Below are positions 1-64,000 of a stretch of 64,000 bases of DNA, piece after piece (position 1 is the stretch's first letter; each line of letters starts with the position of its first letter). The stretch comes from Planctomycetota bacterium. GTDB lineage: Bacteria > Planctomycetota > Planctomycetia > Pirellulales > UBA1268. Under the pieces are notes generated by a model. It had not been told where the DNA came from. It made no database searches and saw only the letters and a program-made list of their open reading frames with translations. The position numbers and the translations under genes were made by a program. The DNA is taken from NCBI GenBank assembly GCA_016872555.1, contig VGZO01000001.1:124001-188000 (forward strand), in the 5' to 3' direction.

Positions 1-1
1 G

Positions 2-292
2 GCCCTCACCGATCTGGTGTTCATGCAACTGCCGAAGGTGGGCACACGCGTCGAGGCGGGTCAGTCGTTCGGTGAGATCGAGAGCGTGAAGGCGGTCAGC
101 GACCTGTATGCCCCGGTGTCGGGTGAAGTGGTCGCCGTGAATTCCACGCTCCCCGACCGGCTCGACACCCTCGGCAGCGATCCCTATGGCGAGGGCTGGA
201 TCGTGCGCATCCGGCCCGACGATGCCCGGGCCCATGAAGCGCTGCTCGACCAGACGGCCTACGACGCCCTCATCGCCGCGAACCCCCATTGA
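2..292 (+). CDS. gcvH: Glycine cleavage system H protein, C-terminal part (truncated by window edge)
   Basis: Lipoyl carrier of the glycine cleavage system, which shuttles the aminomethyl group between the P, T and L proteins. The frame is open from the first bases of the window and the start lies upstream. The visible part carries the family's lipoylation loop ESVKAVSDLYAP; the lysine to be lipoylated is encoded at 89-91. It continues into the SGEVVAVN hairpin and the usual C-terminal GEGWIVRI strand. The reading frame ends at TGA 290-292. A lipoate-ligase-like gene follows 46 bases downstream on the same strand, which fits a functional pair of acceptor protein and attaching enzyme. Identification is firm; only the N-terminus is missing. 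Confidence 0.93.
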   Translation, partial: ALTDLVFMQLPKVGTRVEAGQSFGEIESVKAVSDLYAPVSGEVVAVNSTLPDRLDTLGSDPYGEGWIVRIRPDDARAHEALLDQTAYDALIAANPH

Positions 293-338
293 GCCGCACG
301 GTGGCCAGCGCGTCATGGCCCCGGGGGAGGTCCGTGGG

Positions 339-1130
339 ATGAGCGAGCGATCGGCGCCGGAGTCGCTCCCCGTCTGGTCCGACACACCGGTGCCCGGCCC
401 CGTGAACATGGGAGCCGACGAATGGCTCGCTGCGGAGGCGCTGCGCCACGGCGGGCCGGTGATCAGGGTGGCGCGGTGGTCCGAGCCGACGCTCTCCCTC
501 GGGGCCTTCCAGGTGCGGCGTGCAGTGCCCGACGCCCTCCGCGGCCTGGCGCTGGTGCGCCGGCCGAGCGGTGGCGGTGCGATCGTGCACGGCACCGATC
601 TGACCGTCGCGATCGCGGTGCCGCGGAGCCATCCGTGGGGCGAGTCGGTCCAGCGGCTGTACGACGAGGTCCACGGCGCGCTGGTCGCGGTGCTCCGCGG
701 TCGTGCGATCGCCGCGCGGCTCCACCGAGACGCGCCGGTCTCTGCATCCGGCGCCGAGGAGCCCTACCTGTGCTTCGACCGCCGCTCCCCCGGCGACGTG
801 GTCGTCCCGACACCCGCCGGGACGGCGAAGATCCTCGGCAGCGCGCAGCGCCGCCTCCGGGCGGCGGTTGTCCAGCACGGCTCGCTGCTCTGGGGGGCGA
901 ACATGGCGGTCGCGGCGCCGGCGCGGCATGCCGGAGTCGCCGACGTGGCACGGGCCGCGGGTGTCGCGCTCGCCTCGGACGACATCCTCGACACCTGGCT
1001 CGCCGGCATCGCGGCCGCGGCCGGGCTTCGGCTTGAAATGCAATCCGGATGCACGTGGGACCAAGCCGGACCGGTGATCACCGAATTGGCCGGGAGATTC
1101 CGCGATCCAGCCTGGACGGAGCGTCGATGA
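339..1130 (+). CDS. Lipoate-protein ligase / lipoyl-octanoyl transferase family protein (LplA-like)
   Basis: A 263-aa member of the BPL/LplA fold that attaches lipoyl or octanoyl groups to carrier lysines. The core RRPSGGGAIVHG (residues 74-85) matches the family RRxxGGGAVxH loop, and the conserved lysine lies in AKILGSAQRR (K164). The ATG at 339 is preceded by GGGGGAGG at good spacing, so it is preferred over in-frame starts further upstream that would overlap gcvH. It sits directly behind gcvH, so GcvH is the likely acceptor. The sequence does not decide between ligase (free lipoate plus ATP) and octanoyltransferase (LipM type) activity. Confidence 0.8.
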   Translation: MSERSAPESLPVWSDTPVPGPVNMGADEWLAAEALRHGGPVIRVARWSEPTLSLGAFQVRRAVPDALRGLALVRRPSGGGAIVHGTDLTVAIAVPRSHPWGESVQRLYDEVHGALVAVLRGRAIAARLHRDAPVSASGAEEPYLCFDRRSPGDVVVPTPAGTAKILGSAQRRLRAAVVQHGSLLWGANMAVAAPARHAGVADVARAAGVALASDDILDTWLAGIAAAAGLRLEMQSGCTWDQAGPVITELAGRFRDPAWTERR

Positions 1131-1325
1131 CACCAAGGGGCGGCTGGGGGCGAGCCATGGAAAAGACCGCCCCAACCGGCCGCGTCCGCCCGTGGACGGC
1201 AGGGGTCACTGGTGCGATTGGCGAGACCCGGGATAAGATTGGCTTTTGAAGGTGAGAGTGGGTGGTGGCCGATCGGAGCGCCGCACGGGTCGGTTGCGTG
1301 CGGACCGCTGCGCCAGGGGGCTTGA

Positions 1326-2051
1326 ATGATCACGAAATTGATCGTGGCCAACGGAAAAAGCGCCGGCCGAGCCATTCTCATCAAACGCAACACTCTGCTC
1401 ATCGGGCGCGCGGAGGAGTGCGACGTCCGACCGCTGAGCGAGGATGTCAGCCGGCGGCACTGCGCCGTTCACGTCGGCCCGGCCGATGTCTGGGTCGAGG
1501 ACCTGGGAAGCCGAAACGGCACGTTCGTCAACGGCGAGAAGATCAGCGGCAAGGTCAAGGTCGCCTCGGGCGATCTGCTCCGGGTCGGTGCCCTCGAGGT
1601 CCGGATCTCGTGCACCGAACCGGCAGTCGCGGCCGAGTCGGATCAGGACGTGTCGCGGTGGTTGATGGCCGACGACTCCCCGGCCGGCATGTACGACACG
1701 ACGCGGTCGCTGAAGCCCGAGCCATCCGCCGAGAGCGACGCCAGCAGCATCCATCACGTGGCGTCCGCCGCGGAACCGTCCACCGACGGCACCGGGTCGA
1801 TGGTGTCGGGAATTGCCGGGGGCGGCGGCACGTCGGCCGGCGCGGCGTCGACGGGGATCGGCTCGGGTAGTGCGACCGTCGCCGGCGGCAGCCGGGGCGA
1901 TTCGTCCCGTGTCGGCTCGACGGTGGGGATCGACGCGCTCCGCGACAGCAAGGGGAAGCCGGCCGGCCTTCCCGCCAATTCCAAGAAAGCGGCCGAGAAC
2001 TCGCGTGACGCGGCCGCCGAGGCGTTGAAGAAGTTCTTCAACAATCGCTGA
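1326..2051 (+). CDS. FHA domain protein with low-complexity C-terminal tail
   Basis: A 241-aa soluble protein. Residues 1-95 form a forkhead-associated domain, which binds phosphothreonine peptides. The hallmark residues are present: IGR (26-28), the SRRH motif (42-45) and GSRNGTFVNG (61-70). The remaining 145 residues are rich in Ser, Gly, Ala and Thr and look disordered. A short Lys/Ala-rich helix follows, ending in EALKKFFNNR. No Ser/Thr kinase gene lies nearby, so the partner phosphoprotein is unknown. It is preceded by about 195 bases without a gene, so it probably has its own promoter. Domain identity is secure; the biological role is not. Confidence 0.88.
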   Translation: MITKLIVANGKSAGRAILIKRNTLLIGRAEECDVRPLSEDVSRRHCAVHVGPADVWVEDLGSRNGTFVNGEKISGKVKVASGDLLRVGALEVRISCTEPAVAAESDQDVSRWLMADDSPAGMYDTTRSLKPEPSAESDASSIHHVASAAEPSTDGTGSMVSGIAGGGGTSAGAASTGIGSGSATVAGGSRGDSSRVGSTVGIDALRDSKGKPAGLPANSKKAAENSRDAAAEALKKFFNNR

Positions 2052-2247
2052 AGCCCGGGCCGCCGCGGCGGTGAGGCCGTACCGACCATGACGGTCGTGC
2101 CGTCTCTGCGAGCCGGAAAAAACCCCCGGCTTGCCCCGCCGGAACAGTTTCCGTCGTGCATGCTTCCCTCGGTTCTTGCCCCACCCGCCAGGTCGCCCCG
2201 ACCGGCAGGGACGAGCGGGCGAAACCATCAGCAGGAGGACATCCACA

Positions 2248-2490
2248 ATGGTCACTAGCGCGATCCGCCCCCGTCGCCCTGCCCCGCATTCCCAGGCCCC
2301 CCGGACTCCCCGTGGCACCCGCCGCCGCCTCGTCGATCCGACGACGTGTGAGCGCGACTACCGCCCTGAGGAGTTGGAATTCATGCAGGCTCTCGACCGC
2401 TACAAGCGGACGAGCGGACGGATGTTTCCCACCTGCAGCGAGATCCTCGAGGTGCTCCGGGGACTCGGCTACCAGCGCACCGCGAAGTGA
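2248..2490 (+). CDS. Small conserved planctomycete-type protein, function unknown
   Basis: An 80-aa basic protein. The first 30 residues are rich in Pro and Arg. The second half ([19 protein letters not shown] followed by [20 protein letters not shown]) is a compact, probably helical segment that I associate with short planctomycete hypotheticals, without a known function. The ATG at 2248 is chosen over upstream in-frame starts because AGGAGG at 2232-2237 is correctly placed. The helix-loop-helix look ([12 protein letters not shown]) could suit DNA or protein binding, but this is speculation. Confidence 0.65.
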
Positions 2491-2621
2491 GGCCGGCGGG
2501 GGCGACCGTGGCGCGCCTGACATGACGATGGCGCGACTGACGTTGTCGGCGTGGGTGGGGGGCCGCTAGTGTCCGCGTCCCGGTCTCCTTTCCGGACCAA
2601 CCCCGCCCTGGTCGGCTCGCG

Positions 2622-3407
2622 ATGCCCATGCTGTCGGTCGCCGTGTGCCGGTGGGCCCGCTTCGGCGGCATGGTCTTCCTCGCCTGCGCCGCCGGCTGTG
2701 GCGGACTCGGCCGAAACGACAATGCCGAGGGGGTGAGGCTCTACCAGCAGGGCAACTACCTCGGCGCCGTCACCCACTTCCAGCAAGCGCTCCACCGGCA
2801 GCCCGGTAGCCCCGACTGCTTTTACAACCTCGGGGCGACCTACCACCAACAGGCCAAGGTCTTCGGCCGTCCAGAGGACGTGCGCACGGCAGAGCAGTAC
2901 TACAACCTCTGCCTGTCGCGGGCCCCCGACCACCCCGCCTGCAACCGCGGTCTCGCCGTCCTCCTCGTCGAGACCGGTCGCAGCGACCGGGCGGTCGGCC
3001 TCCTCGACGGGTGGGCCCGGCGTCGCCCCACCGATCCCGATCCGCAGATCGAGTTGGCCAGGCTCTGCCAGGAGCACGGTGACCTGCGCGAAGCCGAGAC
3101 CCACCTCGTCGACGCGCTGGCGATCGCCCCGGGCAACCCCCGGGCCCTGGTGGCGCTGGGGCAGTTGCGGGAGGCCACCGGCGACACGACGCTCGCCCTG
3201 GCCAATTACTCCCGCGCGCTGGCCGCCGACGGTGGCCAGCCGGTGGTCGCCGCGCGGGTCGCGGCCCTGTCGCCCGCACCCCCGGTGACCCGCGTCGCCG
3301 CACTGCCTCCGGCAGGCGGGTTTCCTCCACCTCAGCCATCGCCTCCGCCGCAGGCCTGGGGACCGGGAGGACCGCTGCCCTTCACCGGGACGCCTCCGGC
3401 CCGTTGA
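2622..3407 (+). CDS. TPR-repeat lipoprotein
   Basis: A 261-aa predicted lipoprotein. A short hydrophobic signal ends in the lipobox LACAAGC, so the mature protein should be lipid-anchored. It is followed by TPR-like repeats starting at EGVRLYQQGNYLGAVTHFQQ. The repeats include YYNLCLSRAPDHPACNRGLA, HLVDALAIAPGNPRALVALG and YSRALAADG. The last 50 residues are Pro-rich. TPR arrays mediate protein-protein contacts, so a scaffold or assembly role in the envelope is likely but unspecified. It is an isolated gene between a small hypothetical and serC. Confidence 0.75.
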   Translation: MPMLSVAVCRWARFGGMVFLACAAGCGGLGRNDNAEGVRLYQQGNYLGAVTHFQQALHRQPGSPDCFYNLGATYHQQAKVFGRPEDVRTAEQYYNLCLSRAPDHPACNRGLAVLLVETGRSDRAVGLLDGWARRRPTDPDPQIELARLCQEHGDLREAETHLVDALAIAPGNPRALVALGQLREATGDTTLALANYSRALAADGGQPVVAARVAALSPAPPVTRVAALPPAGGFPPPQPSPPPQAWGPGGPLPFTGTPPAR

Positions 3408-3556
3408 CCGCCACGGCGGCGGTTTTTATCCTGCCGGACCTCCAGGTGGTGGCCGATGGAGCTCGCAATTCCGCATGGTCCGCGCTGGCGGGCGCGGTGG
3501 GAGCGTCCAGCCGGCCCCCGCCATCCCAGCCCGGTGCGCCCCTGCGGAGCCAGCCC

Positions 3557-4699
3557 GTGACCGAAGCGAAGCGGACGACGTTCGCCGACCGGCTCTTCAA
3601 TTTCTCCCCCGGTCCGGCCGTCCTTCCCGTCGAGGTCATCGAACGGATCCAGGCCGAGCTCCCGACCCTGCCGGGCGTGGGGAGTTCGATCCTCGAGATC
3701 AGCCACCGCAGTCCGGCATTCGACAGGATCCTCGAGGAGACGGTCGCCGAGCTGCGCGGTCTGCTGGGCGTGGGGAGCGATCATGAGATCCTCTTTCTGC
3801 AGGGGGGCGCGAGCCTGCAGTTCTCGATGATCCCGATGAACCTGCTGCGGGGCACCGGCCGGTCGGCCGATTTCCTCCTCACGGGCACGTGGGGGGCGAC
3901 GGCGATCAAGGAGGCGCGCAAGGAAGGGGCCGTGCACGTCGCCTGGGACGGCGCGGCGACGCGCTACGATCGGCTCCCGGCCGTGGCCGACGTGCGGCTC
4001 TCCGATGCACCGGCCTACGTCTACATGACCAGTAACGAGACCATCCAGGGGGTGCAGTGGCAGACCGATCCCGATTTCGGACCGGCTCCGCTCGTCTGCG
4101 ATGCGTCGAGTGACTTCCTCTCGCGCCCCGTGGCCATCGACCGCTACGGTCTGTTCTACGCGTGCGCCCAGAAGAACGCCGGCATCGCCGGAGTGACCGT
4201 CGTGGTGATCCGCCGGGACCTCCTCGAGCGGTGCCCCGACGGGCTGCCGACGATGCTCGACTACCGGACGCACGCCACCAATGGATCGCGGGCCAACACG
4301 CCGCCGGTGTTCGCGATCTACGTGCTCGGCCTGGTGTGCAACTGGGTCCGCGAGCGGATGGGGGGGCTCCCCGGGATGGCTCGGCACAATGCCGCCAAGG
4401 CCAAACTGCTCTACGACGTCCTCGACGCCTCCGACGGCTTCTATGCGGGCCACGCCCGTGCCGACTGCCGTTCGACGATGAACGTCACGTTCCGGCTTCC
4501 CGGCGAGGAACTCGAGAAGGAATTCGTCGCCGGGGCCGCCCGCCGTGGGCTGGTCGATCTCAAGGGCCACCGATCGGTGGGCGGGATCCGCGCCAGCATC
4601 TACAACGCGATGCCCATGGCGGGGGTCGAAGCGCTGCGCGACTACATGATCGAGTTCCAGTCGGCCCGCCAGGCCACCGCGGCCGCAGGCCGCTCCTGA
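3557..4699 (+). CDS. serC: Phosphoserine aminotransferase
   Basis: A PLP-dependent class V aminotransferase that converts 3-phosphohydroxypyruvate and glutamate to phosphoserine, the second step of serine synthesis (also used in pyridoxal phosphate synthesis). The N-terminal FNFSPGPAVLP signature, SSILEISHRS, the FLQGGAS cofactor loop and QKNAGIAG with the Schiff-base lysine K206 are all present. The frame is open from 3404, but that would add a non-homologous N-terminus. The GTG at 3557 with GGAG seven bases upstream gives 380 aa, close to the family length. serA follows 53 bases later on the same strand. Confidence 0.92.
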   Translation: MTEAKRTTFADRLFNFSPGPAVLPVEVIERIQAELPTLPGVGSSILEISHRSPAFDRILEETVAELRGLLGVGSDHEILFLQGGASLQFSMIPMNLLRGTGRSADFLLTGTWGATAIKEARKEGAVHVAWDGAATRYDRLPAVADVRLSDAPAYVYMTSNETIQGVQWQTDPDFGPAPLVCDASSDFLSRPVAIDRYGLFYACAQKNAGIAGVTVVVIRRDLLERCPDGLPTMLDYRTHATNGSRANTPPVFAIYVLGLVCNWVRERMGGLPGMARHNAAKAKLLYDVLDASDGFYAGHARADCRSTMNVTFRLPGEELEKEFVAGAARRGLVDLKGHRSVGGIRASIYNAMPMAGVEALRDYMIEFQSARQATAAAGRS

Positions 4700-4752
4700 C
4701 CCGCGCCGCATTCCCGGTCCGACCGCTGCGGCCGACGCCCCGGATTCCCGCC

Positions 4753-6402
4753 ATGCCCTCCATCATCGTGCTCGACACCCTCAGCCGCGACGGCCTCGCC
4801 CTGCTCGACGCCGCCGCCGCGTCGGGGATCACCTACGAGGTCCGCACCGGGCTGTCGGGGGCGGCGCTGCGGGAGGCCCTCGCCGCCCACGACGGCGCCA
4901 TTTGCCGCAGCGGGGTGAAAGTCACCGCCGACGCGTTGGCCGGCAATCAGCGGCTCCGCGCGATCGTCCGCGCCGGAGTCGGCACCGACAACATCGACAA
5001 GGAGGCGGCCACGCGGCAGGGCATCGTCGTGATGAACACGCCGGCGGGCAACACGATCAGCACCGCCGAGCACACGTTCGCCCTGATCCTCGCACTGTCG
5101 CGCAACGTCGCCGCCGCCGACGCCAGCCTCCGGGGCCATGCCTGGGATCGGAACCGGTTCATGGGGGTCCAGCTGGCCGGCAAGACGCTGGGGATCGTCG
5201 GCCTTGGGCGGATCGGCCAGGCGGTCGCACGGCGCGCCGCGGCCTTCGAGATGAAGGTCGTCGGCTACGATCCGTTCCTCACCCCCGAGCGGGCCGCGGA
5301 ACTGGGGATCGAGCTGGTGGACACGGTCCGCGGCATGCTCCCGATGGTCGACTACCTCACGGTCCACACGCCGCTCACCGACGAGACCCGTCATCTCGTG
5401 GGCACGGATTCGCTGCCGCTGCTCAAGCGCGGTGTCCGCCTGGTCAACTGTGCCCGCGGCGGCATCTACGACGAGGCGGCGCTCGTCGAGGGGCTGCGCC
5501 AGGGGATCATCGGGGGCGTGGCGCTCGACGTCTTCGAGAAGGAGCCGTGCACCGACAGCCCGCTGTTCGGCATGCCGGGCGTGCTCGTCACTCCGCACCT
5601 CGGCGCCAGCACGGAGGAGGCGCAGTCGCAGGTGGCGGTCGAGGGAGTGGGCCTGCTGGTCGATTACCTCACCTCCGGCACGATCCGCCACTCGGTCAAT
5701 GCCGCCGCCATCGACGCGGCCCAGCTGGAGGGGGTGCGGGGGTTCGTCGACCTCGCCTGGCGGCTCGGGCTGTTGCTGTCGCAGATCGACGCCCCGGCGC
5801 CGCGCTCCTGCTCGATCGCCTACCGCGGCGAGATCGCGGGGCGCAACACGCGCTTGGTGACCTCCGCATTCGCCGCCGGGCTGCTCGAGTCGGCGATCGA
5901 GGACGTCAACATCGTCAACGCCGAGATGCTGCTCCGCGAGCGGGGCATCGACCTTGTCGAGCAGAGCCGCAGCGACCCCGGTGCGTTCAGTTCCGTCGTC
6001 GCCGTCGACCTCGTGTCGGGAAACCGGGTCCACCGCGCGGCGGGCACGCTGTTCGGCCACTCGATGCCGCGGCTGGTGCAGCTGGAGGGGCACCGCCTCG
6101 AGGCCTACCTCGACGGCATCCTCCTCGTGTTCACCCACCAGGACGTGCCTGGGATCATCGGCCGCGTGGGCACGATTTTCGGCGGGCTGGGGGTCAACAT
6201 CGCCCAGATGACGGTCGGCCGTGCCGCCCCGGGCGGCGACGCGATCGGGGTCCTCAACCTCGACTCCGCACCGTCTGCGGAAGCCCTGGCGGCAGTGGCC
6301 GAGTGCCCCGGGATCAAGTCGGCCCGCGTCGTCACCCTGCCTCCCGCAGGGCGCCTGCCGGGGTGGCTCGTCGGCGCGGGGAACGCCCAGGCGCGGAAGT
6401 GA
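4753..6402 (+). CDS. serA: D-3-phosphoglycerate dehydrogenase (long form with ACT domain)
   Basis: Oxidises 3-phosphoglycerate with NAD, the committing step of serine synthesis. The 549 aa fit the long bacterial type: substrate-binding and Rossmann domains (GIVGLGRIGQ near residue 147), the catalytic Arg in NCARGG (near 235), Glu in FEKEP and His in TPHLGAS (near 282). An intervening ASB domain and a C-terminal ACT domain (LVFTHQDVPGIIGRVGTIFG) typical of serine feedback control follow. The ATG at 4753 starts MPSIIVLDTLS, a normal N-terminus. It is co-directional with serC, so the two very likely form a serine operon. A hairpin follows at 6439-6472. Confidence 0.95.
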   Translation: MPSIIVLDTLSRDGLALLDAAAASGITYEVRTGLSGAALREALAAHDGAICRSGVKVTADALAGNQRLRAIVRAGVGTDNIDKEAATRQGIVVMNTPAGNTISTAEHTFALILALSRNVAAADASLRGHAWDRNRFMGVQLAGKTLGIVGLGRIGQAVARRAAAFEMKVVGYDPFLTPERAAELGIELVDTVRGMLPMVDYLTVHTPLTDETRHLVGTDSLPLLKRGVRLVNCARGGIYDEAALVEGLRQGIIGGVALDVFEKEPCTDSPLFGMPGVLVTPHLGASTEEAQSQVAVEGVGLLVDYLTSGTIRHSVNAAAIDAAQLEGVRGFVDLAWRLGLLLSQIDAPAPRSCSIAYRGEIAGRNTRLVTSAFAAGLLESAIEDVNIVNAEMLLRERGIDLVEQSRSDPGAFSSVVAVDLVSGNRVHRAAGTLFGHSMPRLVQLEGHRLEAYLDGILLVFTHQDVPGIIGRVGTIFGGLGVNIAQMTVGRAAPGGDAIGVLNLDSAPSAEALAAVAECPGIKSARVVTLPPAGRLPGWLVGAGNAQARK

Positions 6403-6438
6403 GCGGTCGCCAAGCGGAGCACGCGCCCGCCGCGTCGC

Positions 6439-6472
6439 GGCACCGCTCCCGGTGGCGCGCCCGCGCGGTGCC
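6439..6472 (+). terminator. Candidate terminator hairpin after serA
   Basis: An 8-bp perfect inverted repeat, GGCACCGC / GCGGTGCC, lies 36 bases downstream of the serA stop and is followed by a short TTT run. The loop is long (18 bases) and the T-run is short, so this is only a plausible intrinsic terminator separating the serine operon from the TPR/Exb operon. Confidence 0.35.
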
Positions 6473-6525
6473 CGCGGTTTGACGGTCCACCGGCCTGACC
6501 CCACAATGTCGACCGGGGTGGTGGA

Positions 6526-9500
6526 ATGCTCATCCGCGGTCGCGTGGACATGACCTCACTTTCTGGCGGCCCATCGACGCCGCGACGGACGTGGTTGCCC
6601 TCCCGGCCATCGGCAACGGCCGGGAGGCGCGGTGGTGGCTGGCGCGGTCGGCCCTGGATGCTCGCGATCGCCACGCTGCTCCTGAACGGTCTGGATGGCA
6701 TCCACGCCGACGAGCCTTCGACGGCGACGCTCACGACCCGCCGGCTGCTCGACGCCCTCGCCGAGCGGCAGATGAGCGACGTCTCCCTGTGGGTTCTCGA
6801 CCGCGTCGAAGCCGATGCCACGGCCGCCCCGGATCTCAAGGCCGAGGTTCCCTACCGGCGTGCCGAGGCGCTGGTCGCCGCCAGCCGCAGCGAGGCGACC
6901 GCCGCGAAACGGGCCGCTTTGCTCGACCGCGCGGCGGGGGAGATCGACCGATTCCTGCAGACGGGGCCCAGCGGCGATCTGGCGATCACGGCCTACCAGC
7001 AGCTCGGCAACCTGTTGGTCGAGCGCGGCCGGGCGAAGCTCGAGCAGGCGAAGCGGCCGGGGGAAAACGCCGCGCCCCTCGCCGCGGAGGCACTGGGGTT
7101 CTTCGACCAGGCGATCCGCGTCCTCGAAGGGCCGAAGCGCGAGGCCGGTGCCGAGATCACCTCAGTGACCAGCGCCGAGGAGGCGGTTCTCAAGGAGCTG
7201 CGGCAGGTCGACGGGCAGCTCGCGGAAGTCGCCGGACCCAAAGACGAGGCGGAGGCGAAACCGCGCCGTCCCGCGCGGCGCCTGGCGGCCGACACGAAGG
7301 CCCAGGAGAAGCTCGAAGAGCGGCAGGACATGCTCCGCGGGCAGCTCCTGAGCACTCGTCTGCTGGCCGCCGCTGCCTGGTTCGAGAAGGCCAAGGCACT
7401 GCCGCCGGGAACCAACGAGTGGCGCGGGACGATGGACGCGGCCGGCAACCGCTACCGTGAGCTGGCCGACAAGTACCCGAGCCGTGGCGCCGGCCTGTTC
7501 GCGCGGTACTACGAGGGGCGCACCTACGCCGCCAAGGGACTCGCCGAGACGAACGCCGACGAGCGGAAGAAACTCGTCGACCGTGCCCTGGCGACGCTGG
7601 CGACGATCAACGGGCTGGAGGGGGATACGGGGATCATCCCCGGCCTCCGCGCCAAGGGGATCGCGACGGCGCTCGAGTGCTGGCTCGACACCAAGAACTA
7701 CGCCGCCTTCGACGACCGCCTGCAGCGTCTCGCGCTGGCCGCGGTGCCGGCCGATCGGCTCGACGCCGATTGGCTGGCGATGAAGTACCGGGCAGCGCTG
7801 CTCCTCGAGCAGCGGGCCGCGGCCGAAGACGACAAGGGCAAACGGACGGCGGCGCTGCGCGACGCGCGGAAGCTGGCGCTCGAGGTGGCGCGGATCAACC
7901 GCGACTACGCCCGCGACGCGCGGTCCCTGCTCGAGCGCCTCGGCAGTTCCGTTCCCGACGACGGCGACGCAGCGGAGTCGTTCGCCGGGGCGTTCGAGGC
8001 CGCCGGCGCGTCGCTTGCCGATTTCCAGGCCAAACAGGCGGCGCTCAAGCAGGCCCGCGCGGCCGGTCAGCCCGGCGACGAGGAGGCCGCTGCCGTGACC
8101 GCGGCCCGTGACAAGGCCCTGGTGAGCGTCCGCAGGGTGATCGAGCGTGCCGGGCCTGACGACCGCGAGCAGCTCAACCAGGCGCGGTACTGGATGACGT
8201 TCCTCCTCTACGACGCGCGTCGGCTCCACGACGCCGCGGCGCTGGGCGATTTTCTCGTCACCCACTACCCCAATGCCCGCGGGAGCCGGCAGGCGGCGAC
8301 GATCGCCATGGCCAGTTGGCAGCAGCTTGCCCGGAGCGGCCCGCAGCCGTGGAAGTCGGCCGCACGCGACCGCTGCGCCGACGTCGCCGAGCGGATCATG
8401 CGGACCTGGCCCACCGACGCCGAGGGGGCGGAAGCGGGCGTCATCGCGCTGGCCAGCGCCGGCGAGTCGCACGACGGCCCCCGGCTGGTCGAACTGATCG
8501 GCCGGATCCCCGACGGCTCGCCACGGCGCGGTGAATTGCAACTCCGCGGCGGCGCGGCCCTGTGGCGCGAGGTCCAGGAGCAGCGGCGTCTGCCCGCCGC
8601 GGAGCGTCTCCCCGAGGAGACGGTCGCCGCCTGGCGCGACACGGCCGTGCGGTCGCTCGACGCCGGGCTGGCAGCCGTGCCCGAGGGGGCCCGGCCCGAT
8701 GCCGCGACCGTCGCCGGTGCCCTGGCGCGGGCCCAGGTGGCGCTCGACGACGGCGACCTGCCGCGGGCGATGCAACTCCTCGACCACCCCGGCCATGGCC
8801 CCTGGACCGTCGTCAGCGCCGAGCCCGGCGATCCGGCGCTGGCCACCGGGCCGCTCGCGGAAGGGGCCCTGTCGGTGGCGCTGCGGGCGTTCATCCAGTC
8901 GTCGGCCACCGACCCCTCGGCGCTGGGCCGCGCCCAGCAGGCGATGGACCGGCTCGAAAAACTCGCCGGCACCGGTGCCGAGGCGTCCGCGAAGCTGACC
9001 GCGATGTACCTGGCGATGGGGCGCGATCTCGAGGGGCAATTGGCCGAGTTGGCGGCCGAGGGCGCACAGACACCCGAGGCCCAGGCGAAGCTCAAGGCCC
9101 TCGTCGGCGGGTTCGAGCAGTTTCTCGACGGCGTCGCCCGCCGCGACGCGAAGGTCTCGTCGCGGATGTGGGTCGGCAACACGTACCTCAGCCTCGGCGC
9201 CGGCGGCGGTGCCTCGGGGGTGGGGCGCGAGCGGGCCGCCGGTTTTCTCGACAAGGCGGTGAAGTCGTTCGAGGGGGTGCTCGCCACCGGGGGAGACGAG
9301 GTCGCGCGGTTCGAGCCGTCGATCCGCCTCCGGCTCGCCGGCGCCTACCGCGAGCTGGGGCGGTTCGACGAGGCGCTCACGCACCTCGACTGGGTGCTCT
9401 CCGATCCGAAGCGGCAAAACGCCCTCGACGTCCAGCTCCAGGCCGCCGAACTGCTCCAGGCCGCCGGTGAGAAGGCGGCTGACAAGGCCCGTGCCGAGAC

Positions 9501-9873
9501 GTTCCTCCGCGAATCGATCGTCGGCCGGACGGCCGGCAAGAGCGTCGCCTGGGGCTGGGGCGGGATCGCGTCGAAGCTCTCCCGTCAGGCCTTCGCGTCG
9601 GAGGATCCCCGCGCCCTCGAGGCCCGGGACCGGTTCTTCGACGCGCGCTACCGTGTCGCCGCCGCCCGGCTGCTCCAGGCGGGCCGCAGCGACTCCCAGC
9701 GCGCCAAGCTGCTCGAGATGGCGTTCAACGACGTCGCCATCACCTACAAGCTCTACCCCGGCCTCGGCGGCGAGGCCTCGCGTGCCCGTTTCGACAAGCT
9801 CCTCCGCGAGATCCAGAAGGAGCGTGGCGCGCCCAGCCCGTCCGGCCTCGCCGAACTGGAGAATGCAGGATGA
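6526..9873 (+). CDS. Large secreted TPR-type protein, first gene of an ExbB/ExbD operon
   Basis: A 1115-aa protein with an N-terminal basic region and hydrophobic stretch (WMLAIATLLLNGLDGIHADE) that looks like a signal peptide. The rest is almost entirely alpha-helical, with Ala, Leu, Glu and Arg dominating. Recurring TPR-like patterns (AITAYQQLGNLLVERGRAK, SIRLRLAGAYRELGRFDEAL) occur at both ends. Start 6526 is used; ATG 6550 is an alternative. The stop overlaps the next start in ATGA (9870-9873), so translation is coupled to a second TPR protein and then ExbB-ExbD-ExbD. It is probably a periplasmic scaffold of that complex; the exact function is unknown. Confidence 0.75.
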   Translation: MLIRGRVDMTSLSGGPSTPRRTWLPSRPSATAGRRGGGWRGRPWMLAIATLLLNGLDGIHADEPSTATLTTRRLLDALAERQMSDVSLWVLDRVEADATAAPDLKAEVPYRRAEALVAASRSEATAAKRAALLDRAAGEIDRFLQTGPSGDLAITAYQQLGNLLVERGRAKLEQAKRPGENAAPLAAEALGFFDQAIRVLEGPKREAGAEITSVTSAEEAVLKELRQVDGQLAEVAGPKDEAEAKPRRPARRLAADTKAQEKLEERQDMLRGQLLSTRLLAAAAWFEKAKALPPGTNEWRGTMDAAGNRYRELADKYPSRGAGLFARYYEGRTYAAKGLAETNADERKKLVDRALATLATINGLEGDTGIIPGLRAKGIATALECWLDTKNYAAFDDRLQRLALAAVPADRLDADWLAMKYRAALLLEQRAAAEDDKGKRTAALRDARKLALEVARINRDYARDARSLLERLGSSVPDDGDAAESFAGAFEAAGASLADFQAKQAALKQARAAGQPGDEEAAAVTAARDKALVSVRRVIERAGPDDREQLNQARYWMTFLLYDARRLHDAAALGDFLVTHYPNARGSRQAATIAMASWQQLARSGPQPWKSAARDRCADVAERIMRTWPTDAEGAEAGVIALASAGESHDGPRLVELIGRIPDGSPRRGELQLRGGAALWREVQEQRRLPAAERLPEETVAAWRDTAVRSLDAGLAAVPEGARPDAATVAGALARAQVALDDGDLPRAMQLLDHPGHGPWTVVSAEPGDPALATGPLAEGALSVALRAFIQSSATDPSALGRAQQAMDRLEKLAGTGAEASAKLTAMYLAMGRDLEGQLAELAAEGAQTPEAQAKLKALVGGFEQFLDGVARRDAKVSSRMWVGNTYLSLGAGGGASGVGRERAAGFLDKAVKSFEGVLATGGDEVARFEPSIRLRLAGAYRELGRFDEALTHLDWVLSDPKRQNALDVQLQAAELLQAAGEKAADKARAETFLRESIVGRTAGKSVAWGWGGIASKLSRQAFASEDPRALEARDRFFDARYRVAAARLLQAGRSDSQRAKLLEMAFNDVAITYKLYPGLGGEASRARFDKLLREIQKERGAPSPSGLAELENAG

Positions 9874-11111
9874 TCCGTGCCCCCGCCCCCAGCCGACGGT
9901 CGACGGCGCCGAGTGCGACGCTGGTTGTCCGTCGACAAAGCCCTCTGAGGCCAGTGTCCACCGGTCCGCTGGTGCCTGGCGCGACCGCGGGAAACGCCGA
10001 GGGTTTCCCGGCTCGCCGTCGGCCGCATCCGGCTGCCGATCACCTTTTCCAGGGTCTGCTGGCGGCCGTTCGCGGGTTTGTGGTCGCGGCGCTGCTGGCC
10101 CCGCTGGCCGGCGCCCAGACCACCGACCGGATCGTGACGACCGACGGCACCTTGACCGGCAAGATCACCGGTCTGAGCCCCGACGAGGTGCAGCTCGAGG
10201 ATCGGGCCGGCGAGATTCGCCGCGTGCCGATCGATCGGCTCAAGGAGGTGCAGTTCGCCGGCGAGCCGCCGTCGTTGCGGTCGGCACGGGGAATGCTGGC
10301 GCGGGGGCGCGCCGCCGAGGCCCTCGCGGAGATCGCCAAGGTCGAGGCCGCCGAGCTCGATGGCGTCGAGGCTCCGATCCTCGCCGACATGGACTACGTC
10401 AAGGCGGTCGCCGCCGGGCGGGTGGCCCTGGCCACCGGCGCCGATCCGCGCGACGCCGGCAGGTTGGTCAACGAGTTCCTCGGCAAGCACGCCTCCGGCC
10501 ACCATTTCTACGAGGCCCAGGAGTTGCTCGGCGACCTCCTCGCCCGCGCAGGGCGCGGCGACAACGCCCTCGCGGCCTACGCGCTGCTCGCCAAGGGGCC
10601 GCCGGCCTTCAAGGTCAGGGCGGCCGCGGCGCGGGCACGGATGATGCTCGAGCAGCGGAAGTTCGCCGAGGCGCTCACCGAGTTCGACGCGGCGCTGGCG
10701 GTCGATGCCGGAGACGATGCCGGCAGCGAGCAGAAGCGCGCCGCCGCGCTGGGGCGGGCGCGGTGCCTGATCGGACTGGGGCGGAACGACGATGCGATCG
10801 CCGTCGCCCGTGGCGCGATCGCGCAATCCAACCCCGAGGAGGGGGCGACGCTGGCGGTGGCCTACAACACGCTGGGCTCCGCCTACCGGGCCACCGGCGC
10901 CAACGACCAGGACGCCCTGATCGCGTTTCTCACCGTCGATTTGGTCTACAACGGCTCCCCGGAGGCCCACGCCGAGGCGCTGTGGAACCTCGCGGAACTG
11001 TGGGAGCGGGGGCAAAATCCCGAGCGCGCGCGTGAAGCCCGCGGCACCCTGGAAGCGAGTTATCCCGGCAGCCGTTGGGCGAAGCAGGCCGCCACCCCGA
11101 AAGCGTCCTGA
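9870..11111 (+). CDS. Secreted TPR protein, second gene of the ExbB/ExbD operon
   Basis: A 413-aa protein. After an Arg/Pro-rich N-terminus comes a hydrophobic segment, GFVVAALLAPLAGAQTTD, resembling a signal peptide with an AGA cleavage site. A small beta domain follows (RIVTTDGTLTGKITGLSPDE, VPIDRLKEVQF), similar to the short SH3-like N-terminal domains seen in secreted planctomycete proteins. TPR-like helices fill the rest (FYEAQELLGDLLARAGRGD, LGSAYRATGANDQDAL). It starts inside the stop of the preceding TPR gene and ends 85 bases before the ExbB homologue. A role with the Exb complex is inferred from context only. Confidence 0.72.
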   Translation: MIRAPAPSRRSTAPSATLVVRRQSPLRPVSTGPLVPGATAGNAEGFPARRRPHPAADHLFQGLLAAVRGFVVAALLAPLAGAQTTDRIVTTDGTLTGKITGLSPDEVQLEDRAGEIRRVPIDRLKEVQFAGEPPSLRSARGMLARGRAAEALAEIAKVEAAELDGVEAPILADMDYVKAVAAGRVALATGADPRDAGRLVNEFLGKHASGHHFYEAQELLGDLLARAGRGDNALAAYALLAKGPPAFKVRAAAARARMMLEQRKFAEALTEFDAALAVDAGDDAGSEQKRAAALGRARCLIGLGRNDDAIAVARGAIAQSNPEEGATLAVAYNTLGSAYRATGANDQDALIAFLTVDLVYNGSPEAHAEALWNLAELWERGQNPERAREARGTLEASYPGSRWAKQAATPKAS

Positions 11112-11196
11112 GGGACCGGAGTCGGCGGGGAGCTTTGCCCCCTGCGACGCACTTGGAATACGATCCTGTCCGAATCGATCCCCCGAGGAGTGCGGC

Positions 11197-12111
11197 ATGG
11201 CGAGCGGAACGAGCGAAAGACGGACCGGCGGGGCACGGCTGGCGTCGATCGTGGCGCTGTACGGCGCGATGATCCTGCGGGCCGCGGCGGGGCTGTCGGG
11301 CGGCGCGCCAGGCCTGACGATGGTCGCCCTGCCAGCGGCGCTCGTCGTCGCCCCGGCGGCAGCGTACGCCCAGGACGACGCCGCCGACGAGGCCCCAGCC
11401 GAGGAAGGCGAGAGCATGCTCGTCTTCTACTACAAGGCGCTCGGGCTGCGGTACGTGATCGTGTTCCTCGTGCTGTCGTTCCTGCTGGTCGCGCTGTTGG
11501 TGATGTGTTTCCTGCAGATCCGGCGGCAGGTGCTCATCCCGCCGGCGCTGCGCGACGGATTCAAGGCCCACCTCGACAACAAGGAATACCAGCAGGCCTA
11601 CGAGCTGGCGAAGGCCGATGATTCCTACCTCGGCCGCGTCCTCGCCGCCGGGATGGGGAAGCTCCAGGCGGGCTACCCTGCCGCGGTCGAGGCGATGCAG
11701 GAGGTCGAGGCCGAGGAATCGATGAAGCTCGACCACAAGGTGAGCTACATCTCGCTGATCGGAGCGCTGGCGCCGATGTTCGGCCTGCTCGGCACGGTCG
11801 ACGGGATGGTGTCGGCGTTCATGGTGATCGCCAAGAGTGCCACCGCCCCGAAGCCGGCGGAGCTGGCGATCGGCATCTCCCAGGCGTTGATCACGACGCT
11901 CATCGGCCTGTGGCTGGCGATCCCGGCGATCGCCTGTTTCGCGCTGTTCCGCAACTGGCTCCAGCGGCTCAACGGCGAGGTCGACGAGGAGGCGCTGGCG
12001 TTGATGGAACGGTTCGAGAGCATGGGGACGAAGACGGCCCGCGGGGCCACCGGTTCGGGCGCCGGTTCGGCTGCGGCAGCGGGACGCGAGGATCGCACCC
12101 ATGGCGCGTAG
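11197..12111 (+). CDS. exbB: MotA/TolQ/ExbB-type proton channel protein with secreted N-terminal extension
   Basis: A 304-aa inner-membrane proton-channel subunit. The N-terminus has a signal-like segment ending AAAYAQDDA. A first TM (YVIVFLVLSFLLVALLVMCF), a cytoplasmic region and the family core ISLIGALAPMFGLLGTVDGM follow. The last TM (LITTLIGLWLAIPAIACFAL) ends the channel domain. ATG 11197 follows GAGGAG at ideal spacing; upstream in-frame starts have no such support. ExbB, TolQ and MotA proteins work with ExbD, TolR or MotB partners, and two ExbD genes follow here, the first overlapping this gene. The cargo or energised partner is not known; the upstream TPR proteins are candidates. Confidence 0.88.
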   Translation: MASGTSERRTGGARLASIVALYGAMILRAAAGLSGGAPGLTMVALPAALVVAPAAAYAQDDAADEAPAEEGESMLVFYYKALGLRYVIVFLVLSFLLVALLVMCFLQIRRQVLIPPALRDGFKAHLDNKEYQQAYELAKADDSYLGRVLAAGMGKLQAGYPAAVEAMQEVEAEESMKLDHKVSYISLIGALAPMFGLLGTVDGMVSAFMVIAKSATAPKPAELAIGISQALITTLIGLWLAIPAIACFALFRNWLQRLNGEVDEEALALMERFESMGTKTARGATGSGAGSAAAAGREDRTHGA

Positions 12112-12544
12112 GCCTGGCGCGGCGGGGCCGCCGACCACCGACATCGACATGACGCCGATGATCGACATGACGTTCCAGTTGATCACGTTCTTCATGTTCG
12201 TGATGAACTTCTCCGAGGCCGAGCAGGACGAGCGGATCCGGCTGCCGCTCAGTCAACTCGCCAAGCCGTCGGATCGCGTCGTCGAGAAGCCGCTCACGCT
12301 CCAGCTCACCAGCGCCGGGTCGGTGATCTACGCCGGCGAGTTGATCGCCGTCCGCGACATCGGCGGCTACCTGGAACGCGAGAAGACGGTGATGCTCGAC
12401 GCCGGGCGCGAGCCCGCCGGGGCGACGGTGATCATCCGGGCCGACGGCCGGTCGAAGACCGGCGAGGTCCAGGAGGTCATCCGCATCTGCCAGGAGAAGG
12501 GGTTCGAACGCTTCGCCCTCCGGGCCCAGTACGACGAGGGGTAG
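12101..12544 (+). CDS. exbD: ExbD/TolR-family protein, copy 1
   Basis: A 147-aa single-pass inner-membrane partner of ExbB. It has the family's N-terminal motif DIDMTPMIDMTFQLITFFM, in which the Asp of MID is the proton-carrying residue known from ExbD/TolR. The periplasmic domain ends with the usual VIIRADGRSKTGEVQEVIR pattern. It overlaps the end of the ExbB gene by 11 bases, showing translational coupling, and the second ExbD copy starts 4 bases after its stop. Confidence 0.88.
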   Translation: MARRPGAAGPPTTDIDMTPMIDMTFQLITFFMFVMNFSEAEQDERIRLPLSQLAKPSDRVVEKPLTLQLTSAGSVIYAGELIAVRDIGGYLEREKTVMLDAGREPAGATVIIRADGRSKTGEVQEVIRICQEKGFERFALRAQYDEG

Positions 12545-12548
12545 CACG

Positions 12549-13046
12549 ATGCGACGGCGGGCCGCCAGCACGCTCGGCGACAAAGTCGAGATCAACATGA
12601 CGCCGATGATCGACGTCGTGTTCCAGCTGATGTCGTTTTTCATGTGCACCCTCAAGGTGGTCGCACCGGAGGGGGATTTCGACGTCCGCATGCCCCTGGC
12701 GACGGCGGCCGCGGCCGTTCCCGACGACCAGCAGGTGCCGCCGATCCGCGTCCGCCTCGCCGCGAATCCCGACGGTCAGCTCGCCGGGATCACGATGAAC
12801 GGCGCCCCGATCGCCGACTTCGCCGAGCTGCGCCGCAAGGTGGTCGGGTTGGTGGGCGATGCCCGCGGCCCCAACTCGCTCGCCGAGCGGACCGAGGTCG
12901 AGTTCGACTGCGACTACGGTCTGCGCTACTTCAACGTCGTGCAGGCGATCACCGCGGTGTCGGGCACGGTCGAGGACGGCCGGATCGTCGAGCTGGTGCG
13001 GAAGATCAAGTTCACCCCGCCGAAACGCGCCGCGCCGCGCGGCTGA
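12549..13046 (+). CDS. exbD: ExbD/TolR-family protein, copy 2
   Basis: A 165-aa second ExbD homologue with the core VEINMTPMIDVVFQLMSFFM including the conserved Asp, followed by a periplasmic domain. The two ExbD copies differ clearly in their periplasmic parts, so a heteromeric stator or division of labour is possible, as in other operons with paired ExbD genes. Its last codons and stop lie in the left arm of a 12-bp perfect inverted repeat shared with the convergent recombinase gene. Confidence 0.87.
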   Translation: MRRRAASTLGDKVEINMTPMIDVVFQLMSFFMCTLKVVAPEGDFDVRMPLATAAAAVPDDQQVPPIRVRLAANPDGQLAGITMNGAPIADFAELRRKVVGLVGDARGPNSLAERTEVEFDCDYGLRYFNVVQAITAVSGTVEDGRIVELVRKIKFTPPKRAAPRG

Positions 13047-13077
13047 CGGTGGTGCCGGACGCGGCTCAGCCGCGCGG
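13035..13077. terminator. Bidirectional terminator formed by the overlapping ends of exbD copy 2 and the recombinase gene
   Basis: CCGCGCGGCTGA at 13035-13046 and its exact reverse complement at 13066-13077 form a 12-bp perfect stem. The loop is exactly the 19-base intergenic spacer. Each arm encodes the last codons Pro-Arg-Gly-stop of one of the two convergent genes. No T-tract is evident, so termination strength is uncertain. Confidence 0.55.
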
Positions 13078-14051
13078 GTGGAAGCGGCCGTGGACCCGGC
13101 GGAGCCGCCCCGAATCGACGTGCGTGTAACGCTGCGTCGTGGCGATGCTCGAATGGCCGAGCATCTCCTGCACGTGGCGGAGGTCGACGCCGCCGGCCAC
13201 GAGGTGGGTGGCAAACGAGTGCCGCAGCGTGTGGGGCCCGATGTCGGCGGGGATCCCCGCCGCGGCGGCGTGGTGGCGGACGAGCTCCCAGATCCGCATC
13301 CGCGACAGGCGGTTGCCCCGCGACGACACCACCGCCCAGTCCGCCGCGTTCCCCGCGGTCCATTCGCGCCGCGGCCCCTCGAACCAGGCCGTCAGGGCGT
13401 CGATTGCCCGCTTGCCGAGGGGCACGACGCGCTGCTTGTTTCCCTTCCCGCGGCAGGTGCAGTAGCGCTCGGCGAGGTGGACGTCGGCCAGCCGCATCCC
13501 CGACACCTCCGATGCCCGGCAGCCGGTCGCGTAGAGGAGCTCGAGGAGTGCCCGGTCGCGGAGGCCATGGGCGGCACGCGTGTCGGGGGCGGCCAGCAGC
13601 CGATCGACCTGCCGCGGGGACAGGGTCGCCGGCATCGTGTCGTCGCGCCGGGAGGCGGCGAGGGCCGTCGCCGGGCTGTCGACCACGAGCCCCTCGAGCT
13701 GGAGGAAGGCGTAGAACACCCGCAGCGTCGCCGCCTGCCGGGCGATGCTCGCGCGGGCCAGGCCCCGGCGTGCCAGCGTTGCGACGTAGTCGCCGAGGAC
13801 GGTCACCGAGGCGGTGGTCGCCGGACGGCCCCCGAGCCACTCCGCGAACGTGGCCAGGTCCCGGCGGTAGGCGGCCTGGGTGTTGTCGGCGAGGCTCCGC
13901 TCGTGCCGGATGTAGCGGAGGAAGCGGTCGGTGAGGGAGGCGATCGACTCCGCCTCGCCCGGCGCCGCGGGGGCGTCGGAGAACAAGATCTGCCGCGGAC
14001 CCCGTCGCCCCGCGGGACGGCCGGCGGCGCCCGCCGCCGGCCCGTTTTCGG

Positions 14052-17729
<3,678 letters not shown>

Positions 17730-17935
17730 GGGGGCGAGTGGGGGGGATGGGAAGGAAATGCGGCGCGAAGGCCCGGAAAGCACCACTATGATAGGACGGC
17801 GGATCGAAACAGAAACCCCGAGCCGTCCACCGCCCCGTTGGCGCTCAAGGTGGCCCCGGGCGGCGGTCGATGCGCCACCGTCGGAAGGACCGGTCGTCGC
17901 GCCGGGCCCGTCGCGGCCATCCCGGACACACCGCC

Positions 17936-18451
17936 ATGGATCGACTCGACGCCGCGTTTCTCGCCCGCATCGGCCGTGGTGACGCCGGTCGTGCGGCGCT
18001 GCCCGGGGGGATGAGCGCCGCGGTAGCAGAGCCGGTCGCGCCCCTGCACCGGTTGGCCGATGCGGTGCTCGCGGCCGGTTGTCGGGTCGTGGCTGTCGCG
18101 GGTGCCGGCAGCGGTGTGGCCAGTCCGGTGGTGGTGGCCGGGATCGTCCGCGCCCTTGCCGCCCGGGGCCGTGTGGTGGGGCAGCGTGACGGCCCGGTCC
18201 TCCGCGCGGTGCCCGATGAGCCGGGTGCCGCGGGGGGCATCGTCGTCGTGCGCTGCGGCGACTGGTTTCCCCCCGGTGCCGTCAACCACCGTCGGCTGGT
18301 GAGCCTGGCCTGCGGCTGCGAGGGGGTGATCCTCGTGACGGCCTCGCCCCTTCCCTGCCCCGCCCACGTCGCGGCGCTCCGGGCGCTGGGCATCGCCGTC
18401 GTGGCGACGCTCCCCGCCGCAAGCTCCACCGGTGAGGAGGCGGCGGCATGA
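17936..18451 (+). CDS. Uncharacterised protein resembling a P-loop ATPase without an intact P-loop
   Basis: A 171-aa protein. Residues 51-75 ([20 protein letters not shown]) have the strand-loop-helix pattern of MinD/ParA or tyrosine-kinase-like nucleotide binders. The expected GKS/GKT is replaced by GVASP, so nucleotide binding in the usual way is unlikely. Alternating hydrophobic strands follow ([31 protein letters not shown]). ATG 17936 gives the start [12 protein letters not shown]. The stop overlaps the next gene in ATGA, so the two products should be made together. I do not recognise the family; the fold assignment is an inference. Confidence 0.6.
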
Positions 18452-19086
18452 ACGGCAGCCCGACGTGGACGCCGCGCCTGACCGGAGGGCAGGAAGCGGC
18501 CTGCGCGCGGGTGCTCTACGCCCTCGAACGCCCCGGGGGCGTGGCGATCCTCTGCGGGCCGGCCGGGACGGGCGTCTCGACGCTGCTCCACGGAATTCTC
18601 GGCCGCACGCGCGGCGGAGAGGTGCGCCTCGCGCGGTCGGTCGACACGGCGCGGCGGCTGCTCGCCACCGATGGCCTCGCGACGCTCCTCGTCGACGACG
18701 CCCACCTCGCCACCGCGGCAGCGCTCGGCGACCTGGTCGAGTCGGCCGAGGAAGCGCGCCACCCGGGCCTCGTCCTCGGCGGCCAGGGCCGTCTGCTCAC
18801 GCTCCTCCACCGCGCCCCGGCACTCGACGCCCGCGTCCGCGTGCGGGCGGTTCTCCAGCCGCTGACGCCGGCCGAGACCGCGACGATCGCCCACGAGCTC
18901 CGGCCGGCCGTGCGCTGGGGACCGGACAGCCTCCGCGTGCTCCACGAGATCGCCGGCGGGATCCCCGCGGGCGTCGTCAGGCTCGTCGAGCTGTGCGCCG
19001 TGGTCGCCGCCGCCGAGCCGGCCCGGCCGATCGACGCCGCCGACGTCGAGGCGATCCACGTGCGGCTGACGACGACGGCCGCGTGA
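18448..19086 (+). CDS. ExeA/GspA-like AAA ATPase with altered Walker A and B motifs
   Basis: A 212-aa protein with the layout of ExeA-type AAA ATPases, which in other bacteria help assemble secretion or exopolysaccharide machinery. The Walker A loop reads GPAGTGVST (37-45), with valine where the catalytic lysine belongs. Walker B reads TLLVDDAHL with Asp instead of the usual Glu at the second position. The C-terminal part (LQPLTPAETATIAHELR, LRVLHEIAGGIPAGVVRLVEL) matches the lid region of this group. It is translationally coupled to the upstream gene with another degenerate loop. It is probably a structural or regulatory ATPase homologue rather than an active enzyme. Confidence 0.65.
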   Translation: MNGSPTWTPRLTGGQEAACARVLYALERPGGVAILCGPAGTGVSTLLHGILGRTRGGEVRLARSVDTARRLLATDGLATLLVDDAHLATAAALGDLVESAEEARHPGLVLGGQGRLLTLLHRAPALDARVRVRAVLQPLTPAETATIAHELRPAVRWGPDSLRVLHEIAGGIPAGVVRLVELCAVVAAAEPARPIDAADVEAIHVRLTTTAA

Positions 19087-19094
19087 CCGTCGGC

Positions 19095-20276
19095 TCAGGG
19101 GGGGCTGACCGCCGCGGCCTCGACCCGCGCCAGGTAGGCGTCGACCGATTCGTCGTCGCATTCCGTATCGCGCCACGGGGCGAAGGCGTCGAGCCATGGC
19201 GCCGGCACGGCGCCGTCCAGCATGTCGGCGACGGCGACGGCGCTGCCCGTCGAGAGGTGCATGCCGGCGCGGAAGTGGCCTGTCGTCACCCAGACGTTGT
19301 CCCATCCCGGCACCGGGCCCAGCGTCGGACGGCCGTCACGGTTGCCGGGCCGCAGCCCCGACCACGACCGCTCGACGACCGCCCCGTCGACGTCGCCGAG
19401 CAGGCGCCGGGCGACGTCGATCAGCCCCGCCTCCCCCGCGGCCGTCGTCCGGTCGTCGAAGCCGACGTCCTCGATCGTCGCCCCGACGAGCAACCGTCCG
19501 TCGGGGCGCGGGACGAGGTAGTCGAGCCCGAACGACACGATCCGCGAGAGCAGTTGCCGGGGGAGCCTGACCAGCACGATCTGGCCGCGGATCGGCCGCG
19601 TCGGCAGGGCCAGCCCGAGCGCCGCCGCCAGCCCCTCGGACCAGCTCCCGGCGGCGAGGCAATACCGTTCGGCCCGGACCGTGCCGCCGTCGGTCCGCAC
19701 GCCGTCGACGCGCCGGCCGTCGAGCTCGAGCCCCTGCACGGTGGCGGTCGTGATCCTCACGCCCCGCGCCCGGCATGACGCGAGGAGGGCGTCGAGGTGC
19801 CGCGACGGCCGGATCTGCGCCTCGTCGGGGAGGATCACCCCGGCCGACACCGTGCCGCGGGCCACCGCCCCGCCGAGCGCCGGTTCGGCGGCGGCGACGG
19901 CCGTGCCGTCGCAGTCGATGCAGCGCACCCGGGCCGCGAGCCAGCGGGCGCGGGCGGCGGCGAGGCGCTCGCGTCCTGCACGCGTGCCGGCGACGTGGAG
20001 GCCGCCGCAGCGGCGCAGCCCGTTGTCGATCCCGGTCTCCGCGCGGAGCTCGTCCGCCCACTGCCAGTGGAGCCGGTCGCTGAAGGCGGTGAACCGTTCG
20101 AGCGCGGTCGCCGCGGGGCCATCGGCCACCGGGGGGAAGATCCCGGCCGCGGCCCACGACGCGGTCCGCTCGACGGGATCACGACACACCAGCTCGACGG
20201 CCGCGCCGCGGCCGGCCAGTTCGCGGGCCAGCGACAGGCCGATCACGCCGCCGCCGATGATGCAGCAGTCGGCCAT
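19095..20276 (-). CDS. thiO: FAD-dependent glycine/D-amino-acid oxidase family protein (ThiO-like)
   Basis: A 393-aa flavoprotein of the DAO family. The N-terminal dinucleotide motif CCIIGGGVIGLSLARELAGRG is intact. Further signatures are ASWAAAGIFPP (active-site loop), CLAAGSWS, RPIRGQIVLV, YLVPRPDGRLLVGATIEDVGF and the C-terminal WSGLRPGNRDGRPTLGPVPG followed by GHFRAGMHLSTGSA. This is the pattern of ThiO, which makes dehydroglycine for thiazole synthesis. No thiamine genes lie next to it, so another DAO-family substrate is possible. The gene ends 8 bases from the convergent ExeA-like gene, and the DUF3500 gene ends 4 bases upstream of its start. Confidence 0.8.
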   Translation of the reverse strand: MADCCIIGGGVIGLSLARELAGRGAAVELVCRDPVERTASWAAAGIFPPVADGPAATALERFTAFSDRLHWQWADELRAETGIDNGLRRCGGLHVAGTRAGRERLAAARARWLAARVRCIDCDGTAVAAAEPALGGAVARGTVSAGVILPDEAQIRPSRHLDALLASCRARGVRITTATVQGLELDGRRVDGVRTDGGTVRAERYCLAAGSWSEGLAAALGLALPTRPIRGQIVLVRLPRQLLSRIVSFGLDYLVPRPDGRLLVGATIEDVGFDDRTTAAGEAGLIDVARRLLGDVDGAVVERSWSGLRPGNRDGRPTLGPVPGWDNVWVTTGHFRAGMHLSTGSAVAVADMLDGAVPAPWLDAFAPWRDTECDDESVDAYLARVEAAAVSPP

Positions 20277-20280
20277 CGCG

Positions 20281-21270
20281 TCAGGTGTTGGTCGGCACGT
20301 CGGGGGAATCGGCGATGTTCACCCAGACGTGGACGTGCGGCGCGCCGCGGTAGTGCCAGACGAAGGCCGGGCCCTCGAGCCGCCAGCAGTCCCAGACGCC
20401 GTCGTCGCCGATGTCGCCATCGCGGTAGAAGGCGAGCCGGCAGGCGTCGAGCCCCCCCTGGGCCGACAGGCAGCGGCGCACCTCCGCCTGGTCGCCCGCG
20501 CGGTACGGCTCGAGGAGGACGGCGAGCACGTTTTCCAGCTCGGCACGCTGGTCGGCCGACAGCTCGGTCACGGCAATCCCCTGCTCGAGCTTGCTCCCCT
20601 TGAAGGCGACGGCGCTCTCGGCCGGCTGCTTCGCGACCAGGGCCAGCTCCCGCTGCCGGCCGTCGAGCATCGCCGCCACCTTGTTGGCGGCCAGTGCCTG
20701 CGGCCAGAAGACGTTGCCCGGGTGGGTCGCCTCCTCGTTGAAGCCGCCGGGATCGTGGCCGTAGAAGATCGGCCCGCCGAAGGCGACGTGCTCGGCGGAG
20801 TCGCCGTCGCAGCGCAGCGTCATGTGCCGGCCGGTCATCAGGAACTGGAACTTCCCCGACCCCGGCTCTCCGATCAGCGCGATCGACTGGGCGTGGCCGA
20901 AGCCGCCGGCATCATCCTCGAGCTGCTTGTCGATCCGCCCCTGCCATTCCGGCCGGATCAACTGCTCGAAGATGTCGCGCACGAGTCGTTTCTGCTCGCC
21001 GGTGAAGAAGTCGCTGACCAGTTCCGGCTTGGTGGCGTTCCAGTTGTTGCCGACCCGCGTGCGCAACAGGCCGAACTTGGGGTGGACGTAGTCCCAGGGG
21101 AAGCAGACCACCTCGCGCTGCGCCGGCGTGAGCGTGGCGTGGAGCGCCTGGGCGAGCGTTTCGGCGGACCGCGTCGGCTCGTCGGCACCGGCCAGGGGCG
21201 CGGCGGCGGCCAGCGCGGCACTGGAGGCGAGGAAGCGACGGCGCGAGAGGTGGGCGAGGGACGGCTGCAT
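20281..21270 (-). CDS. Exported DUF3500-family protein
   Basis: A 329-aa protein with a twin-arginine signal (LSRRRFLASSAALAAAAPLAGADEP), so it is probably folded before export. The mature region shows DUF3500 features as I know them: ETLAQALHATLTPAQREVV, RTRVGNNWNATKP, the GEPGSGKFQFLMTGRHMTLR block and a C-terminal HYRGAPHVHVWVNIAD. The catalytic function of this family is not established. ATG 21270 is chosen because GAGGAG lies just upstream and the TAT signal begins there; the frame runs further upstream into fpg without sense. Confidence 0.82.
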   Translation of the reverse strand: MQPSLAHLSRRRFLASSAALAAAAPLAGADEPTRSAETLAQALHATLTPAQREVVCFPWDYVHPKFGLLRTRVGNNWNATKPELVSDFFTGEQKRLVRDIFEQLIRPEWQGRIDKQLEDDAGGFGHAQSIALIGEPGSGKFQFLMTGRHMTLRCDGDSAEHVAFGGPIFYGHDPGGFNEEATHPGNVFWPQALAANKVAAMLDGRQRELALVAKQPAESAVAFKGSKLEQGIAVTELSADQRAELENVLAVLLEPYRAGDQAEVRRCLSAQGGLDACRLAFYRDGDIGDDGVWDCWRLEGPAFVWHYRGAPHVHVWVNIADSPDVPTNT

Positions 21271-21316
21271 GGGGAGCTCCTCGGGGGACCGCGACGGCGG
21301 CGAAAACACAATCGTA

Positions 21317-22198
21317 TCAGCCGGAGCGGCGCGGCGAAGCGCGACGCCGCCGCGGTTGGCAGACAGGGCAGAAGAAGGTCGATCGCTGGGCCTGGACGAT
21401 CCGCTCGATCGGCGTGCGGCACCGCCGGCAGGAGGTTCCCGCCAGGCCGTACACGCGGTGGAGCCGTTGGTAGCTCCCCTTCCGGTCGTCGGCGGTGCGG
21501 TAGAGCTCGTCGCCGATGCTCGAGCCCTCGTGGTCGACGGCCGCGGCGAGGATCCCGCGGGCGGCGGCGGCGACGCGCTCCCAGTCGTCGGCGACGAGCC
21601 GGCGGCAGGGGGTGCGCGGGTCGATCCCCGCGCGGTGGAGGATCTCGGCGGCGTAGATGTTGCCGATCCCCGCCACCGCGCGTTGGTCGAGGAGGGCGAC
21701 CTTGATCGCGCGGCGCGAGCCGCCCAGGGCGCGCTCGAGGTCGGCGGCGGTGACGGCCAGCCCGTCAACGCCGAGTTTCGCCGCACCGCAGGCACGTTCG
21801 AGCCCCGCCGCGTCGACCAGGCGGATCGTCCCCAGACCGCGCTGGTCCCAGAAGCGGAGCCGGTGGCAGGGGCGATCGCCGACGTCGAGCTCCATCCGCA
21901 GGTGATCGGCCGTCGGCGGTGGCACGAGCAGGAGCAGGCCGGTCATCCGCGGCTCGATGACGAGCCAGCGGAGGGCGCGCTCCGGGCCGGCCGGCTCGAG
22001 GCCGATCGCGATCCGCTTGCCATGCCGCTCGACGGCATCGATCCGGGCACCGCGGAGGCGCTCGGCGAGCAGCGCGGGGCGGGGCACGATCGAGAGCGGG
22101 CGCCGGGTCGACCGGGGAAACCGGACGGCATGGATCCGGCCGCCGACGATCCGGCCGATACCGCGCCGCATCGTCTCCACTTCGGGTAGCTCGGGCAC
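21317..22198 (-). CDS. mutM: Formamidopyrimidine-DNA glycosylase
   Basis: A 293-aa base-excision repair enzyme that removes oxidised purines such as 8-oxoguanine. The start is fixed by mechanism: translation from GTG 22198 gives [15 protein letters not shown], so that Pro2 becomes the N-terminal catalytic residue after Met removal. Other family features are [33 protein letters not shown] and the C-terminal zinc finger (CRRC ... CPVC). The frame is open more than 1.4 kb upstream, but that part is antisense to trpB and not homologous. It is transcribed away from trpB. Confidence 0.93.
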
Positions 22199-22241
22199 GT
22201 CCTCACCCCGGCCGACCGGAAACCCTCTCTCGGGCCGGCTC

Positions 22242-22270
22242 CTGCTGGCTGCCGCCGGGCCGGCTACAAT
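22242..22270 (+). promoter_or_regulatory. Weak candidate promoter for trpBA
   Basis: TACAAT at 22265-22270 matches the sigma-70 -10 consensus at five of six positions and lies in the divergent fpg-trpB gap, 102 bases before the trpB start. No convincing -35 is found 16-18 bases upstream, so this call is tentative. Confidence 0.3.
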
Positions 22271-22372
22271 CGGCCGCGGCAATCCTACGCTGCCGTGCGG
22301 ACTTCGCCGCCGCCCCGCTGCCCTCCCGGCCCGGGCCGCCGCCCCCTCCGTCACGCCTCCCCGGAGCCCCCG

Positions 22373-23616
<1,244 letters not shown>

Positions 23617-23620
<4 letters not shown>

Positions 23621-24429
23621 GCACGCGACCGGTGCCCCTCGCGGAGCGTTTCGCGGCACTGGCCGCCGACGGGCGCAAGGCCCTCGCCCCGTTCGTGACC
23701 GCCGGCGACCCCGATCTGGCCACGACGGCGATCGTCATCGAGGCGCTCGACCGCGCCGGTGCGGCCGTCTGCGAGCTGGGCGTGCCCTACAGTGATCCGA
23801 TCGCCGACGGGCCGGTGATCCAGGCCTCCTACACCCGCGCGCTGGCGGCGGGGTTCACGCTCGAGAAGTTGTTCGCGATGGTCACCGCGGCGACCGCGCG
23901 CGTGCGGATGCCGGTCCTGGCGATGGTCAGCTATTCGATCATCTACCGCCGCGGCATCGATCGCTTCGTCGCCGACTCCGCGGCGGCGGGCCTGGCCGGG
24001 TTCGTCGTTCCCGACCTGCCGCTCGAGGAATCGGATCTCCTCGATGCCGCCTGCCGGGGGGCTGGGCTGGCGCTGGTGCGCCTCGTCACGCCGACGACCC
24101 CCGCCGACCGGGCCGCGGAGATCGCCCGCCGCTCGACCGGGTTCCTCTACTGCGTGAGCGTCGCCGGCGTGACCGGCGCGCGGAGCGAACTCCCCGCCGG
24201 GCTCGTCGAACGGGTCGCCTGGCTGCGGACGCAGGCCAGCGTCCCCGTGCTCGTCGGCTTCGGCGTGAGCACGCCGGAGCAGGTGAAACTGCTGGCGGGG
24301 GTGGCCGACGGGGCGATCGTCGGCTCGGCGCTCGTGCGCCGGATCGACGAATTGGCGCCGTCGGGTCCGGCGGCGCTCGCCGCCGGCGTCGAGCGCACCG
24401 TCGCCGACCTCGTGACGGCGGCGCGGTAG
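23617..24429 (+). CDS. trpA: Tryptophan synthase alpha chain
   Basis: A 270-aa TIM-barrel subunit that cleaves indole-3-glycerol phosphate to indole, which is channelled to TrpB. Catalytic E53 ([10 protein letters not shown]) and D64 (PIADGPVIQ) are present, as are [11 protein letters not shown], the [12 protein letters not shown] loop and the phosphate-binding GFGVSTPEQ. The ATG overlaps the trpB stop, and no other start in the frame is homologous. Confidence 0.96.
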
Positions 24430-24450
24430 CAGCGGCGCGGGCGATCCTCC

Positions 24451-24609
24451 ATGGCCGACGTCAGCGACCTCCGCTCCTGGCTCGACGCGGCGCGGAGCCG
24501 CCCGGGAATGTTCGTCACCGGCCTGTCGCTCGGGCAGCTCGAGGCCCAGTGCACGGGCTGGTCGGCGGAGCTTGCCGCGCACGGTATCGACGAGTTCGCC
24601 GCCGGCTGA
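24451..24609 (+). CDS. Very short hypothetical protein, possibly a truncated gene
   Basis: A 52-aa reading frame beginning MADVSDLRSWLDAARSRPGM and ending HGIDEFAAG, 21 bases after the trpA stop on the same strand. The pattern LRxWLDxxRxRPGMFxxG resembles the beginnings of somewhat longer hypothetical proteins, so this may be the remnant N-terminus of a longer ancestor or a genuinely small protein. No strong Shine-Dalgarno sequence is seen, but its position directly behind trpA would allow read-through translation. A 6-bp hairpin lies across its stop codon. Real expression is uncertain. Confidence 0.4.
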   Translation: MADVSDLRSWLDAARSRPGMFVTGLSLGQLEAQCTGWSAELAAHGIDEFAAG

Positions 24610-24622
24610 GCGGCGGGGGCCG

Positions 24623-26050
24623 TCATGCCAGCACGCTGCGGATCACGTGACCGTGGACGTCGGTCAGGCGACGGTCGACGCCGGCGGTGCGGAACGTCAG
24701 CCGCGTGTGGTCGATCCCGAGCAGATGGAGAATCGTCGCCTGGAGGTCGTGGACGGTCGTGATCCCGTCGATCCCCTGGTAGCCGAGATCGTCGCTCCGC
24801 CCGTGGGTCGCGCCGGCCTTCACGCCGGCACCGGCCAGCCAGGTGACGAAGCTCCCGCCGTTGTGGTCGCGCCCCTGGTTGTTCTGGGCGAACGGCGTGC
24901 GGCCGAACTCCGTCGTCCACACGACCAGCGTGTCGGCGAGGAGGCCGCGGGCGTGGAGGTCGTCGAGGAGCGCGGCGATCGGACCGTCGACGCTCGCGGC
25001 GATCGGTGGGAGCTCCTTGACGATGCTGCCGTGGTTGTCCCAGTTGTTCACCGCCCCCTGCGGCCCGCTCCACACCTGCACGAAGCGGGTGCCACGCTCG
25101 ACGAGGCGCCGGGCGACGAGGCAGCGCGTGCCGAAGTCGGCCGTCTCGGGGCGGTCGAGGCCGTAGGCGCGGCGCGTGGTCGCCGTCTCGCCGTCGAGCG
25201 CGAACGTCGCCGGCGCGGAGAGCTGGAGCCGGGCCGCCAGCTCGCCGGCGGCGATCCGCGCCTCGAGGCGCGTGTCGTGCGGCCGGGCCGCGGCGTGACG
25301 GCGGTTGAGCCGCTGGATGAGCGCCAGCGTCTCGCGATCGGCGTCGCCGCGGGCGAAGGGATAGGCGCCGGCCGCGAACGCGTCGGGGATCGGCTCGGCA
25401 CCGCCGGCGTCGACGACGGTGCCCTGGTGGCGGGCGGGGAGGAAGCCGGCGGAGAAGTTCCCCTTCTGGTTGTAGGGAAGGCCGCGCGGGTCGGGGAGGA
25501 CGACGAACTCGGGGAGGTCGTCGACGATCCGCCCGAGGCCGTACGAGACCCACGCCCCCAGGCAGGGAAAACCCGGCAGCATGAACCCGGTGTTCATCAT
25601 GTAGCTGGCCGGGCCGTGGACGTTGGTCGTCGTCTTCATCGCCATCAGGAACGCCAGCCGGTCGACCTGCCGGGCCTGGCAGGGAAAGACCTCGCTCACC
25701 CAGCGGCCCGTCTCGCCGTGGCGCGCGAATGCGAACGGGCTGTTCATCACCTTGCCGACCGGCGTGGTGAACCCCTCGGGCTTCTCCTTGGGGCCGAGTG
25801 CCTCGCCGTCGTGCTTGGCCAGCAGCGGCTTGTGGTCGAACGTGTCCATCGGGCTCGTGCCGCCGTTCATGAACAGCTGGATCACGCGCCGCGCCCGGGC
25901 CGGATGGTGGAGGCCGCCGAGCGGCCAGGAGGGATCACCGGCGGGAGCGTCGGCGAGGCCGTCGCGGACGAAGAGCCCGGCCAGCGCCACGGCGCCGAAG
26001 CCACCGCCGGCGGTGGCGAGCAGATCGCGGCGCGGGATCGGGATCACCAT
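24623..26050 (-). CDS. DUF1501 family protein (alkaline phosphatase/sulfatase-like fold), exported by Tat
   Basis: A 475-aa protein with a twin-arginine leader (IPRRDLLATAGGGFGAVALAGLF) and the DUF1501 signatures LFMNGGTSPMDTFDHKP, GFLPARHQGT, LVVWTTEFGRTPFAQ, GRDHNGGSFVTWLAGAGVK and HLLGIDHTRLTF. These proteins belong structurally to the alkaline phosphatase/sulfatase superfamily, but no enzymatic activity is established. It starts 7 bases after the PSCyt/DUF1549 gene, the typical planctomycete pairing. ATG 26050 is the first start giving the Tat leader. Confidence 0.88.
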   Translation of the reverse strand: MVIPIPRRDLLATAGGGFGAVALAGLFVRDGLADAPAGDPSWPLGGLHHPARARRVIQLFMNGGTSPMDTFDHKPLLAKHDGEALGPKEKPEGFTTPVGKVMNSPFAFARHGETGRWVSEVFPCQARQVDRLAFLMAMKTTTNVHGPASYMMNTGFMLPGFPCLGAWVSYGLGRIVDDLPEFVVLPDPRGLPYNQKGNFSAGFLPARHQGTVVDAGGAEPIPDAFAAGAYPFARGDADRETLALIQRLNRRHAAARPHDTRLEARIAAGELAARLQLSAPATFALDGETATTRRAYGLDRPETADFGTRCLVARRLVERGTRFVQVWSGPQGAVNNWDNHGSIVKELPPIAASVDGPIAALLDDLHARGLLADTLVVWTTEFGRTPFAQNNQGRDHNGGSFVTWLAGAGVKAGATHGRSDDLGYQGIDGITTVHDLQATILHLLGIDHTRLTFRTAGVDRRLTDVHGHVIRSVLA

Positions 26051-26057
26051 GGCGGGC

Positions 26058-29027
26058 TCAGTCGCTGAACAGGAACTCGTCGGCATTGAACAATGCCCGG
26101 GCGACCGCGGGGAGGCCGTGGCGGTCGGCCAGCGCGTCCAACTCCCCTTCCTCCTCCGCGGTCGGATCGCGGAGCCAGGCGCGGCGCACCATCCAGCGCA
26201 CCTGGCCGGTCCGGTCGGCGGCGTGGGCCGCGGCGGCGCGCGCCAGCACCGCGGCGTGGTGGAGGACGAAGCGGTTGTTGGCCAGGACGAGCGCCTGGAG
26301 CGCCGAGGCGGAGAAGCCGCGCGCCGGGGCGAGGAGGCCGAGATCGGGGAAGTCGAGGGCGTCGAACAGCGGATCGGGGATCCCGCGCCACACCACGCGG
26401 TAGATCGCCCGGCGGTTGGCGCCGGGGGCGTCGAGGTCGAAGGCGTCGTAGTCGAGGATCGGCGTGAGCTGGGCGCCGGGCTTCTGCGTGAACCGGGCGA
26501 TCCCGGGGCCGCCGCGCGTCTCGTCGAGGGTCGTGGCGACCCGCAGCACGCCGTCGAAGAATCCCTCGGCGTCGAGCCGCCGGCGCGGCATCCAGGCCAG
26601 CAGCCGGCCGTCGGGGTCGGCGTCGAAGCCGCCGGCGGGAATCGTCGAAGACCGGCGGTAGGCACGGCTCGTGCAGATCAGCCGGTGAAGGTGCCGCAGC
26701 GACCCCGTCTCGCGCAGTTCGCAGGCGAGCCAGTCGAGCAATTCCGGATGGCTCGGCAGGCTTCCCATCCGGCCGAAGTCGTTGGGCGTGTCGCACAGGC
26801 CGCGGCCGAAGTGCCAGTGCCAGACCCGGTTGGCGATGCTCCGCCAGGTAAGCGGGTTGTCGGGGTGGACGAGCCATTCGGCCAGCGCCGCGCGCCGCGC
26901 CCCCTCGGGGGCGCCCGGGGGGAGCTCGAAGCGCGCCTCGAGCGCCCCGACCGCGGCGAGGGCGCCCGGCCCGACCGGGTGCAGGGGACGGTCGATGTCG
27001 CCGCGCTCGAGGACCCGGATCTCGCGCGGCGGAGCGATCGAGATCGTGCCGCGCTCGTTGGTCGCCGTCGGTGCGGCGGCGTAGAGCTTGCGCACGGCCG
27101 GCAGCGCGCTCAGCTCGGCCCGCGCACGGGCGCCGATGACGGCGCCGGCCAGCGCCGCCGCCTGGTCGCGGCTCCGCGCCGCCGGGGGCACGGCGAGCGC
27201 GGCCTCGGCTGCCGGGGAGAGCGCGATCGCCACCGCGGGATCGCCGTCGGTGCACGAGATCCGAAACCGGCCGATCAGGTGGGCACCGCCGTGGACCTGG
27301 CGGAGGGCGACCACGAGCGTCTCGCCGGCGCCCAGCGCGATCGCCTCGGCCGGCACGAACACCGCGTGGTGCGGCTTGCCCTCCTCGGGGTGGATGCCCC
27401 ACGCGGTCGCCGGCGCACCGTCGATGGCATGGGCGATCGACCAGCCCGCCTGCTCGAAATCGGCGCTCGCCCGGGCGATCGCGATCCGGCGCGGGGCACC
27501 GCCTTCGGCCGGGAAAACGGTCAGCTCGACCTCGGAGAGATGGAGGTTGCCGTTTGGCGCCCGGCCCGGCCCGGCCATCGGCAACGACTCGTCGGTGAGC
27601 ACGTCGAGGCGCAGCGCGGTGATCGGCGGGAGCGGCCCGGAGGCCGAGAGCATGACGACGTCGCGCTCCGGCGCGGTGCCGCAGGCCAGGATCGACCCGT
27701 CGTCCTGGCGCGACAGCTCCACCCCGAACGCCGACGAATAGCTCGCCAGGGGCAGCGGCCACCACGCCGCGTGCGCCCCGGCCGCCTCCCAGGCGGCCAC
27801 GAGCGCGGCTTCCGGCATGCCGAGCAGCGCCTCCGGACCGGAGACGGCGAGGTCGGCGAGGGTCCGCCAGCGCCGCCGCGCCGCCGCGACCGAGCCGTCG
27901 GGCTCCCAGTCGATCTCCCCCTTGCCGATCCCGGCGAACACGGCCTGCAGCGCGTAGTAGTCCTCCTGCGGGATCGGGTCGAACTTGTGGGCGTGGCAGC
28001 GGGCGCAGTTGGCCGTCGTGCTCGTCACGGCGCCCATCGTTTGTGTGACGAGGTCGTCGCGGTCGAGGTATTCGAACGTCCGCGGCGCGGTGCTCGCCGC
28101 GGAGTGGTCGTAGGTGCCGGCGCCGAGGAACCCGAGGGCTGCCTGGACCGGGCCGTCGTCGGGAAAGAACACGTCGGCGGCGAGTTGGGCACGGACGAAC
28201 GTCGGCCAGGGCAGGTCGGCGGCGAAGGCGTCGATCACCCAGTCGCGGTACGGCCAGGCGTTGGGGCGGAAGACGTCGTGCTCGAAGCCGTGGCTGTCGG
28301 CGAAGTGGATCGAGTCGAGCCAGTGGCGCGCGAAGCGCTCACCGATCCGCGGGGAGGCGAGGAGGCGCTCGACGACGCGGTCGACGGCGGCGGGGGCGGA
28401 GTCGGCGACGAAGGCATCGACCTCGTCGGGGGTCGGCGGCAGGCCGTGGAGGTCGAACGACAGCCGGCGCAGGAGCGCACGCCGGTCGGCCTCGTCGGCC
28501 GGAGTGAGCCCGGCGCGTGCGATGCGCTGGTCGAGAAACGCGTCGATCGCCCGATCGGCGGGGGCGCTCCCCGGCACCGGCGGCCTCGTGAGCGGTCGCA
28601 GCGACCACCAGTCGCCCGCCCGTGGGGCGGCGATGCGCGGATCGGGGGCGCCGCGGCGGATCCACTCGACGAGGATCGCGACCTCGGCGGCCGGGAGGGG
28701 CTCGGCCGGCATCCGTAGGTCGGGGTCGGCATGGCGCACCGCCGTCACCAGCAGGCTCGCCTCGGGCTCACCCGGGGCGATCGCCGGGCCGCGGTCGCCC
28801 CCCCGTTCCCAGCCACTACGCCAATCGAGCGCCAGCCCCCCTTCCATCCGCCCGGCGCCATGGGAGTGGCAGGGAAGGCAGCGCCGCGACAGCAGCGGCT
28901 CGACCTGGTCGCGGAAGAACGCGAGGTCGGCGGAGGGCCCCGGATCGGCGCCCGAGGCGAGCAGCGCCGGCACCGCCAGCCCGAGGCCCGCGAGGAATGG
29001 GAACAGGCGCGGAAGTCGGCAGCGCAC
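26058..29027 (-). CDS. Planctomycete PSCyt1-DUF1549-DUF1553 protein with cytochrome c motif
   Basis: A 989-aa exported protein. A signal sequence (LFPFLAGLGLAVPALLASGAD) precedes a planctomycete-type cytochrome domain with haem motif CLPCH (C50, C53, H54). The DUF1549 region follows (RRLSFDLHGLPPTPDEV, RHWLDSIHFADSHGFEHD), then a second cysteine motif CARCHAHKFDPIPQEDYYAL. A central sugar-binding-like segment comes next, and a C-terminal DUF1553 region (NRVWHWHFGRGLCDTPNDFG, LLDWLACELRETGSLRHLHRL) closes the protein. GTG 29027 is used as start. It pairs with the DUF1501 gene 7 bases downstream. Such pairs are suspected to act in polysaccharide degradation, but no reaction is known. Confidence 0.88.
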   Translation of the reverse strand: MRCRLPRLFPFLAGLGLAVPALLASGADPGPSADLAFFRDQVEPLLSRRCLPCHSHGAGRMEGGLALDWRSGWERGGDRGPAIAPGEPEASLLVTAVRHADPDLRMPAEPLPAAEVAILVEWIRRGAPDPRIAAPRAGDWWSLRPLTRPPVPGSAPADRAIDAFLDQRIARAGLTPADEADRRALLRRLSFDLHGLPPTPDEVDAFVADSAPAAVDRVVERLLASPRIGERFARHWLDSIHFADSHGFEHDVFRPNAWPYRDWVIDAFAADLPWPTFVRAQLAADVFFPDDGPVQAALGFLGAGTYDHSAASTAPRTFEYLDRDDLVTQTMGAVTSTTANCARCHAHKFDPIPQEDYYALQAVFAGIGKGEIDWEPDGSVAAARRRWRTLADLAVSGPEALLGMPEAALVAAWEAAGAHAAWWPLPLASYSSAFGVELSRQDDGSILACGTAPERDVVMLSASGPLPPITALRLDVLTDESLPMAGPGRAPNGNLHLSEVELTVFPAEGGAPRRIAIARASADFEQAGWSIAHAIDGAPATAWGIHPEEGKPHHAVFVPAEAIALGAGETLVVALRQVHGGAHLIGRFRISCTDGDPAVAIALSPAAEAALAVPPAARSRDQAAALAGAVIGARARAELSALPAVRKLYAAAPTATNERGTISIAPPREIRVLERGDIDRPLHPVGPGALAAVGALEARFELPPGAPEGARRAALAEWLVHPDNPLTWRSIANRVWHWHFGRGLCDTPNDFGRMGSLPSHPELLDWLACELRETGSLRHLHRLICTSRAYRRSSTIPAGGFDADPDGRLLAWMPRRRLDAEGFFDGVLRVATTLDETRGGPGIARFTQKPGAQLTPILDYDAFDLDAPGANRRAIYRVVWRGIPDPLFDALDFPDLGLLAPARGFSASALQALVLANNRFVLHHAAVLARAAAAHAADRTGQVRWMVRRAWLRDPTAEEEGELDALADRHGLPAVARALFNADEFLFSD

Positions 29028-29120
29028 GGGATCGCGCTCCCCGAGGCGAGAGGATCGGCCGGTATCCCCCCATCGTCCGCCGCGGTCCGCCGAGCGTCAA
29101 ACGGCCGCGCGGGAGGCGCG

Positions 29121-30010
29121 TCATCCGTCGAGCAGCCGCGCCGCCCACGGCCCGTCGTGGCCGACGGCGGCGACGCCGATCTCCGCATGGACCAGCGCCG
29201 CGACCGCCTCCGCGATCGCCCCGTCGCCGGCGAGCGGCACCACGACCGTATCGGCGTCGCGGGCCACCGGATCGGCGGCGACCACCGCGAGCACGGCCAG
29301 CGCGTCGTCGGCCCGGCCCGGGACGACGAAGCGGACGGGCCACGACCGGCCCGGGAACGCCGCCGGGGAGGCGACGGAGCGGCTCACGATCCGCCCCCCG
29401 CGCATCACCGCCAGGTGCGTGAAGCAGCCGGGCACGTCGGCGTCGGGCACGACGGCGACCACGGCCCGCTCGACGAGGACGAGGTCGCCGACGAGGCGCT
29501 CGACGTCGCGCCGCTCGGTGGGGTCGAGGCCCTGGAACGGGTCGTCGATGAGCAGGACCGGCGGGTCGAGGAGCAGCGCCCGGGCGACGAGCAGGCGCTT
29601 GCGGATCCCGTCGGGGATCCGGTCGAGGCGGGCCTGGCCGTCGCCGTCGAGGCCGGCCAGCGCCAGCGCCCGCTTGACGGCGCCGGCCAGCGCCGCGCCG
29701 GCCAGCCCCTCCTCGGCCCCCGTCACCTCGAGAAACTCGCCGGCCCGCAGCGCCGGCGGGGCGACGATCCCGGCCGGCACGTGGCCGACCAGACGGCGGA
29801 ACCGGCGCGGTGCCGCGCGGAGCGAGCAGCCGGCGACGATGACGTCGCCACGCGCCAACGCCAGCCGTCCGGCGAGCGCCTCCAGCAGCGTCCCCCGCCC
29901 CGACCCGGTGCGCCCCACCAGCGCCCAGGACTCGCCGGCCGCCACCGACCAGCCGACGCCGTCGATGACGCGCTCGCCACCGCGGTCGACGGTCACGTCG
30001 GCGAGGACGA

Positions 30011-30014
<4 letters not shown>
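29121..30014 (-). CDS. ABC-type ATP-binding protein homologue with degenerate motifs
   Basis: A 297-aa protein with the order of an ABC nucleotide-binding domain, but every catalytic element is altered. Walker A is GRTGSGRGT (34-42), with Arg replacing the catalytic Lys. The LSGGQ signature position reads IPDGIRKR (133-140). Walker B is VLLIDDP, with Asp instead of the catalytic Glu. No switch His follows in VVAVVPDADVPG. A C-terminal extension of about 90 residues is unique. There is no permease gene nearby. It starts in the stop of trpE (ATGA, 30011-30014), so its synthesis is coupled to trpE. It may be a regulatory or non-transport ABC protein. Confidence 0.75.
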
Positions 30015-31516
<1,502 letters not shown>

Positions 31517-31680
31517 CGGAGTGGGCGCGGGGTACGGCGGGCCGTGACCGTCAACAGACTCTCCGGCGGGGCCGCCGGTCAACACCCCGCCGCCGGCATT
31601 GACGGCGACCGGAAGTCACCGGACGGGTATGATGCGTGTCGGCGATGGGGCGGGCCCGTCGCCGCCGTGGAGTTCCGGCG

Positions 31681-32256
31681 ATGAAATGCCAGCAGTGCGA
31701 CGCGCAGGCGGTGTTCCACATCACGGAGCTGGAGGGGGGTGCGGTGCGCGAGATCCACCTCTGCGACGACCACGCCCGGGTGTACCTCAACCAGGCCGAA
31801 TCCGGGGGCGGCGCCGAGACGCCCAAGGGAGGCGGTTTGGTCGGCCCGCTCGGCGTCGGGCAGACCGCCGCCGAACTGTCCCAACTCGACCAACGCGCCT
31901 GCCCGATGTGCGGCATCACGTTCTTCGAGTTCCGCAACCAGGGGCGGCTCGGCTGCCCCCACGACTACGTCGAGTTCGAGCGCGAACTCGAGCCGCTGAT
32001 CGCCAACATCCACGGGGCGACCGAGCACACCGGCCGCCGGCCGAGCCGACTCCCGGTCTCCCCCGCGGGCGGAACCGGGCAAGCGCTGCCGGAGGACACC
32101 GCGGAACTGACCGCCGCCATCGGCCTGCGCCGGTCGCTCAAGGAGGCGATCGCCGCCGAACGCTACGAAGACGCCCGCGAGCACCGCGACGCGATCCGCG
32201 CGCTCGAGGAGCGCTGGCTCGCACCGCGACGGAAAGCCGAAGACACGCCGTCATGA
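31681..32256 (+). CDS. mcsA: McsA-type zinc-binding activator of the McsB arginine kinase
   Basis: A 191-aa protein with paired Cys/His zinc sites near the N-terminus (C3, C6, C28, H31) and a second set, CPMC with GCPHDY (C74, C77, C92, H94). A C-terminal UVR-type helix pair follows (LRRSLKEAIAAERYEDAREHRDAIRALEE). In Firmicutes, McsA binds and stimulates McsB. Here mcsB starts within its stop (ATGA, 32253-32256), confirming the pairing. TATGAT at 31628-31633 and TTGACG at 31599-31604 lie upstream but are spaced about 23 bases apart, too far for a normal promoter. Confidence 0.9.
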   Translation: MKCQQCDAQAVFHITELEGGAVREIHLCDDHARVYLNQAESGGGAETPKGGGLVGPLGVGQTAAELSQLDQRACPMCGITFFEFRNQGRLGCPHDYVEFERELEPLIANIHGATEHTGRRPSRLPVSPAGGTGQALPEDTAELTAAIGLRRSLKEAIAAERYEDAREHRDAIRALEERWLAPRRKAEDTPS

Positions 32257-33329
32257 AACTCGACACTCTCACCGACTCGGTCGGCGAATGGCTTCGCGGC
32301 ACCGGTCCGGAATCGGACATCGTGATGAGCAGCCGCGTGCGGCTGGCGCGCAACGTCGCCCACTTCCCGTTCGTCAGCCGGGCCTCGGCCCAGGACCGCG
32401 CGGACGTCGAGCGCCTGCTCCGCGAGCGGATCGCGCGGGTGCCGCTCGGACGGGGGCTCGAGTATTTCGACGTCGGCCGCCTCGAGGAGGTCGATCGCCG
32501 GTTTCTCGTCGAGCGACAGCTGATCAGCCGCGAGCACGCCGAGGCCGCCGGGGCCCGCGGGGTCGCGATCGACGACCGTGAGCAGGTCAGCCTGATGATC
32601 AACGAAGAGGATCATCTCCGCATCCAGTGCCTCCACAGCGGCCTCGATCTCCACGGCGCCTGGGAGCAGATCCGGGCGGTCGACGACGAGATCGAGCGGG
32701 TCGTGCCGTACGCCTTCCACTCGCGGTTCGGCTACCTCACCGCCTGCCCGACCAACGTCGGCACCGGGATCCGCGTCAGCGTCATGCTCCACCTGCCGGC
32801 GCTGGTGATCACGCGGCAGATCGACAAGGTGTTCCGCAGCCTGCAGAAGATCTCGCTGGCGGTCCGCGGCCTGTACGGGGAGGGCTCGCAGGCGCTCGGC
32901 GACTTCTACCAGATTTCCAACCAGACGACGCTCGGCCGCACCGAGGAGGAGCTCCTCCAGCAGGTCGGCGACGTCGTCCCGGTGGTCATCGAATACGAGC
33001 GCCGCGCCCGCGAGTTCCTCGTCCGCGAGACACAGCAGAACGTCCACGACCAAGTCAGCCGGGCATACGGGATCCTCCGCACGGCGCAGACGATCAAGGT
33101 CGAGGAGGCGATGCAGCTGCTGTCGAGGGTCCGGATGGGAGTCCTCCTCGGGCTGATCGGCGACGTCGACGTGGCCGACATCAATTCGTTGCTCGTCCGC
33201 ACGCAGCCGGCCCACCTGCAGAAACTGCGCGGCATCCAACTCGAGGGGAGCGACGAGCGGATCGAACGCGCCCGCTACCTGCGCCAGCATTTCGACGCCG
33301 GTCCGGGCGGCGCTGGCCGGCTCAACTGA
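32253..33329 (+). CDS. mcsB: Protein-arginine kinase McsB
   Basis: A 358-aa member of the phosphagen (guanidino) kinase family that phosphorylates arginine residues in proteins, in Firmicutes marking them for ClpCP degradation. ATP-binding SSRVRLARN (26-34), the NEEDHLRIQ catalytic loop, the CPTNVGTGIRVSVMLHLP nucleotide loop with the reactive Cys, and the C-terminal GRTEEELLQQV and GLIGDVDVADINSLLVRTQPAHLQ segments are all conserved. It is coupled to mcsA. No ctsR or clpC lies in the window, so targets in this organism are open. The gene ends in a hairpin shared with coaD. Confidence 0.95.
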   Translation: MKLDTLTDSVGEWLRGTGPESDIVMSSRVRLARNVAHFPFVSRASAQDRADVERLLRERIARVPLGRGLEYFDVGRLEEVDRRFLVERQLISREHAEAAGARGVAIDDREQVSLMINEEDHLRIQCLHSGLDLHGAWEQIRAVDDEIERVVPYAFHSRFGYLTACPTNVGTGIRVSVMLHLPALVITRQIDKVFRSLQKISLAVRGLYGEGSQALGDFYQISNQTTLGRTEEELLQQVGDVVPVVIEYERRAREFLVRETQQNVHDQVSRAYGILRTAQTIKVEEAMQLLSRVRMGVLLGLIGDVDVADINSLLVRTQPAHLQKLRGIQLEGSDERIERARYLRQHFDAGPGGAGRLN

Positions 33330-33337
33330 CCGCCCGA

Positions 33338-33368
33338 CCGGCGCCGCCCTTCAGCGGGCGGGCGCCGG
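33338..33368. terminator. Bidirectional terminator hairpin between mcsB and coaD
   Basis: CCGGCGCCGCCC (33338-33349) pairs with GGGCGGGCGCCGG (33356-33368) with one bulged base and a 6-base loop. The right arm covers the last codons of the convergent coaD, and the left arm begins 8 bases after the mcsB stop. The stem is very stable, but no T-run follows on either side. Confidence 0.5.
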
Positions 33369-33863
33369 AAGCTTGCTCCGCAGGGCGCGGACCACCGGCA
33401 GCGGCACGAACCGGGCCAGCGCCCGGTCGTCTGCCAACGGCGTGATCTGCTTGAGCAGCGACGACGAGACGTGGGAATACTCGGCGGCCGACATCAGAAA
33501 CACCGTCTCGATTTCCGGATCGAGTTTGCGGTTGGCCAGCGTCATCGTGAACTCGGCCTCCATGTCGCTCAGCGAGCGGACGCCGCGGAGCAGCACCGTC
33601 GCCCCCTGCTCGCGGACGAAGACCACCGCCAGCCCGGAAAACGGGGCCGCGCGGACGTTGGCCAGGTGTGCGGTCGCCGCCTCGACCAGCGCCACCCGCT
33701 CGTCGCTGGCGAACAGCGGGTGTTTGTCGGGGTTGATGCCGACGCCGACCACGACCGAGCCGAAGATCCGGCTCGCCCGCTCGATGACGTCGAGGTGGCC
33801 GAGCGTGACGGGGTCGAACGACCCGGTGTAGACCGCCGTTTGGGCTGAGGCGGGGTGTGCCAT
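33351..33863 (-). CDS. coaD: Phosphopantetheine adenylyltransferase
   Basis: A 170-aa nucleotidyltransferase of coenzyme A synthesis that adenylates 4'-phosphopantetheine. The signature TGSFDPVTLGHLDVIERA (13-30, with H23 of the HxGH-type motif) is followed by GVGINPDKHPLFASDERV. The loops RGVRSLSDMEAEFTMTLANRKL and the C-terminal SSSLLKQI are also present. ATG 33863 is the natural start; the frame extends upstream through non-homologous sequence. It is convergent with mcsB and divergent from the small membrane-protein gene. Confidence 0.95.
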   Translation of the reverse strand: MAHPASAQTAVYTGSFDPVTLGHLDVIERASRIFGSVVVGVGINPDKHPLFASDERVALVEAATAHLANVRAAPFSGLAVVFVREQGATVLLRGVRSLSDMEAEFTMTLANRKLDPEIETVFLMSAAEYSHVSSSLLKQITPLADDRALARFVPLPVVRALRSKLPAPAR

Positions 33864-34038
33864 CGGTGCCTCGGTGTGGGGGGAGGGGTGGAGCGGTTCG
33901 GAGGGGTCGTGCGGCCGGTGCCGGGACGGCATTTTCCCCGCCGGTGCCCGGAGCGGTGGATGGCGCTCCCCCGGCTGTCGATTATGGTAGTAGGCCTTCC
34001 CAACCCCCGGCGGTGGCCGATCGCGGAGCAGGTGCCCG

Positions 34039-34224
34039 GTGACGAAAATGCTGCCTCTGACCGGGATGGTCGTCTCGGGACTGGTCGGGATCCTGTTCCT
34101 CGCGGACCTCGCGGCGGGGTTTCCCTTCCGCCGGGTGAGTGTCGGCCTCGACATCGGGTTCGTGATCGCCAGTCTGATCCTCGCCTACCTCAGCTGGTCG
34201 GTGGTAGAGAAGAGCCGTCCCTGA
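34039..34224 (+). CDS. Small two-helix membrane protein
   Basis: A 61-aa protein with two hydrophobic segments, LPLTGMVVSGLVGILFLADLAA and LDIGFVIASLILAYLSWSV, joined by a short loop with FPFRR. The C-terminus is charged (EKSRP). GTG 34039 has AGG six bases upstream; ATG 34048 is an alternative start. I regard it as one of the short membrane proteins often seen in planctomycete genomes. No function can be assigned. Confidence 0.6.
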   Translation: MTKMLPLTGMVVSGLVGILFLADLAAGFPFRRVSVGLDIGFVIASLILAYLSWSVVEKSRP

Positions 34225-34320
34225 GCCGTGAGCGCGGTGGCCGCGCGAGCGCCCTTGCTGCCGACAGCCTCCACGTGGGTGGCCGGTGCGCCGAGCGTGG
34301 TGTGTCCCCGGCGGTTCGTG

Positions 34321-35001
34321 TCAGGCGGCGCGGAGCACCGAGCCGGCCGCGGCAGTGCCGGAGGCGGCCACCAATCCGGGCAGGGCCCCGAGGCTCGCGG
34401 TCGTCGCCACCCCCGCCTCGACCCACCGTGCGACGCGGTCGATCGTCGCCGTCGGCTCGACGGCCGGCCCGGCACCGAGCACGGTGAGACAGCCGGGCAC
34501 CGGTCGGACCGTCGCGGTGCGCCCCGTGAAGCGCGTCAACCACCCGCGCGACGGTGCCGTGAGCGCCACTTCCCACAGGCCCCACGACAGGCTGCGGCAC
34601 GCCCAGCCCGCCGGAGCCGGGCGCCGCGATCCGCGCGCCGCGTCGTCGAACCTGTCGACGCACACCGTGCGGATCCCGTGATCGCGGAGCAGCTCGCGGT
34701 GGACGAGCATCCGCCCGTCACCGACGACCAGCGTGTCGATGCCGGGAAGCAGCCGGATCGTCCGCTCGACCCGGTCGCGGAGGGCCGCCCGCGACTCCCA
34801 CCACCCGGGGTCGTCGGCCACCGCCCGGATCGGGGCCGCGCTGCCCGCCATCGCGGCGAGGCCGTCGAGGCGTGCGGCCCATGTGACAAGGACCCCGCGG
34901 CGGCGCGCGGCGGCGTCGATCGCGACGAGGTGCTCGGCGGTCGTGCCGGCAGCGACCACGTGGGACAGCACGACGGTCGACCGATCGGACGCGGTGGGCA
35001 T
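34321..35001 (-). CDS. Conserved hypothetical protein
   Basis: A 226-aa soluble protein without a recognised domain. It contains alternating strands and helices: TVVLSHVVAAGTTAEHLVAID at the start, DTLVVGDGRMLVHRELLRDHGIRTVCVDRF in the middle and RRPAPAGWACRSLSWGLWEVAL near residue 140. The beginning and the central block resemble, very loosely, NodB/polysaccharide-deacetylase-type barrels, but the metal-binding DxD and HxxxH motifs are missing. It is flanked by a small membrane protein and the cobA-hemD fusion, and no operon partner is evident. Confidence 0.6.
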   Translation of the reverse strand: MPTASDRSTVVLSHVVAAGTTAEHLVAIDAAARRRGVLVTWAARLDGLAAMAGSAAPIRAVADDPGWWESRAALRDRVERTIRLLPGIDTLVVGDGRMLVHRELLRDHGIRTVCVDRFDDAARGSRRPAPAGWACRSLSWGLWEVALTAPSRGWLTRFTGRTATVRPVPGCLTVLGAGPAVEPTATIDRVARWVEAGVATTASLGALPGLVAASGTAAAGSVLRAA

Positions 35002-35110
35002 GTGACGCGGTTCCCAGCGACCGGGGACCCTGCGCCCCCTCCTTGTCAGCTATCGGCGTCCCCCCATCCGGCCTTCACGGTCGTCCGGCGCCCCCGCACG
35101 GCCCGCAGAT

Positions 35111-36652
35111 TCATTCCGCCCGACCGTCGGCGGCGGCGATCGCCCCGACCAGCGCGGCGGCGGTCGGCCGCAACGCTTCCGCATCCGGCTCCACCCCCAG
35201 CCGGCGCAGCGCCGCCGACGTCACCGGGCTGATACTCGCCACCCGCCAGCGACGGATGCCGTCGCCGAACAACCGGCAGGCCGCCTCGGCGATCCGGCCG
35301 CTGGTGACCGTGATCCAGTCGATCGCCGTGGCGTCGAGGGCCGCCCGCGCCCCGGGGGGGAGCGATTCGAGCGGTCGGCTCGTGTAGGCGGCCACTTCAT
35401 CGACGTGATGCCCGGCGGCACGGAGGCCCGTCGCGAGGACGTCGCGGCCGGCATCGGCCCGGACGAGCAGGAACCGCCCGCGGTGCGCCGCGTCCGCGAG
35501 GAGGTCGACGAGCCCCTCCGACCGCTCGAGCTCGGGCACGGCGTCGCACACCAGCCCGGCCGTCGCCAGGGCCCGCGCCGTCGCGCCGCCGATCGCGGCG
35601 AGGCGGGCGGTGCCCAGCGCGCGGCCGTCGCGCGACAGGGCGCGGAGCCGGCCGGCGAAGGCATCGACGCCGTTGGCGCTGGCGAAGACGATCCAGTCGT
35701 AGCGGTCGGCGGCGTCGATCGCGCGATCGAGTGCGGCGCCGTCGGGGGGTGGGCCGATCGTGACCAGCGGGAGGAGGTGGGGGGTGGCGCCCGCCGCTTC
35801 CAGCGCGCGGACGAGGTCGTCGGTCTGCCCGCGCGGTCGCGTGACGAGGACCGTCCGCCCCGTGAGCGGACCGGAACAACGCGGCGCCGAAGCGCCCGGC
35901 GCGAGGCCGACGAGGGCGACCGTCGGGGGTGGGCAGTCGGCGGTCGCCGCGGCGCTGGCGCAGGCCGCGAGGTTCGATCTGACGATCCGCTGGTCGGGCC
36001 AGCCGCAGTGGCTGACGAGGGTCACCGGCGTGTCGGGATCCCGGCCGGCGGCGACCAGGGCGCCGGCCCAGGCCCGGACCTGCTCGACCCCCATGTAGAC
36101 CGCCAGCGTCCCCGGCACGCGCGCAAGGGCGCCGAAGTCGACGCGGTCCTCGGTGCCGGCGGCGCCGTGGCCGGTCACGAGCGTCAGGCTCGACGACCCC
36201 TGACGGCTGGTGAGCGCTGCCCCGGCGGCGGCGGCCGCTGCCAGCGCGGCGGTGACGCCAGGCACGATTTCCCAGTGGATGCCCGCCGCGTCGAGCGGGG
36301 CGATCTCCTCGGTGAGCCGCGCGAACACGCCCGGGTCGCCCCCCTTGAGACGCACGACCCGCCGCCCGCTCGTGGCCAGCCTGGCGAGCAAGTCACCCGT
36401 CGCCGTCCCGGAGTCGGCGCCGTGGCCGTCGCCGCGCGGGGCGGCGATGCAGCGCTCCACGGCTCCGGTGCGGGTCAGCAGGCTCGGGGGCACCAGCGCG
36501 TCGTGGACGATCACGTCGGCACGCTCGAGGCAGTCGAGGGCGCGGAGCGTGAGCAGGTCGGGGCTCCCCGGGCCGGCGCCCACGAACCACACCCGCCCCG
36601 GCGGCGAACGGCCGAGAGAGGGGGTGGCGTCACCAGAAAAGGAGGCGGACAC
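35111..36652 (-). CDS. cobA-hemD: Fused uroporphyrinogen-III C-methyltransferase and uroporphyrinogen-III synthase
   Basis: A 513-aa two-domain protein. Residues 20-260 are a SUMT (CobA) methyltransferase, with VWFVGAGPGSPDLLTLRA, the VIVHDALVP loop, VRLKGGDPGVFAR and EIVPGVTAALAAAA. It makes precorrin-2 for sirohaem or cobalamin. Residues 265-513 are a HemD-type synthase (GRTVLVTRPRGQTDDLVRALEAAG, IVFASANGVDAF, VAAYTSRPLE, ITVTSGRIAEAA), which closes the tetrapyrrole ring. The fusion places two consecutive steps at uroporphyrinogen III in one chain. GTG 36652 is the start. metH in the same window needs cobalamin. Confidence 0.9.
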   Translation of the reverse strand: MSASFSGDATPSLGRSPPGRVWFVGAGPGSPDLLTLRALDCLERADVIVHDALVPPSLLTRTGAVERCIAAPRGDGHGADSGTATGDLLARLATSGRRVVRLKGGDPGVFARLTEEIAPLDAAGIHWEIVPGVTAALAAAAAAGAALTSRQGSSSLTLVTGHGAAGTEDRVDFGALARVPGTLAVYMGVEQVRAWAGALVAAGRDPDTPVTLVSHCGWPDQRIVRSNLAACASAAATADCPPPTVALVGLAPGASAPRCSGPLTGRTVLVTRPRGQTDDLVRALEAAGATPHLLPLVTIGPPPDGAALDRAIDAADRYDWIVFASANGVDAFAGRLRALSRDGRALGTARLAAIGGATARALATAGLVCDAVPELERSEGLVDLLADAAHRGRFLLVRADAGRDVLATGLRAAGHHVDEVAAYTSRPLESLPPGARAALDATAIDWITVTSGRIAEAACRLFGDGIRRWRVASISPVTSAALRRLGVEPDAEALRPTAAALVGAIAAADGRAE

Positions 36653-36688
36653 GATCGCTCGTCACGGGGAAGCCGGAGGGAGCGAGGA

Positions 36689-36717
36689 TTGAGGCTCCAC
36701 ACCCGGACCACTACACT
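36689..36717 (+). promoter_or_regulatory. Candidate sigma-70-type promoter for the 36848 TPR gene
   Basis: TTGAGG (36689-36694) and TACACT (36712-36717) match the -35 and -10 consensus at four of six positions each and are separated by exactly 17 bases. They lie in the divergent gap upstream of the TPR gene. Confidence 0.4.
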
Positions 36718-36847
36718 CTACCGCTTCCGCCGCCCGGCCGGCGGCGCCGTGCGGCGGGCCGACGGGACGGCCGCGGGGCGGCGGGGCCACCGGCAGCCGG
36801 CACCCCGTTCCGGGTGGTGTTTCCCTCGCAGCAGCATCACGGGCAGC

Positions 36848-38239
36848 ATGGCCGCCAACGAGCCGGACCAGCCATCGCCGCTGTCGCCATCGGAGCGTTC
36901 TCGGCTCCAGCAGAGCTTCCAACGCGGCACGCAGAACGCCGCGGCCAACGCCGACTACGCGGCGGAGATGTTTGCCAACTGCGTCGTCGGCGATCCCGCC
37001 AGCGCGATCTACCTCCAGAGCCTGCTCGGCGTGCTCCGCAAGAAGCATCCGCCGAAGAAAGGGGGCGGCCTGACGTCGTTTCTCGGCAGCGGCAGCAAGG
37101 TGGGGGGCCTGAAGAAGCCGGCGGCCGCCGGGCAGTGGCGCGAGGTGATCCGCCTCGGCGTCGAGATCCTCAAGGGCAATCCCTACGACGTCCCGGCGCT
37201 ACTGGCGATGGCCGATGCCTGCGGGCAGCTCGGCCATCAGGAGACCCGCGGGGTCTACCTCCGCTCGGCCCTCGATGCTGCTCCGACCGACATCGATGTC
37301 AATCGCCAGTGCGCCAAGTTCGCCGCCGAGATGGGCAACTTCGACCAGGCGATCGCCTGCTGGGTGCGGGTCTCGTCGCTCAAGGGGATGGCCGAGGAGG
37401 CGGAGCGCGAGATCGCCCGGCTCCAGGTCGAGAAGACGATCTCCGCCGGCGGCGGGCTGACGGGGCGCGTGGCGCCGAAGGCGGCGGCACCGGCGGCGGG
37501 GGGCGCGGAGCCCGACCGGGCGACGGTCCTCCGCAAGACGATCGCGGCGAAGCCGACCGACACCGAGGCCGCCTACGAACTGGCCGACCTCCTCGAGCAG
37601 GCCAACGACACCGCCGAGGCCGAGAAGGTCCTGGAGCGGGCGCTGGCCGCGAGCGGTGGCGACATCAAGGTCCGCGAGCACCTCGAGGATCGCCAGATCC
37701 GTTGGTCACGGCAGCACGTCGCGGTCGCCGAGAAGCGCGCGGCGTCCGACCCGGCGGCTCAGGGCACGCTCGATCAGCTCCGCCAGGCGCATGCCAAGCT
37801 CGAGGTCGAGGTGTTCTCGGCGCGGTCGTCGCGCTACCCGGAGAACACCGCCATCCGCTACGAGCTCGGGCTGCGGCTCAAGGCGGCCCGCAACGTCCCC
37901 GAGGCGATCAAGCAGTTCCAGGACGTGCTCCAAAACGACGCCCGGCGCAAGGGGGTCGTGGCGCTCGAGCTCGGCGAGTGCTTCCAGTCGATCCGCCAAT
38001 ACGACCTGGCGATGCGCAACTACGCCATCGCCCTCGACGCCCTCACCGACAGGGAACAGGAACAGCGGAAGCGGGCGCTGTACCGGGCCGGGGTCCTCGC
38101 GGCCGGGATGGGGGATCCCGACGCCGCCCGCAAGCACCTCTCGACCCTCGCCGGCATCGATTTCGGCTACCGCGACGTGGCCCAGCGGCTGGACAAGTTG
38201 AGCTCGGTGAAGGATAAAGGTGGGCCCCCGACATCCTGA
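36848..38239 (+). CDS. Cytoplasmic TPR-repeat protein
   Basis: A 463-aa protein without a signal peptide. The N-terminal third contains QQSFQRGTQNAAANADYAAEMFANCVVGDP and a Lys/Gly-rich linker (KKHPPKKGGGLTSFLG). TPR repeats follow, for example VYLRSALDAAPTDIDVNRQCAKFA, TDTEAAYELADLLEQANDTAEAEKVLERAL and AIRYELGLRLKAARNVPEAIKQFQDVL. A central helix may form a coiled coil. ATG 36848 is taken as start. rpsT follows 54 bases downstream, so they may be co-transcribed, but the functional link is unknown. Confidence 0.75.
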   Translation: MAANEPDQPSPLSPSERSRLQQSFQRGTQNAAANADYAAEMFANCVVGDPASAIYLQSLLGVLRKKHPPKKGGGLTSFLGSGSKVGGLKKPAAAGQWREVIRLGVEILKGNPYDVPALLAMADACGQLGHQETRGVYLRSALDAAPTDIDVNRQCAKFAAEMGNFDQAIACWVRVSSLKGMAEEAEREIARLQVEKTISAGGGLTGRVAPKAAAPAAGGAEPDRATVLRKTIAAKPTDTEAAYELADLLEQANDTAEAEKVLERALAASGGDIKVREHLEDRQIRWSRQHVAVAEKRAASDPAAQGTLDQLRQAHAKLEVEVFSARSSRYPENTAIRYELGLRLKAARNVPEAIKQFQDVLQNDARRKGVVALELGECFQSIRQYDLAMRNYAIALDALTDREQEQRKRALYRAGVLAAGMGDPDAARKHLSTLAGIDFGYRDVAQRLDKLSSVKDKGGPPTS

Positions 38240-38293
38240 CGGCGGTCTGCGCCGTCCGTCGTCCCGCAGGTTTCGTCCAGCGAAAGAACCACG

Positions 38294-38629
38294 ATGCCCC
38301 ATTCGGCCAGCGCCAAAAAACGCCTTCGCCAGAACGTCGTCCGCCGCGAGCGGAACCGGGCGACCAAGTCCGAGATCAAGACCCATGTCCGCCGCCTGCT
38401 CGAGCAGCTGCTCGCCGGCGACGTGGCGGGAGCGCGGGAGCAGTTCCGGCTCGTCGCCAAGAAGGCCGACCGGGCCGCGGCAGGCCGCACGATCCACCCC
38501 AACCGGGCCGCGCGGATCAAGTCGCGCCTCTCGGCCCGGATCCTCGCCGTCACTCGCGGCGCCGGCACCGGGACCGTGGCCAAGACGGCAGCCAAGGGGT
38601 CGAAGGCGAAGAAGCCCGCCAAGGGCTGA
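38294..38629 (+). CDS. rpsT: Ribosomal protein S20
   Basis: A 111-aa, strongly basic primary 16S rRNA-binding protein. It begins MPHSASAKKRLRQNVVRRERNRATKSEIKT-like, the family's diagnostic N-terminus, and has the C-terminal KKADRAAAGRTIHPNRAARIKSRL block. A Lys/Ala-rich tail (AKTAAKGSKAKKPAKG) makes it longer than the roughly 87-aa enterobacterial form. It is followed by a hairpin shared with the convergent pyrK. Confidence 0.95.
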   Translation: MPHSASAKKRLRQNVVRRERNRATKSEIKTHVRRLLEQLLAGDVAGAREQFRLVAKKADRAAAGRTIHPNRAARIKSRLSARILAVTRGAGTGTVAKTAAKGSKAKKPAKG

Positions 38630-38643
38630 TCCGCCATTCCCCG

Positions 38644-38670
38644 GCCGGGGCTGATCACCCCTGCCCCGGC
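38644..38670. terminator. Candidate hairpin between rpsT and pyrK
   Basis: GCCGGGG (38644-38650) and CCCCGGC (38664-38670) form a 7-bp stem with a 13-base loop spanning the pyrK stop codon. A 12-bp palindrome, CCCCGGCCGGGG, overlaps its left arm. It could serve as a terminator for both convergent genes. Confidence 0.35.
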
Positions 38671-39557
38671 TCCCAGACGACGGCGGCCGCGTCGAACACC
38701 GGCCCCTCGATGCACGTCCGGCGGTAGTCCCAGCCACCGTCCGGATCGCGGATCGGCGCCACGCAGGTGAAGCAGATCCCGACGCCGCAGGCCATCGGCG
38801 TTTCCAGCGACACGGTGCACCCGATGGCGCGGGCCGCCGACCACCGCGCCACGGCGTGCATCATCGGCTCCGGTCCGCAGCAGGCCACGTGCCCGGGCTC
38901 GGGGCCGCCGTCGAAGAGGCGGTCGAGCAGATCGACGACGGTGCCCCGCAGCCCTGCCGACCCGTCGAGCGTCGCGAGGTGGACCTCGATGCCGGCGCGG
39001 CGGAAGTCGTCGGCATCGGCGAGGAATCCCGCCGACCGCGCCCCCCAGCAGAGCGTCACCCGGGACGCACCCCGCGCCCGTGCGGCGCGGCCGAGCGCCA
39101 ACAGGGCCGTCTGCCCGATGCCGCCGGCGACGAGCACCAGGTGGCCGACGGCGGGGACACGGCTGAAGCCGTTGCCCAGCGGCCCCCAGACGTGGAGCTC
39201 TGCACCCGGAGCGAGTGTCGTCAGGGCGCTGGTGAACTTGCCGTGGACGAGGTACAGGAAGTCGACGTAGCGGCGCCCTGCCCCGTCGCCCCGCGGATCG
39301 ACGGCGTCGGGGCTATCGTAGGTTTCGTAGACGGCCAGGGGCCGGGCCAGGAGGGGATCGAGTCGGCCGGCGATCCGCAGCATCGCGAACTGCCCGGGCC
39401 GGGCCGTGGCCGCGAGCGCCGGCCAGTCGAGGCGCAGCCGGAACGTGCCGGTACCGACCTGACGGTGGGCAACGATCGGCACCCGTTCCACGCGGGCGCC
39501 GTCGGCATAGCAGGCAACGCCTTCCTTCCCGGCGACGGCGGAGCGGTCACTCGGCAC
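38655..39557 (-). CDS. pyrK: Dihydroorotate dehydrogenase electron-transfer subunit (PyrK-type flavoprotein)
   Basis: A 300-aa ferredoxin-reductase-like protein. The FAD-binding barrel contains RPLAVYETYD, the nucleotide domain contains HLVLVAGGIGQTALLALGRAA, and CCGPEPMMHAVAR follows. The C-terminal cluster motif CGVGICFTC plus a later Cys (YRRTC) supplies four ligands for a 2Fe-2S centre. This combination is typical of PyrK, which passes electrons from dihydroorotate oxidation to NAD. pyrD is not in the window, so a related reductase role cannot be excluded. GTG 39557 overlaps the end of rluB by 11 bases. Confidence 0.85.
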   Translation of the reverse strand: MPSDRSAVAGKEGVACYADGARVERVPIVAHRQVGTGTFRLRLDWPALAATARPGQFAMLRIAGRLDPLLARPLAVYETYDSPDAVDPRGDGAGRRYVDFLYLVHGKFTSALTTLAPGAELHVWGPLGNGFSRVPAVGHLVLVAGGIGQTALLALGRAARARGASRVTLCWGARSAGFLADADDFRRAGIEVHLATLDGSAGLRGTVVDLLDRLFDGGPEPGHVACCGPEPMMHAVARWSAARAIGCTVSLETPMACGVGICFTCVAPIRDPDGGWDYRRTCIEGPVFDAAAVVWEPGQG

Positions 39558-40746
39558 GCGGCTTCCTCCACGACGACGCCTTCCCGGGGCGGCGCCGGCG
39601 CCTCACTCCCGCTCCTCCCGGTCCCGGGCCACCCGGGGGCAGCCCCTGCGGCGGGCCGGGGCGGCGCTCGGCCAGGCCGCGATCGCCCGGCCCCGCTCCC
39701 GGGCGACCGGGACGGCGCGGCGCACCGGTCGGGCGGCCGGCGGGCCTGGGGGGCAATTGTCCGTCGTCGCGCCGCGGGCGGCCGCCGCGGCCGGGCCCGC
39801 GCCCGCGGGGAGCGGGGGGAGGCCGCCGCCCCGGGCCGTCCCCGGCCTGCGCCAGGGCGTCGCGTCGCAACGCCTCGACCTCGGCGCCGGACAATCGCCG
39901 CGACTGACCCGGCAGGAGATCGCCGAGCGACAGCCCGCCGACGGCGACCCGCTTGAGCTGGTGGACCTTGTGGCCGAGGCGGGCGAGCATCCGGCGGATC
40001 TCGCGGTTCTTCCCCTCGTCGAGGACCATCTCGAGCACCGCGCTCTGCTTGTGCTGCGAGCGGAGGAAGACGTGCTGGGCGCGGGCCATCCCCTCGGCGA
40101 GCCCGACGCCGCGGCGGAGCTGGTCGAGCGTCTCCGGGGTCGGCACGCCGGCGACCTGGACGAGATACCGTTTCTCGACGCCGTAGCGCGGGTGGGCGAG
40201 GAGGTTGGCCAGCTCGCCGTCGTTGGTCACGAGGATCAGGCCCTCGCTCATCCGATCGAGCCGGCCGACGGCGAACAGCCGCTGCTCGCCCGGCACGAGG
40301 TCGACGACGCGCGGCCTCCCGGACGGATCGAAATTGGTGGTCACCACGCCGACCGGCTTGTAGACGGCGTAGACGCTGCGGCGCGGATCGGGCAGACGCT
40401 CGCCGTCGACTCGGATCTCCTGACGGACCGGATCGACGCGCGTGCCGAGGACGGCGACCACCTTGCGGTCGACTTCGACGCGCCCCGAGGTGATCAACTC
40501 CTCGCAGGCCCGCCGGCTGCCGATCCCGGCGGCGGCGAGCACTTTCTGGAGCCGCTCCCCAGGTTGCTCGCCGTGGGGCGGGCGACGCCCCCGGCCGGCC
40601 GGGGGCACCACGCCGGGCGACGGCGGCCGCGGGGGGCGGCGGGAGGTGATCCGGGACGGTTGTTCGGGGCGGCGGGGCTCGGGGGCCACGGGAGATTCCA
40701 GGATGGCGGCGGACGGCACCGGCAACGCCGGCGAAACAGCGATCAT
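39547..40746 (-). CDS. rluB: RsuA/RluB-family rRNA pseudouridine synthase with long basic tail
   Basis: A 399-aa protein. After a Pro/Arg-rich N-terminus comes an S4 RNA-binding domain (GERLQKVLAAAGIGSRRACEELI, residues 63-112). The catalytic domain has YKPVGVVTT and the nucleophile D164 in GRLDRMSEGL, plus the conserved EGKNREIRRMLARLGHKVHQLKRV. RluB-type enzymes modify 23S rRNA. From about residue 295 the chain turns into a roughly 100-residue Arg/Gly/Pro-rich disordered tail ending RPGKASSWRKPRAE. Its 3' end overlaps pyrK, so the pair is translationally linked. Confidence 0.88.
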   Translation of the reverse strand: MIAVSPALPVPSAAILESPVAPEPRRPEQPSRITSRRPPRPPSPGVVPPAGRGRRPPHGEQPGERLQKVLAAAGIGSRRACEELITSGRVEVDRKVVAVLGTRVDPVRQEIRVDGERLPDPRRSVYAVYKPVGVVTTNFDPSGRPRVVDLVPGEQRLFAVGRLDRMSEGLILVTNDGELANLLAHPRYGVEKRYLVQVAGVPTPETLDQLRRGVGLAEGMARAQHVFLRSQHKQSAVLEMVLDEGKNREIRRMLARLGHKVHQLKRVAVGGLSLGDLLPGQSRRLSGAEVEALRRDALAQAGDGPGRRPPPAPRGRGPGRGGRPRRDDGQLPPRPAGRPTGAPRRPGRPGAGPGDRGLAERRPGPPQGLPPGGPGPGGAGVRRRRRPGKASSWRKPRAE

Positions 40747-40780
40747 ACACCGCCAACTGCCACCGGCAGCGGTCCTGGTC

Positions 40781-42166
40781 TCAGCCGAGGATCCCCGTCA
40801 CCACCGTGCCCTTGGTATCGGTCAGCCGCATCTCGCGCCCGGCGTGGGTGAACGTGAGCCGCGTGTGGTCGAGGCCGAGGAGGTGGAGGATCGTGGCGTG
40901 CCAGTCGTGGATCGGCACCGGATCGACCACCGCCTCGAGGCCGAACTCGTCGGTGGCACCGTGGGCATGGCCCCCCTTGACCCCGCCGCCGGCGAACCAG
41001 GTCGTGAACCCGAGATGGTTGTGGTCGCGCCCGTCCTCCACCTGGGCATAGGGGGTGCGGCCGAACTCCCCGCCCCAGATCACCAGCGTGTCGGCGAGCA
41101 GGCCGCGCGACGCGAGGTCGGTGAGGAGGCCGGCGATCGGAGCATCGACCGCCCGGGCGTGCTCGGCGTGATCCTCGCGGAGGTTGCGGTGCTGGTCCCA
41201 GCCGCCGTGGCAGACCTCGACGAACCGGACCCCTGCCTCGAGAAGGCGCCGCGCCATCAGGCACTGCCGGCCGAAATCTTCGGTGGCGTCGTCGCCGATG
41301 CCGTAGAGGCGCTGCGTTTCCTCGGTCTCGCGTGCCAGGTCGAGGGCCTCGGGAAGCGCGTCCTGCATCCGGAACGCGAGCTCGTGCGACGCGATCAGAC
41401 CGTCGACCGCGGCGGCGTCGGCCGCGCCGTCGAGCGACCGGCGGTTGAGCGCCTGGACGAACTCCAGCTGCCGCCGCTGCTCCGAGCGGCCGAGGAACGG
41501 ATGGGCGAGGTTGCTCACCCGGGCGTCGGCGACCCGGGCCCGGCCGCCGCCGATCCGGGTCCCCTGGTGGCGGGCGGGGAGAAAGGCGCTGCCGTAATTG
41601 GCCGGACCGCCGTTGGCAGGTGGCGGACTGATCGTGACGAACCCGGGGAGGTTGTCGTTCTCGCTGCCCAGGCCGTAGGTGACCCACGCCCCGAGCGACG
41701 GCCGCACGGCGTTGCTCATGCCGGTGTGCATCTGGAGGAACGCCGGCGGGTGGTTGGGCACGTCGGTCTTCATGCTGTTGACCAGGCACAGCGTGTCGGC
41801 GTGCGCCGCGATCTGCGGGAACAGCTCGGAGATCCACAGGCCGCTGTCGCCGCGCTGGCGGAATTCCCACGCCGGCGGGAGCAGCCGGCCCCCCGGCACC
41901 CGGCCGCGGCCGATCGGCGCGCCGGCCCGCCGCACGAGCTCCGGCTTGTGGTCGAAGCTGTCGACGTGCGACGGGCCGCCGTCCATGCAGAGGAAGAGGA
42001 CGCGTGTGGCCCGCGGCGTGAAATGCGGTGCCCGCACAGACGCCCCCCCGGCCGCGGCGCCGGCGAGGGCACGAAACGCGACGAGGCCGAAGCCGGCGGC
42101 CGTCGTCGCCAGCCAGTCGCGCCGCGAAGGGAGCGGGAATCCGGGAGCAACGAGCTGGGTTGTCAT
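40781..42166 (-). CDS. DUF1501 family protein, second copy
   Basis: A 461-aa Tat-exported protein (PSRRDWLATTAAGFGLVAF) with the same signatures as the 24623-26050 copy: LFLCMDGGPSHVDSFDHKP, SAFLPARHQGT, LVIWGGEFGRTPYAQ, GRDHNHLGFTTWFAGGGVK and HLLGLDHTRLTF. The two copies are paralogues rather than recent duplicates, as most other positions differ. It follows a PSCyt/DUF1549 gene after 23 bases on the same strand. Function is unknown. Confidence 0.88.
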   Translation of the reverse strand: MTTQLVAPGFPLPSRRDWLATTAAGFGLVAFRALAGAAAGGASVRAPHFTPRATRVLFLCMDGGPSHVDSFDHKPELVRRAGAPIGRGRVPGGRLLPPAWEFRQRGDSGLWISELFPQIAAHADTLCLVNSMKTDVPNHPPAFLQMHTGMSNAVRPSLGAWVTYGLGSENDNLPGFVTISPPPANGGPANYGSAFLPARHQGTRIGGGRARVADARVSNLAHPFLGRSEQRRQLEFVQALNRRSLDGAADAAAVDGLIASHELAFRMQDALPEALDLARETEETQRLYGIGDDATEDFGRQCLMARRLLEAGVRFVEVCHGGWDQHRNLREDHAEHARAVDAPIAGLLTDLASRGLLADTLVIWGGEFGRTPYAQVEDGRDHNHLGFTTWFAGGGVKGGHAHGATDEFGLEAVVDPVPIHDWHATILHLLGLDHTRLTFTHAGREMRLTDTKGTVVTGILG

Positions 42167-42189
42167 GGCGGACCTCGGGGATGAGCGGA

Positions 42190-44625
42190 TCAGTTCCGCG
42201 CCAGGAACTCCTGGCTGGCCCACAGGGCCTGGCACAGCGCCGCCCACCCCGCGCGCGGAGCGCGGTGATCGGCCACGAACGCCAGCGCCGCCTCGATCTC
42301 GGCGCTGTCGGGACGGCGGCCGAACGCCGCCAGGTAGGCCAGCTCGACGCGGGCCGCGTCGCCGGGGGCACGGGCCGTGAGGCGGTCGGCGGCGGTCGCC
42401 GCGGCCTCGAGGACGACGCGGTTGTTCATCAGGTAGAGCGACTGGGCCGGGACCGTGGTCTCCGAGCGCTGGCCGGTGACGCCCGTGCCGGCCGGGAGGT
42501 CGAACAGCGCCAGCGACTCCGGCGGCGTGCCACGGAGCATCGGCAGGTAGACGGCGCGGACGGGGAGCACCTCGTCGGCGGGACGGCGGCGGAGGAACGC
42601 CGGCTGGAAAGCGGGCCCGTCCCCCTGCCGGGCCACCGTCGATCCGACCGGGCGCTCGAGCCGCAGCAGCCCGGCGGTGAACAGGATCCCGTCGCGGATC
42701 GCCTCGGCGTCGAGGCGCCGCGGCGTCATCCGCCAGCGCAGTGCGTTGTCGGGATCGACGGCGAACGCCTCCTCCGACGTGGCGGTGGACAGGGCATAGG
42801 CGTGCGTCGTCATCAGGCGTTTCACCAGGCGCTTCACCGACCACCCGTCGGCGACGAAGCCCGCGGCGAGGTGGTCGAGGAGCTCGGGATGCGACGGCGC
42901 CTCGCCAGCCCGGCCGAAGTTGTCGGGGGTGTTCACCAGCCCCCGGCCGAAGAGATGGAGCCAGACCCGGTTGACGATCACGCGCGGCGTGAGCGGGTTT
43001 GTGGCCGAGGCGATCCACTCGGCGAGCTCGAGCCGGCCGCTGCCGTCGAGGCGCCCGGGGGTCGGCCCCGCCCACGCCGGCAGCCCGCGCGGGACGACGA
43101 CCCCGGGCTTCTCGACGTCGCCGCGGAGGAACAGCTCCGAGTCGCGCGGCTGCGGCCGGTCGAGGACGCAGGCGACGAATTGCCGTGGCGTACCGTCGGG
43201 CTGGAAGGACGCCAGCCGCGTCCGCACCAGCGTCAGTTGCGTGCGGTTGCGGATGATCGCGGGGTTTCCCGCCGCTCCCCGGTCGGCGGTGAGCGTGCGG
43301 AATTCCTCCTCGAGCCGCTCCACCTGCGCCTCGAGCTGGGCGCGCTGCCGCGGGTCGAGCGGCTCGACGCCGTCGGGTTGCCCGGCCGAGCGGGGGATTT
43401 CGACGATGTCGGCGGGATTGGCGTTTTGGACGAGGCGGATCGTGCCGTAGCGCGTGTCGGTGCTGCGGAAGATTCCCGCCAGGGCGTAGTAGTCGCGCTG
43501 CGTGACGGGGTCGTATTTGTGGTCGTGGCAGCGCGCGCAGGAGATCGTCAGCCCGAGGAACGCCTGGCCGACGGTGTCGATTTGCTCGTCGACAAGGTCC
43601 ATCGTGAACCGCAGCCGGTTCCGTTCGACGTGCGACTTCGGCCCGAGGGCGAGGAACCCGGTCGCCGCCAGCAACTCGGCGCGGTCGCGGTCATCGGGGG
43701 CGACGAAGAAATCGCCGGCGATCTGCTCGCGGATGAACCGGTCGAACGGCATGTCGGCGTCGAACGCCGCGATCACGTAGTCGCGGTAGCGCCAGGCATG
43801 GGGGTAGGTGAAATCGGTCTCCTTGCCGCTGCTCTCGCCGTAGCGGGCGACGTCGAGCCAGTGGCGACCCCAGCGCTCGCCGTAGCGCGGGGAGGCGAGC
43901 AACCGGTCGATCGTGCTCTCGAGGCGCGCCCGCGACGGGTCGGCGAGGAACGCCTCGACCTCGGCCGGCTCGGGGGGCAGACCGGTGAGGTCGAGGTGGA
44001 CGCGCCGCAGCAGCGTTGCGGGAGTCGCGTCGGCGACCGGACGGAGCCCCCGCGCCTCGAGACGCTCGAGCACGAACCGGTCGACGTCGCTCCACGCCCA
44101 GTCGCCGTTGGCCACCGCCGGCACGGCCGCGCAGCGCACCGGTTGGAACGCCCAGTGCGTCGCCAGGGCCTCACGGGGATCGGCGCGGGGCACGTCGCCA
44201 GCCGGCATCGGCAGGCCGCGGCCGATCCACTCGGCCACCAGTGCGACGCTCGGCTCGGGCAGCGGTCCGCCATGGCCGCGCGGCGGCATGACGTCGGGGT
44301 CGGTCGAGCGGAGCACGGCGAGGAGCCGGCTCGCCTCGGGGTTTCGCGGATCGACCACCACCCCGCCGTCGCCACCGGCCAGGAGGGCCTCGCGGTCGTC
44401 GACGCGGAGGCCGGAACGGATGTCGGCGGCTCCGGCCGAATGGCACTCGTGGCAGTGGGCCACCAGCAGCGGACGGATCTGCTTCTCGAAGAAGGCAATG
44501 TCGTCGGAGGAAAACGCCGGGTCGGTCGTCTCGCCAGCACACGCATGGGCGACGAAGATCGCAAGACCGGCGGCCACCGCCAGCCCTCGGGGCCACCGCG
44601 TTGTGGGCGACCGCCCTTGATCCAT
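42190..44625 (-). CDS. PSCyt1-DUF1549-DUF1553 protein with cytochrome c motif, second copy
   Basis: An 811-aa exported protein. The signal region (RGLAVAAGLAIFVAHACAGE) precedes haem motif CHECH (C58, C61, H62). DUF1549 blocks (RRVHLDLTGLPPEPAEVEAFL, RYGERWGRHWLDVARYGESSG), the second motif CARCHDHKYDPVTQRDYYAL and DUF1553 blocks (NRVWLHLFGRGLVNTPDNFG, LMTTHAYALSTA) follow. A predicted coiled coil (QRAQLEAQVERLEEEFRTL) sits in the middle. It is shorter than the first copy because it lacks most of the central carbohydrate-binding-like insert. ATG 44625 is chosen as start. A weak TATCAT element lies at 44699-44704. Confidence 0.88.
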   Translation of the reverse strand: MDQGRSPTTRWPRGLAVAAGLAIFVAHACAGETTDPAFSSDDIAFFEKQIRPLLVAHCHECHSAGAADIRSGLRVDDREALLAGGDGGVVVDPRNPEASRLLAVLRSTDPDVMPPRGHGGPLPEPSVALVAEWIGRGLPMPAGDVPRADPREALATHWAFQPVRCAAVPAVANGDWAWSDVDRFVLERLEARGLRPVADATPATLLRRVHLDLTGLPPEPAEVEAFLADPSRARLESTIDRLLASPRYGERWGRHWLDVARYGESSGKETDFTYPHAWRYRDYVIAAFDADMPFDRFIREQIAGDFFVAPDDRDRAELLAATGFLALGPKSHVERNRLRFTMDLVDEQIDTVGQAFLGLTISCARCHDHKYDPVTQRDYYALAGIFRSTDTRYGTIRLVQNANPADIVEIPRSAGQPDGVEPLDPRQRAQLEAQVERLEEEFRTLTADRGAAGNPAIIRNRTQLTLVRTRLASFQPDGTPRQFVACVLDRPQPRDSELFLRGDVEKPGVVVPRGLPAWAGPTPGRLDGSGRLELAEWIASATNPLTPRVIVNRVWLHLFGRGLVNTPDNFGRAGEAPSHPELLDHLAAGFVADGWSVKRLVKRLMTTHAYALSTATSEEAFAVDPDNALRWRMTPRRLDAEAIRDGILFTAGLLRLERPVGSTVARQGDGPAFQPAFLRRRPADEVLPVRAVYLPMLRGTPPESLALFDLPAGTGVTGQRSETTVPAQSLYLMNNRVVLEAAATAADRLTARAPGDAARVELAYLAAFGRRPDSAEIEAALAFVADHRAPRAGWAALCQALWASQEFLARN

Positions 44626-44815
44626 CGCGCGCTGCACGGCATCCCCCTCCGATGGCTCCGGCCAGCGCCGCCCCGCGGTCAGCCGCCAGCACCCGCTGAT
44701 GATACCGGCGCTGGACCGGCAGGCTCCCGGGCCGAGGTGGCTCGGCCCCCCCTGTTGAACGACCGGTGGCGGGCACGGTTTCGCCGGCCTGGCTCGGAGC
44801 GGTGAATCGGGCCGG

Positions 44816-45088
44816 TCAGCGGACCGGCGACCACCACCGCGAACGGCGGACCTCGGGAACCGGCTCGATGAAGTCGCGGGGCCGGCTGCCATCCATCAGC
44901 GGCATCCGGAACGAATACGGCCCGATGTCGTTCTGCAGATAGGGATCGAACCGGACCGCCTTCCGCTGCTGGTTGCGGACCGGACCGGGATCGAGCCACT
45001 TCGGCCGGCCGAGCGACGCGCACCCCCCTGCCCCGACGAGGCCGAGGCAGACAAGCGCCAGCGGAAGACGGCAGCGCGACACGGTCAT
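44816..45088 (-). CDS. Small lipoprotein, planctomycete type
   Basis: A 90-aa protein with a lipoprotein signal (LPLALVCLGLVGAGGC). The mature region contains KWLDPGPVRNQQRKAVRFDPY and NDIGP, then an Arg/Pro-rich end. I associate this WxxPGPxxxQQxxAxxxDPY arrangement with short envelope proteins of planctomycetes, but no function is known. ATG 45088 gives the signal sequence. The next gene downstream on the same strand is the second PSCyt protein after 190 bases. Confidence 0.6.
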   Translation of the reverse strand: MTVSRCRLPLALVCLGLVGAGGCASLGRPKWLDPGPVRNQQRKAVRFDPYLQNDIGPYSFRMPLMDGSRPRDFIEPVPEVRRSRWWSPVR

Positions 45089-45240
45089 GGCGGGGATCCC
45101 GGGGAACGAGGGTCGGGACTGTAGTCCCCGCGCCCGGTCGCCTGAAGCCCGATTCTCCCGCTCCTCCGGCAAGCTGCGGGGAGTGGGCAGGGGCACGGCG
45201 CCGCCCGCCGCGCGACCACCGCCTCCGGCCGGCGGAGCGG

Positions 45241-45414
45241 TCAGGACGCGGCAAACCCCTCGAGGATCCGGCCGATGCTGAAGCAGCAGACCGCGGCGAC
45301 GAGCATCACCAGCATCTGCCCGAGGCTGATGCGGTGGTTGAGCTCGAGGATGATCGCGATCATCGGCAGCCCCAGCCCGAACAACTGCCCCGCCTTGCTG
45401 ATCGCCCGGATCAC
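45241..45414 (-). CDS. Small membrane protein, function unknown
   Basis: A 57-aa protein starting VIRAISKAGQLFGLGLPMIA, with two membrane segments (LFGLGLPMIAIILEL and MLVMLVAAVCCFSIGRILEG). GTG 45414 is preceded by GGGAGGA at six bases, which fixes the start. A longer frame upstream is not supported. It is likely one of the short conserved planctomycete membrane proteins. Confidence 0.6.
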   Translation of the reverse strand: MIRAISKAGQLFGLGLPMIAIILELNHRISLGQMLVMLVAAVCCFSIGRILEGFAAS

Positions 45415-45572
45415 GTCGCATCCTCCCGCGAAGGCCCCCACTGTAGCAGCCTCCCGGAGCGGTCTGTCGTCCACCCTCCCCCGGGGACGAGACAACCGCC
45501 GTCGCCGCGGTGGCCTGCAGCGGGCAGCGGGGTTTCCGAACCGCCGCGGTCAGGCCCCGGGCGCGGCCGCGC

Positions 45573-45600
45573 TTGCCCAACGGCCGCAGCCGGCCATACT
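45573..45600 (+). promoter_or_regulatory. Candidate promoter for tpx
   Basis: TTGCCC (45573-45578) and CATACT (45595-45600), 16 bases apart, each match four of six consensus positions. They lie 37 bases ahead of the tpx start, which is a normal leader length. Confidence 0.4.
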
Positions 45601-45637
45601 GCCGCGGTCGAAAACCATCACTCCCGGAGACACTCGC

Positions 45638-46159
45638 ATGGGGCGGCACGGTGCGGTCACGTTCAAAGGCAATCCCCTGACACTCGTCGGCGACGAATTG
45701 GCCGTCGGGAGTCCCGCCCCCGATTTCTCGCTGGCCAGCTACGGCCCGGCCGGGATGCAGCAGGTCCGCAAGGCCGACCTCCTCGGCAAGCCCTCGATCA
45801 TCTCGGTCGTTCCGTCGCTCGACACGCCGGTCTGCCAGACGCAAACCAAGTCGTTCAACCAGCGCCTCGGCTCCCACGGCGACAGGATCAACGCCCTGAC
45901 CGTGAGCCTCGACCTGCCGTTCGCGATGAACCGCTTCTGCGGCGCCGAGAACATCACCGCCCTGAAGACCGGCAGCGACTACATGGACCGCTCGTTCGGG
46001 ACCCGCTACGGCGTCCTCATCGACGAGCTCAAGATCCTCGCCCGGGCCGTGTTCGTGCTCGACGCCCAGGGCGTCGTCCGCTACGCGCAGGTCGTCAAGG
46101 AAGTGGCGTCGGAGCCCGATTACGACGCGGCCTTGGCGGCGCTCCACAAGCTGCTCTGA
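45638..46159 (+). CDS. tpx: Thiol peroxidase
   Basis: A 173-aa atypical 2-Cys peroxiredoxin that reduces peroxides with thioredoxin as donor. The peroxidatic C66 lies in PSLDTPVCQTQT and the resolving C101 in AMNRFCGAE, the spacing typical of Tpx. N-terminal VTFKGNPLTLVGDELAVGSPAPDF and C-terminal VFVLDAQGVVRYAQVVKEV are family hallmarks. ATG 45638 follows GGAGA. It converges on alaS 30 bases downstream, and the two stop codons lie in a small 6-bp inverted repeat. Confidence 0.95.
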   Translation: MGRHGAVTFKGNPLTLVGDELAVGSPAPDFSLASYGPAGMQQVRKADLLGKPSIISVVPSLDTPVCQTQTKSFNQRLGSHGDRINALTVSLDLPFAMNRFCGAENITALKTGSDYMDRSFGTRYGVLIDELKILARAVFVLDAQGVVRYAQVVKEVASEPDYDAALAALHKLL

Positions 46160-46189
46160 GCCCGCCCGTTTCCACGACGACAGTGGCGC

Positions 46190-48796
46190 TCAGGCGTCGA
46201 GCATCTTGGCGATCGTCTCCCGCGCGGCGGCCAGTGCCTCGGGGAGACGATCGCCGAGCTTACCGCCGGCCTGCGCGAGGTCGGCGCGGCCGCCCCCCTT
46301 GCCGCCGACGAGCGCCGCGGGGTCGCGGATCCACGTCCCCGCCGACAGGCCGCGGGCCTCGAGCTCGCGGCTGATCCCGGCGACGAGCGTGACCTTGTCG
46401 TCGGCCCGCGACCCGAGCAGCACGGCGATCGGGCTCGCCTTGCGCCGCAGCAGGTCGATGCACTCGCGCATCGCCGCCGCGTCGGCCCCCCGGGCATCGG
46501 CGACGACGACCTTCGTGCCGCCATGGTCGGTGGCGCCGGCGAGCAGCTGGTCGACCGACAGGTTCGCGGCCGGGGTCGCCCCCTTGCGGCGCGCTTCCTT
46601 CAGCTCCTTGGCCATCGTCGCCAGGCGCGTCGCCAGCTCCCCCGCCGGCACCTTGAGCGCCGCGGCGGCGTCGTGCAGCGAGCGCTCGGCGTCGCGGAAC
46701 CGGCCGAGGGCCCGTTGCCCGGTGACGGCGCTGATCCGCCGCGTACCGGCCGACACGCTCTCCTCGGCCACGATCCGCACCAGGCCGATCTGGCCGGTGC
46801 TCGACACGTGCGTCCCGCCGCACAGCTCCCGGCTCACCCCTTCCATCGACACCATCCGGACGACGTCGGGGTATTTCTCGCCGAACAGCATCATCGCCCC
46901 GGCGTGCCGCGCCTCGGCGAGCGGGATCAGCCTCGCCGACACCGGCACCGCCGCGAGGACGTTGTCGTTGACCATCGTCTCGATCGCCTCGAGCGTTGCC
47001 GCGTCGATCGAGCCGCCGTGGGAGAAGTCGAAGCGGAGCAGGTCGGCATCGACCTTCGAGCCCTGCTGCACGGCATGCGGGCCGAGGTGGTGCTGGAGCG
47101 CGGCATGGATGAGGTGGGTGGCCGAATGGGCACGGCGCAGGGCCGCTCGCCGGGCACTGTCGACGCGGGCATCGACGGTTTGGCCGAGGTCGAGCCGTCC
47201 GGCGGCGAGGCTGCCCACGTGGAGCACGAAGCCCCCTTCGCGGAGCGTGTCGTGGACCTCGAACGCCCCCCCCGGCCACTCGAGCCGGCCGGTGTCGCCG
47301 ACCTGGCCTCCCGACTCGCCGTAGAACGGCGTCCGGTCGAGGACCACGGTCACCCGCGCGCCGCCGCCGTCGGAGAGCGAGTCACAGAGCCGGTCCTGGG
47401 CGATGATCCCGATCACCTTCCCTTCGGCCCGCTCCGTCTCGTAGCCGAGAAACTCCGTCCCGTGCATCGCCTTCTTGAGCGAGTCGAGCGGCCCCGAGGT
47501 GAACACCTCGACGCGCACGCCGGCCCCCGAGCGCTGGCCGTGCCCCTCCATCGCCTCGCGGAACCCGCTCCAGTCGAAGGCGCAGTTGCGCTCCGCGGCG
47601 AGCGTCTCGAGCAGCTCCGGTGGAAAGCCGTAGGTGGTGTAGAGCTCGGCAGCGTCCGACCCCTTCACCAGCGCCGACCCCGACCGCTCGATCGCCGCGA
47701 ACAGCTTGTCGATCCGCTGCAGGCCGCCGTCGATCGTCGCCAGGAACGACTCCTCCTCGCGCTTGATCACCCCCGCCACGCGCTCGACCGTGTCCGAGAG
47801 GTCCGGGTAGGGGCGGCGCATCAGCGAGGCCACCGTGCCGGGCAGCGTGTGGAGGAACGGCTCCTTCATCCCCATCTGCCGGCCGTCGAGGACCGCCCGG
47901 CGGAGGAGCCGCTTGACGACGTATTTCTCCTCGTTGTTCCCCGGGAGCACGTTCTCATGGATCGCGAACGTGCAGGCGCGGACGTGATCGGCGATCCGCC
48001 GCATCCGCCGGCCGTCGTCGTCGCCCGCCACGTACGGCCGGTGGCAGGTCTCGGCGACCGCCTCGACCAGCGGCCGGAGGATGTCGATGTGGAAGTTGCT
48101 GTCGACCCCCTGGAGCATCGCCGCGGTCCGCTCGAGGCCCATCCCGGTGTCGATGTTGCGGCTGGGAAGGGGGCGGAGGTTGTCGGGGGGCGCTCCGACC
48201 CGGTTGAACTGCGTGAACACGAGATTCCAGATCTCGACGTCGCTGCCGTCGGGCATCCGGTAGAAGATCTCGCTGCACGGCCCGCAGACGCCGTCGGGCC
48301 CCTGGGTGGGCGCCCCGGCGGGCCAGAAATTGTCGTCTTCCCCCATCCGCGTGATCTTCGTCGCCGGCAGGCCGATCTCGTGGGACCAGATCCGGTAGGC
48401 CTCGTCGTCGTCCTGGTAGACCGTGACCGAGAGCTGCTCCGGCGCGATCGAGAGCCAGTTGCGCGCCGTCACGAACTCCCACGCCCAGTGGATCGCCTCG
48501 CGCTTGAAGTAGTCGCCGAAGCTGAAGTTGCCGAGCATCTCGAAGAAGGTGTGGTGCCGCGGCGTCCGGCCGACGGTGTCGATGTCACCCGTCCGGAGGC
48601 ACTTCTGGCAGGTCGTCGCGCGGGTGAAGTCGAGCTTGCACTTGCCGAGGAAATGGTCCTTGAATTGGTTCATCCCCGCCGGCGTGAACAGCACCGAGGG
48701 ATCCCAGCGCGGCACGAGCACGTCGCTCGGCCGGCGCACGCACCCCTTCGACTCGAAAAACGCCAGATAGGCTTCGCGCAGTTCATCGGCCTTCAT
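46190..48796 (-). CDS. alaS: Alanyl-tRNA synthetase
   Basis: An 868-aa class II synthetase that charges tRNA-Ala. The catalytic core (FFESKGCVRRPSDVLVPRWDPSVLFTPAGMNQFK), the DVEIWNLVFTQFNR motif and the GMGLERTAAMLQG segment are intact. The editing domain shows the zinc-binding HSATHLIHAAL and CGGTHVSSTGQIG motifs. A C-terminal DHHA1-type domain (GKGGGRADLAQAGG) completes the normal length. ATG 48796 is the canonical start. TATAGT at 48853-48858 is a possible -10, but no good -35 is seen. Confidence 0.96.
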   Translation of the reverse strand: MKADELREAYLAFFESKGCVRRPSDVLVPRWDPSVLFTPAGMNQFKDHFLGKCKLDFTRATTCQKCLRTGDIDTVGRTPRHHTFFEMLGNFSFGDYFKREAIHWAWEFVTARNWLSIAPEQLSVTVYQDDDEAYRIWSHEIGLPATKITRMGEDDNFWPAGAPTQGPDGVCGPCSEIFYRMPDGSDVEIWNLVFTQFNRVGAPPDNLRPLPSRNIDTGMGLERTAAMLQGVDSNFHIDILRPLVEAVAETCHRPYVAGDDDGRRMRRIADHVRACTFAIHENVLPGNNEEKYVVKRLLRRAVLDGRQMGMKEPFLHTLPGTVASLMRRPYPDLSDTVERVAGVIKREEESFLATIDGGLQRIDKLFAAIERSGSALVKGSDAAELYTTYGFPPELLETLAAERNCAFDWSGFREAMEGHGQRSGAGVRVEVFTSGPLDSLKKAMHGTEFLGYETERAEGKVIGIIAQDRLCDSLSDGGGARVTVVLDRTPFYGESGGQVGDTGRLEWPGGAFEVHDTLREGGFVLHVGSLAAGRLDLGQTVDARVDSARRAALRRAHSATHLIHAALQHHLGPHAVQQGSKVDADLLRFDFSHGGSIDAATLEAIETMVNDNVLAAVPVSARLIPLAEARHAGAMMLFGEKYPDVVRMVSMEGVSRELCGGTHVSSTGQIGLVRIVAEESVSAGTRRISAVTGQRALGRFRDAERSLHDAAAALKVPAGELATRLATMAKELKEARRKGATPAANLSVDQLLAGATDHGGTKVVVADARGADAAAMRECIDLLRRKASPIAVLLGSRADDKVTLVAGISRELEARGLSAGTWIRDPAALVGGKGGGRADLAQAGGKLGDRLPEALAAARETIAKMLDA

Positions 48797-48910
48797 GTCG
48801 CGATCGGCTCCCGAAAGACTCGCCGCGGCGGGGATCCGCCCGCGGCGGCGACACTATACACGGCTCCCCCGGATGGGCTCATGCCCCGCCGAGCAGCCCC
48901 CTGAAAAGCC

Positions 48911-48953
48911 ACCGCCCACACGCGGCTGCTTGGGTCAGCCACGCGTGGGCGGT
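48911..48953 (-). terminator. Intrinsic terminator downstream of recA
   Basis: An 18-base arm at 48911-48928 pairs with 48936-48953 with two mismatches and a 7-base loop. On the minus strand the hairpin is followed within two bases by TTTT. It lies 44 bases after the recA stop and has the form of a rho-independent terminator. Confidence 0.6.
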
Positions 48954-48996
48954 GAACAGAAGGAATCGTCGGGCTGGCGGCGCGGCGCCGGCGGCG

Positions 48997-50100
<1,104 letters not shown>

Positions 50101-50225
50101 CCGTCCGTTGACTCCCGCGGTCGCGATTCCCGACACCATGGCAACTGCCTCCACCGTTTCCCGGCTCGTCGTCGGGGTGGCTGCACTGCCACCATGAATC
50201 GAGCGATTCGCCCCGGAACCGTATA

Positions 50226-50241
50226 CTGAATACCTGTATAG
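50226..50241. promoter_or_regulatory. LexA-box-like operator overlapping the recA promoter
   Basis: CTGAATACCTGTATAG has the layout CTG-N10-TAG, one mismatch from the classical CTG-N10-CAG SOS operator. It overlaps the predicted -10 element and start point of recA, where a repressor would act. It is surrounded by ATACT and AGTAT arms (50224-50228, 50240-50244). Whether this organism's LexA uses such a site is unknown. Confidence 0.35.
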
Positions 50242-50266
50242 TATCGGGGTTCTGCGGGAAAGGCAA
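50238..50266 (-). promoter_or_regulatory. Predicted recA promoter
   Basis: On the minus strand, TTGCCT (plus 50261-50266) and TACTAT (plus 50238-50243) are separated by exactly 17 bases, with four of six matches each. Transcription would begin near 50230, giving a leader of roughly 90-130 bases to the recA start. Confidence 0.5.
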
Positions 50267-50269
50267 GAG

Positions 50270-50622
50270 GAAATCGGTCGGTTTTGCCGACACCGCCGCC
50301 GGCTTACGGTCGCTGGGCGGAGCGCAGTGCCGGGGCAGCGGTATTTGGCCATGGGTTCGGGGCTGCCCACGCCCCGTCGCCGGACGCTCGCGTCGGCCTT
50401 CCGGGCCTCCCGCTCGCTCGGATGTCGACTTCGCTTCGCCATCCATGGCTGCGCTCGTCGACATACGCCGGCTCTCGGGGCATGGGCAGCCCCTCCACGC
50501 CAGTGGCGAGCAATTCCAAGGCGGCGTCTGCCCCGGTGCTGCCGCCGGCGGCGGCGGCCACGGTCGCCCGGAGGTGCGACCGCCGCGGGCGAGGGAACCC
50601 TTGGCGTTCCCTCCGCTCGCGT
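50270..50622. other. Intergenic region of about 350 bases with inverted repeats
   Basis: No convincing gene lies between the recA promoter and the PfkB gene end. The stretch holds an 8-bp perfect hairpin, GAGGGAAC / GTTCCCTC (50591-50613, 7-base loop), and an 11-bp inverted repeat pair, GGGGCTGCCCA near 50355 and TGGGCAGCCCC near 50485. It could contain a structured RNA, a degraded gene or a repeat element. I cannot decide which. Confidence 0.4.
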
Positions 50623-50624
50623 AA

Positions 50625-50655
50625 GCCCGCCGGGGCCATGGATGGCCCGGCGGGC
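50625..50655 (-). terminator. Strong hairpin downstream of the PfkB kinase gene
   Basis: GCCCGCCGGGGCCAT (50625-50639) pairs with ATGGCCCGGCGGGC (50642-50655) with a single bulged G. It begins 8 bases after the kinase stop on the minus strand. A T-run is missing, but the stability suggests a terminator or mRNA end-protecting structure. Confidence 0.5.
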
Positions 50656-50662
50656 GCTATCT

Positions 50663-51565
<903 letters not shown>

Positions 51566-51805
51566 GACGGTGCAAACTCCCTGCGGTGACGGCCGGCGAC
51601 GTTCGTGATCGCCGGCGAACGGCCCCGGCGTGGGGGCGTCGGACACGGGGATGGTATCGGTGGTGGCGCGGCCCCGTCCACTGCCGCGTCCCCCTGTCGG
51701 CCGTCGGCGTGACTGGTATCCTTCGTCGCGGGGGTGAGGAGGTCCTGTTCGTCCGGCCGGTGCCGGAGCGATGTCCGGATCGTGCCGTTCCGGGGAGACC
51801 AACCG

Positions 51806-53974
51806 ATGGGAAGCCAGCCGCTGGCGGGTACCGGATGGGGCCGCACGGTGCGGTTCGAAGAGCTGCCTGGCCAGATCGGCCTGGTCACGCTCGACGCCCC
51901 CGACAAGAAGGTCAACACGCTCGGCCGCGCCGTCCTCGGCGAGCTCGGAGCGCTCGTCGCCGCGCTCGCCACGCGCCCCGACTTCCACGGGCTGCTCGTC
52001 GCCAGCGGCAAGCCGGGGCAATTCATCGCCGGTGCCGATCTCACCGAGCTCGCCGGCCTCGCCCATGCCGACCGCGACGCCGTCGCCGCGACCGTCGACG
52101 CCGGCCATGCCCTGTTCACCGCCTGGTCGAAGCTTCCGTTCCCCACCGTCGCCCTCATCGACGGCGCCTGTATGGGGGGCGGCACGGAGCTGGTGCTGTC
52201 GCTCGACGAACGGCTGATGTCGCGCGCGCCCCACACGAGCGTGGCGCTGCCCGAGGTGAAGATCGGCCTCCTTCCCGCCTGGGGCGGCACGCAGCGCCTC
52301 CCGCGCCTCGTCGGCCTCAACTACGCCATCGAGATGATCACCTCCGGCGAGTCGGTCGATCCTGCCAAGGCGGTGGCGATCGGCCTGGCGTTCGACGCCG
52401 TTCCCGCCGACCGCCTCCTCGACGAGGGGCGGCGGCTGATCGGGATCCTCCGCGAGGGCGATCGGTGGAAGCACCGGCGGACCGAGCGCACCGGGCCGAT
52501 CGCCATCTCCACCGACGAGCTGCGCTTCACCGGCGCCGTCGCCGAAGGCGCCGTGATGGGAAAGACGAAGGGGCAATACCCGGCGCCGGTGGCGGCGCTG
52601 CGGGCCGTCCTCGGCGGCTGCACGCGGCCGCTCGCCGACGGGCTCGCCGTCGAGCGCAAGGCCGCCCTCGACATCATGGGGTCGCCGATCGCCGGCAACC
52701 TCATCGGCCTGTTCTTTGCCCGCCAGAAGCTCGCCCGCGACCCCGGCGTGGCCGACGCGGCGATCCAGCCCCGGCCAGTCGGTGCGGTGGGAGTGGTCGG
52801 CGCCGGCCAGATGGGGGCGGGGATCGCCGCCGCCCACGCGCGGAGCGGGATTCCAGCATCGCTGGTCGACGTCGATGCCGGCCGCGTCGCCGAGGGCATC
52901 GGGCGCGTGCGGCAGGTGGTCGAAAGCCGGATCGCGATCGGCCGCGCCACTCCGGCGCAGCTCGCCGACATGCTGTCGCTCGTGTCGGCGGGGACGAACT
53001 GGAACCTCCTCGCGGAGGCCGACGTCGTCGTCGAGGCGGTCACGGAGAACGAGAAGCTCAAGTCGGAGATCTTCCGCGGCCTCGCCGGCCGCCTCAAACC
53101 GGGGGCGATCCTCGCCTCCAACACCTCGACGATCTCGATCTCGCGGATGGCGGCCCACGCCGAGGCGCCGGAGCGCTTCGTGGGGATGCACTTCTTCCAT
53201 CCCGTCGACCGGATGGAACTGGTCGAGGTGATCCGCGGCGACCGCACCGACGACGAGACCGTGGCCACGGTCGTGGCGCTCGCCAAGCGGATCCGCAAGA
53301 CCCCGATCGTCGTCAAGGACTGCGCCGGGTTCCTCGTCAATCGCCTGCTGTTTCCCTACATGAACGAGGCCCTCGTCCTCCTCCTCGAAGGCGTCGAGCC
53401 CGACGCCCTCGACGCCGCCGCCGAGCGCTTCGGGATGCCGATGGGTCCGATCGCGTTGCAGGACCTCGTCGGCCTCGATACGAGCCTGTATGCCGGCAAG
53501 GTGATGGCGGCCGCCTATCCCGGCCGTGCCGAGGTGCCGGCAGTGCTCGACAGCCTGGTCGCGCGCGGCCGGCTCGGGAAGAAGAGCGGCGCCGGCTTCC
53601 GGCGCTTCACCGGCAAAAAGGGGCGCCCGGAAAACGACCCCGAACTGGCCGCGATCGTCGCCCCGCTGCGCGTCGCGCCGCGCGGGCCGCACACCCCCGA
53701 GGCGATCACCGACCGGCTGTTCCTCCCGATGCTCATGGAGGCCACGCGGGCCCTCGAGGAGGGGATCGTGCGCGACCCTGTCGACGTCGACATGGGGCTG
53801 ATCCTCGGGATCGGCTTTCCGCCGGCGCGCGGCGGGATCCTGCGCTGGTGCGACACCGAGGGGATCGACAAGGTCGCCGCGCGCGTCGCCGCCCTCCACG
53901 AGTGCGGCGGCCGGTTCGAGCCGTCGGCGCTGTTTTCCGACATGGCCCGTCGCGGCGCGCGGTTCCGTGGCTGA
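51806..53974 (+). CDS. fadJ: Multifunctional fatty-acid oxidation protein: enoyl-CoA hydratase / 3-hydroxyacyl-CoA dehydrogenase
   Basis: A 722-aa alpha subunit-type enzyme of beta-oxidation. The N-terminal crotonase domain (GLVTLDAPDKKVNTL, FIAGADLTELAGL, GACMGGGTELVLSLDERLMS, EVKIGLLPAWGGTQRLPRL) hydrates enoyl-CoA. The dehydrogenase domain begins with GVVGAGQMGAGIAAAHARSG near residue 330 and includes ASNTSTISIS, HFFHPVDRMELVEVI and KDCAGFLVNRLLFPYMNEA. ATG 51806 follows GGGGAGA. The thiolase gene follows 66 bases later and an acyl-CoA ligase after that, giving a complete activation/oxidation set. FadB and FadJ types cannot be separated here. Confidence 0.92.
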   Translation: MGSQPLAGTGWGRTVRFEELPGQIGLVTLDAPDKKVNTLGRAVLGELGALVAALATRPDFHGLLVASGKPGQFIAGADLTELAGLAHADRDAVAATVDAGHALFTAWSKLPFPTVALIDGACMGGGTELVLSLDERLMSRAPHTSVALPEVKIGLLPAWGGTQRLPRLVGLNYAIEMITSGESVDPAKAVAIGLAFDAVPADRLLDEGRRLIGILREGDRWKHRRTERTGPIAISTDELRFTGAVAEGAVMGKTKGQYPAPVAALRAVLGGCTRPLADGLAVERKAALDIMGSPIAGNLIGLFFARQKLARDPGVADAAIQPRPVGAVGVVGAGQMGAGIAAAHARSGIPASLVDVDAGRVAEGIGRVRQVVESRIAIGRATPAQLADMLSLVSAGTNWNLLAEADVVVEAVTENEKLKSEIFRGLAGRLKPGAILASNTSTISISRMAAHAEAPERFVGMHFFHPVDRMELVEVIRGDRTDDETVATVVALAKRIRKTPIVVKDCAGFLVNRLLFPYMNEALVLLLEGVEPDALDAAAERFGMPMGPIALQDLVGLDTSLYAGKVMAAAYPGRAEVPAVLDSLVARGRLGKKSGAGFRRFTGKKGRPENDPELAAIVAPLRVAPRGPHTPEAITDRLFLPMLMEATRALEEGIVRDPVDVDMGLILGIGFPPARGGILRWCDTEGIDKVAARVAALHECGGRFEPSALFSDMARRGARFRG

Positions 53975-54040
53975 CCATCGCGGTCCTGTCGTGCCTGATT
54001 CTCACCCGTTCACCCGACCATTTTCCCGAGGAGTCGCCCC

Positions 54041-55198
54041 GTGCCCCACGCCGTCGTCATCGATGCCGTCCGCACGCCCGTCGGCCGCGCCGCCGCCGAC
54101 ACCGGCTGCTACCGCGACGTCCGCGCCGAGGATCTCGCCGCCGGCGTGATCGCCGGCCTCGTCGAGCGGACCCGGATCGACCCGGCCCTCGTCGAAGACG
54201 TGCGCCTCGGCTGCGTGCAGCAGCAGGGGGAGCAGGGCTTCGACATCGCCCGGATCGCGGCCCTCGTCGCCGGCCTGCCGGTCGAGACCGGTGGCGTGAC
54301 GATCAATCGCAACTGCGGCTCGTCACTCCAGGCGATCAACGATGCCGCCGCGTCGGTCGGCGCCGGCCACGAATCGCTGGTCATCGCCGGCGGGGTCGAG
54401 CACATGGACCACGTGCCGATGAACAAGGGCTACGACCCCTGCCCTGCCCTCCTTCGCCGCCACGGCGAAGGGGTGATGCACATGGGGCTGACGGCCGAAT
54501 ACCTCGCCGCCAAGTACCGGATCGGCCGCCAGCGCCAGGATGCCTTCGCCCTCCGCAGCCACCTCGCCGCCGCCGCCGCCACCGACTCCGGCCAGTTTGC
54601 CGCCGAGATCCTTCCCACCTGGGGGCGCGATGCCGCCGGCCGCAAGGTGCTCGTCGGCGAAGACCAGTGCATCCGTCGTGACACGTCGCCCGAGGCCCTC
54701 GCCGCGCTCCCCCCGGCATTCAACCCCGCCGGCGGTAGCGTGACGGCCGGCAACAGCTCGCCGGTCAACGTCGGCGCCGCGGCGCTGCTGGTGACCAGCG
54801 ACACCCGCGCCGCCGAGCTGGGCCTCGCGCCGATCGCCCGGATCCGCGCCGTCGCCGTCGCTGGCGTCGAGCCGTGCGAGATGGGGATCGGCCCGGTGCC
54901 GGCGATCCACAAGCTCCTCGCCCGCGCCGGTGTGAAGCTCGACGAGGTCGGAGCGATCGAGATCAACGAAGCGTTCGCGGTCCAGGTACTCTCCTGCCTG
55001 CAGTTGCTCGGCATCGACGAGTCGCGCGTCAACACGCGCGGCGGTGCGATCGCCATCGGCCATCCTCTCGGCGCCAGCGGCGCCCGGATCGCGACCACGC
55101 TCCTCCACCGGATGCGCGCGGAGAAAGCCGGCCTCGGGATCGCGGCGATGTGCATCGGTCAGGGACAGGGGGTGGCGACGCTGTTCGAGGCGCTCTGA
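54041..55198 (+). CDS. fadI: Acetyl-CoA acyltransferase (thiolase) of beta-oxidation
   Basis: A 385-aa thiolase that cleaves 3-ketoacyl-CoA with CoA. The nucleophile C92 lies in INRNCGSSLQAI, the base H341 in GHPLGASGA and the second cysteine C371 in MCIGQGQG. The GTG start at 54041 follows GAGGAG and gives the normal N-terminus PHAVVIDAVRTPVGRAA. It is the middle gene of the beta-oxidation cluster. The name fadI is given by analogy with the adjacent fadJ-type partner. Confidence 0.92.
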   Translation: MPHAVVIDAVRTPVGRAAADTGCYRDVRAEDLAAGVIAGLVERTRIDPALVEDVRLGCVQQQGEQGFDIARIAALVAGLPVETGGVTINRNCGSSLQAINDAAASVGAGHESLVIAGGVEHMDHVPMNKGYDPCPALLRRHGEGVMHMGLTAEYLAAKYRIGRQRQDAFALRSHLAAAAATDSGQFAAEILPTWGRDAAGRKVLVGEDQCIRRDTSPEALAALPPAFNPAGGSVTAGNSSPVNVGAAALLVTSDTRAAELGLAPIARIRAVAVAGVEPCEMGIGPVPAIHKLLARAGVKLDEVGAIEINEAFAVQVLSCLQLLGIDESRVNTRGGAIAIGHPLGASGARIATTLLHRMRAEKAGLGIAAMCIGQGQGVATLFEAL

Positions 55199-55215
55199 GC
55201 GGGGAGGAGAAGACG

Positions 55216-56913
55216 ATGGAACATCCCTCGATTCCCGTCGCCCACCGGGCGGTGGCCGATCGCCACGCGGGGAAGCCCGCGCTCCGCTGGAAGGAACACG
55301 GCCGCTGGCGCGAGATCTCGTGGCGCGAGTACCGCGCCGCCGCCGACGCGGCCGCCGCCGGTCTGGTCGCCCTTGGAATTGCCCCCGGCGATCGGGTCGC
55401 GATCCTCGCCGAGAACCGCCCCGAGTGGCTCGTGGCCGACATCGCGATCCTCTCGGCCGGGGCGATCGACGTGCCGCTCCATGCCACGCTCGCCGCCGAG
55501 CAGGTCGGCTTCCAACTCGCCCACTCCGGCGCCCGCGCCGCGATCGTCAGCACCCCGGCTCAGGCGGCGAAGATCGCCGCGGTCGTCGACACGCTGCCCG
55601 ACCTCGAATGGGTCGTCGTCATCGATCCCGGCGCCGGTCCGCTCGCCGGCAAGCAGGTCATGTCGTGGGCCGGCCTCTGCCAGCGCGGCCGGCTCTCCGC
55701 GGCCGACTGGCGCGCGGCCGTGATCGCGCGCGAGCGGGCGATCACGCGCTCCGACCTGGCGACGATCATCTACACCAGCGGTACGACCGGCATCTCGAAG
55801 GGGGTGATGCTGACCCACGGGAATCTTCTCTCCAACGCCGAGGCCGCCCTCTCGATCGCCGGCCGCAAGCCCGACGACACGACCCTCGCCTGGCTGCCCT
55901 TGAGCCACATCTACGCCCGCACCTGCGACCACACGATGACGATGCTCCACGCCGAGACCGTGGCGTTTGCCGAGTCGCAGGAACGGCTGGTGGCCAACAT
56001 CGGCGAGACCTGGCCCCACTGGATGAACGGCGTTCCGCGGTTTTACGAGAAGCTCTGGTCGGCGCTCGCGGCACTCGAGCCGGCGGCCCGGGCGCAGCGC
56101 CTCCGTCTTGTCGCCGGTCCGCGGCTCCGCGAATTCGGCGCCGGCGGCGCCGCCCTGCCGGTGGCGATCGCCGAGGGGTTCGCGGCGGCGGGGATCCCGA
56201 TCCTCCAGGGCTACGGTCTCACGGAAACCTCCCCGATCATTTCGTTCAACACCCCCGACTCCAATCGCAACGGCACCGTCGGCCGCCCGCTGCCCGGCGT
56301 GGAGGTTCGGATCGCCGCCGACGGCGAGATCCTCACCCGCGGCCCGCACGTGATGCGGGGCTACTGGAAAGACGATGCCTCGACGCATCTTGTCCTCGAC
56401 GCCGACGGCTGGTTTGCCACCGGCGACGTCGGCGCGCTCGATGCCGACGGTTACCTGCGGATCACCGACCGCAAGAAAGACCTGATCGTGACCGCCGGCG
56501 GCAAGAACGTCGCCCCGACGGCGCTCGAGGCCCTGCTCGTGGCCGATCCCTGGATCGACCAGGCGGTGGTGTTCGGCGAGGGGCGGCCGTTCGTGGGGGC
56601 GCTGCTCGTGCCGGCCCTCGACCAGCTTCGAGCGAAGGCCGAGCAGCTCGGCTGCGGGTTCGACGTCGAGGGGGAACGGATCGTGACGCCGGCGCTGGTC
56701 GAGTTCATCGCCGAGCGGGTCAATCTGGCGATGCGGGTGGTCGGGCAGCCGGAGCGCGTGCGCGCGTTCGTAGTGCTGTCGCGGCCCCTCGACTTCGCCC
56801 GCCAAGAGATGACGACCACGCTCAAGATCCGCCGCGCGTTCGTCCTCGAGCGCTTCCGCGACCTGGTCGACGGCGTGTATGCTTCGACACCGGCCGACCC
56901 GACGGGGGTCTGA
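55216..56913 (+). CDS. fadD: Long-chain acyl-CoA synthetase
   Basis: A 565-aa AMP-forming ligase that activates fatty acids for beta-oxidation. The P-loop-like AMP motif YTSGTTGISKGVMLTHGN begins at residue 186. GYGLTETSPIISFN, GRPLPGVEVRIA, WFATGDVGALDADGYLRITDRKKD and the C-terminal lysine region QEMTTTLKIRR follow. The Trp/Asp-rich WLPLSHIYARTCDH segment is typical of long-chain (FACS) types. ATG 55216 follows GGGGAGGAGA, 17 bases after the thiolase stop. The IS630-disrupted gene begins 90 bases downstream. Confidence 0.92.
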   Translation: MEHPSIPVAHRAVADRHAGKPALRWKEHGRWREISWREYRAAADAAAAGLVALGIAPGDRVAILAENRPEWLVADIAILSAGAIDVPLHATLAAEQVGFQLAHSGARAAIVSTPAQAAKIAAVVDTLPDLEWVVVIDPGAGPLAGKQVMSWAGLCQRGRLSAADWRAAVIARERAITRSDLATIIYTSGTTGISKGVMLTHGNLLSNAEAALSIAGRKPDDTTLAWLPLSHIYARTCDHTMTMLHAETVAFAESQERLVANIGETWPHWMNGVPRFYEKLWSALAALEPAARAQRLRLVAGPRLREFGAGGAALPVAIAEGFAAAGIPILQGYGLTETSPIISFNTPDSNRNGTVGRPLPGVEVRIAADGEILTRGPHVMRGYWKDDASTHLVLDADGWFATGDVGALDADGYLRITDRKKDLIVTAGGKNVAPTALEALLVADPWIDQAVVFGEGRPFVGALLVPALDQLRAKAEQLGCGFDVEGERIVTPALVEFIAERVNLAMRVVGQPERVRAFVVLSRPLDFARQEMTTTLKIRRAFVLERFRDLVDGVYASTPADPTGV

Positions 56914-57003
56914 TTCGGCAAGGGTCACTGGCTAGCGTGGGTAACGCCGCGGCGGGGCATCGTGGCGTCATCGATCGCGTGAACACCGCGGAGGCGATGG
57001 GCG

Positions 57004-57097
57004 ATGGATGTCCTACCGGATCCAGGTTTATTGCCGGATACCTGGCGAATCGACGAAACGCCCGATGGATGGACGCTGTGTTGGCGGCCTCCGGTTA
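57004..57097 (+). pseudogene. 5' fragment of a small membrane-protein gene split by an IS630 element
   Basis: The frame starts at ATG 57004, preceded by GGAGG at nine bases, and encodes MDVLPDPGLLPDTWRIDETP, followed by DGWTLCWRPPV. After 31 codons it runs into the left end of the IS element and stops six codons later at TAG 57115-57117. Joining it to base 58235 (removal of the IS and one TA) restores a continuous 189-codon frame, so this is the beginning of the ancestral gene. Confidence 0.75.
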
Positions 57098-58232
57098 CTA
57101 CGGGGAGCATCCAATAGTTGACGTTTTCTATCCGGCGGCGGCCGCGTAGCGGACGTGTTCTTCTTCGAAGAAGTTGCGGACTACGCCAGGCTGATTCTGG
57201 CGGCGGCGGAGGTGTGCTCTGGCGTTTGCCATCATCTGCGACTGATCTCGGGGCCGTTGTCGCCGCATGGCCTGCTTGGTGTCTTGGTTGAGCAACTCGT
57301 CTGGGTTGAGCTCGGGGCTGTAGCCGGGCATGAAGCAGAGCTCGAGGCCCGCCCGCCGCTCCCTCTTGGCTGCGATCCAGCGGGCTACCTTCGCGGCCTT
57401 GTGGGCGGGATGCGAGTCCACGATGAGGATGATCTTCCTGCCGTCGGTGGATCGCAGGAGCCGGGCGAGGAAGCGAATGAAGACATCGGCGTTGAAGCGG
57501 CATGAGAACACCATGAACCAGAGGCGTCCCAGATTGCTGATGGCCGAGATCATGCTGCATCCGAACCGGCGGCCGGTCGCGGGAACGATGGGCGTCTGCC
57601 CTCGTGGCGAATAGGTGCGTCCGACGGTGTCGTCAGACCGGAGCCCCATCTCGTCTCCCCAGAGAATCAGGGCATTCTGGGCCTTTGCCCACCGTTGGAT
57701 CGCCGGGTACTCCTTGTCGAGCCAGGCTTGCACAGCAACCGGATCTCGCTCATAGGCTCGCCGCACCGGCTTCTGCGGCGTGAAGCCCCAATCCTTCAGG
57801 TATCGGCCCGCCGTCCAGACCGAGACCTGCCGACCGGTGTGCGTCTTGATGAGTTCGACAACCGCCTCACGCGTCCAAAGAGCGAACGGAAGTTTGAGTT
57901 GGTCGGGGCACTTGCCTTGGATGATCCGAACGATCTTCGCTTGCTGCTTCGGGGCGATCATTCGCTCCTTCGGCCGCCCTCGCGTCTTTGCAGCCAGAGC
58001 GGCGTCACCACCGCGTTCGTGAGCGTCGAGCCAATTGTTGATTGCCTGGCGTGAGACGCCGAACGTTCTTGATGCGTGGGCCTTCTTCATCCCTTGCGTC
58101 AGCACCGCGTCGATCACGCGGCGGCGAAGGTCTTCTTGGGCTTCAGGCGACAGCGAGCGAGCGTCTTTGTGTGCCATGCACTGATCATAGCGAGGCAAAT
58201 CCCGCAAGTCAACTATTTAATGCCCGGAGTAG
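57098..58232 (-). mobile_element. IS630-family insertion sequence, 1135 bp, with 25-bp imperfect inverted repeats and TA duplication
   Basis: The ends at 57098-57122 and 58208-58232 are inverted repeats matching at 19 of 25 positions. Both begin CTAC at the outside and end AATAGTTGAC inside. TA flanks the element on each side (57096-57097 and 58233-58234), which is the target duplication expected of IS630/Tc1-type transposition. The single transposase gene fills the interior on the minus strand. The element looks intact and is visibly less GC-rich than the surrounding chromosome, suggesting recent arrival. Confidence 0.85.
57128..58177 (-). CDS. IS630-family transposase
   Basis: A 349-aa DDE transposase. 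Its N-terminal helix-turn-helix region (KKAHASRTFGVSRQAINNWLDAH) is followed by a second one with the RGRPKERM linker. The catalytic triad can be placed at D175 (LWGDEMG), D254 (LIVDSHPAH) and E294 (PELNPDELLN), the DDE spacing of IS630 elements. The conserved SPRGQTPIVPATGRR motif is present. ATG 58177 is the likely start; a GTG further upstream adds ten residues. The reading frame is intact, so the element may be active. Confidence 0.9.
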   Translation of the reverse strand: MAHKDARSLSPEAQEDLRRRVIDAVLTQGMKKAHASRTFGVSRQAINNWLDAHERGGDAALAAKTRGRPKERMIAPKQQAKIVRIIQGKCPDQLKLPFALWTREAVVELIKTHTGRQVSVWTAGRYLKDWGFTPQKPVRRAYERDPVAVQAWLDKEYPAIQRWAKAQNALILWGDEMGLRSDDTVGRTYSPRGQTPIVPATGRRFGCSMISAISNLGRLWFMVFSCRFNADVFIRFLARLLRSTDGRKIILIVDSHPAHKAAKVARWIAAKRERRAGLELCFMPGYSPELNPDELLNQDTKQAMRRQRPRDQSQMMANARAHLRRRQNQPGVVRNFFEEEHVRYAAAAG

Positions 58233-58234
58233 TA

Positions 58235-58710
58235 CCAGTGGCATCTACGGGTTGCCGTGCATCCGGCATTTTTTCCCCACATGGCTGTATAGCTGGCGGG
58301 GCCTCGCGGCTGCGTATCTTGGCGTCATGATCGTGTCCGTCGTTGCGGGGCGCACCCTTGGCCGGGAGGGCAATCTCAGCGCCCTGAGTCTCGGTGGCGG
58401 TGCGGCGATGCAGATCGTGTTGACTGCATTGCACTTCTATACATTGCATGAGAAGTATTTGAATGCCCAGCGCTCTGTGATTGTTCACGGGGGTAGCGTT
58501 CGCGTCCCGACCGGGTCGTTTTCCGTCACGTGCTTGGAGACGCTGCGGCTCTGTAGCAAGGGTGCTCGACCCGGACGGGCGTTGCTGAAGTTTCGGGGCA
58601 ACGTCGTCGCCGAGGCTGATTTCGTGGATTTTCCGGGCCTCTCGCAACCGGTAGCCGAGCAACTCCTCGAGGCGGTCAAGGCGCGGCTGGCTTCTGGCCG
58701 GCTCACTTGA
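58235..58710 (+). pseudogene. 3' fragment of the small membrane-protein gene split by the IS630 element
   Basis: This part encodes SGIYGLPCIRHFFPTWLYSW, two membrane helices (LAAAYLGVMIVSVVAG and AAMQIVLTALHFYTLH), and a soluble C-terminal region. The soluble region includes RSVIVHGGSVRVPTGSFSVT and VDFPGLSQPVAEQLLEAV. The soluble part resembles a small PH-like beta domain, but this is only an impression. It lacks its own start and is in frame with the 57004-57097 fragment once the IS is removed. The complete protein would have 189 residues. No function is known. Confidence 0.75.
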
Positions 58711-58802
58711 CGGGCAGAGTGCGGCTCGGTCGTGGCGGCCGTGATCGCCGCGTCGCGATAGCAGACCGTGGTCACAGTGATCCGCCGCTGGATGCGGCGG
58801 CA

Positions 58803-58839
58803 GACACCCCGAAAAAGCCCCGGCTTTTCTCGGGGTGTC
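58803..58839. terminator. Long near-perfect hairpin, probable bidirectional terminator
   Basis: GACACCCCGAAAAAGCC (58803-58819) pairs with 58822-58839 with one bulged base. The A-rich and T-rich central parts and the flanking sequence fit an intrinsic terminator serving the disrupted gene on the plus strand and the 58903 gene on the minus strand. Confidence 0.55.
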
Positions 58840-58846
58840 CGAAGTG

Positions 58847-58872
58847 GGAAAAGGTCATGGATGACTTTTTTC
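58847..58872. repeat. Second hairpin in tandem with the previous one
   Basis: GGAAAAGGTCAT and ATGACTTTTTTCC form a 12-bp stem with one bulge and a two-base tip, a few bases after the first hairpin. The tandem arrangement and the TCATGGATGA core look like a dispersed intergenic repeat unit. Copy number elsewhere cannot be judged from this window. Confidence 0.45.
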
Positions 58873-58902
58873 CACGGACAGATAGACCGCGATGTCGTGG
58901 CC

Positions 58903-59124
58903 TCAGGGCCGGTCGCAGCCGCCATCGAGCTCCGCCGGCCAGACCGACAGGTCGTCGGGCGTGTCGAACGCCCGGTGGAGAGCGGTCAACTCGGCCTCGC
59001 GCTCGTGGGGCGGCAGCCTGGCCCACGCCGCTTTCTCCTCTCCCATCGTGCGGGCGAGAAGGTCGTAGTACCACTCCGGGTATTCGGCATCACCCGCCTG
59101 CTCGGGCGAAGCGGGATCATTCAT
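58903..59124 (-). CDS. Small acidic protein coupled to the nucleotidyltransferase-like gene
   Basis: A 73-aa protein beginning MNDPASPEQAGDAEYPEWYY and containing ARTMGEEKAAWARLPPHERE and AELTALHRAFDTPDDLSVWP. It starts within the stop codon of the upstream gene (ATGA, 59121-59124), so the two are translated together. The composition is acidic and Trp-rich with a helical middle. I recognise no family. A partner-protein or antitoxin-like role is conceivable from the arrangement alone. Hairpins follow its stop. Confidence 0.6.
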   Translation of the reverse strand: MNDPASPEQAGDAEYPEWYYDLLARTMGEEKAAWARLPPHEREAELTALHRAFDTPDDLSVWPAELDGGCDRP

Positions 59125-60065
59125 GGAAGGACCTCGTCGATCGGCGGAGCCACGGCCGCGAGCCGAGCCGGTTCGAGGTTCGCGAGTACGGCAGCCCGTG
59201 ACAACCCGGCTTCATAAATCGTAACGCGGGCCGACGGCGTGAGCGGAGCGGAGGGAAGGCCGTGGCGCCGGGCGGCGGAGACGATGGCATGGTGCTGGTC
59301 GGCGAAGGGACCGGATCGAGGCCAGGGACAGTCTTCGGCTCCCTGCCACCGCCGGTAAAATGCTTTCCAAGTCGATTGGTAGAGGCCGTAGCGACCGCGA
59401 TTGACAGCCTCCCAGACCAGCCGCTCGGCCCTGACCAGGAACTCCAAATGGAGATCGTCGGCCGTGCGATCGACAGCCGCCAGCAGTGGCCGCATGGCGA
59501 TCGCCGCACCGCGTTCGGCGTCTGGTGTGGCCGACCAAGCCCGCCGCAGCGGTTCCACCGCCTGGAGGTGGAGCAGCGCCTTTCCGTCGCCGCGTGCGAA
59601 TGACTGGGCGGCCAACCCGCCGACGATCGGCCAGTCTTTGTCACGATCGGTTTTCTTCATCCGGGTGACGGTGTCCCGATCGGCGAAGTCGGCTTCGGCC
59701 GGGTCGGTCTGCCAAGCCTTCACCCGTGGAGGCTTCCCGAAGAAGTCGAGGTGGTGGTCCGATCCGGTTGCCTCGGTTCGGATGGCCAGATGCGACGTCC
59801 AACCCCCGGCCAGCCACTCTGCTTCCAACGGCGCGCCGAAGATGGAGCGGTAGCGGATGGCCCACGGAGCCAGCCCGCCCTCGCGGCGGGCAAGCAATTC
59901 GCGGAGCATCTCGGCCTGCTCAGGGGGAACGATCCAATCGGAGTCTTTGGTCGTTTGCTGCAGCCCGTACCGCACGCAGGCCATGCCGCTGGTGATGGCA
60001 AAGCGCAGCCCTCCGGACCGAAGATCACGGCGAAAAGTATCGAGGAATTCCAGAGGCGCTTGCAT
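59121..60065 (-). CDS. Putative nucleotidyltransferase-fold protein
   Basis: A 314-aa soluble protein. Residues 22-46 (FAITSGMACVRYG then QQTTKDSDWIV) fit the minimal nucleotidyltransferase motif hG-x(n)-DxD, with G27, D41 and D43. HHLDFFG (D107) would be the third metal ligand in the hDhh form. The rest is mostly helical with many Trp and Arg residues. Such folds occur in AbiEii-type toxins, tRNA-modifying enzymes and uncharacterised proteins. ATG 60065 has no Shine-Dalgarno, but TACACT (minus strand, 60072-60077) lies seven bases upstream, so the message may be leaderless. Fold assignment is an inference. Confidence 0.6.
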   Translation of the reverse strand: MQAPLEFLDTFRRDLRSGGLRFAITSGMACVRYGLQQTTKDSDWIVPPEQAEMLRELLARREGGLAPWAIRYRSIFGAPLEAEWLAGGWTSHLAIRTEATGSDHHLDFFGKPPRVKAWQTDPAEADFADRDTVTRMKKTDRDKDWPIVGGLAAQSFARGDGKALLHLQAVEPLRRAWSATPDAERGAAIAMRPLLAAVDRTADDLHLEFLVRAERLVWEAVNRGRYGLYQSTWKAFYRRWQGAEDCPWPRSGPFADQHHAIVSAARRHGLPSAPLTPSARVTIYEAGLSRAAVLANLEPARLAAVAPPIDEVLP

Positions 60066-60239
60066 GCGGCGAGTGTAGCAGCCACGGGATCACGACTCGT
60101 CTTCCAGCCCCCGCCACGGTCGCGGGACAACGGAGCGACTCTCCAGTCGCGCCAGTACAATCGGTCCGGCAGGCTTACGAAAGCAGCGGCCGGTGTGGTT
60201 TGCTCGGCAGCAGTCCGCTCCCGGAAAAGCGGTGACGAA

Positions 60240-61445
60240 ATGTGTGGGGCCGAAACGATGCCGTATGGTCTCGATCGCGCTGGCGAGGGCCGCAAGTCGG
60301 CCGCCGTGAGCTTGACGCCGCTGCCCGGCGGTCGCCCCACCGCCTGGCGCGGAGGCCCACGATCGCTGACGGTCGTCGGCGTGGCACTCGTCGTCAGCGC
60401 ACTCGCTTGTGGGGCGCGGGCTGCCGACCCGTTTTACGGGGCCGACCCGGTGTGGAGCTTGCTGCACGAGCCGGCGGTGGCCCGGGAGCTCACCCTCTCC
60501 GCCTCCCAGCAGCGGCACTTCCGGACGTTGCTCGACGAGTATGACGCGCGGTTTTTCCCACTTCGCAACCGCTCCGGTGACGATGCCGCGCGCCATGTGG
60601 AAAGCACCGTCAACGACCTGCTCGAGCGGGTCCAGGGGATCTTCGACGCCCGCCAGTGGCGGCGATTCACGGAGATAAGGACCTGCGTCTACGGCACCAC
60701 GGCCGTCCTCAGGCCCGGTCTCGCGGATCGGCTGGATCTCGATGGTGACCGGCGCGAGCGGCTCGAGGAGGTGATTCTCGGAGCGGCGCGGGCCGTCAGG
60801 GAGCTCGAACGGCGCGCCGCCGACGGCGAGCCGCGCGGACCCCTCGAGACGCGGTATGCCCAACTGAGGAAGGACGAGATGCGTGACGTGACGGCGCTGC
60901 TCTCGCCGGCGCAGAAGTCGGCCTGGCAACGTGCGCTCGGGCGCGACTTCGATCTCGGTTCGCTCGGTCAGCCGGCCTACCACGTCCCCGAATTGATCGA
61001 TTCCGGTCACTGGGTCGGGGGCGATCCGGTGAACCTGGCGGCACTTGCCGGCAAGGTGGTCGTCATCCATTTCTATGCGTTCGGCTGCCACAATTGCGTC
61101 GCCAACTATCCCGTGTACCGCGAGTGGCGCGAACGCTTCAGTGCCGACGACGTCGCCATCGTCGGGATCCACACGCCGGAGACCGAAGCGGAGCAGGACG
61201 ATGACCGGGTGCGCCAGATGGCGAGCGACGCCGGTTTTCGGTTTCCGGTGTTGATCGACGGCGACAAGGCCAACTGGAATGCCTGGGGAAACTCGATGTG
61301 GCCGTCGGTCTATGTCATCGACCGCCGCGGGTATCTCCGCGCGTTCTGGCCAGGGGAGCTGAAGTGGAAGGGTGCGACCGGCGATGCCTGGATCGCGGAG
61401 CGGATCGAGTCGCTGATCGCCGAACGATCACCGTCCTGGCCGTGA
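60240..61445 (+). CDS. Exported thioredoxin-like (TlpA/redoxin) protein with N-terminal helical domain
   Basis: A 401-aa protein. A hydrophobic export signal (LTVVGVALVVSALACGARAADP) lies after a basic N-terminus. A helical domain of about 170 residues with Spy-like repeats follows (ELTLSASQQRHFRTLLDEYD, LLSPAQKSAWQRALG). The C-terminal redoxin domain has VVVIHFYAFGCHNCVANYP, in which C283-H-N-C286 is the redox pair, and GNSMWPSVYVIDRRGYLRAFWPGE with the cis-proline region. The role is probably reduction or oxidation of periplasmic cysteines. ATG 60240 is given; GTG 60306 would yield a more usual signal peptide and may be the true start. Confidence 0.8.
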   Translation: MCGAETMPYGLDRAGEGRKSAAVSLTPLPGGRPTAWRGGPRSLTVVGVALVVSALACGARAADPFYGADPVWSLLHEPAVARELTLSASQQRHFRTLLDEYDARFFPLRNRSGDDAARHVESTVNDLLERVQGIFDARQWRRFTEIRTCVYGTTAVLRPGLADRLDLDGDRRERLEEVILGAARAVRELERRAADGEPRGPLETRYAQLRKDEMRDVTALLSPAQKSAWQRALGRDFDLGSLGQPAYHVPELIDSGHWVGGDPVNLAALAGKVVVIHFYAFGCHNCVANYPVYREWRERFSADDVAIVGIHTPETEAEQDDDRVRQMASDAGFRFPVLIDGDKANWNAWGNSMWPSVYVIDRRGYLRAFWPGELKWKGATGDAWIAERIESLIAERSPSWP

Positions 61446-61587
61446 GCGGCGCGGTCCGCACCGTGCCCTCATCGGTCGCGACCGACGGCCGTGCCCGGAC
61501 ACCGCGGCCGGTGGGCATTCCTTCCCCGCGGCGCGACTTTTTCTTCCGTGCACCATGGTCGTCCCGCGCGGGCCCCCGTGCGGCACG

Positions 61588-62430
61588 TCACACGAACAGG
61601 TCGGTCTGGAGCGGACCGCCGGGGGTGACGGCGTAGGGCTCGAAGTCGGTGACCCCCTCGTCGCGCAGCACCTCCTCGTCGAGGAGGAACCGCCCCGTGC
61701 AGCCGGCGTGCGCGCGGGTCAGGATCGCCACCGCCGCGTCCCCCATGATCGCCGGCAGCCGGCTCTGCCTGGCCAGTGGCTCGCCGCCGAGGAGGTTGCG
61801 GACCGCGGCGGTGTCGATCGTCGTCCGCGGCCACAGCGCGTTGACCGCGACGCGCCCGCGAAACTCCTCCGCCAGCCCGAGGACGCCGAGGCTCATCCCC
61901 ATCTTCGACAGCGTGTAGGCCAGGTGCGGCGCGTACCAGCGCGGCTCGAGCGACAGCGGCGGGCAGATCGAGAGCACGTGGGGATTGGCACTCTTCAACA
62001 GGTGCGGCAGGCAGGCGCGCGTGACGACGAACGCGCCGCGGGCGTTGACCTGATGGACGAGGTCGAAGCGCTTGACCGGCGTGTCGAGCGTGGGTGCGAG
62101 AAAGATCGCACCGGCGTTGTTGACGCAGGCGTCGATCCCGCCGAACCGCTCGACGGCCGCGGCCACCGCCCCCTCCACCGCTGAGTCGTCACGGATGTCG
62201 AGCGCGACGGCCAGCGCCCGGCCCCCCGCCTCCTCCACCTGGCGCGCCGCGTCGTGGATCGTGCCCGGGAGCTTGGGATGCGGCGCGGCGGTCTTGGCCG
62301 CGATCACGACGTTGGCCCCGCAGCGCGCCACTGCCAGTGCGATCGCCAGGCCGATCCCGCGCGACGCGCCGGTGACGAACACCGTCTTCGCGGTCAGGTC
62401 GGCCGCACCGCCAGGATCTCGTAGTGCCAC
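61588..62430 (-). CDS. Short-chain dehydrogenase/reductase, HSDL2/citronellal dehydrogenase-like
   Basis: A 280-aa NAD(P)-dependent oxidoreductase. The cofactor motif TGASRGIG (20-27), the NNAG motif (104-107), S154 and the catalytic Y172-x3-K176 (YTLSKMGMS) are in place. The segments HPKLPGTIHDAARQVEEAGG and SKMGMSLGVLGLAEEFRG are characteristic of the HSDL2/AtuB-like subgroup, linked elsewhere to lipid or terpenoid metabolism. It is divergent from an acyl-CoA ligase gene, which supports a lipid-related substrate, but the reaction is not known. Confidence 0.87.
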   Translation of the reverse strand: MALRDPGGAADLTAKTVFVTGASRGIGLAIALAVARCGANVVIAAKTAAPHPKLPGTIHDAARQVEEAGGRALAVALDIRDDSAVEGAVAAAVERFGGIDACVNNAGAIFLAPTLDTPVKRFDLVHQVNARGAFVVTRACLPHLLKSANPHVLSICPPLSLEPRWYAPHLAYTLSKMGMSLGVLGLAEEFRGRVAVNALWPRTTIDTAAVRNLLGGEPLARQSRLPAIMGDAAVAILTRAHAGCTGRFLLDEEVLRDEGVTDFEPYAVTPGGPLQTDLFV

Positions 62431-62537
62431 CGGTCACCTCCAAACTGCTGGTCCGTGAGAGTCGCTTGCCCATCCCCCGCTCGCCGAACGATACTCGACC
62501 GACGGGGGGAGTAGAACAGGGCGCGCGGAGACCGACC

Positions 62538-64000
62538 GTGGCCAGTCAGCAGCACGCGGACGACGGTCCTGAGTTGTTGTGGCAGTGCGTGTCGCGGCAC
62601 GCCGCCGCCAGGCCCGACGCCGAGGCGGTCGTCTGTGGCACCGTGCGGATCACGTGGCGGCAGCTGGAGGTAGCGGTCGAGCGCACGGCCCTGGCGCTGC
62701 TCGAGGCGGGGGTGGCCCGCGGCGATCGGGTGGCGCTGCTCGGCGCCCCCTGCCCCGAATTCGTCACCACGATATTGGCCGCAGGGCGTGTCGGCGCGAT
62801 CTGGCTGGGGCTGAATGCCAAGTTCACGATCGACGAGCTGCGTGAGCTGGTCGCCCACGCCGAGCCGACGGTGCTGGTCGCGCTCGGCGAGTATCTCGGT
62901 GCCGACATCGCCGCGCGGGCGCGCGAGCTGGCTACGGTCGTGCCGGCGGTCCGGCGCGTGCTGGTGATCGGCGGCGGCGCGGCCGACGACCATGCCGCGT
63001 TCGTCGACCGCGACCGCCCCGAGCTCGCCGCGGCACTCGCCGCCCGCCAGGCCGAGGTGTCGCCCGACGACCCGACCCTGCTGATGTACACGTCGGGCTC
63101 GACCGGCCGGCCCAAGGGGGTGCTCCACAGCCACCGGGCGATCCTCACCAGCGCCGCTACCGAGTCGCGCCACATGCTCGCCGACGAGGCGGGGAAGCTG
63201 CTCCTCCACTTTCCGATCAACCATGTCGCCGCCGACGTCGAGATCGCCGCCACGAGCCTGCTGGTGGGCAGCACGCTGGTGCTCATGGACCGGTTCGACC
63301 CTCAGGCATCGCTCGAGACGATCGCCCGCGAGGGGGTGACGATGGTCGGCCAGGTGCCGGTGATGTTCCTGATGCAGATGCAGTCGCCGGCGTTCGCCAC
63401 GCTGGACTGGTCGCGCGTGCGGAGCATCGTCTGGGGTGGCGCGCGGGCGTCGCCCCTGCTTCTCGGCGTGCTGTCGCGGATCGCCGCGGCCACCGGCGCG
63501 CGCCTCTCGACCGGCTACGGCTCGACAGAGCTGTGCGGATTCACCACCTACTCGATGCCCGACGATCCGCTCGATCTGCTCGCCACGACCTGCGGCCGCG
63601 TCGTGCCGCCGTTCGAGATGCGGATCGTCGACGACGCACGGCGGCCGCTGCCCTGCGGGGCCGTCGGGGAGGTCTGCTTCCGCGGGCCGACGGTGATGCT
63701 CGGCTATTTCCGGGAGCCGGGGCTGACCGCCGCGGCGATCGATGCCGATGGCTGGTACCACACCGGCGACCTCGGCCGGATGGACGAGCGCGGCTACCTG
63801 TCGCTCGAGGGGCGGAGGTCGGAGATGTTCAAAACCGGCGGGGAAAACGTCTTCCCGCGCGAGGTCGAGGACGTGATCGAGGCCCATCCGGCGGTGTTGT
63901 TCTGCGCGGTGATCGGCGTGCCGCACGAGGTGTTCGACGAGGTCGGCCACGCGTTCGTGATGCCGAAGCCCGGGATGGCGGTCGGAGAAGACGAGCTCCG
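62538..64000 (+). CDS. Acyl-CoA synthetase / AMP-dependent ligase (3' end beyond window)
   Basis: An adenylate-forming ligase of which 487 codons are visible. The frame is open to the last base, so the C-terminal end is missing. The start GTG 62538 has GGAG seven bases upstream. Signatures: MYTSGSTGRPKGVLHSHRA (from residue 183), the STGYGSTELCGF motif, GWYHTGDLGRMDERGYLSLEGR and MFKTGGENVFPREVEDVIEAHP. It resembles medium/long-chain or class I fatty-acid ligases; the substrate is open. The divergent SDR gene 107 bases away may belong to the same lipid pathway. Confidence 0.9.
   Translation, partial: MASQQHADDGPELLWQCVSRHAAARPDAEAVVCGTVRITWRQLEVAVERTALALLEAGVARGDRVALLGAPCPEFVTTILAAGRVGAIWLGLNAKFTIDELRELVAHAEPTVLVALGEYLGADIAARARELATVVPAVRRVLVIGGGAADDHAAFVDRDRPELAAALAARQAEVSPDDPTLLMYTSGSTGRPKGVLHSHRAILTSAATESRHMLADEAGKLLLHFPINHVAADVEIAATSLLVGSTLVLMDRFDPQASLETIAREGVTMVGQVPVMFLMQMQSPAFATLDWSRVRSIVWGGARASPLLLGVLSRIAAATGARLSTGYGSTELCGFTTYSMPDDPLDLLATTCGRVVPPFEMRIVDDARRPLPCGAVGEVCFRGPTVMLGYFREPGLTAAAIDADGWYHTGDLGRMDERGYLSLEGRRSEMFKTGGENVFPREVEDVIEAHPAVLFCAVIGVPHEVFDEVGHAFVMPKPGMAVGEDEL

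Follow-up and report, generated by a model that had tools for sequence, protein, structure and literature searches.

Locus and neighbourhood

The window analysed here is a stretch of 64,000 nucleotides from a Planctomycetota genome (Pirellulales, UBA1268), and within it lie two adjacent genes, referred to as A and B, which an earlier note had picked out as a coupled pair of ATPase-like proteins that both lack the P-loop lysine. The features of the locus are the following.

17936-18451, plus strand: gene A, encoding a predicted BY-kinase-fold protein of 171 amino acids without the P-loop lysine (open reading frames, homologue alignment, model and profile)
18101-18124, plus strand: eroded P-loop of A, GAGSGVAS, residues 56-63, for which the usual family form is G(E/A)G(R/C)(T/S)T
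18448-19086, plus strand: gene B, encoding a short predicted AAA+ protein of 212 amino acids related to TIGR03015, its start overlapping the stop of A (ATGA)
18556-18582, plus strand: P-loop of B, GPAGTGVST, residues 37-45, with lysine replaced by valine (homologue alignment)
18685-18705, plus strand: Walker B motif of B, LLVDDAH, residues 80-86, with the catalytic glutamate replaced by aspartate (homologue alignment)
17730-17935, plus strand: the site that gene X, a putative membrane anchor, occupies in the rest of the family; in the window only 206 bp without a hydrophobic segment

The motifs that the earlier note had read, GAGSGVAS in A and GPAGTGVST together with the DD of Walker B in B, are found in the translated open reading frames, as is the overlap of the two genes, where the ATG of B overlaps the TGA of A (ATGA, 18448-18451). 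The same four-base overlap occurs in 12 of the 30 relatives that were read first, one of which (L003) is counted with a corrected A frame. In alignments with homologues the motifs fall opposite loops that are intact or nearly so and hence represent true P-loop columns, on which ground a chance motif is rejected. Gene A is taken to start with MDRLDAAF at 17936, a start that is conserved in relatives, the mechanical open reading frame opening at an ATG at 17870.

The pair is flanked in the window by metH and thiO on the minus strand, and the gene order exbB-exbD-xer-metH, A-B, thiO-mutM is common, whole or in part, to the 21 family loci that were compared. The neighbours of the operon, all named by eye, are metH, thiO, exbBD and xerC/D-like genes, not the exosortase or exopolysaccharide genes that characterise TIGR03015 loci; no polysaccharide or secretion gene was recognised adjoining the operon, and a GT39-like membrane protein lies downstream in some of the order-level loci. 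A search of 17600-19300 for promoters and terminators found none, a result that is uninformative at the prevailing G+C. A defence system was rejected as an explanation because A and B of the window are unmatched in PADLOC at 1e-3; one order-level A gave two weak PDC-M28B matches.

Homologues surveyed

The group codes used below (f1, g1 and so on) are those of the tool, with g1 being the window's genus. A match was obtained in 67 of the 72 genomes of the window's family, and incomplete assembly may explain the five without one. These gave 66 family copies from 65 genomes, with G171 and G172 left out as they hold only weak, paralogue-like matches and with G183 contributing two A-B copies (L093 and L094). 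The tree places one of the latter with g9, for which transfer, contamination or a mixed bin are all possible. The 19 order-level loci (a twentieth that was fetched, L089, was left out) were selected for closely spaced A and B matches and hence provide no measure of how frequently the pair is adjacent. A further 14 copies of A, comprising nine from f21, three from f24, one from f3 and one from f15, bring the survey to 99 planctomycete copies, and the 28 copies of B from outside the family comprise the 19 order-level ones, eight from f21 and one from f15. Gene A is also seen without B: in the stretches fetched, B is missing from three loci of f24 and from L138 of f21, and G037 has an A-like gene (L146) with no B beside it and no B match anywhere in the genome. 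A number of contigs that carry the Pirellulales-type locus are titled 'Candidatus Kuenenia stuttgartiensis' (L153, L157, L159, L164, L165, L174, L177, L178, L201, L202, L205 and L207) or 'Planctomicrobium piriforme' (L160, L191 and L204), and these look like misnamed MAGs.

Gene A

What kind of protein is A? The earlier note had described it as MinD/ParA-type, which is right as to superfamily, but by profile and by structure A sits nearer to the BY-kinases. The window copy alone is unmatched by the NCBIfam models and gives only a sub-threshold match to ACT_7 in Pfam, which was rejected as chance because the A profile and the structure point to BY-kinases. In the 19-row alignment of order-level A, 17 members match the BY-kinase models TIGR03018 and TIGR01007, with the first of them scoring 55.0 bits against a curated NCBIfam cut-off of 230.65. 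A profile of order-level A run against the PDB retrieves VpsO (6u1q) at 1.7e-27, followed by CapB, BceF, Etk and Wzc, and in this alignment the BY-kinase lysine faces the arginine of the family; the family-level and order-level profiles match one another with a probability of 99.5 (2.1e-23), and we take the homology as shown. With the predicted model of window A (pLDDT 80.0, pTM 0.70) the top 15 rows in VIA-align 2 are BY-kinases, with Z scores of 8.5-9.9, after which come SRP GTPases at no more than 8.0. Foldseek returned nothing below 0.001 for the same model, its first row being arylmalonate decarboxylase and Wzc appearing at rank 11. On the PDB profile match and the structural rows of the model, A has the predicted fold of a BY-kinase.

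The P-loop lysine is absent from every one of the 99 copies of A. Its position in the 66 family copies is filled by arginine in 47 and cysteine in 11, with alanine, valine, serine, proline or isoleucine in the remainder; the 19 order-level copies, read by eye, have ten arginines, four cysteines, two alanines and one each of serine, threonine and valine, and all nine f21 copies have arginine. Three ordinary BY-kinases from genomes of the same class retain GKS/GKT, one of them being encoded in the genome of the window. The Walker A' and Walker B aspartates are invariant in all 19 order-level copies, whereas family A lacks the Walker A' stretch and A of the window's genus is in addition without the P-loop and the Walker B aspartate, although here the WF..G motif is retained. 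The last 30 residues contain no tyrosine in 63/66 family and 16/19 order-level copies, and a single one in the others. Window A is thus missing the Walker A lysine, the Walker A' and Walker B aspartates and the tyrosine-rich C-terminal tail of a BY-kinase, and, judged by these motifs, is a BY pseudokinase of the EcpK and HfsB kind, with the fold but with neither the catalytic motifs nor the tail, and would be inactive.

Gene B

Gene B is related to TIGR03015, with window B scoring 29.3 bits (5.6e-7) and the first order-level B 176.6 bits against a curated cut-off of 324.5 bits. Order-level B proteins, at about 270 residues, match both TIGR03015 and AAA_22 in 19/19 cases, and the family proteins, at about 215 residues, align with their AAA+ part (99.9, 1.8e-32). 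Window B is modelled with confidence as an AAA+ fold (pLDDT 93.3), for which Foldseek places MuB, RuvB and RFC/clamp-loader subunits nearest, at 1e-8 to 1e-6. By this model B is an AAA+ protein, one in which valine and aspartate stand where an AAA+ ATPase has its Walker A lysine and Walker B glutamate. Longer frames of about 500-800 amino acids with a B-like AAA domain, present in several genomes of the family (G185:C12, G148:C251, G191:C52 and others), are perhaps full ExeA-like paralogues.

The loss of these residues is stepwise. Outside the family all 28 copies of B have the lysine: order-level B has it in 19/19, with the Walker B glutamate in 16/19 (the glutamate by eye), the f21 copies adjacent to A have it in 8/8, with the glutamate in 7/8, and the one f15 copy combines lysine with aspartate (by eye). 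Inside the family the glutamate is absent in 64 of the 66 copies and the lysine position is occupied by lysine in 38, valine in 14 and threonine in 14. The two copies with the glutamate (L106 and L122) both have threonine at the P-loop position. By genus, valine is found in 4/4 copies of the window's genus and in 8/8 of g3, threonine in 10/11 of g8, and g4 is mixed, with 15 lysines, four threonines and two valines. On a tree of B at least seven changes fall at this position, seven being the fewest required by a quick tree that was built with the lysine column masked, is weak at many of its forks and gives g2 a long branch. With the lysine in all copies outside the family, these changes are read as losses, about seven of them in the family and always to valine or threonine.

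The proposal in the earlier note of a conserved lysine-less pair thus divides between the two genes. For A it stands, as the lysine is gone from all 99 copies read, none of which has GKS/GKT. For B it does not, since close homologues beyond the window's genus do have an intact GKS/GKT, in 38/66 family copies and all those outside, and absence is confined to the genus of the window and some other lineages of the family. Degeneracy of one strain is nonetheless rejected, because the lysine is absent from all four copies of the genus and so is not the sequence error of a single strain.

Within the 28 lysine-less copies of B, G37, P38, G40, G42 and S/T44 are found in 28/28, as is R133, with R178 in 24/28, meaning that the lysine has gone without the surrounding site going; the residues about it show the same conservation as they do where the lysine is present. 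With the rest of its P-loop conserved, B could still be binding nucleotide, and this leads to a different account, in which A and B both bind nucleotide with other residues in place of the lysine and act as slow or locked switches, not inert scaffolds. Such an account draws, for its B side, on the retention of G37, G40, G42, S/T44 and the arginines and on the restriction of replacements to valine and threonine in seven lineages, where valine is two base changes from a lysine codon and other one-step changes (arginine, glutamate, glutamine, methionine, asparagine) are never seen, and for its A side on the match of 15/19 order-level A, at 0.01 or below, to the NCBIfam KGGVGR-motif variant NF047398. 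We consider it a minority possibility, because the catalytic glutamate is missing from nearly all family copies of B and because A of the window's genus has lost the entire loop and the Walker B aspartate.

Gene X

In most loci of the family A is preceded by a small gene, X, whose product starts like M.VIARFPDL and carries a single hydrophobic segment together with a short tail. A search with an X profile detects this gene at the locus in 19 of 20 genomes from the family but not the window's genus, the exception being G004, where a divergent X is visible by eye, and in none of the four genomes of the window's genus, where the gap between metH and A measures 146-206 bp (three of the four genomes measured). 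Beyond the family this search has little power; at the order-level loci a longer X was recovered by motif in 8/19, its product combining a single hydrophobic segment with a long, Pro/Ala-rich tail that has a conserved end. In f21 the end of X overlaps the start of A, and X there (L132-L137) terminates in a conserved GYLLP-type motif, a form of which is also seen in L070. The three-gene operon X-A-B is found in many planctomycete families. When 15 family and three order-level members of X were compared with Pfam only stray matches resulted, with none to a PCP-2/Wzz or GspB model, so X is not a recognisable PCP-2/Wzz protein and at this locus the parallel with EcpK comes without its defining partner.

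The shape of X outside the family, with its single hydrophobic segment and long, conserved-ended tail, brings to mind an assembly system of the ExeA/ExeB (GspB) type, in which X would correspond to ExeB, sitting in the inner membrane and extending an extracytoplasmic tail to an outer-membrane pore, B to the ATPase ExeA, and A would be an adaptor. The TIGR03015 match of every order-level B is in keeping with this, and according to PMC4098917 a complex of ExeA and ExeB is required for secretin assembly. We nevertheless regard it as improbable: inspection by eye revealed no secretin gene next to the operon, X is short in the window's family and absent from its genus, B stops after the AAA+ domain, and X is unmatched to the GspB model in Pfam.

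Selection on the pair

How have the two genes fared since these losses? For B, the window copy and its closest relative, a lysine-less copy of the same genus, give a dN/dS of 0.196. Eight pairs from g8 range over 0.085-0.28 and three from g3 over 0.202-0.244, and the one lysine-bearing pair, from g9, gives 0.203; pairs drawn from the same genus overlap one another and are not independent estimates. Lysine-less B at about 0.2 thus behaves like the lysine-bearing pair, which speaks of purifying selection and not decay, and a pseudogene pair is disfavoured by these values. For A the ratio is 0.397 in the window's genus and 0.21-0.59 elsewhere, against 0.063 for metH, and with values above those of metH gene A may be relaxing. 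None of the 66 family copies of B has an internal stop, and A and B are both open frames in 66/66.

The possible relaxation of A lends some colour to the idea that both genes are decaying toward loss, and are furthest along this path in the window's genus, from which X has already gone. The erosion is certainly stepwise, with A and B shortened, the glutamate lost, the lysine lost seven times, and X and the loop of A lost in g1, and dN/dS of A reaches 0.4-0.6 in some pairs. Yet the uninterrupted frames, a B ratio of about 0.2 with or without the lysine and the undiminished conservation of the residues that flank it make decay a very unlikely outcome. The opinion of the earlier note that this is not random decay is borne out by a pair that is old, adjacent, coupled and under selection, and its reading of the motifs of A and B as independently broken is likewise supported. 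Its description of the pair as non-catalytic holds for the loss of the catalytic residues, with inactivity itself a deduction from motifs. Altogether, the data suggest that both genes are kept intact by selection and would now serve as structural partners, not enzymes.

A proposed scaffold stripped of catalysis

The explanation that we propose, and to which we give an even chance of being correct, is that A-B is the still-selected remnant of the X-A-B operon, a scaffold of BY pseudokinase and AAA+ protein that was originally membrane-anchored and has been stripped of catalysis in the window's lineage. In the ancestral arrangement X would be a single-pass membrane protein, A a BY pseudokinase without a tyrosine tail, and B an AAA+ protein related to the XrtA and ExeA ATPases and able to hydrolyse ATP. 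By analogy with what is proposed for EcpK and HfsB with their polysaccharide co-polymerases, A may dock as a scaffold on its membrane partner, and B may act on the X-A assembly. The order of loss would begin with the lysine of A, continue with the N-terminal part and the glutamate of family B, then the lysine of B in about seven lineages, and end with X and the loop of A in the genus. After these losses B of the window's family would have become a structural AAA+ subunit, and in the window's genus an A-B scaffold would remain, its client probably being an envelope polymer or an export machine. That neither A nor B hydrolyses ATP is what their motifs would predict.

More tentatively, and with rather less confidence than in the scaffold itself, the module can be viewed as a case of convergence in the envelope, in which the pseudokinase lost its lysine first and the AAA+ partner followed repeatedly, always to valine or threonine and with no loosening of selection. 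An ATPase would in this way have been turned, over and over, into a fixed structural subunit, with the remainder of its P-loop kept for shape or for a ligand and not for catalysis.

Comparison with known systems

Experimental knowledge of BY pseudokinases so far extends to two cases, both with polysaccharide co-polymerases. Literature searches found no paper on a planctomycete BY pseudokinase or on such an operon; the single paper matching both 'planctomycet' and 'BY-kinase' (PMC11032199) reportedly concerns Ser/Thr kinases. If the present interpretation is true, it would add a BY-pseudokinase family that spans many planctomycete families, has AAA+ and single-pass partners, and lies outside any polysaccharide cluster that was seen. 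The repeated change from lysine to valine or threonine in B, with both states in one family, would also provide a ready-made series in which to study at what point, and for what reason, an AAA+ ATPase can quit ATP yet stay useful.

The closest precedents are EcpK of Myxococcus xanthus and HfsB of Caulobacter crescentus, which PMC12004946 presents as BY pseudokinases and proposed scaffolds for membrane partners. Gene A resembles them as a stand-alone BY-kinase fold with no working Walker motifs, no tyrosine-rich tail and an expected membrane-protein partner. It differs in that their partner is a PCP-2 polysaccharide co-polymerase whereas X is single-pass with no Wzz-type match, in being coupled to an AAA+ protein, and in that EcpK is without any Walker motif whereas order-level A keeps the aspartates and the loop glycine and threonine, though not the lysine.

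By profile, the families most similar to A and B are TIGR03018 (XrtA-associated tyrosine autokinase) and TIGR03015 (XrtA/PEP-CTERM ATPase), respectively. Both belong to exopolysaccharide/exosortase loci. Here, by comparison, the scores fall far below both cut-offs, no exopolysaccharide genes adjoin, and A has no lysine. NF047398 is alike in having, according to its name, arginine for lysine in the P-loop, but its match to order-level A is weak, with the sole score shown 27.7 bits against a cut-off of 90, and A is nearer to the BY-kinases.

ExeB is a single-pass protein with an extracytoplasmic tail, and ExeA and ExeB are not known to have a third partner with a BY-kinase fold. The type II secretion pair ExeA/ExeB (GspA/GspB; PMC4098917) is similar in combining an AAA+ ATPase with a single-pass membrane protein, while B, unlike ExeA/GspA, has no peptidoglycan-binding half.

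What, finally, of AAA+ proteins that have ceased to be enzymes elsewhere? In clamp loaders and ORC, inactive AAA+ subunits without nucleotide-site residues persist as structural subunits. Gene B differs from these in belonging to another family and in being paired with a BY pseudokinase.

Follow-up and report, generated by a model that had tools for sequence, protein, structure and literature searches.

In the window (the whole 64,000-nucleotide stretch of DNA analysed here), two coding segments that belong to one gene family flank an insertion sequence of the IS630 family, and a copy of a dispersed hairpin repeat adjoins them. The features are as follows.

57004-57097, + strand: 5′ segment of the interrupted gene (codons 1-31 and base 1 of codon 32); homologue-only profile E 6e-9, profile positions 8-34.
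57096-57097: left TA of the duplicated target site, read directly; TA also stands at the ends of independent copies of the element.
57098-58232, - strand: IS630-family element, 1135 bp; its ends are common to loci L023 and L024, and one end is found in L002, L027, L033, L034 and L036.
57098-57122: left terminal inverted repeat (repeat arms 57096-57122 and 58208-58234).
57128-58177, - strand: intact transposase, 349 aa (ATG at 58177, stop ending at 57128); NCBIfam NF033545, Pfam DDE_3.
58208-58232: right terminal inverted repeat (same pair of arms).
58233-58234: right TA of the duplicated target site, read directly.
58235-58710, + strand: 3′ segment of the interrupted gene (remaining two bases of codon 32 through the stop); homologue-only profile E 3e-18, profile positions 84-173.
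58762-58881, + strand: copy of the dispersed repeat, 120 bp, flanked by ATAG at 58758-58761 and 58882-58885.
About 9925-10058, - strand: second copy of the dispersed repeat in the window, flanked by CCAG.

The transposase scores 219.4 bits against NCBIfam NF033545 (transpos_IS630; cut-off 100) and matches Pfam DDE_3 at 2.8e-36, winged-helix domains are also present, and the DDE triad can be read from the frame as D175 (WGDE), D254 (VDSHP) and E294 (ELNPDE). The terminal inverted repeats are imperfect (27-nt arms including the TA, 78% complementary), but the same difference between left and right ends occurs in relatives with the same ends and is thus ancestral. With a single transposase gene, N-terminal helix-turn-helix domains, DDE_3, terminal inverted repeats and a TA duplication, the element resembles the IS630-Tc1-mariner group and shows no substantive difference from the IS630 family; the 39 residues between the second D and the E lie inside the 34-41 quoted for Tc1/mariner elements (PMC8533490). 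An IS630 identity and an intact transposase had both been proposed by a sequence-only reading of this DNA, and both stand: the first on the above-cut-off NF033545 score, the triad, the TA duplication and the inverted repeats, the second on the 349-aa frame with its DDE residues.

Independent copies confirm the boundaries. Full-length copies in G077 (86% identical) and G027 have identical end bases and are flanked by TA, and one-ended copies at contig ends (contig C15 of the same genome, G006, G027 and G072) show the same end with TA beside it. The transposase is 349 aa long and intact in this genome, G077 and G027, and its dN/dS against relatives (about 0.06-0.14) indicates an element lineage kept functional by purifying selection. 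Relatives of the element that are full length or nearly so (86-95%) sit in genomes without the split-gene family. The second copy in this genome (L002 1501-1608, at the end of C15) is identical over 108/108 bp and TA-flanked; it lies directly after an hsdM-like gene and near the start of the next frame (genes named by reading), and may possibly disable a type I restriction specificity subunit.

Removing the element together with one TA creates a GTT-ACC junction at codons 31/32 and restores a frame of 189 codons, which spans 57004-58710 from an ATG at 57004 to a TGA ending at 58710, with GGAGG read directly 9 nt 5′ of the ATG. Recomputation thus reproduces the rebuilt gene of the sequence-only reading, including the ACC at the junction and the Shine-Dalgarno sequence, start and stop. 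The 5′ part carries an N-terminal beta-hairpin motif (L.PDTW.I.ETPDGW.L) and the 3′ part carries two membrane helices, a beta domain and a C-terminal helix. Since one in three junction phases joins frames, the open frame could have been restored by chance with no real gene behind it. That explanation is refuted by the homology found to the left and right of the junction and has a negligible probability: a profile built from six homologues, with the window sequence excluded, was run against the joined protein and against the window's 862 stop-to-stop frames (minimum length 25 codons), and just 2 of the 862 frames matched, namely the two halves flanking the element, in order. The joined protein scored 100.8 bits (E 5e-30), the 3′ half 62.4 and the 5′ half 32.1.

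Homologues elsewhere are continuous where this gene is broken. Eight matches in six other genomes span nearly all of the profile, and a genome-contig scan yielded two named homologue loci, both in uncultured planctomycete assemblies. The intact homologue in G026 (CAJBCV010000338.1, positions 330-977) aligns to residues 6-183 of the joined protein, across the junction, at 33-34% identity. The lack of any homologue spanning the junction had been named beforehand as the observation that would speak against the rebuilt gene; on searching, uninterrupted homologues cross residues 31/32 in six other genomes (G026, G008, G019, G062, G065 and G066), and a partial homologue in the congener G002, open up to its contig end, crosses them without a break. 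The two halves therefore belong to a single gene family and lie in the right order and the same frame.

The same evidence bears on the assembly. This genome is a 4.47-Mb draft in 162 contigs (the window lies in contig C1) and the element occurs in at least two copies, inside one of which contig C15 ends, so a chimeric contig, joined through the repeated element with flanks from different places, is conceivable in principle. The flanks, however, fit together as the N- and C-terminal portions of a single family, in frame and with the same TA, which two unrelated sites would not yield. As only these two halves match the homologue-only profile, a mis-join is strongly disfavoured and we consider it very improbable. 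The locus is thus almost certainly a single-copy gene, encoding a small membrane protein with two helices, in which an IS630-family transposon entered the TA that straddles codons 31 and 32 and duplicated that TA. Transposition would have been by cut-and-paste, in keeping with what is known of the IS630-Tc1-mariner group, the TA duplication in the split gene arising on insertion.

The split gene is accessory. Its family occurs in 10 of the 72 genomes of the taxonomic family, this genome included; G026 holds three homologues, two of them in tandem, and further partial homologues lie in G063 and G064, besides the congener G002. Among 396 genomes sampled from the order, one more homologue was found, in G211 (L106; G211:C166:21184-21729); it is the sole homologue found outside the taxonomic family, and because it contains an in-frame TAG it may be decaying too. 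A search of this draft genome for a second copy matched only the two halves. Inspection of the homologue loci revealed no conserved gene neighbourhood, with different genes adjoining the homologues, and comparison with congeners G001-G003 recovered neither orthologous flanks of the split gene nor, consequently, an empty site. Directly upstream of the congener's homologue lies an IS110-like transposase frame (L053 3842-4891, - strand; named by reading). Given how patchy the family is among close relatives, loss of the gene is probably easily tolerated.

In searches of Pfam and NCBIfam the joined protein gave nothing above any cut-off, and no Pfam match at E ≤ 1, which bears out its earlier description as unrecognised. 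Among the homologues, one matches DUF3093 weakly (E 0.009), and a search of solved structures by sequence returned no match for the family. The sequence folded was that of the G026 homologue, aligned with the window fragments and the other homologues, in place of the joined window protein. The resulting model (mean pLDDT 76, pTM 0.63) has strands at 12-18 and 21-27 that form a beta-hairpin, helices at 51-72 and 77-103, strands between 107 and 163 and a C-terminal helix at 165-189. This agrees with the two membrane helices and beta domain of the sequence-only reading, and the insertion point, mapped from the model, falls between the beta-hairpin and the first membrane helix.

Structural neighbours of the model include PH, PTB and EVH1 domains at Z 5-6.6. 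The top structural match is EROS/CYBC1 (PDB 8kei_D; Z 8.0 over 136 residues), a membrane protein of eukaryotes that has two helices and a PH-like domain; however, the rmsd is 6.8, identity is 6%, a sequence relationship was not detected and the Foldseek E value is 0.13, the best that Foldseek returned with this model. A viral structure library gave no significant match. Bacteria also have small membrane proteins that combine two helices with a PH-like domain, DUF2244 being an example. Such proteins have a similar order of N-terminal strands, two helices, beta domain and C-terminal helix, but the joined protein differs in having no Pfam match at the E value given above. The model, of middling quality and with weak structural matches, suggests that the product of the split gene was most likely a membrane-anchored PH-like domain, in which a membrane hairpin of two helices would interrupt the barrel and the segments before and after it would both supply strands.

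As the locus now stands, the frame from the native ATG is 37 codons long and ends at a TAG in the left end of the element (57115-57117). Translation from the native start would therefore stop inside the element, and the N-terminal beta-hairpin would be separated from the membrane helices and beta domain with which it appears to pack in the model; on both counts, the split allele is very probably null. Alternatively, the insertion could be of long standing or tolerated, with the 3′ half translated from a start within the element or from the internal ATG of ‘GVMIVSV’ and retaining partial function. The 3′ half is still open, and a 222-codon TTG-start frame begins inside the element, enters that half in frame and runs to the native stop. 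Any such product would, however, lack the hairpin, one of the best-conserved regions in the family, and selection need not be invoked to explain why the element-encoded prefix is open, as that prefix runs antisense to the transposase. We regard this alternative as unlikely.

The insertion is likely to be fairly recent, since no stop codon or frameshift has arisen in either half; both TA copies are present as well. The sequence-only reading had called the insertion young because of its intact transposase and clean TA duplication. The intact transposase, like the open halves, fits recency, but a TA of only 2 bp says little about youth, and in a comparison of one genome per species these features fit a recent insertion and give no date. 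We tentatively put forward, as one possible reading of the whole, that the locus records the recent natural knock-out of a member of an undescribed, patchy planctomycete family of membrane-anchored PH-like proteins with a barrel split by a two-helix hairpin. As an instance of an insertion sequence inactivating a gene the case would be clean and textbook, and the event itself is ordinary; the locus also exposes a small protein family covered by no Pfam or NCBIfam model.

The adjoining dispersed repeat is more unusual than the insertion. It is typically 119 bp long and consists of three hairpins in series, with 10-bp inverted ends (CAG[AC]CCGTGG / CCACGGACAG). Flanking 4-bp duplications, mostly NTAG or NCAG, are perfect in 14 of 35 copies, a number reached in 0 of 10,000 shuffles. 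An Rfam search of 56900-59200 gave no match up to E 1. The TAG-like character of the 4-bp duplications raised the suspicion of an IS701-type partner; the two IS701-like fragments in this genome were considered and lack convincing repeat ends. The repeat has 31 matches in this genome and is matched in 58 of the 72 family genomes, in many at full length and at about 76-98% identity, and of 33 predicted pairs, 6 carry paired changes that set two sequence subfamilies apart. The repeat has the look of a MITE or REP-like population mobilised in trans.
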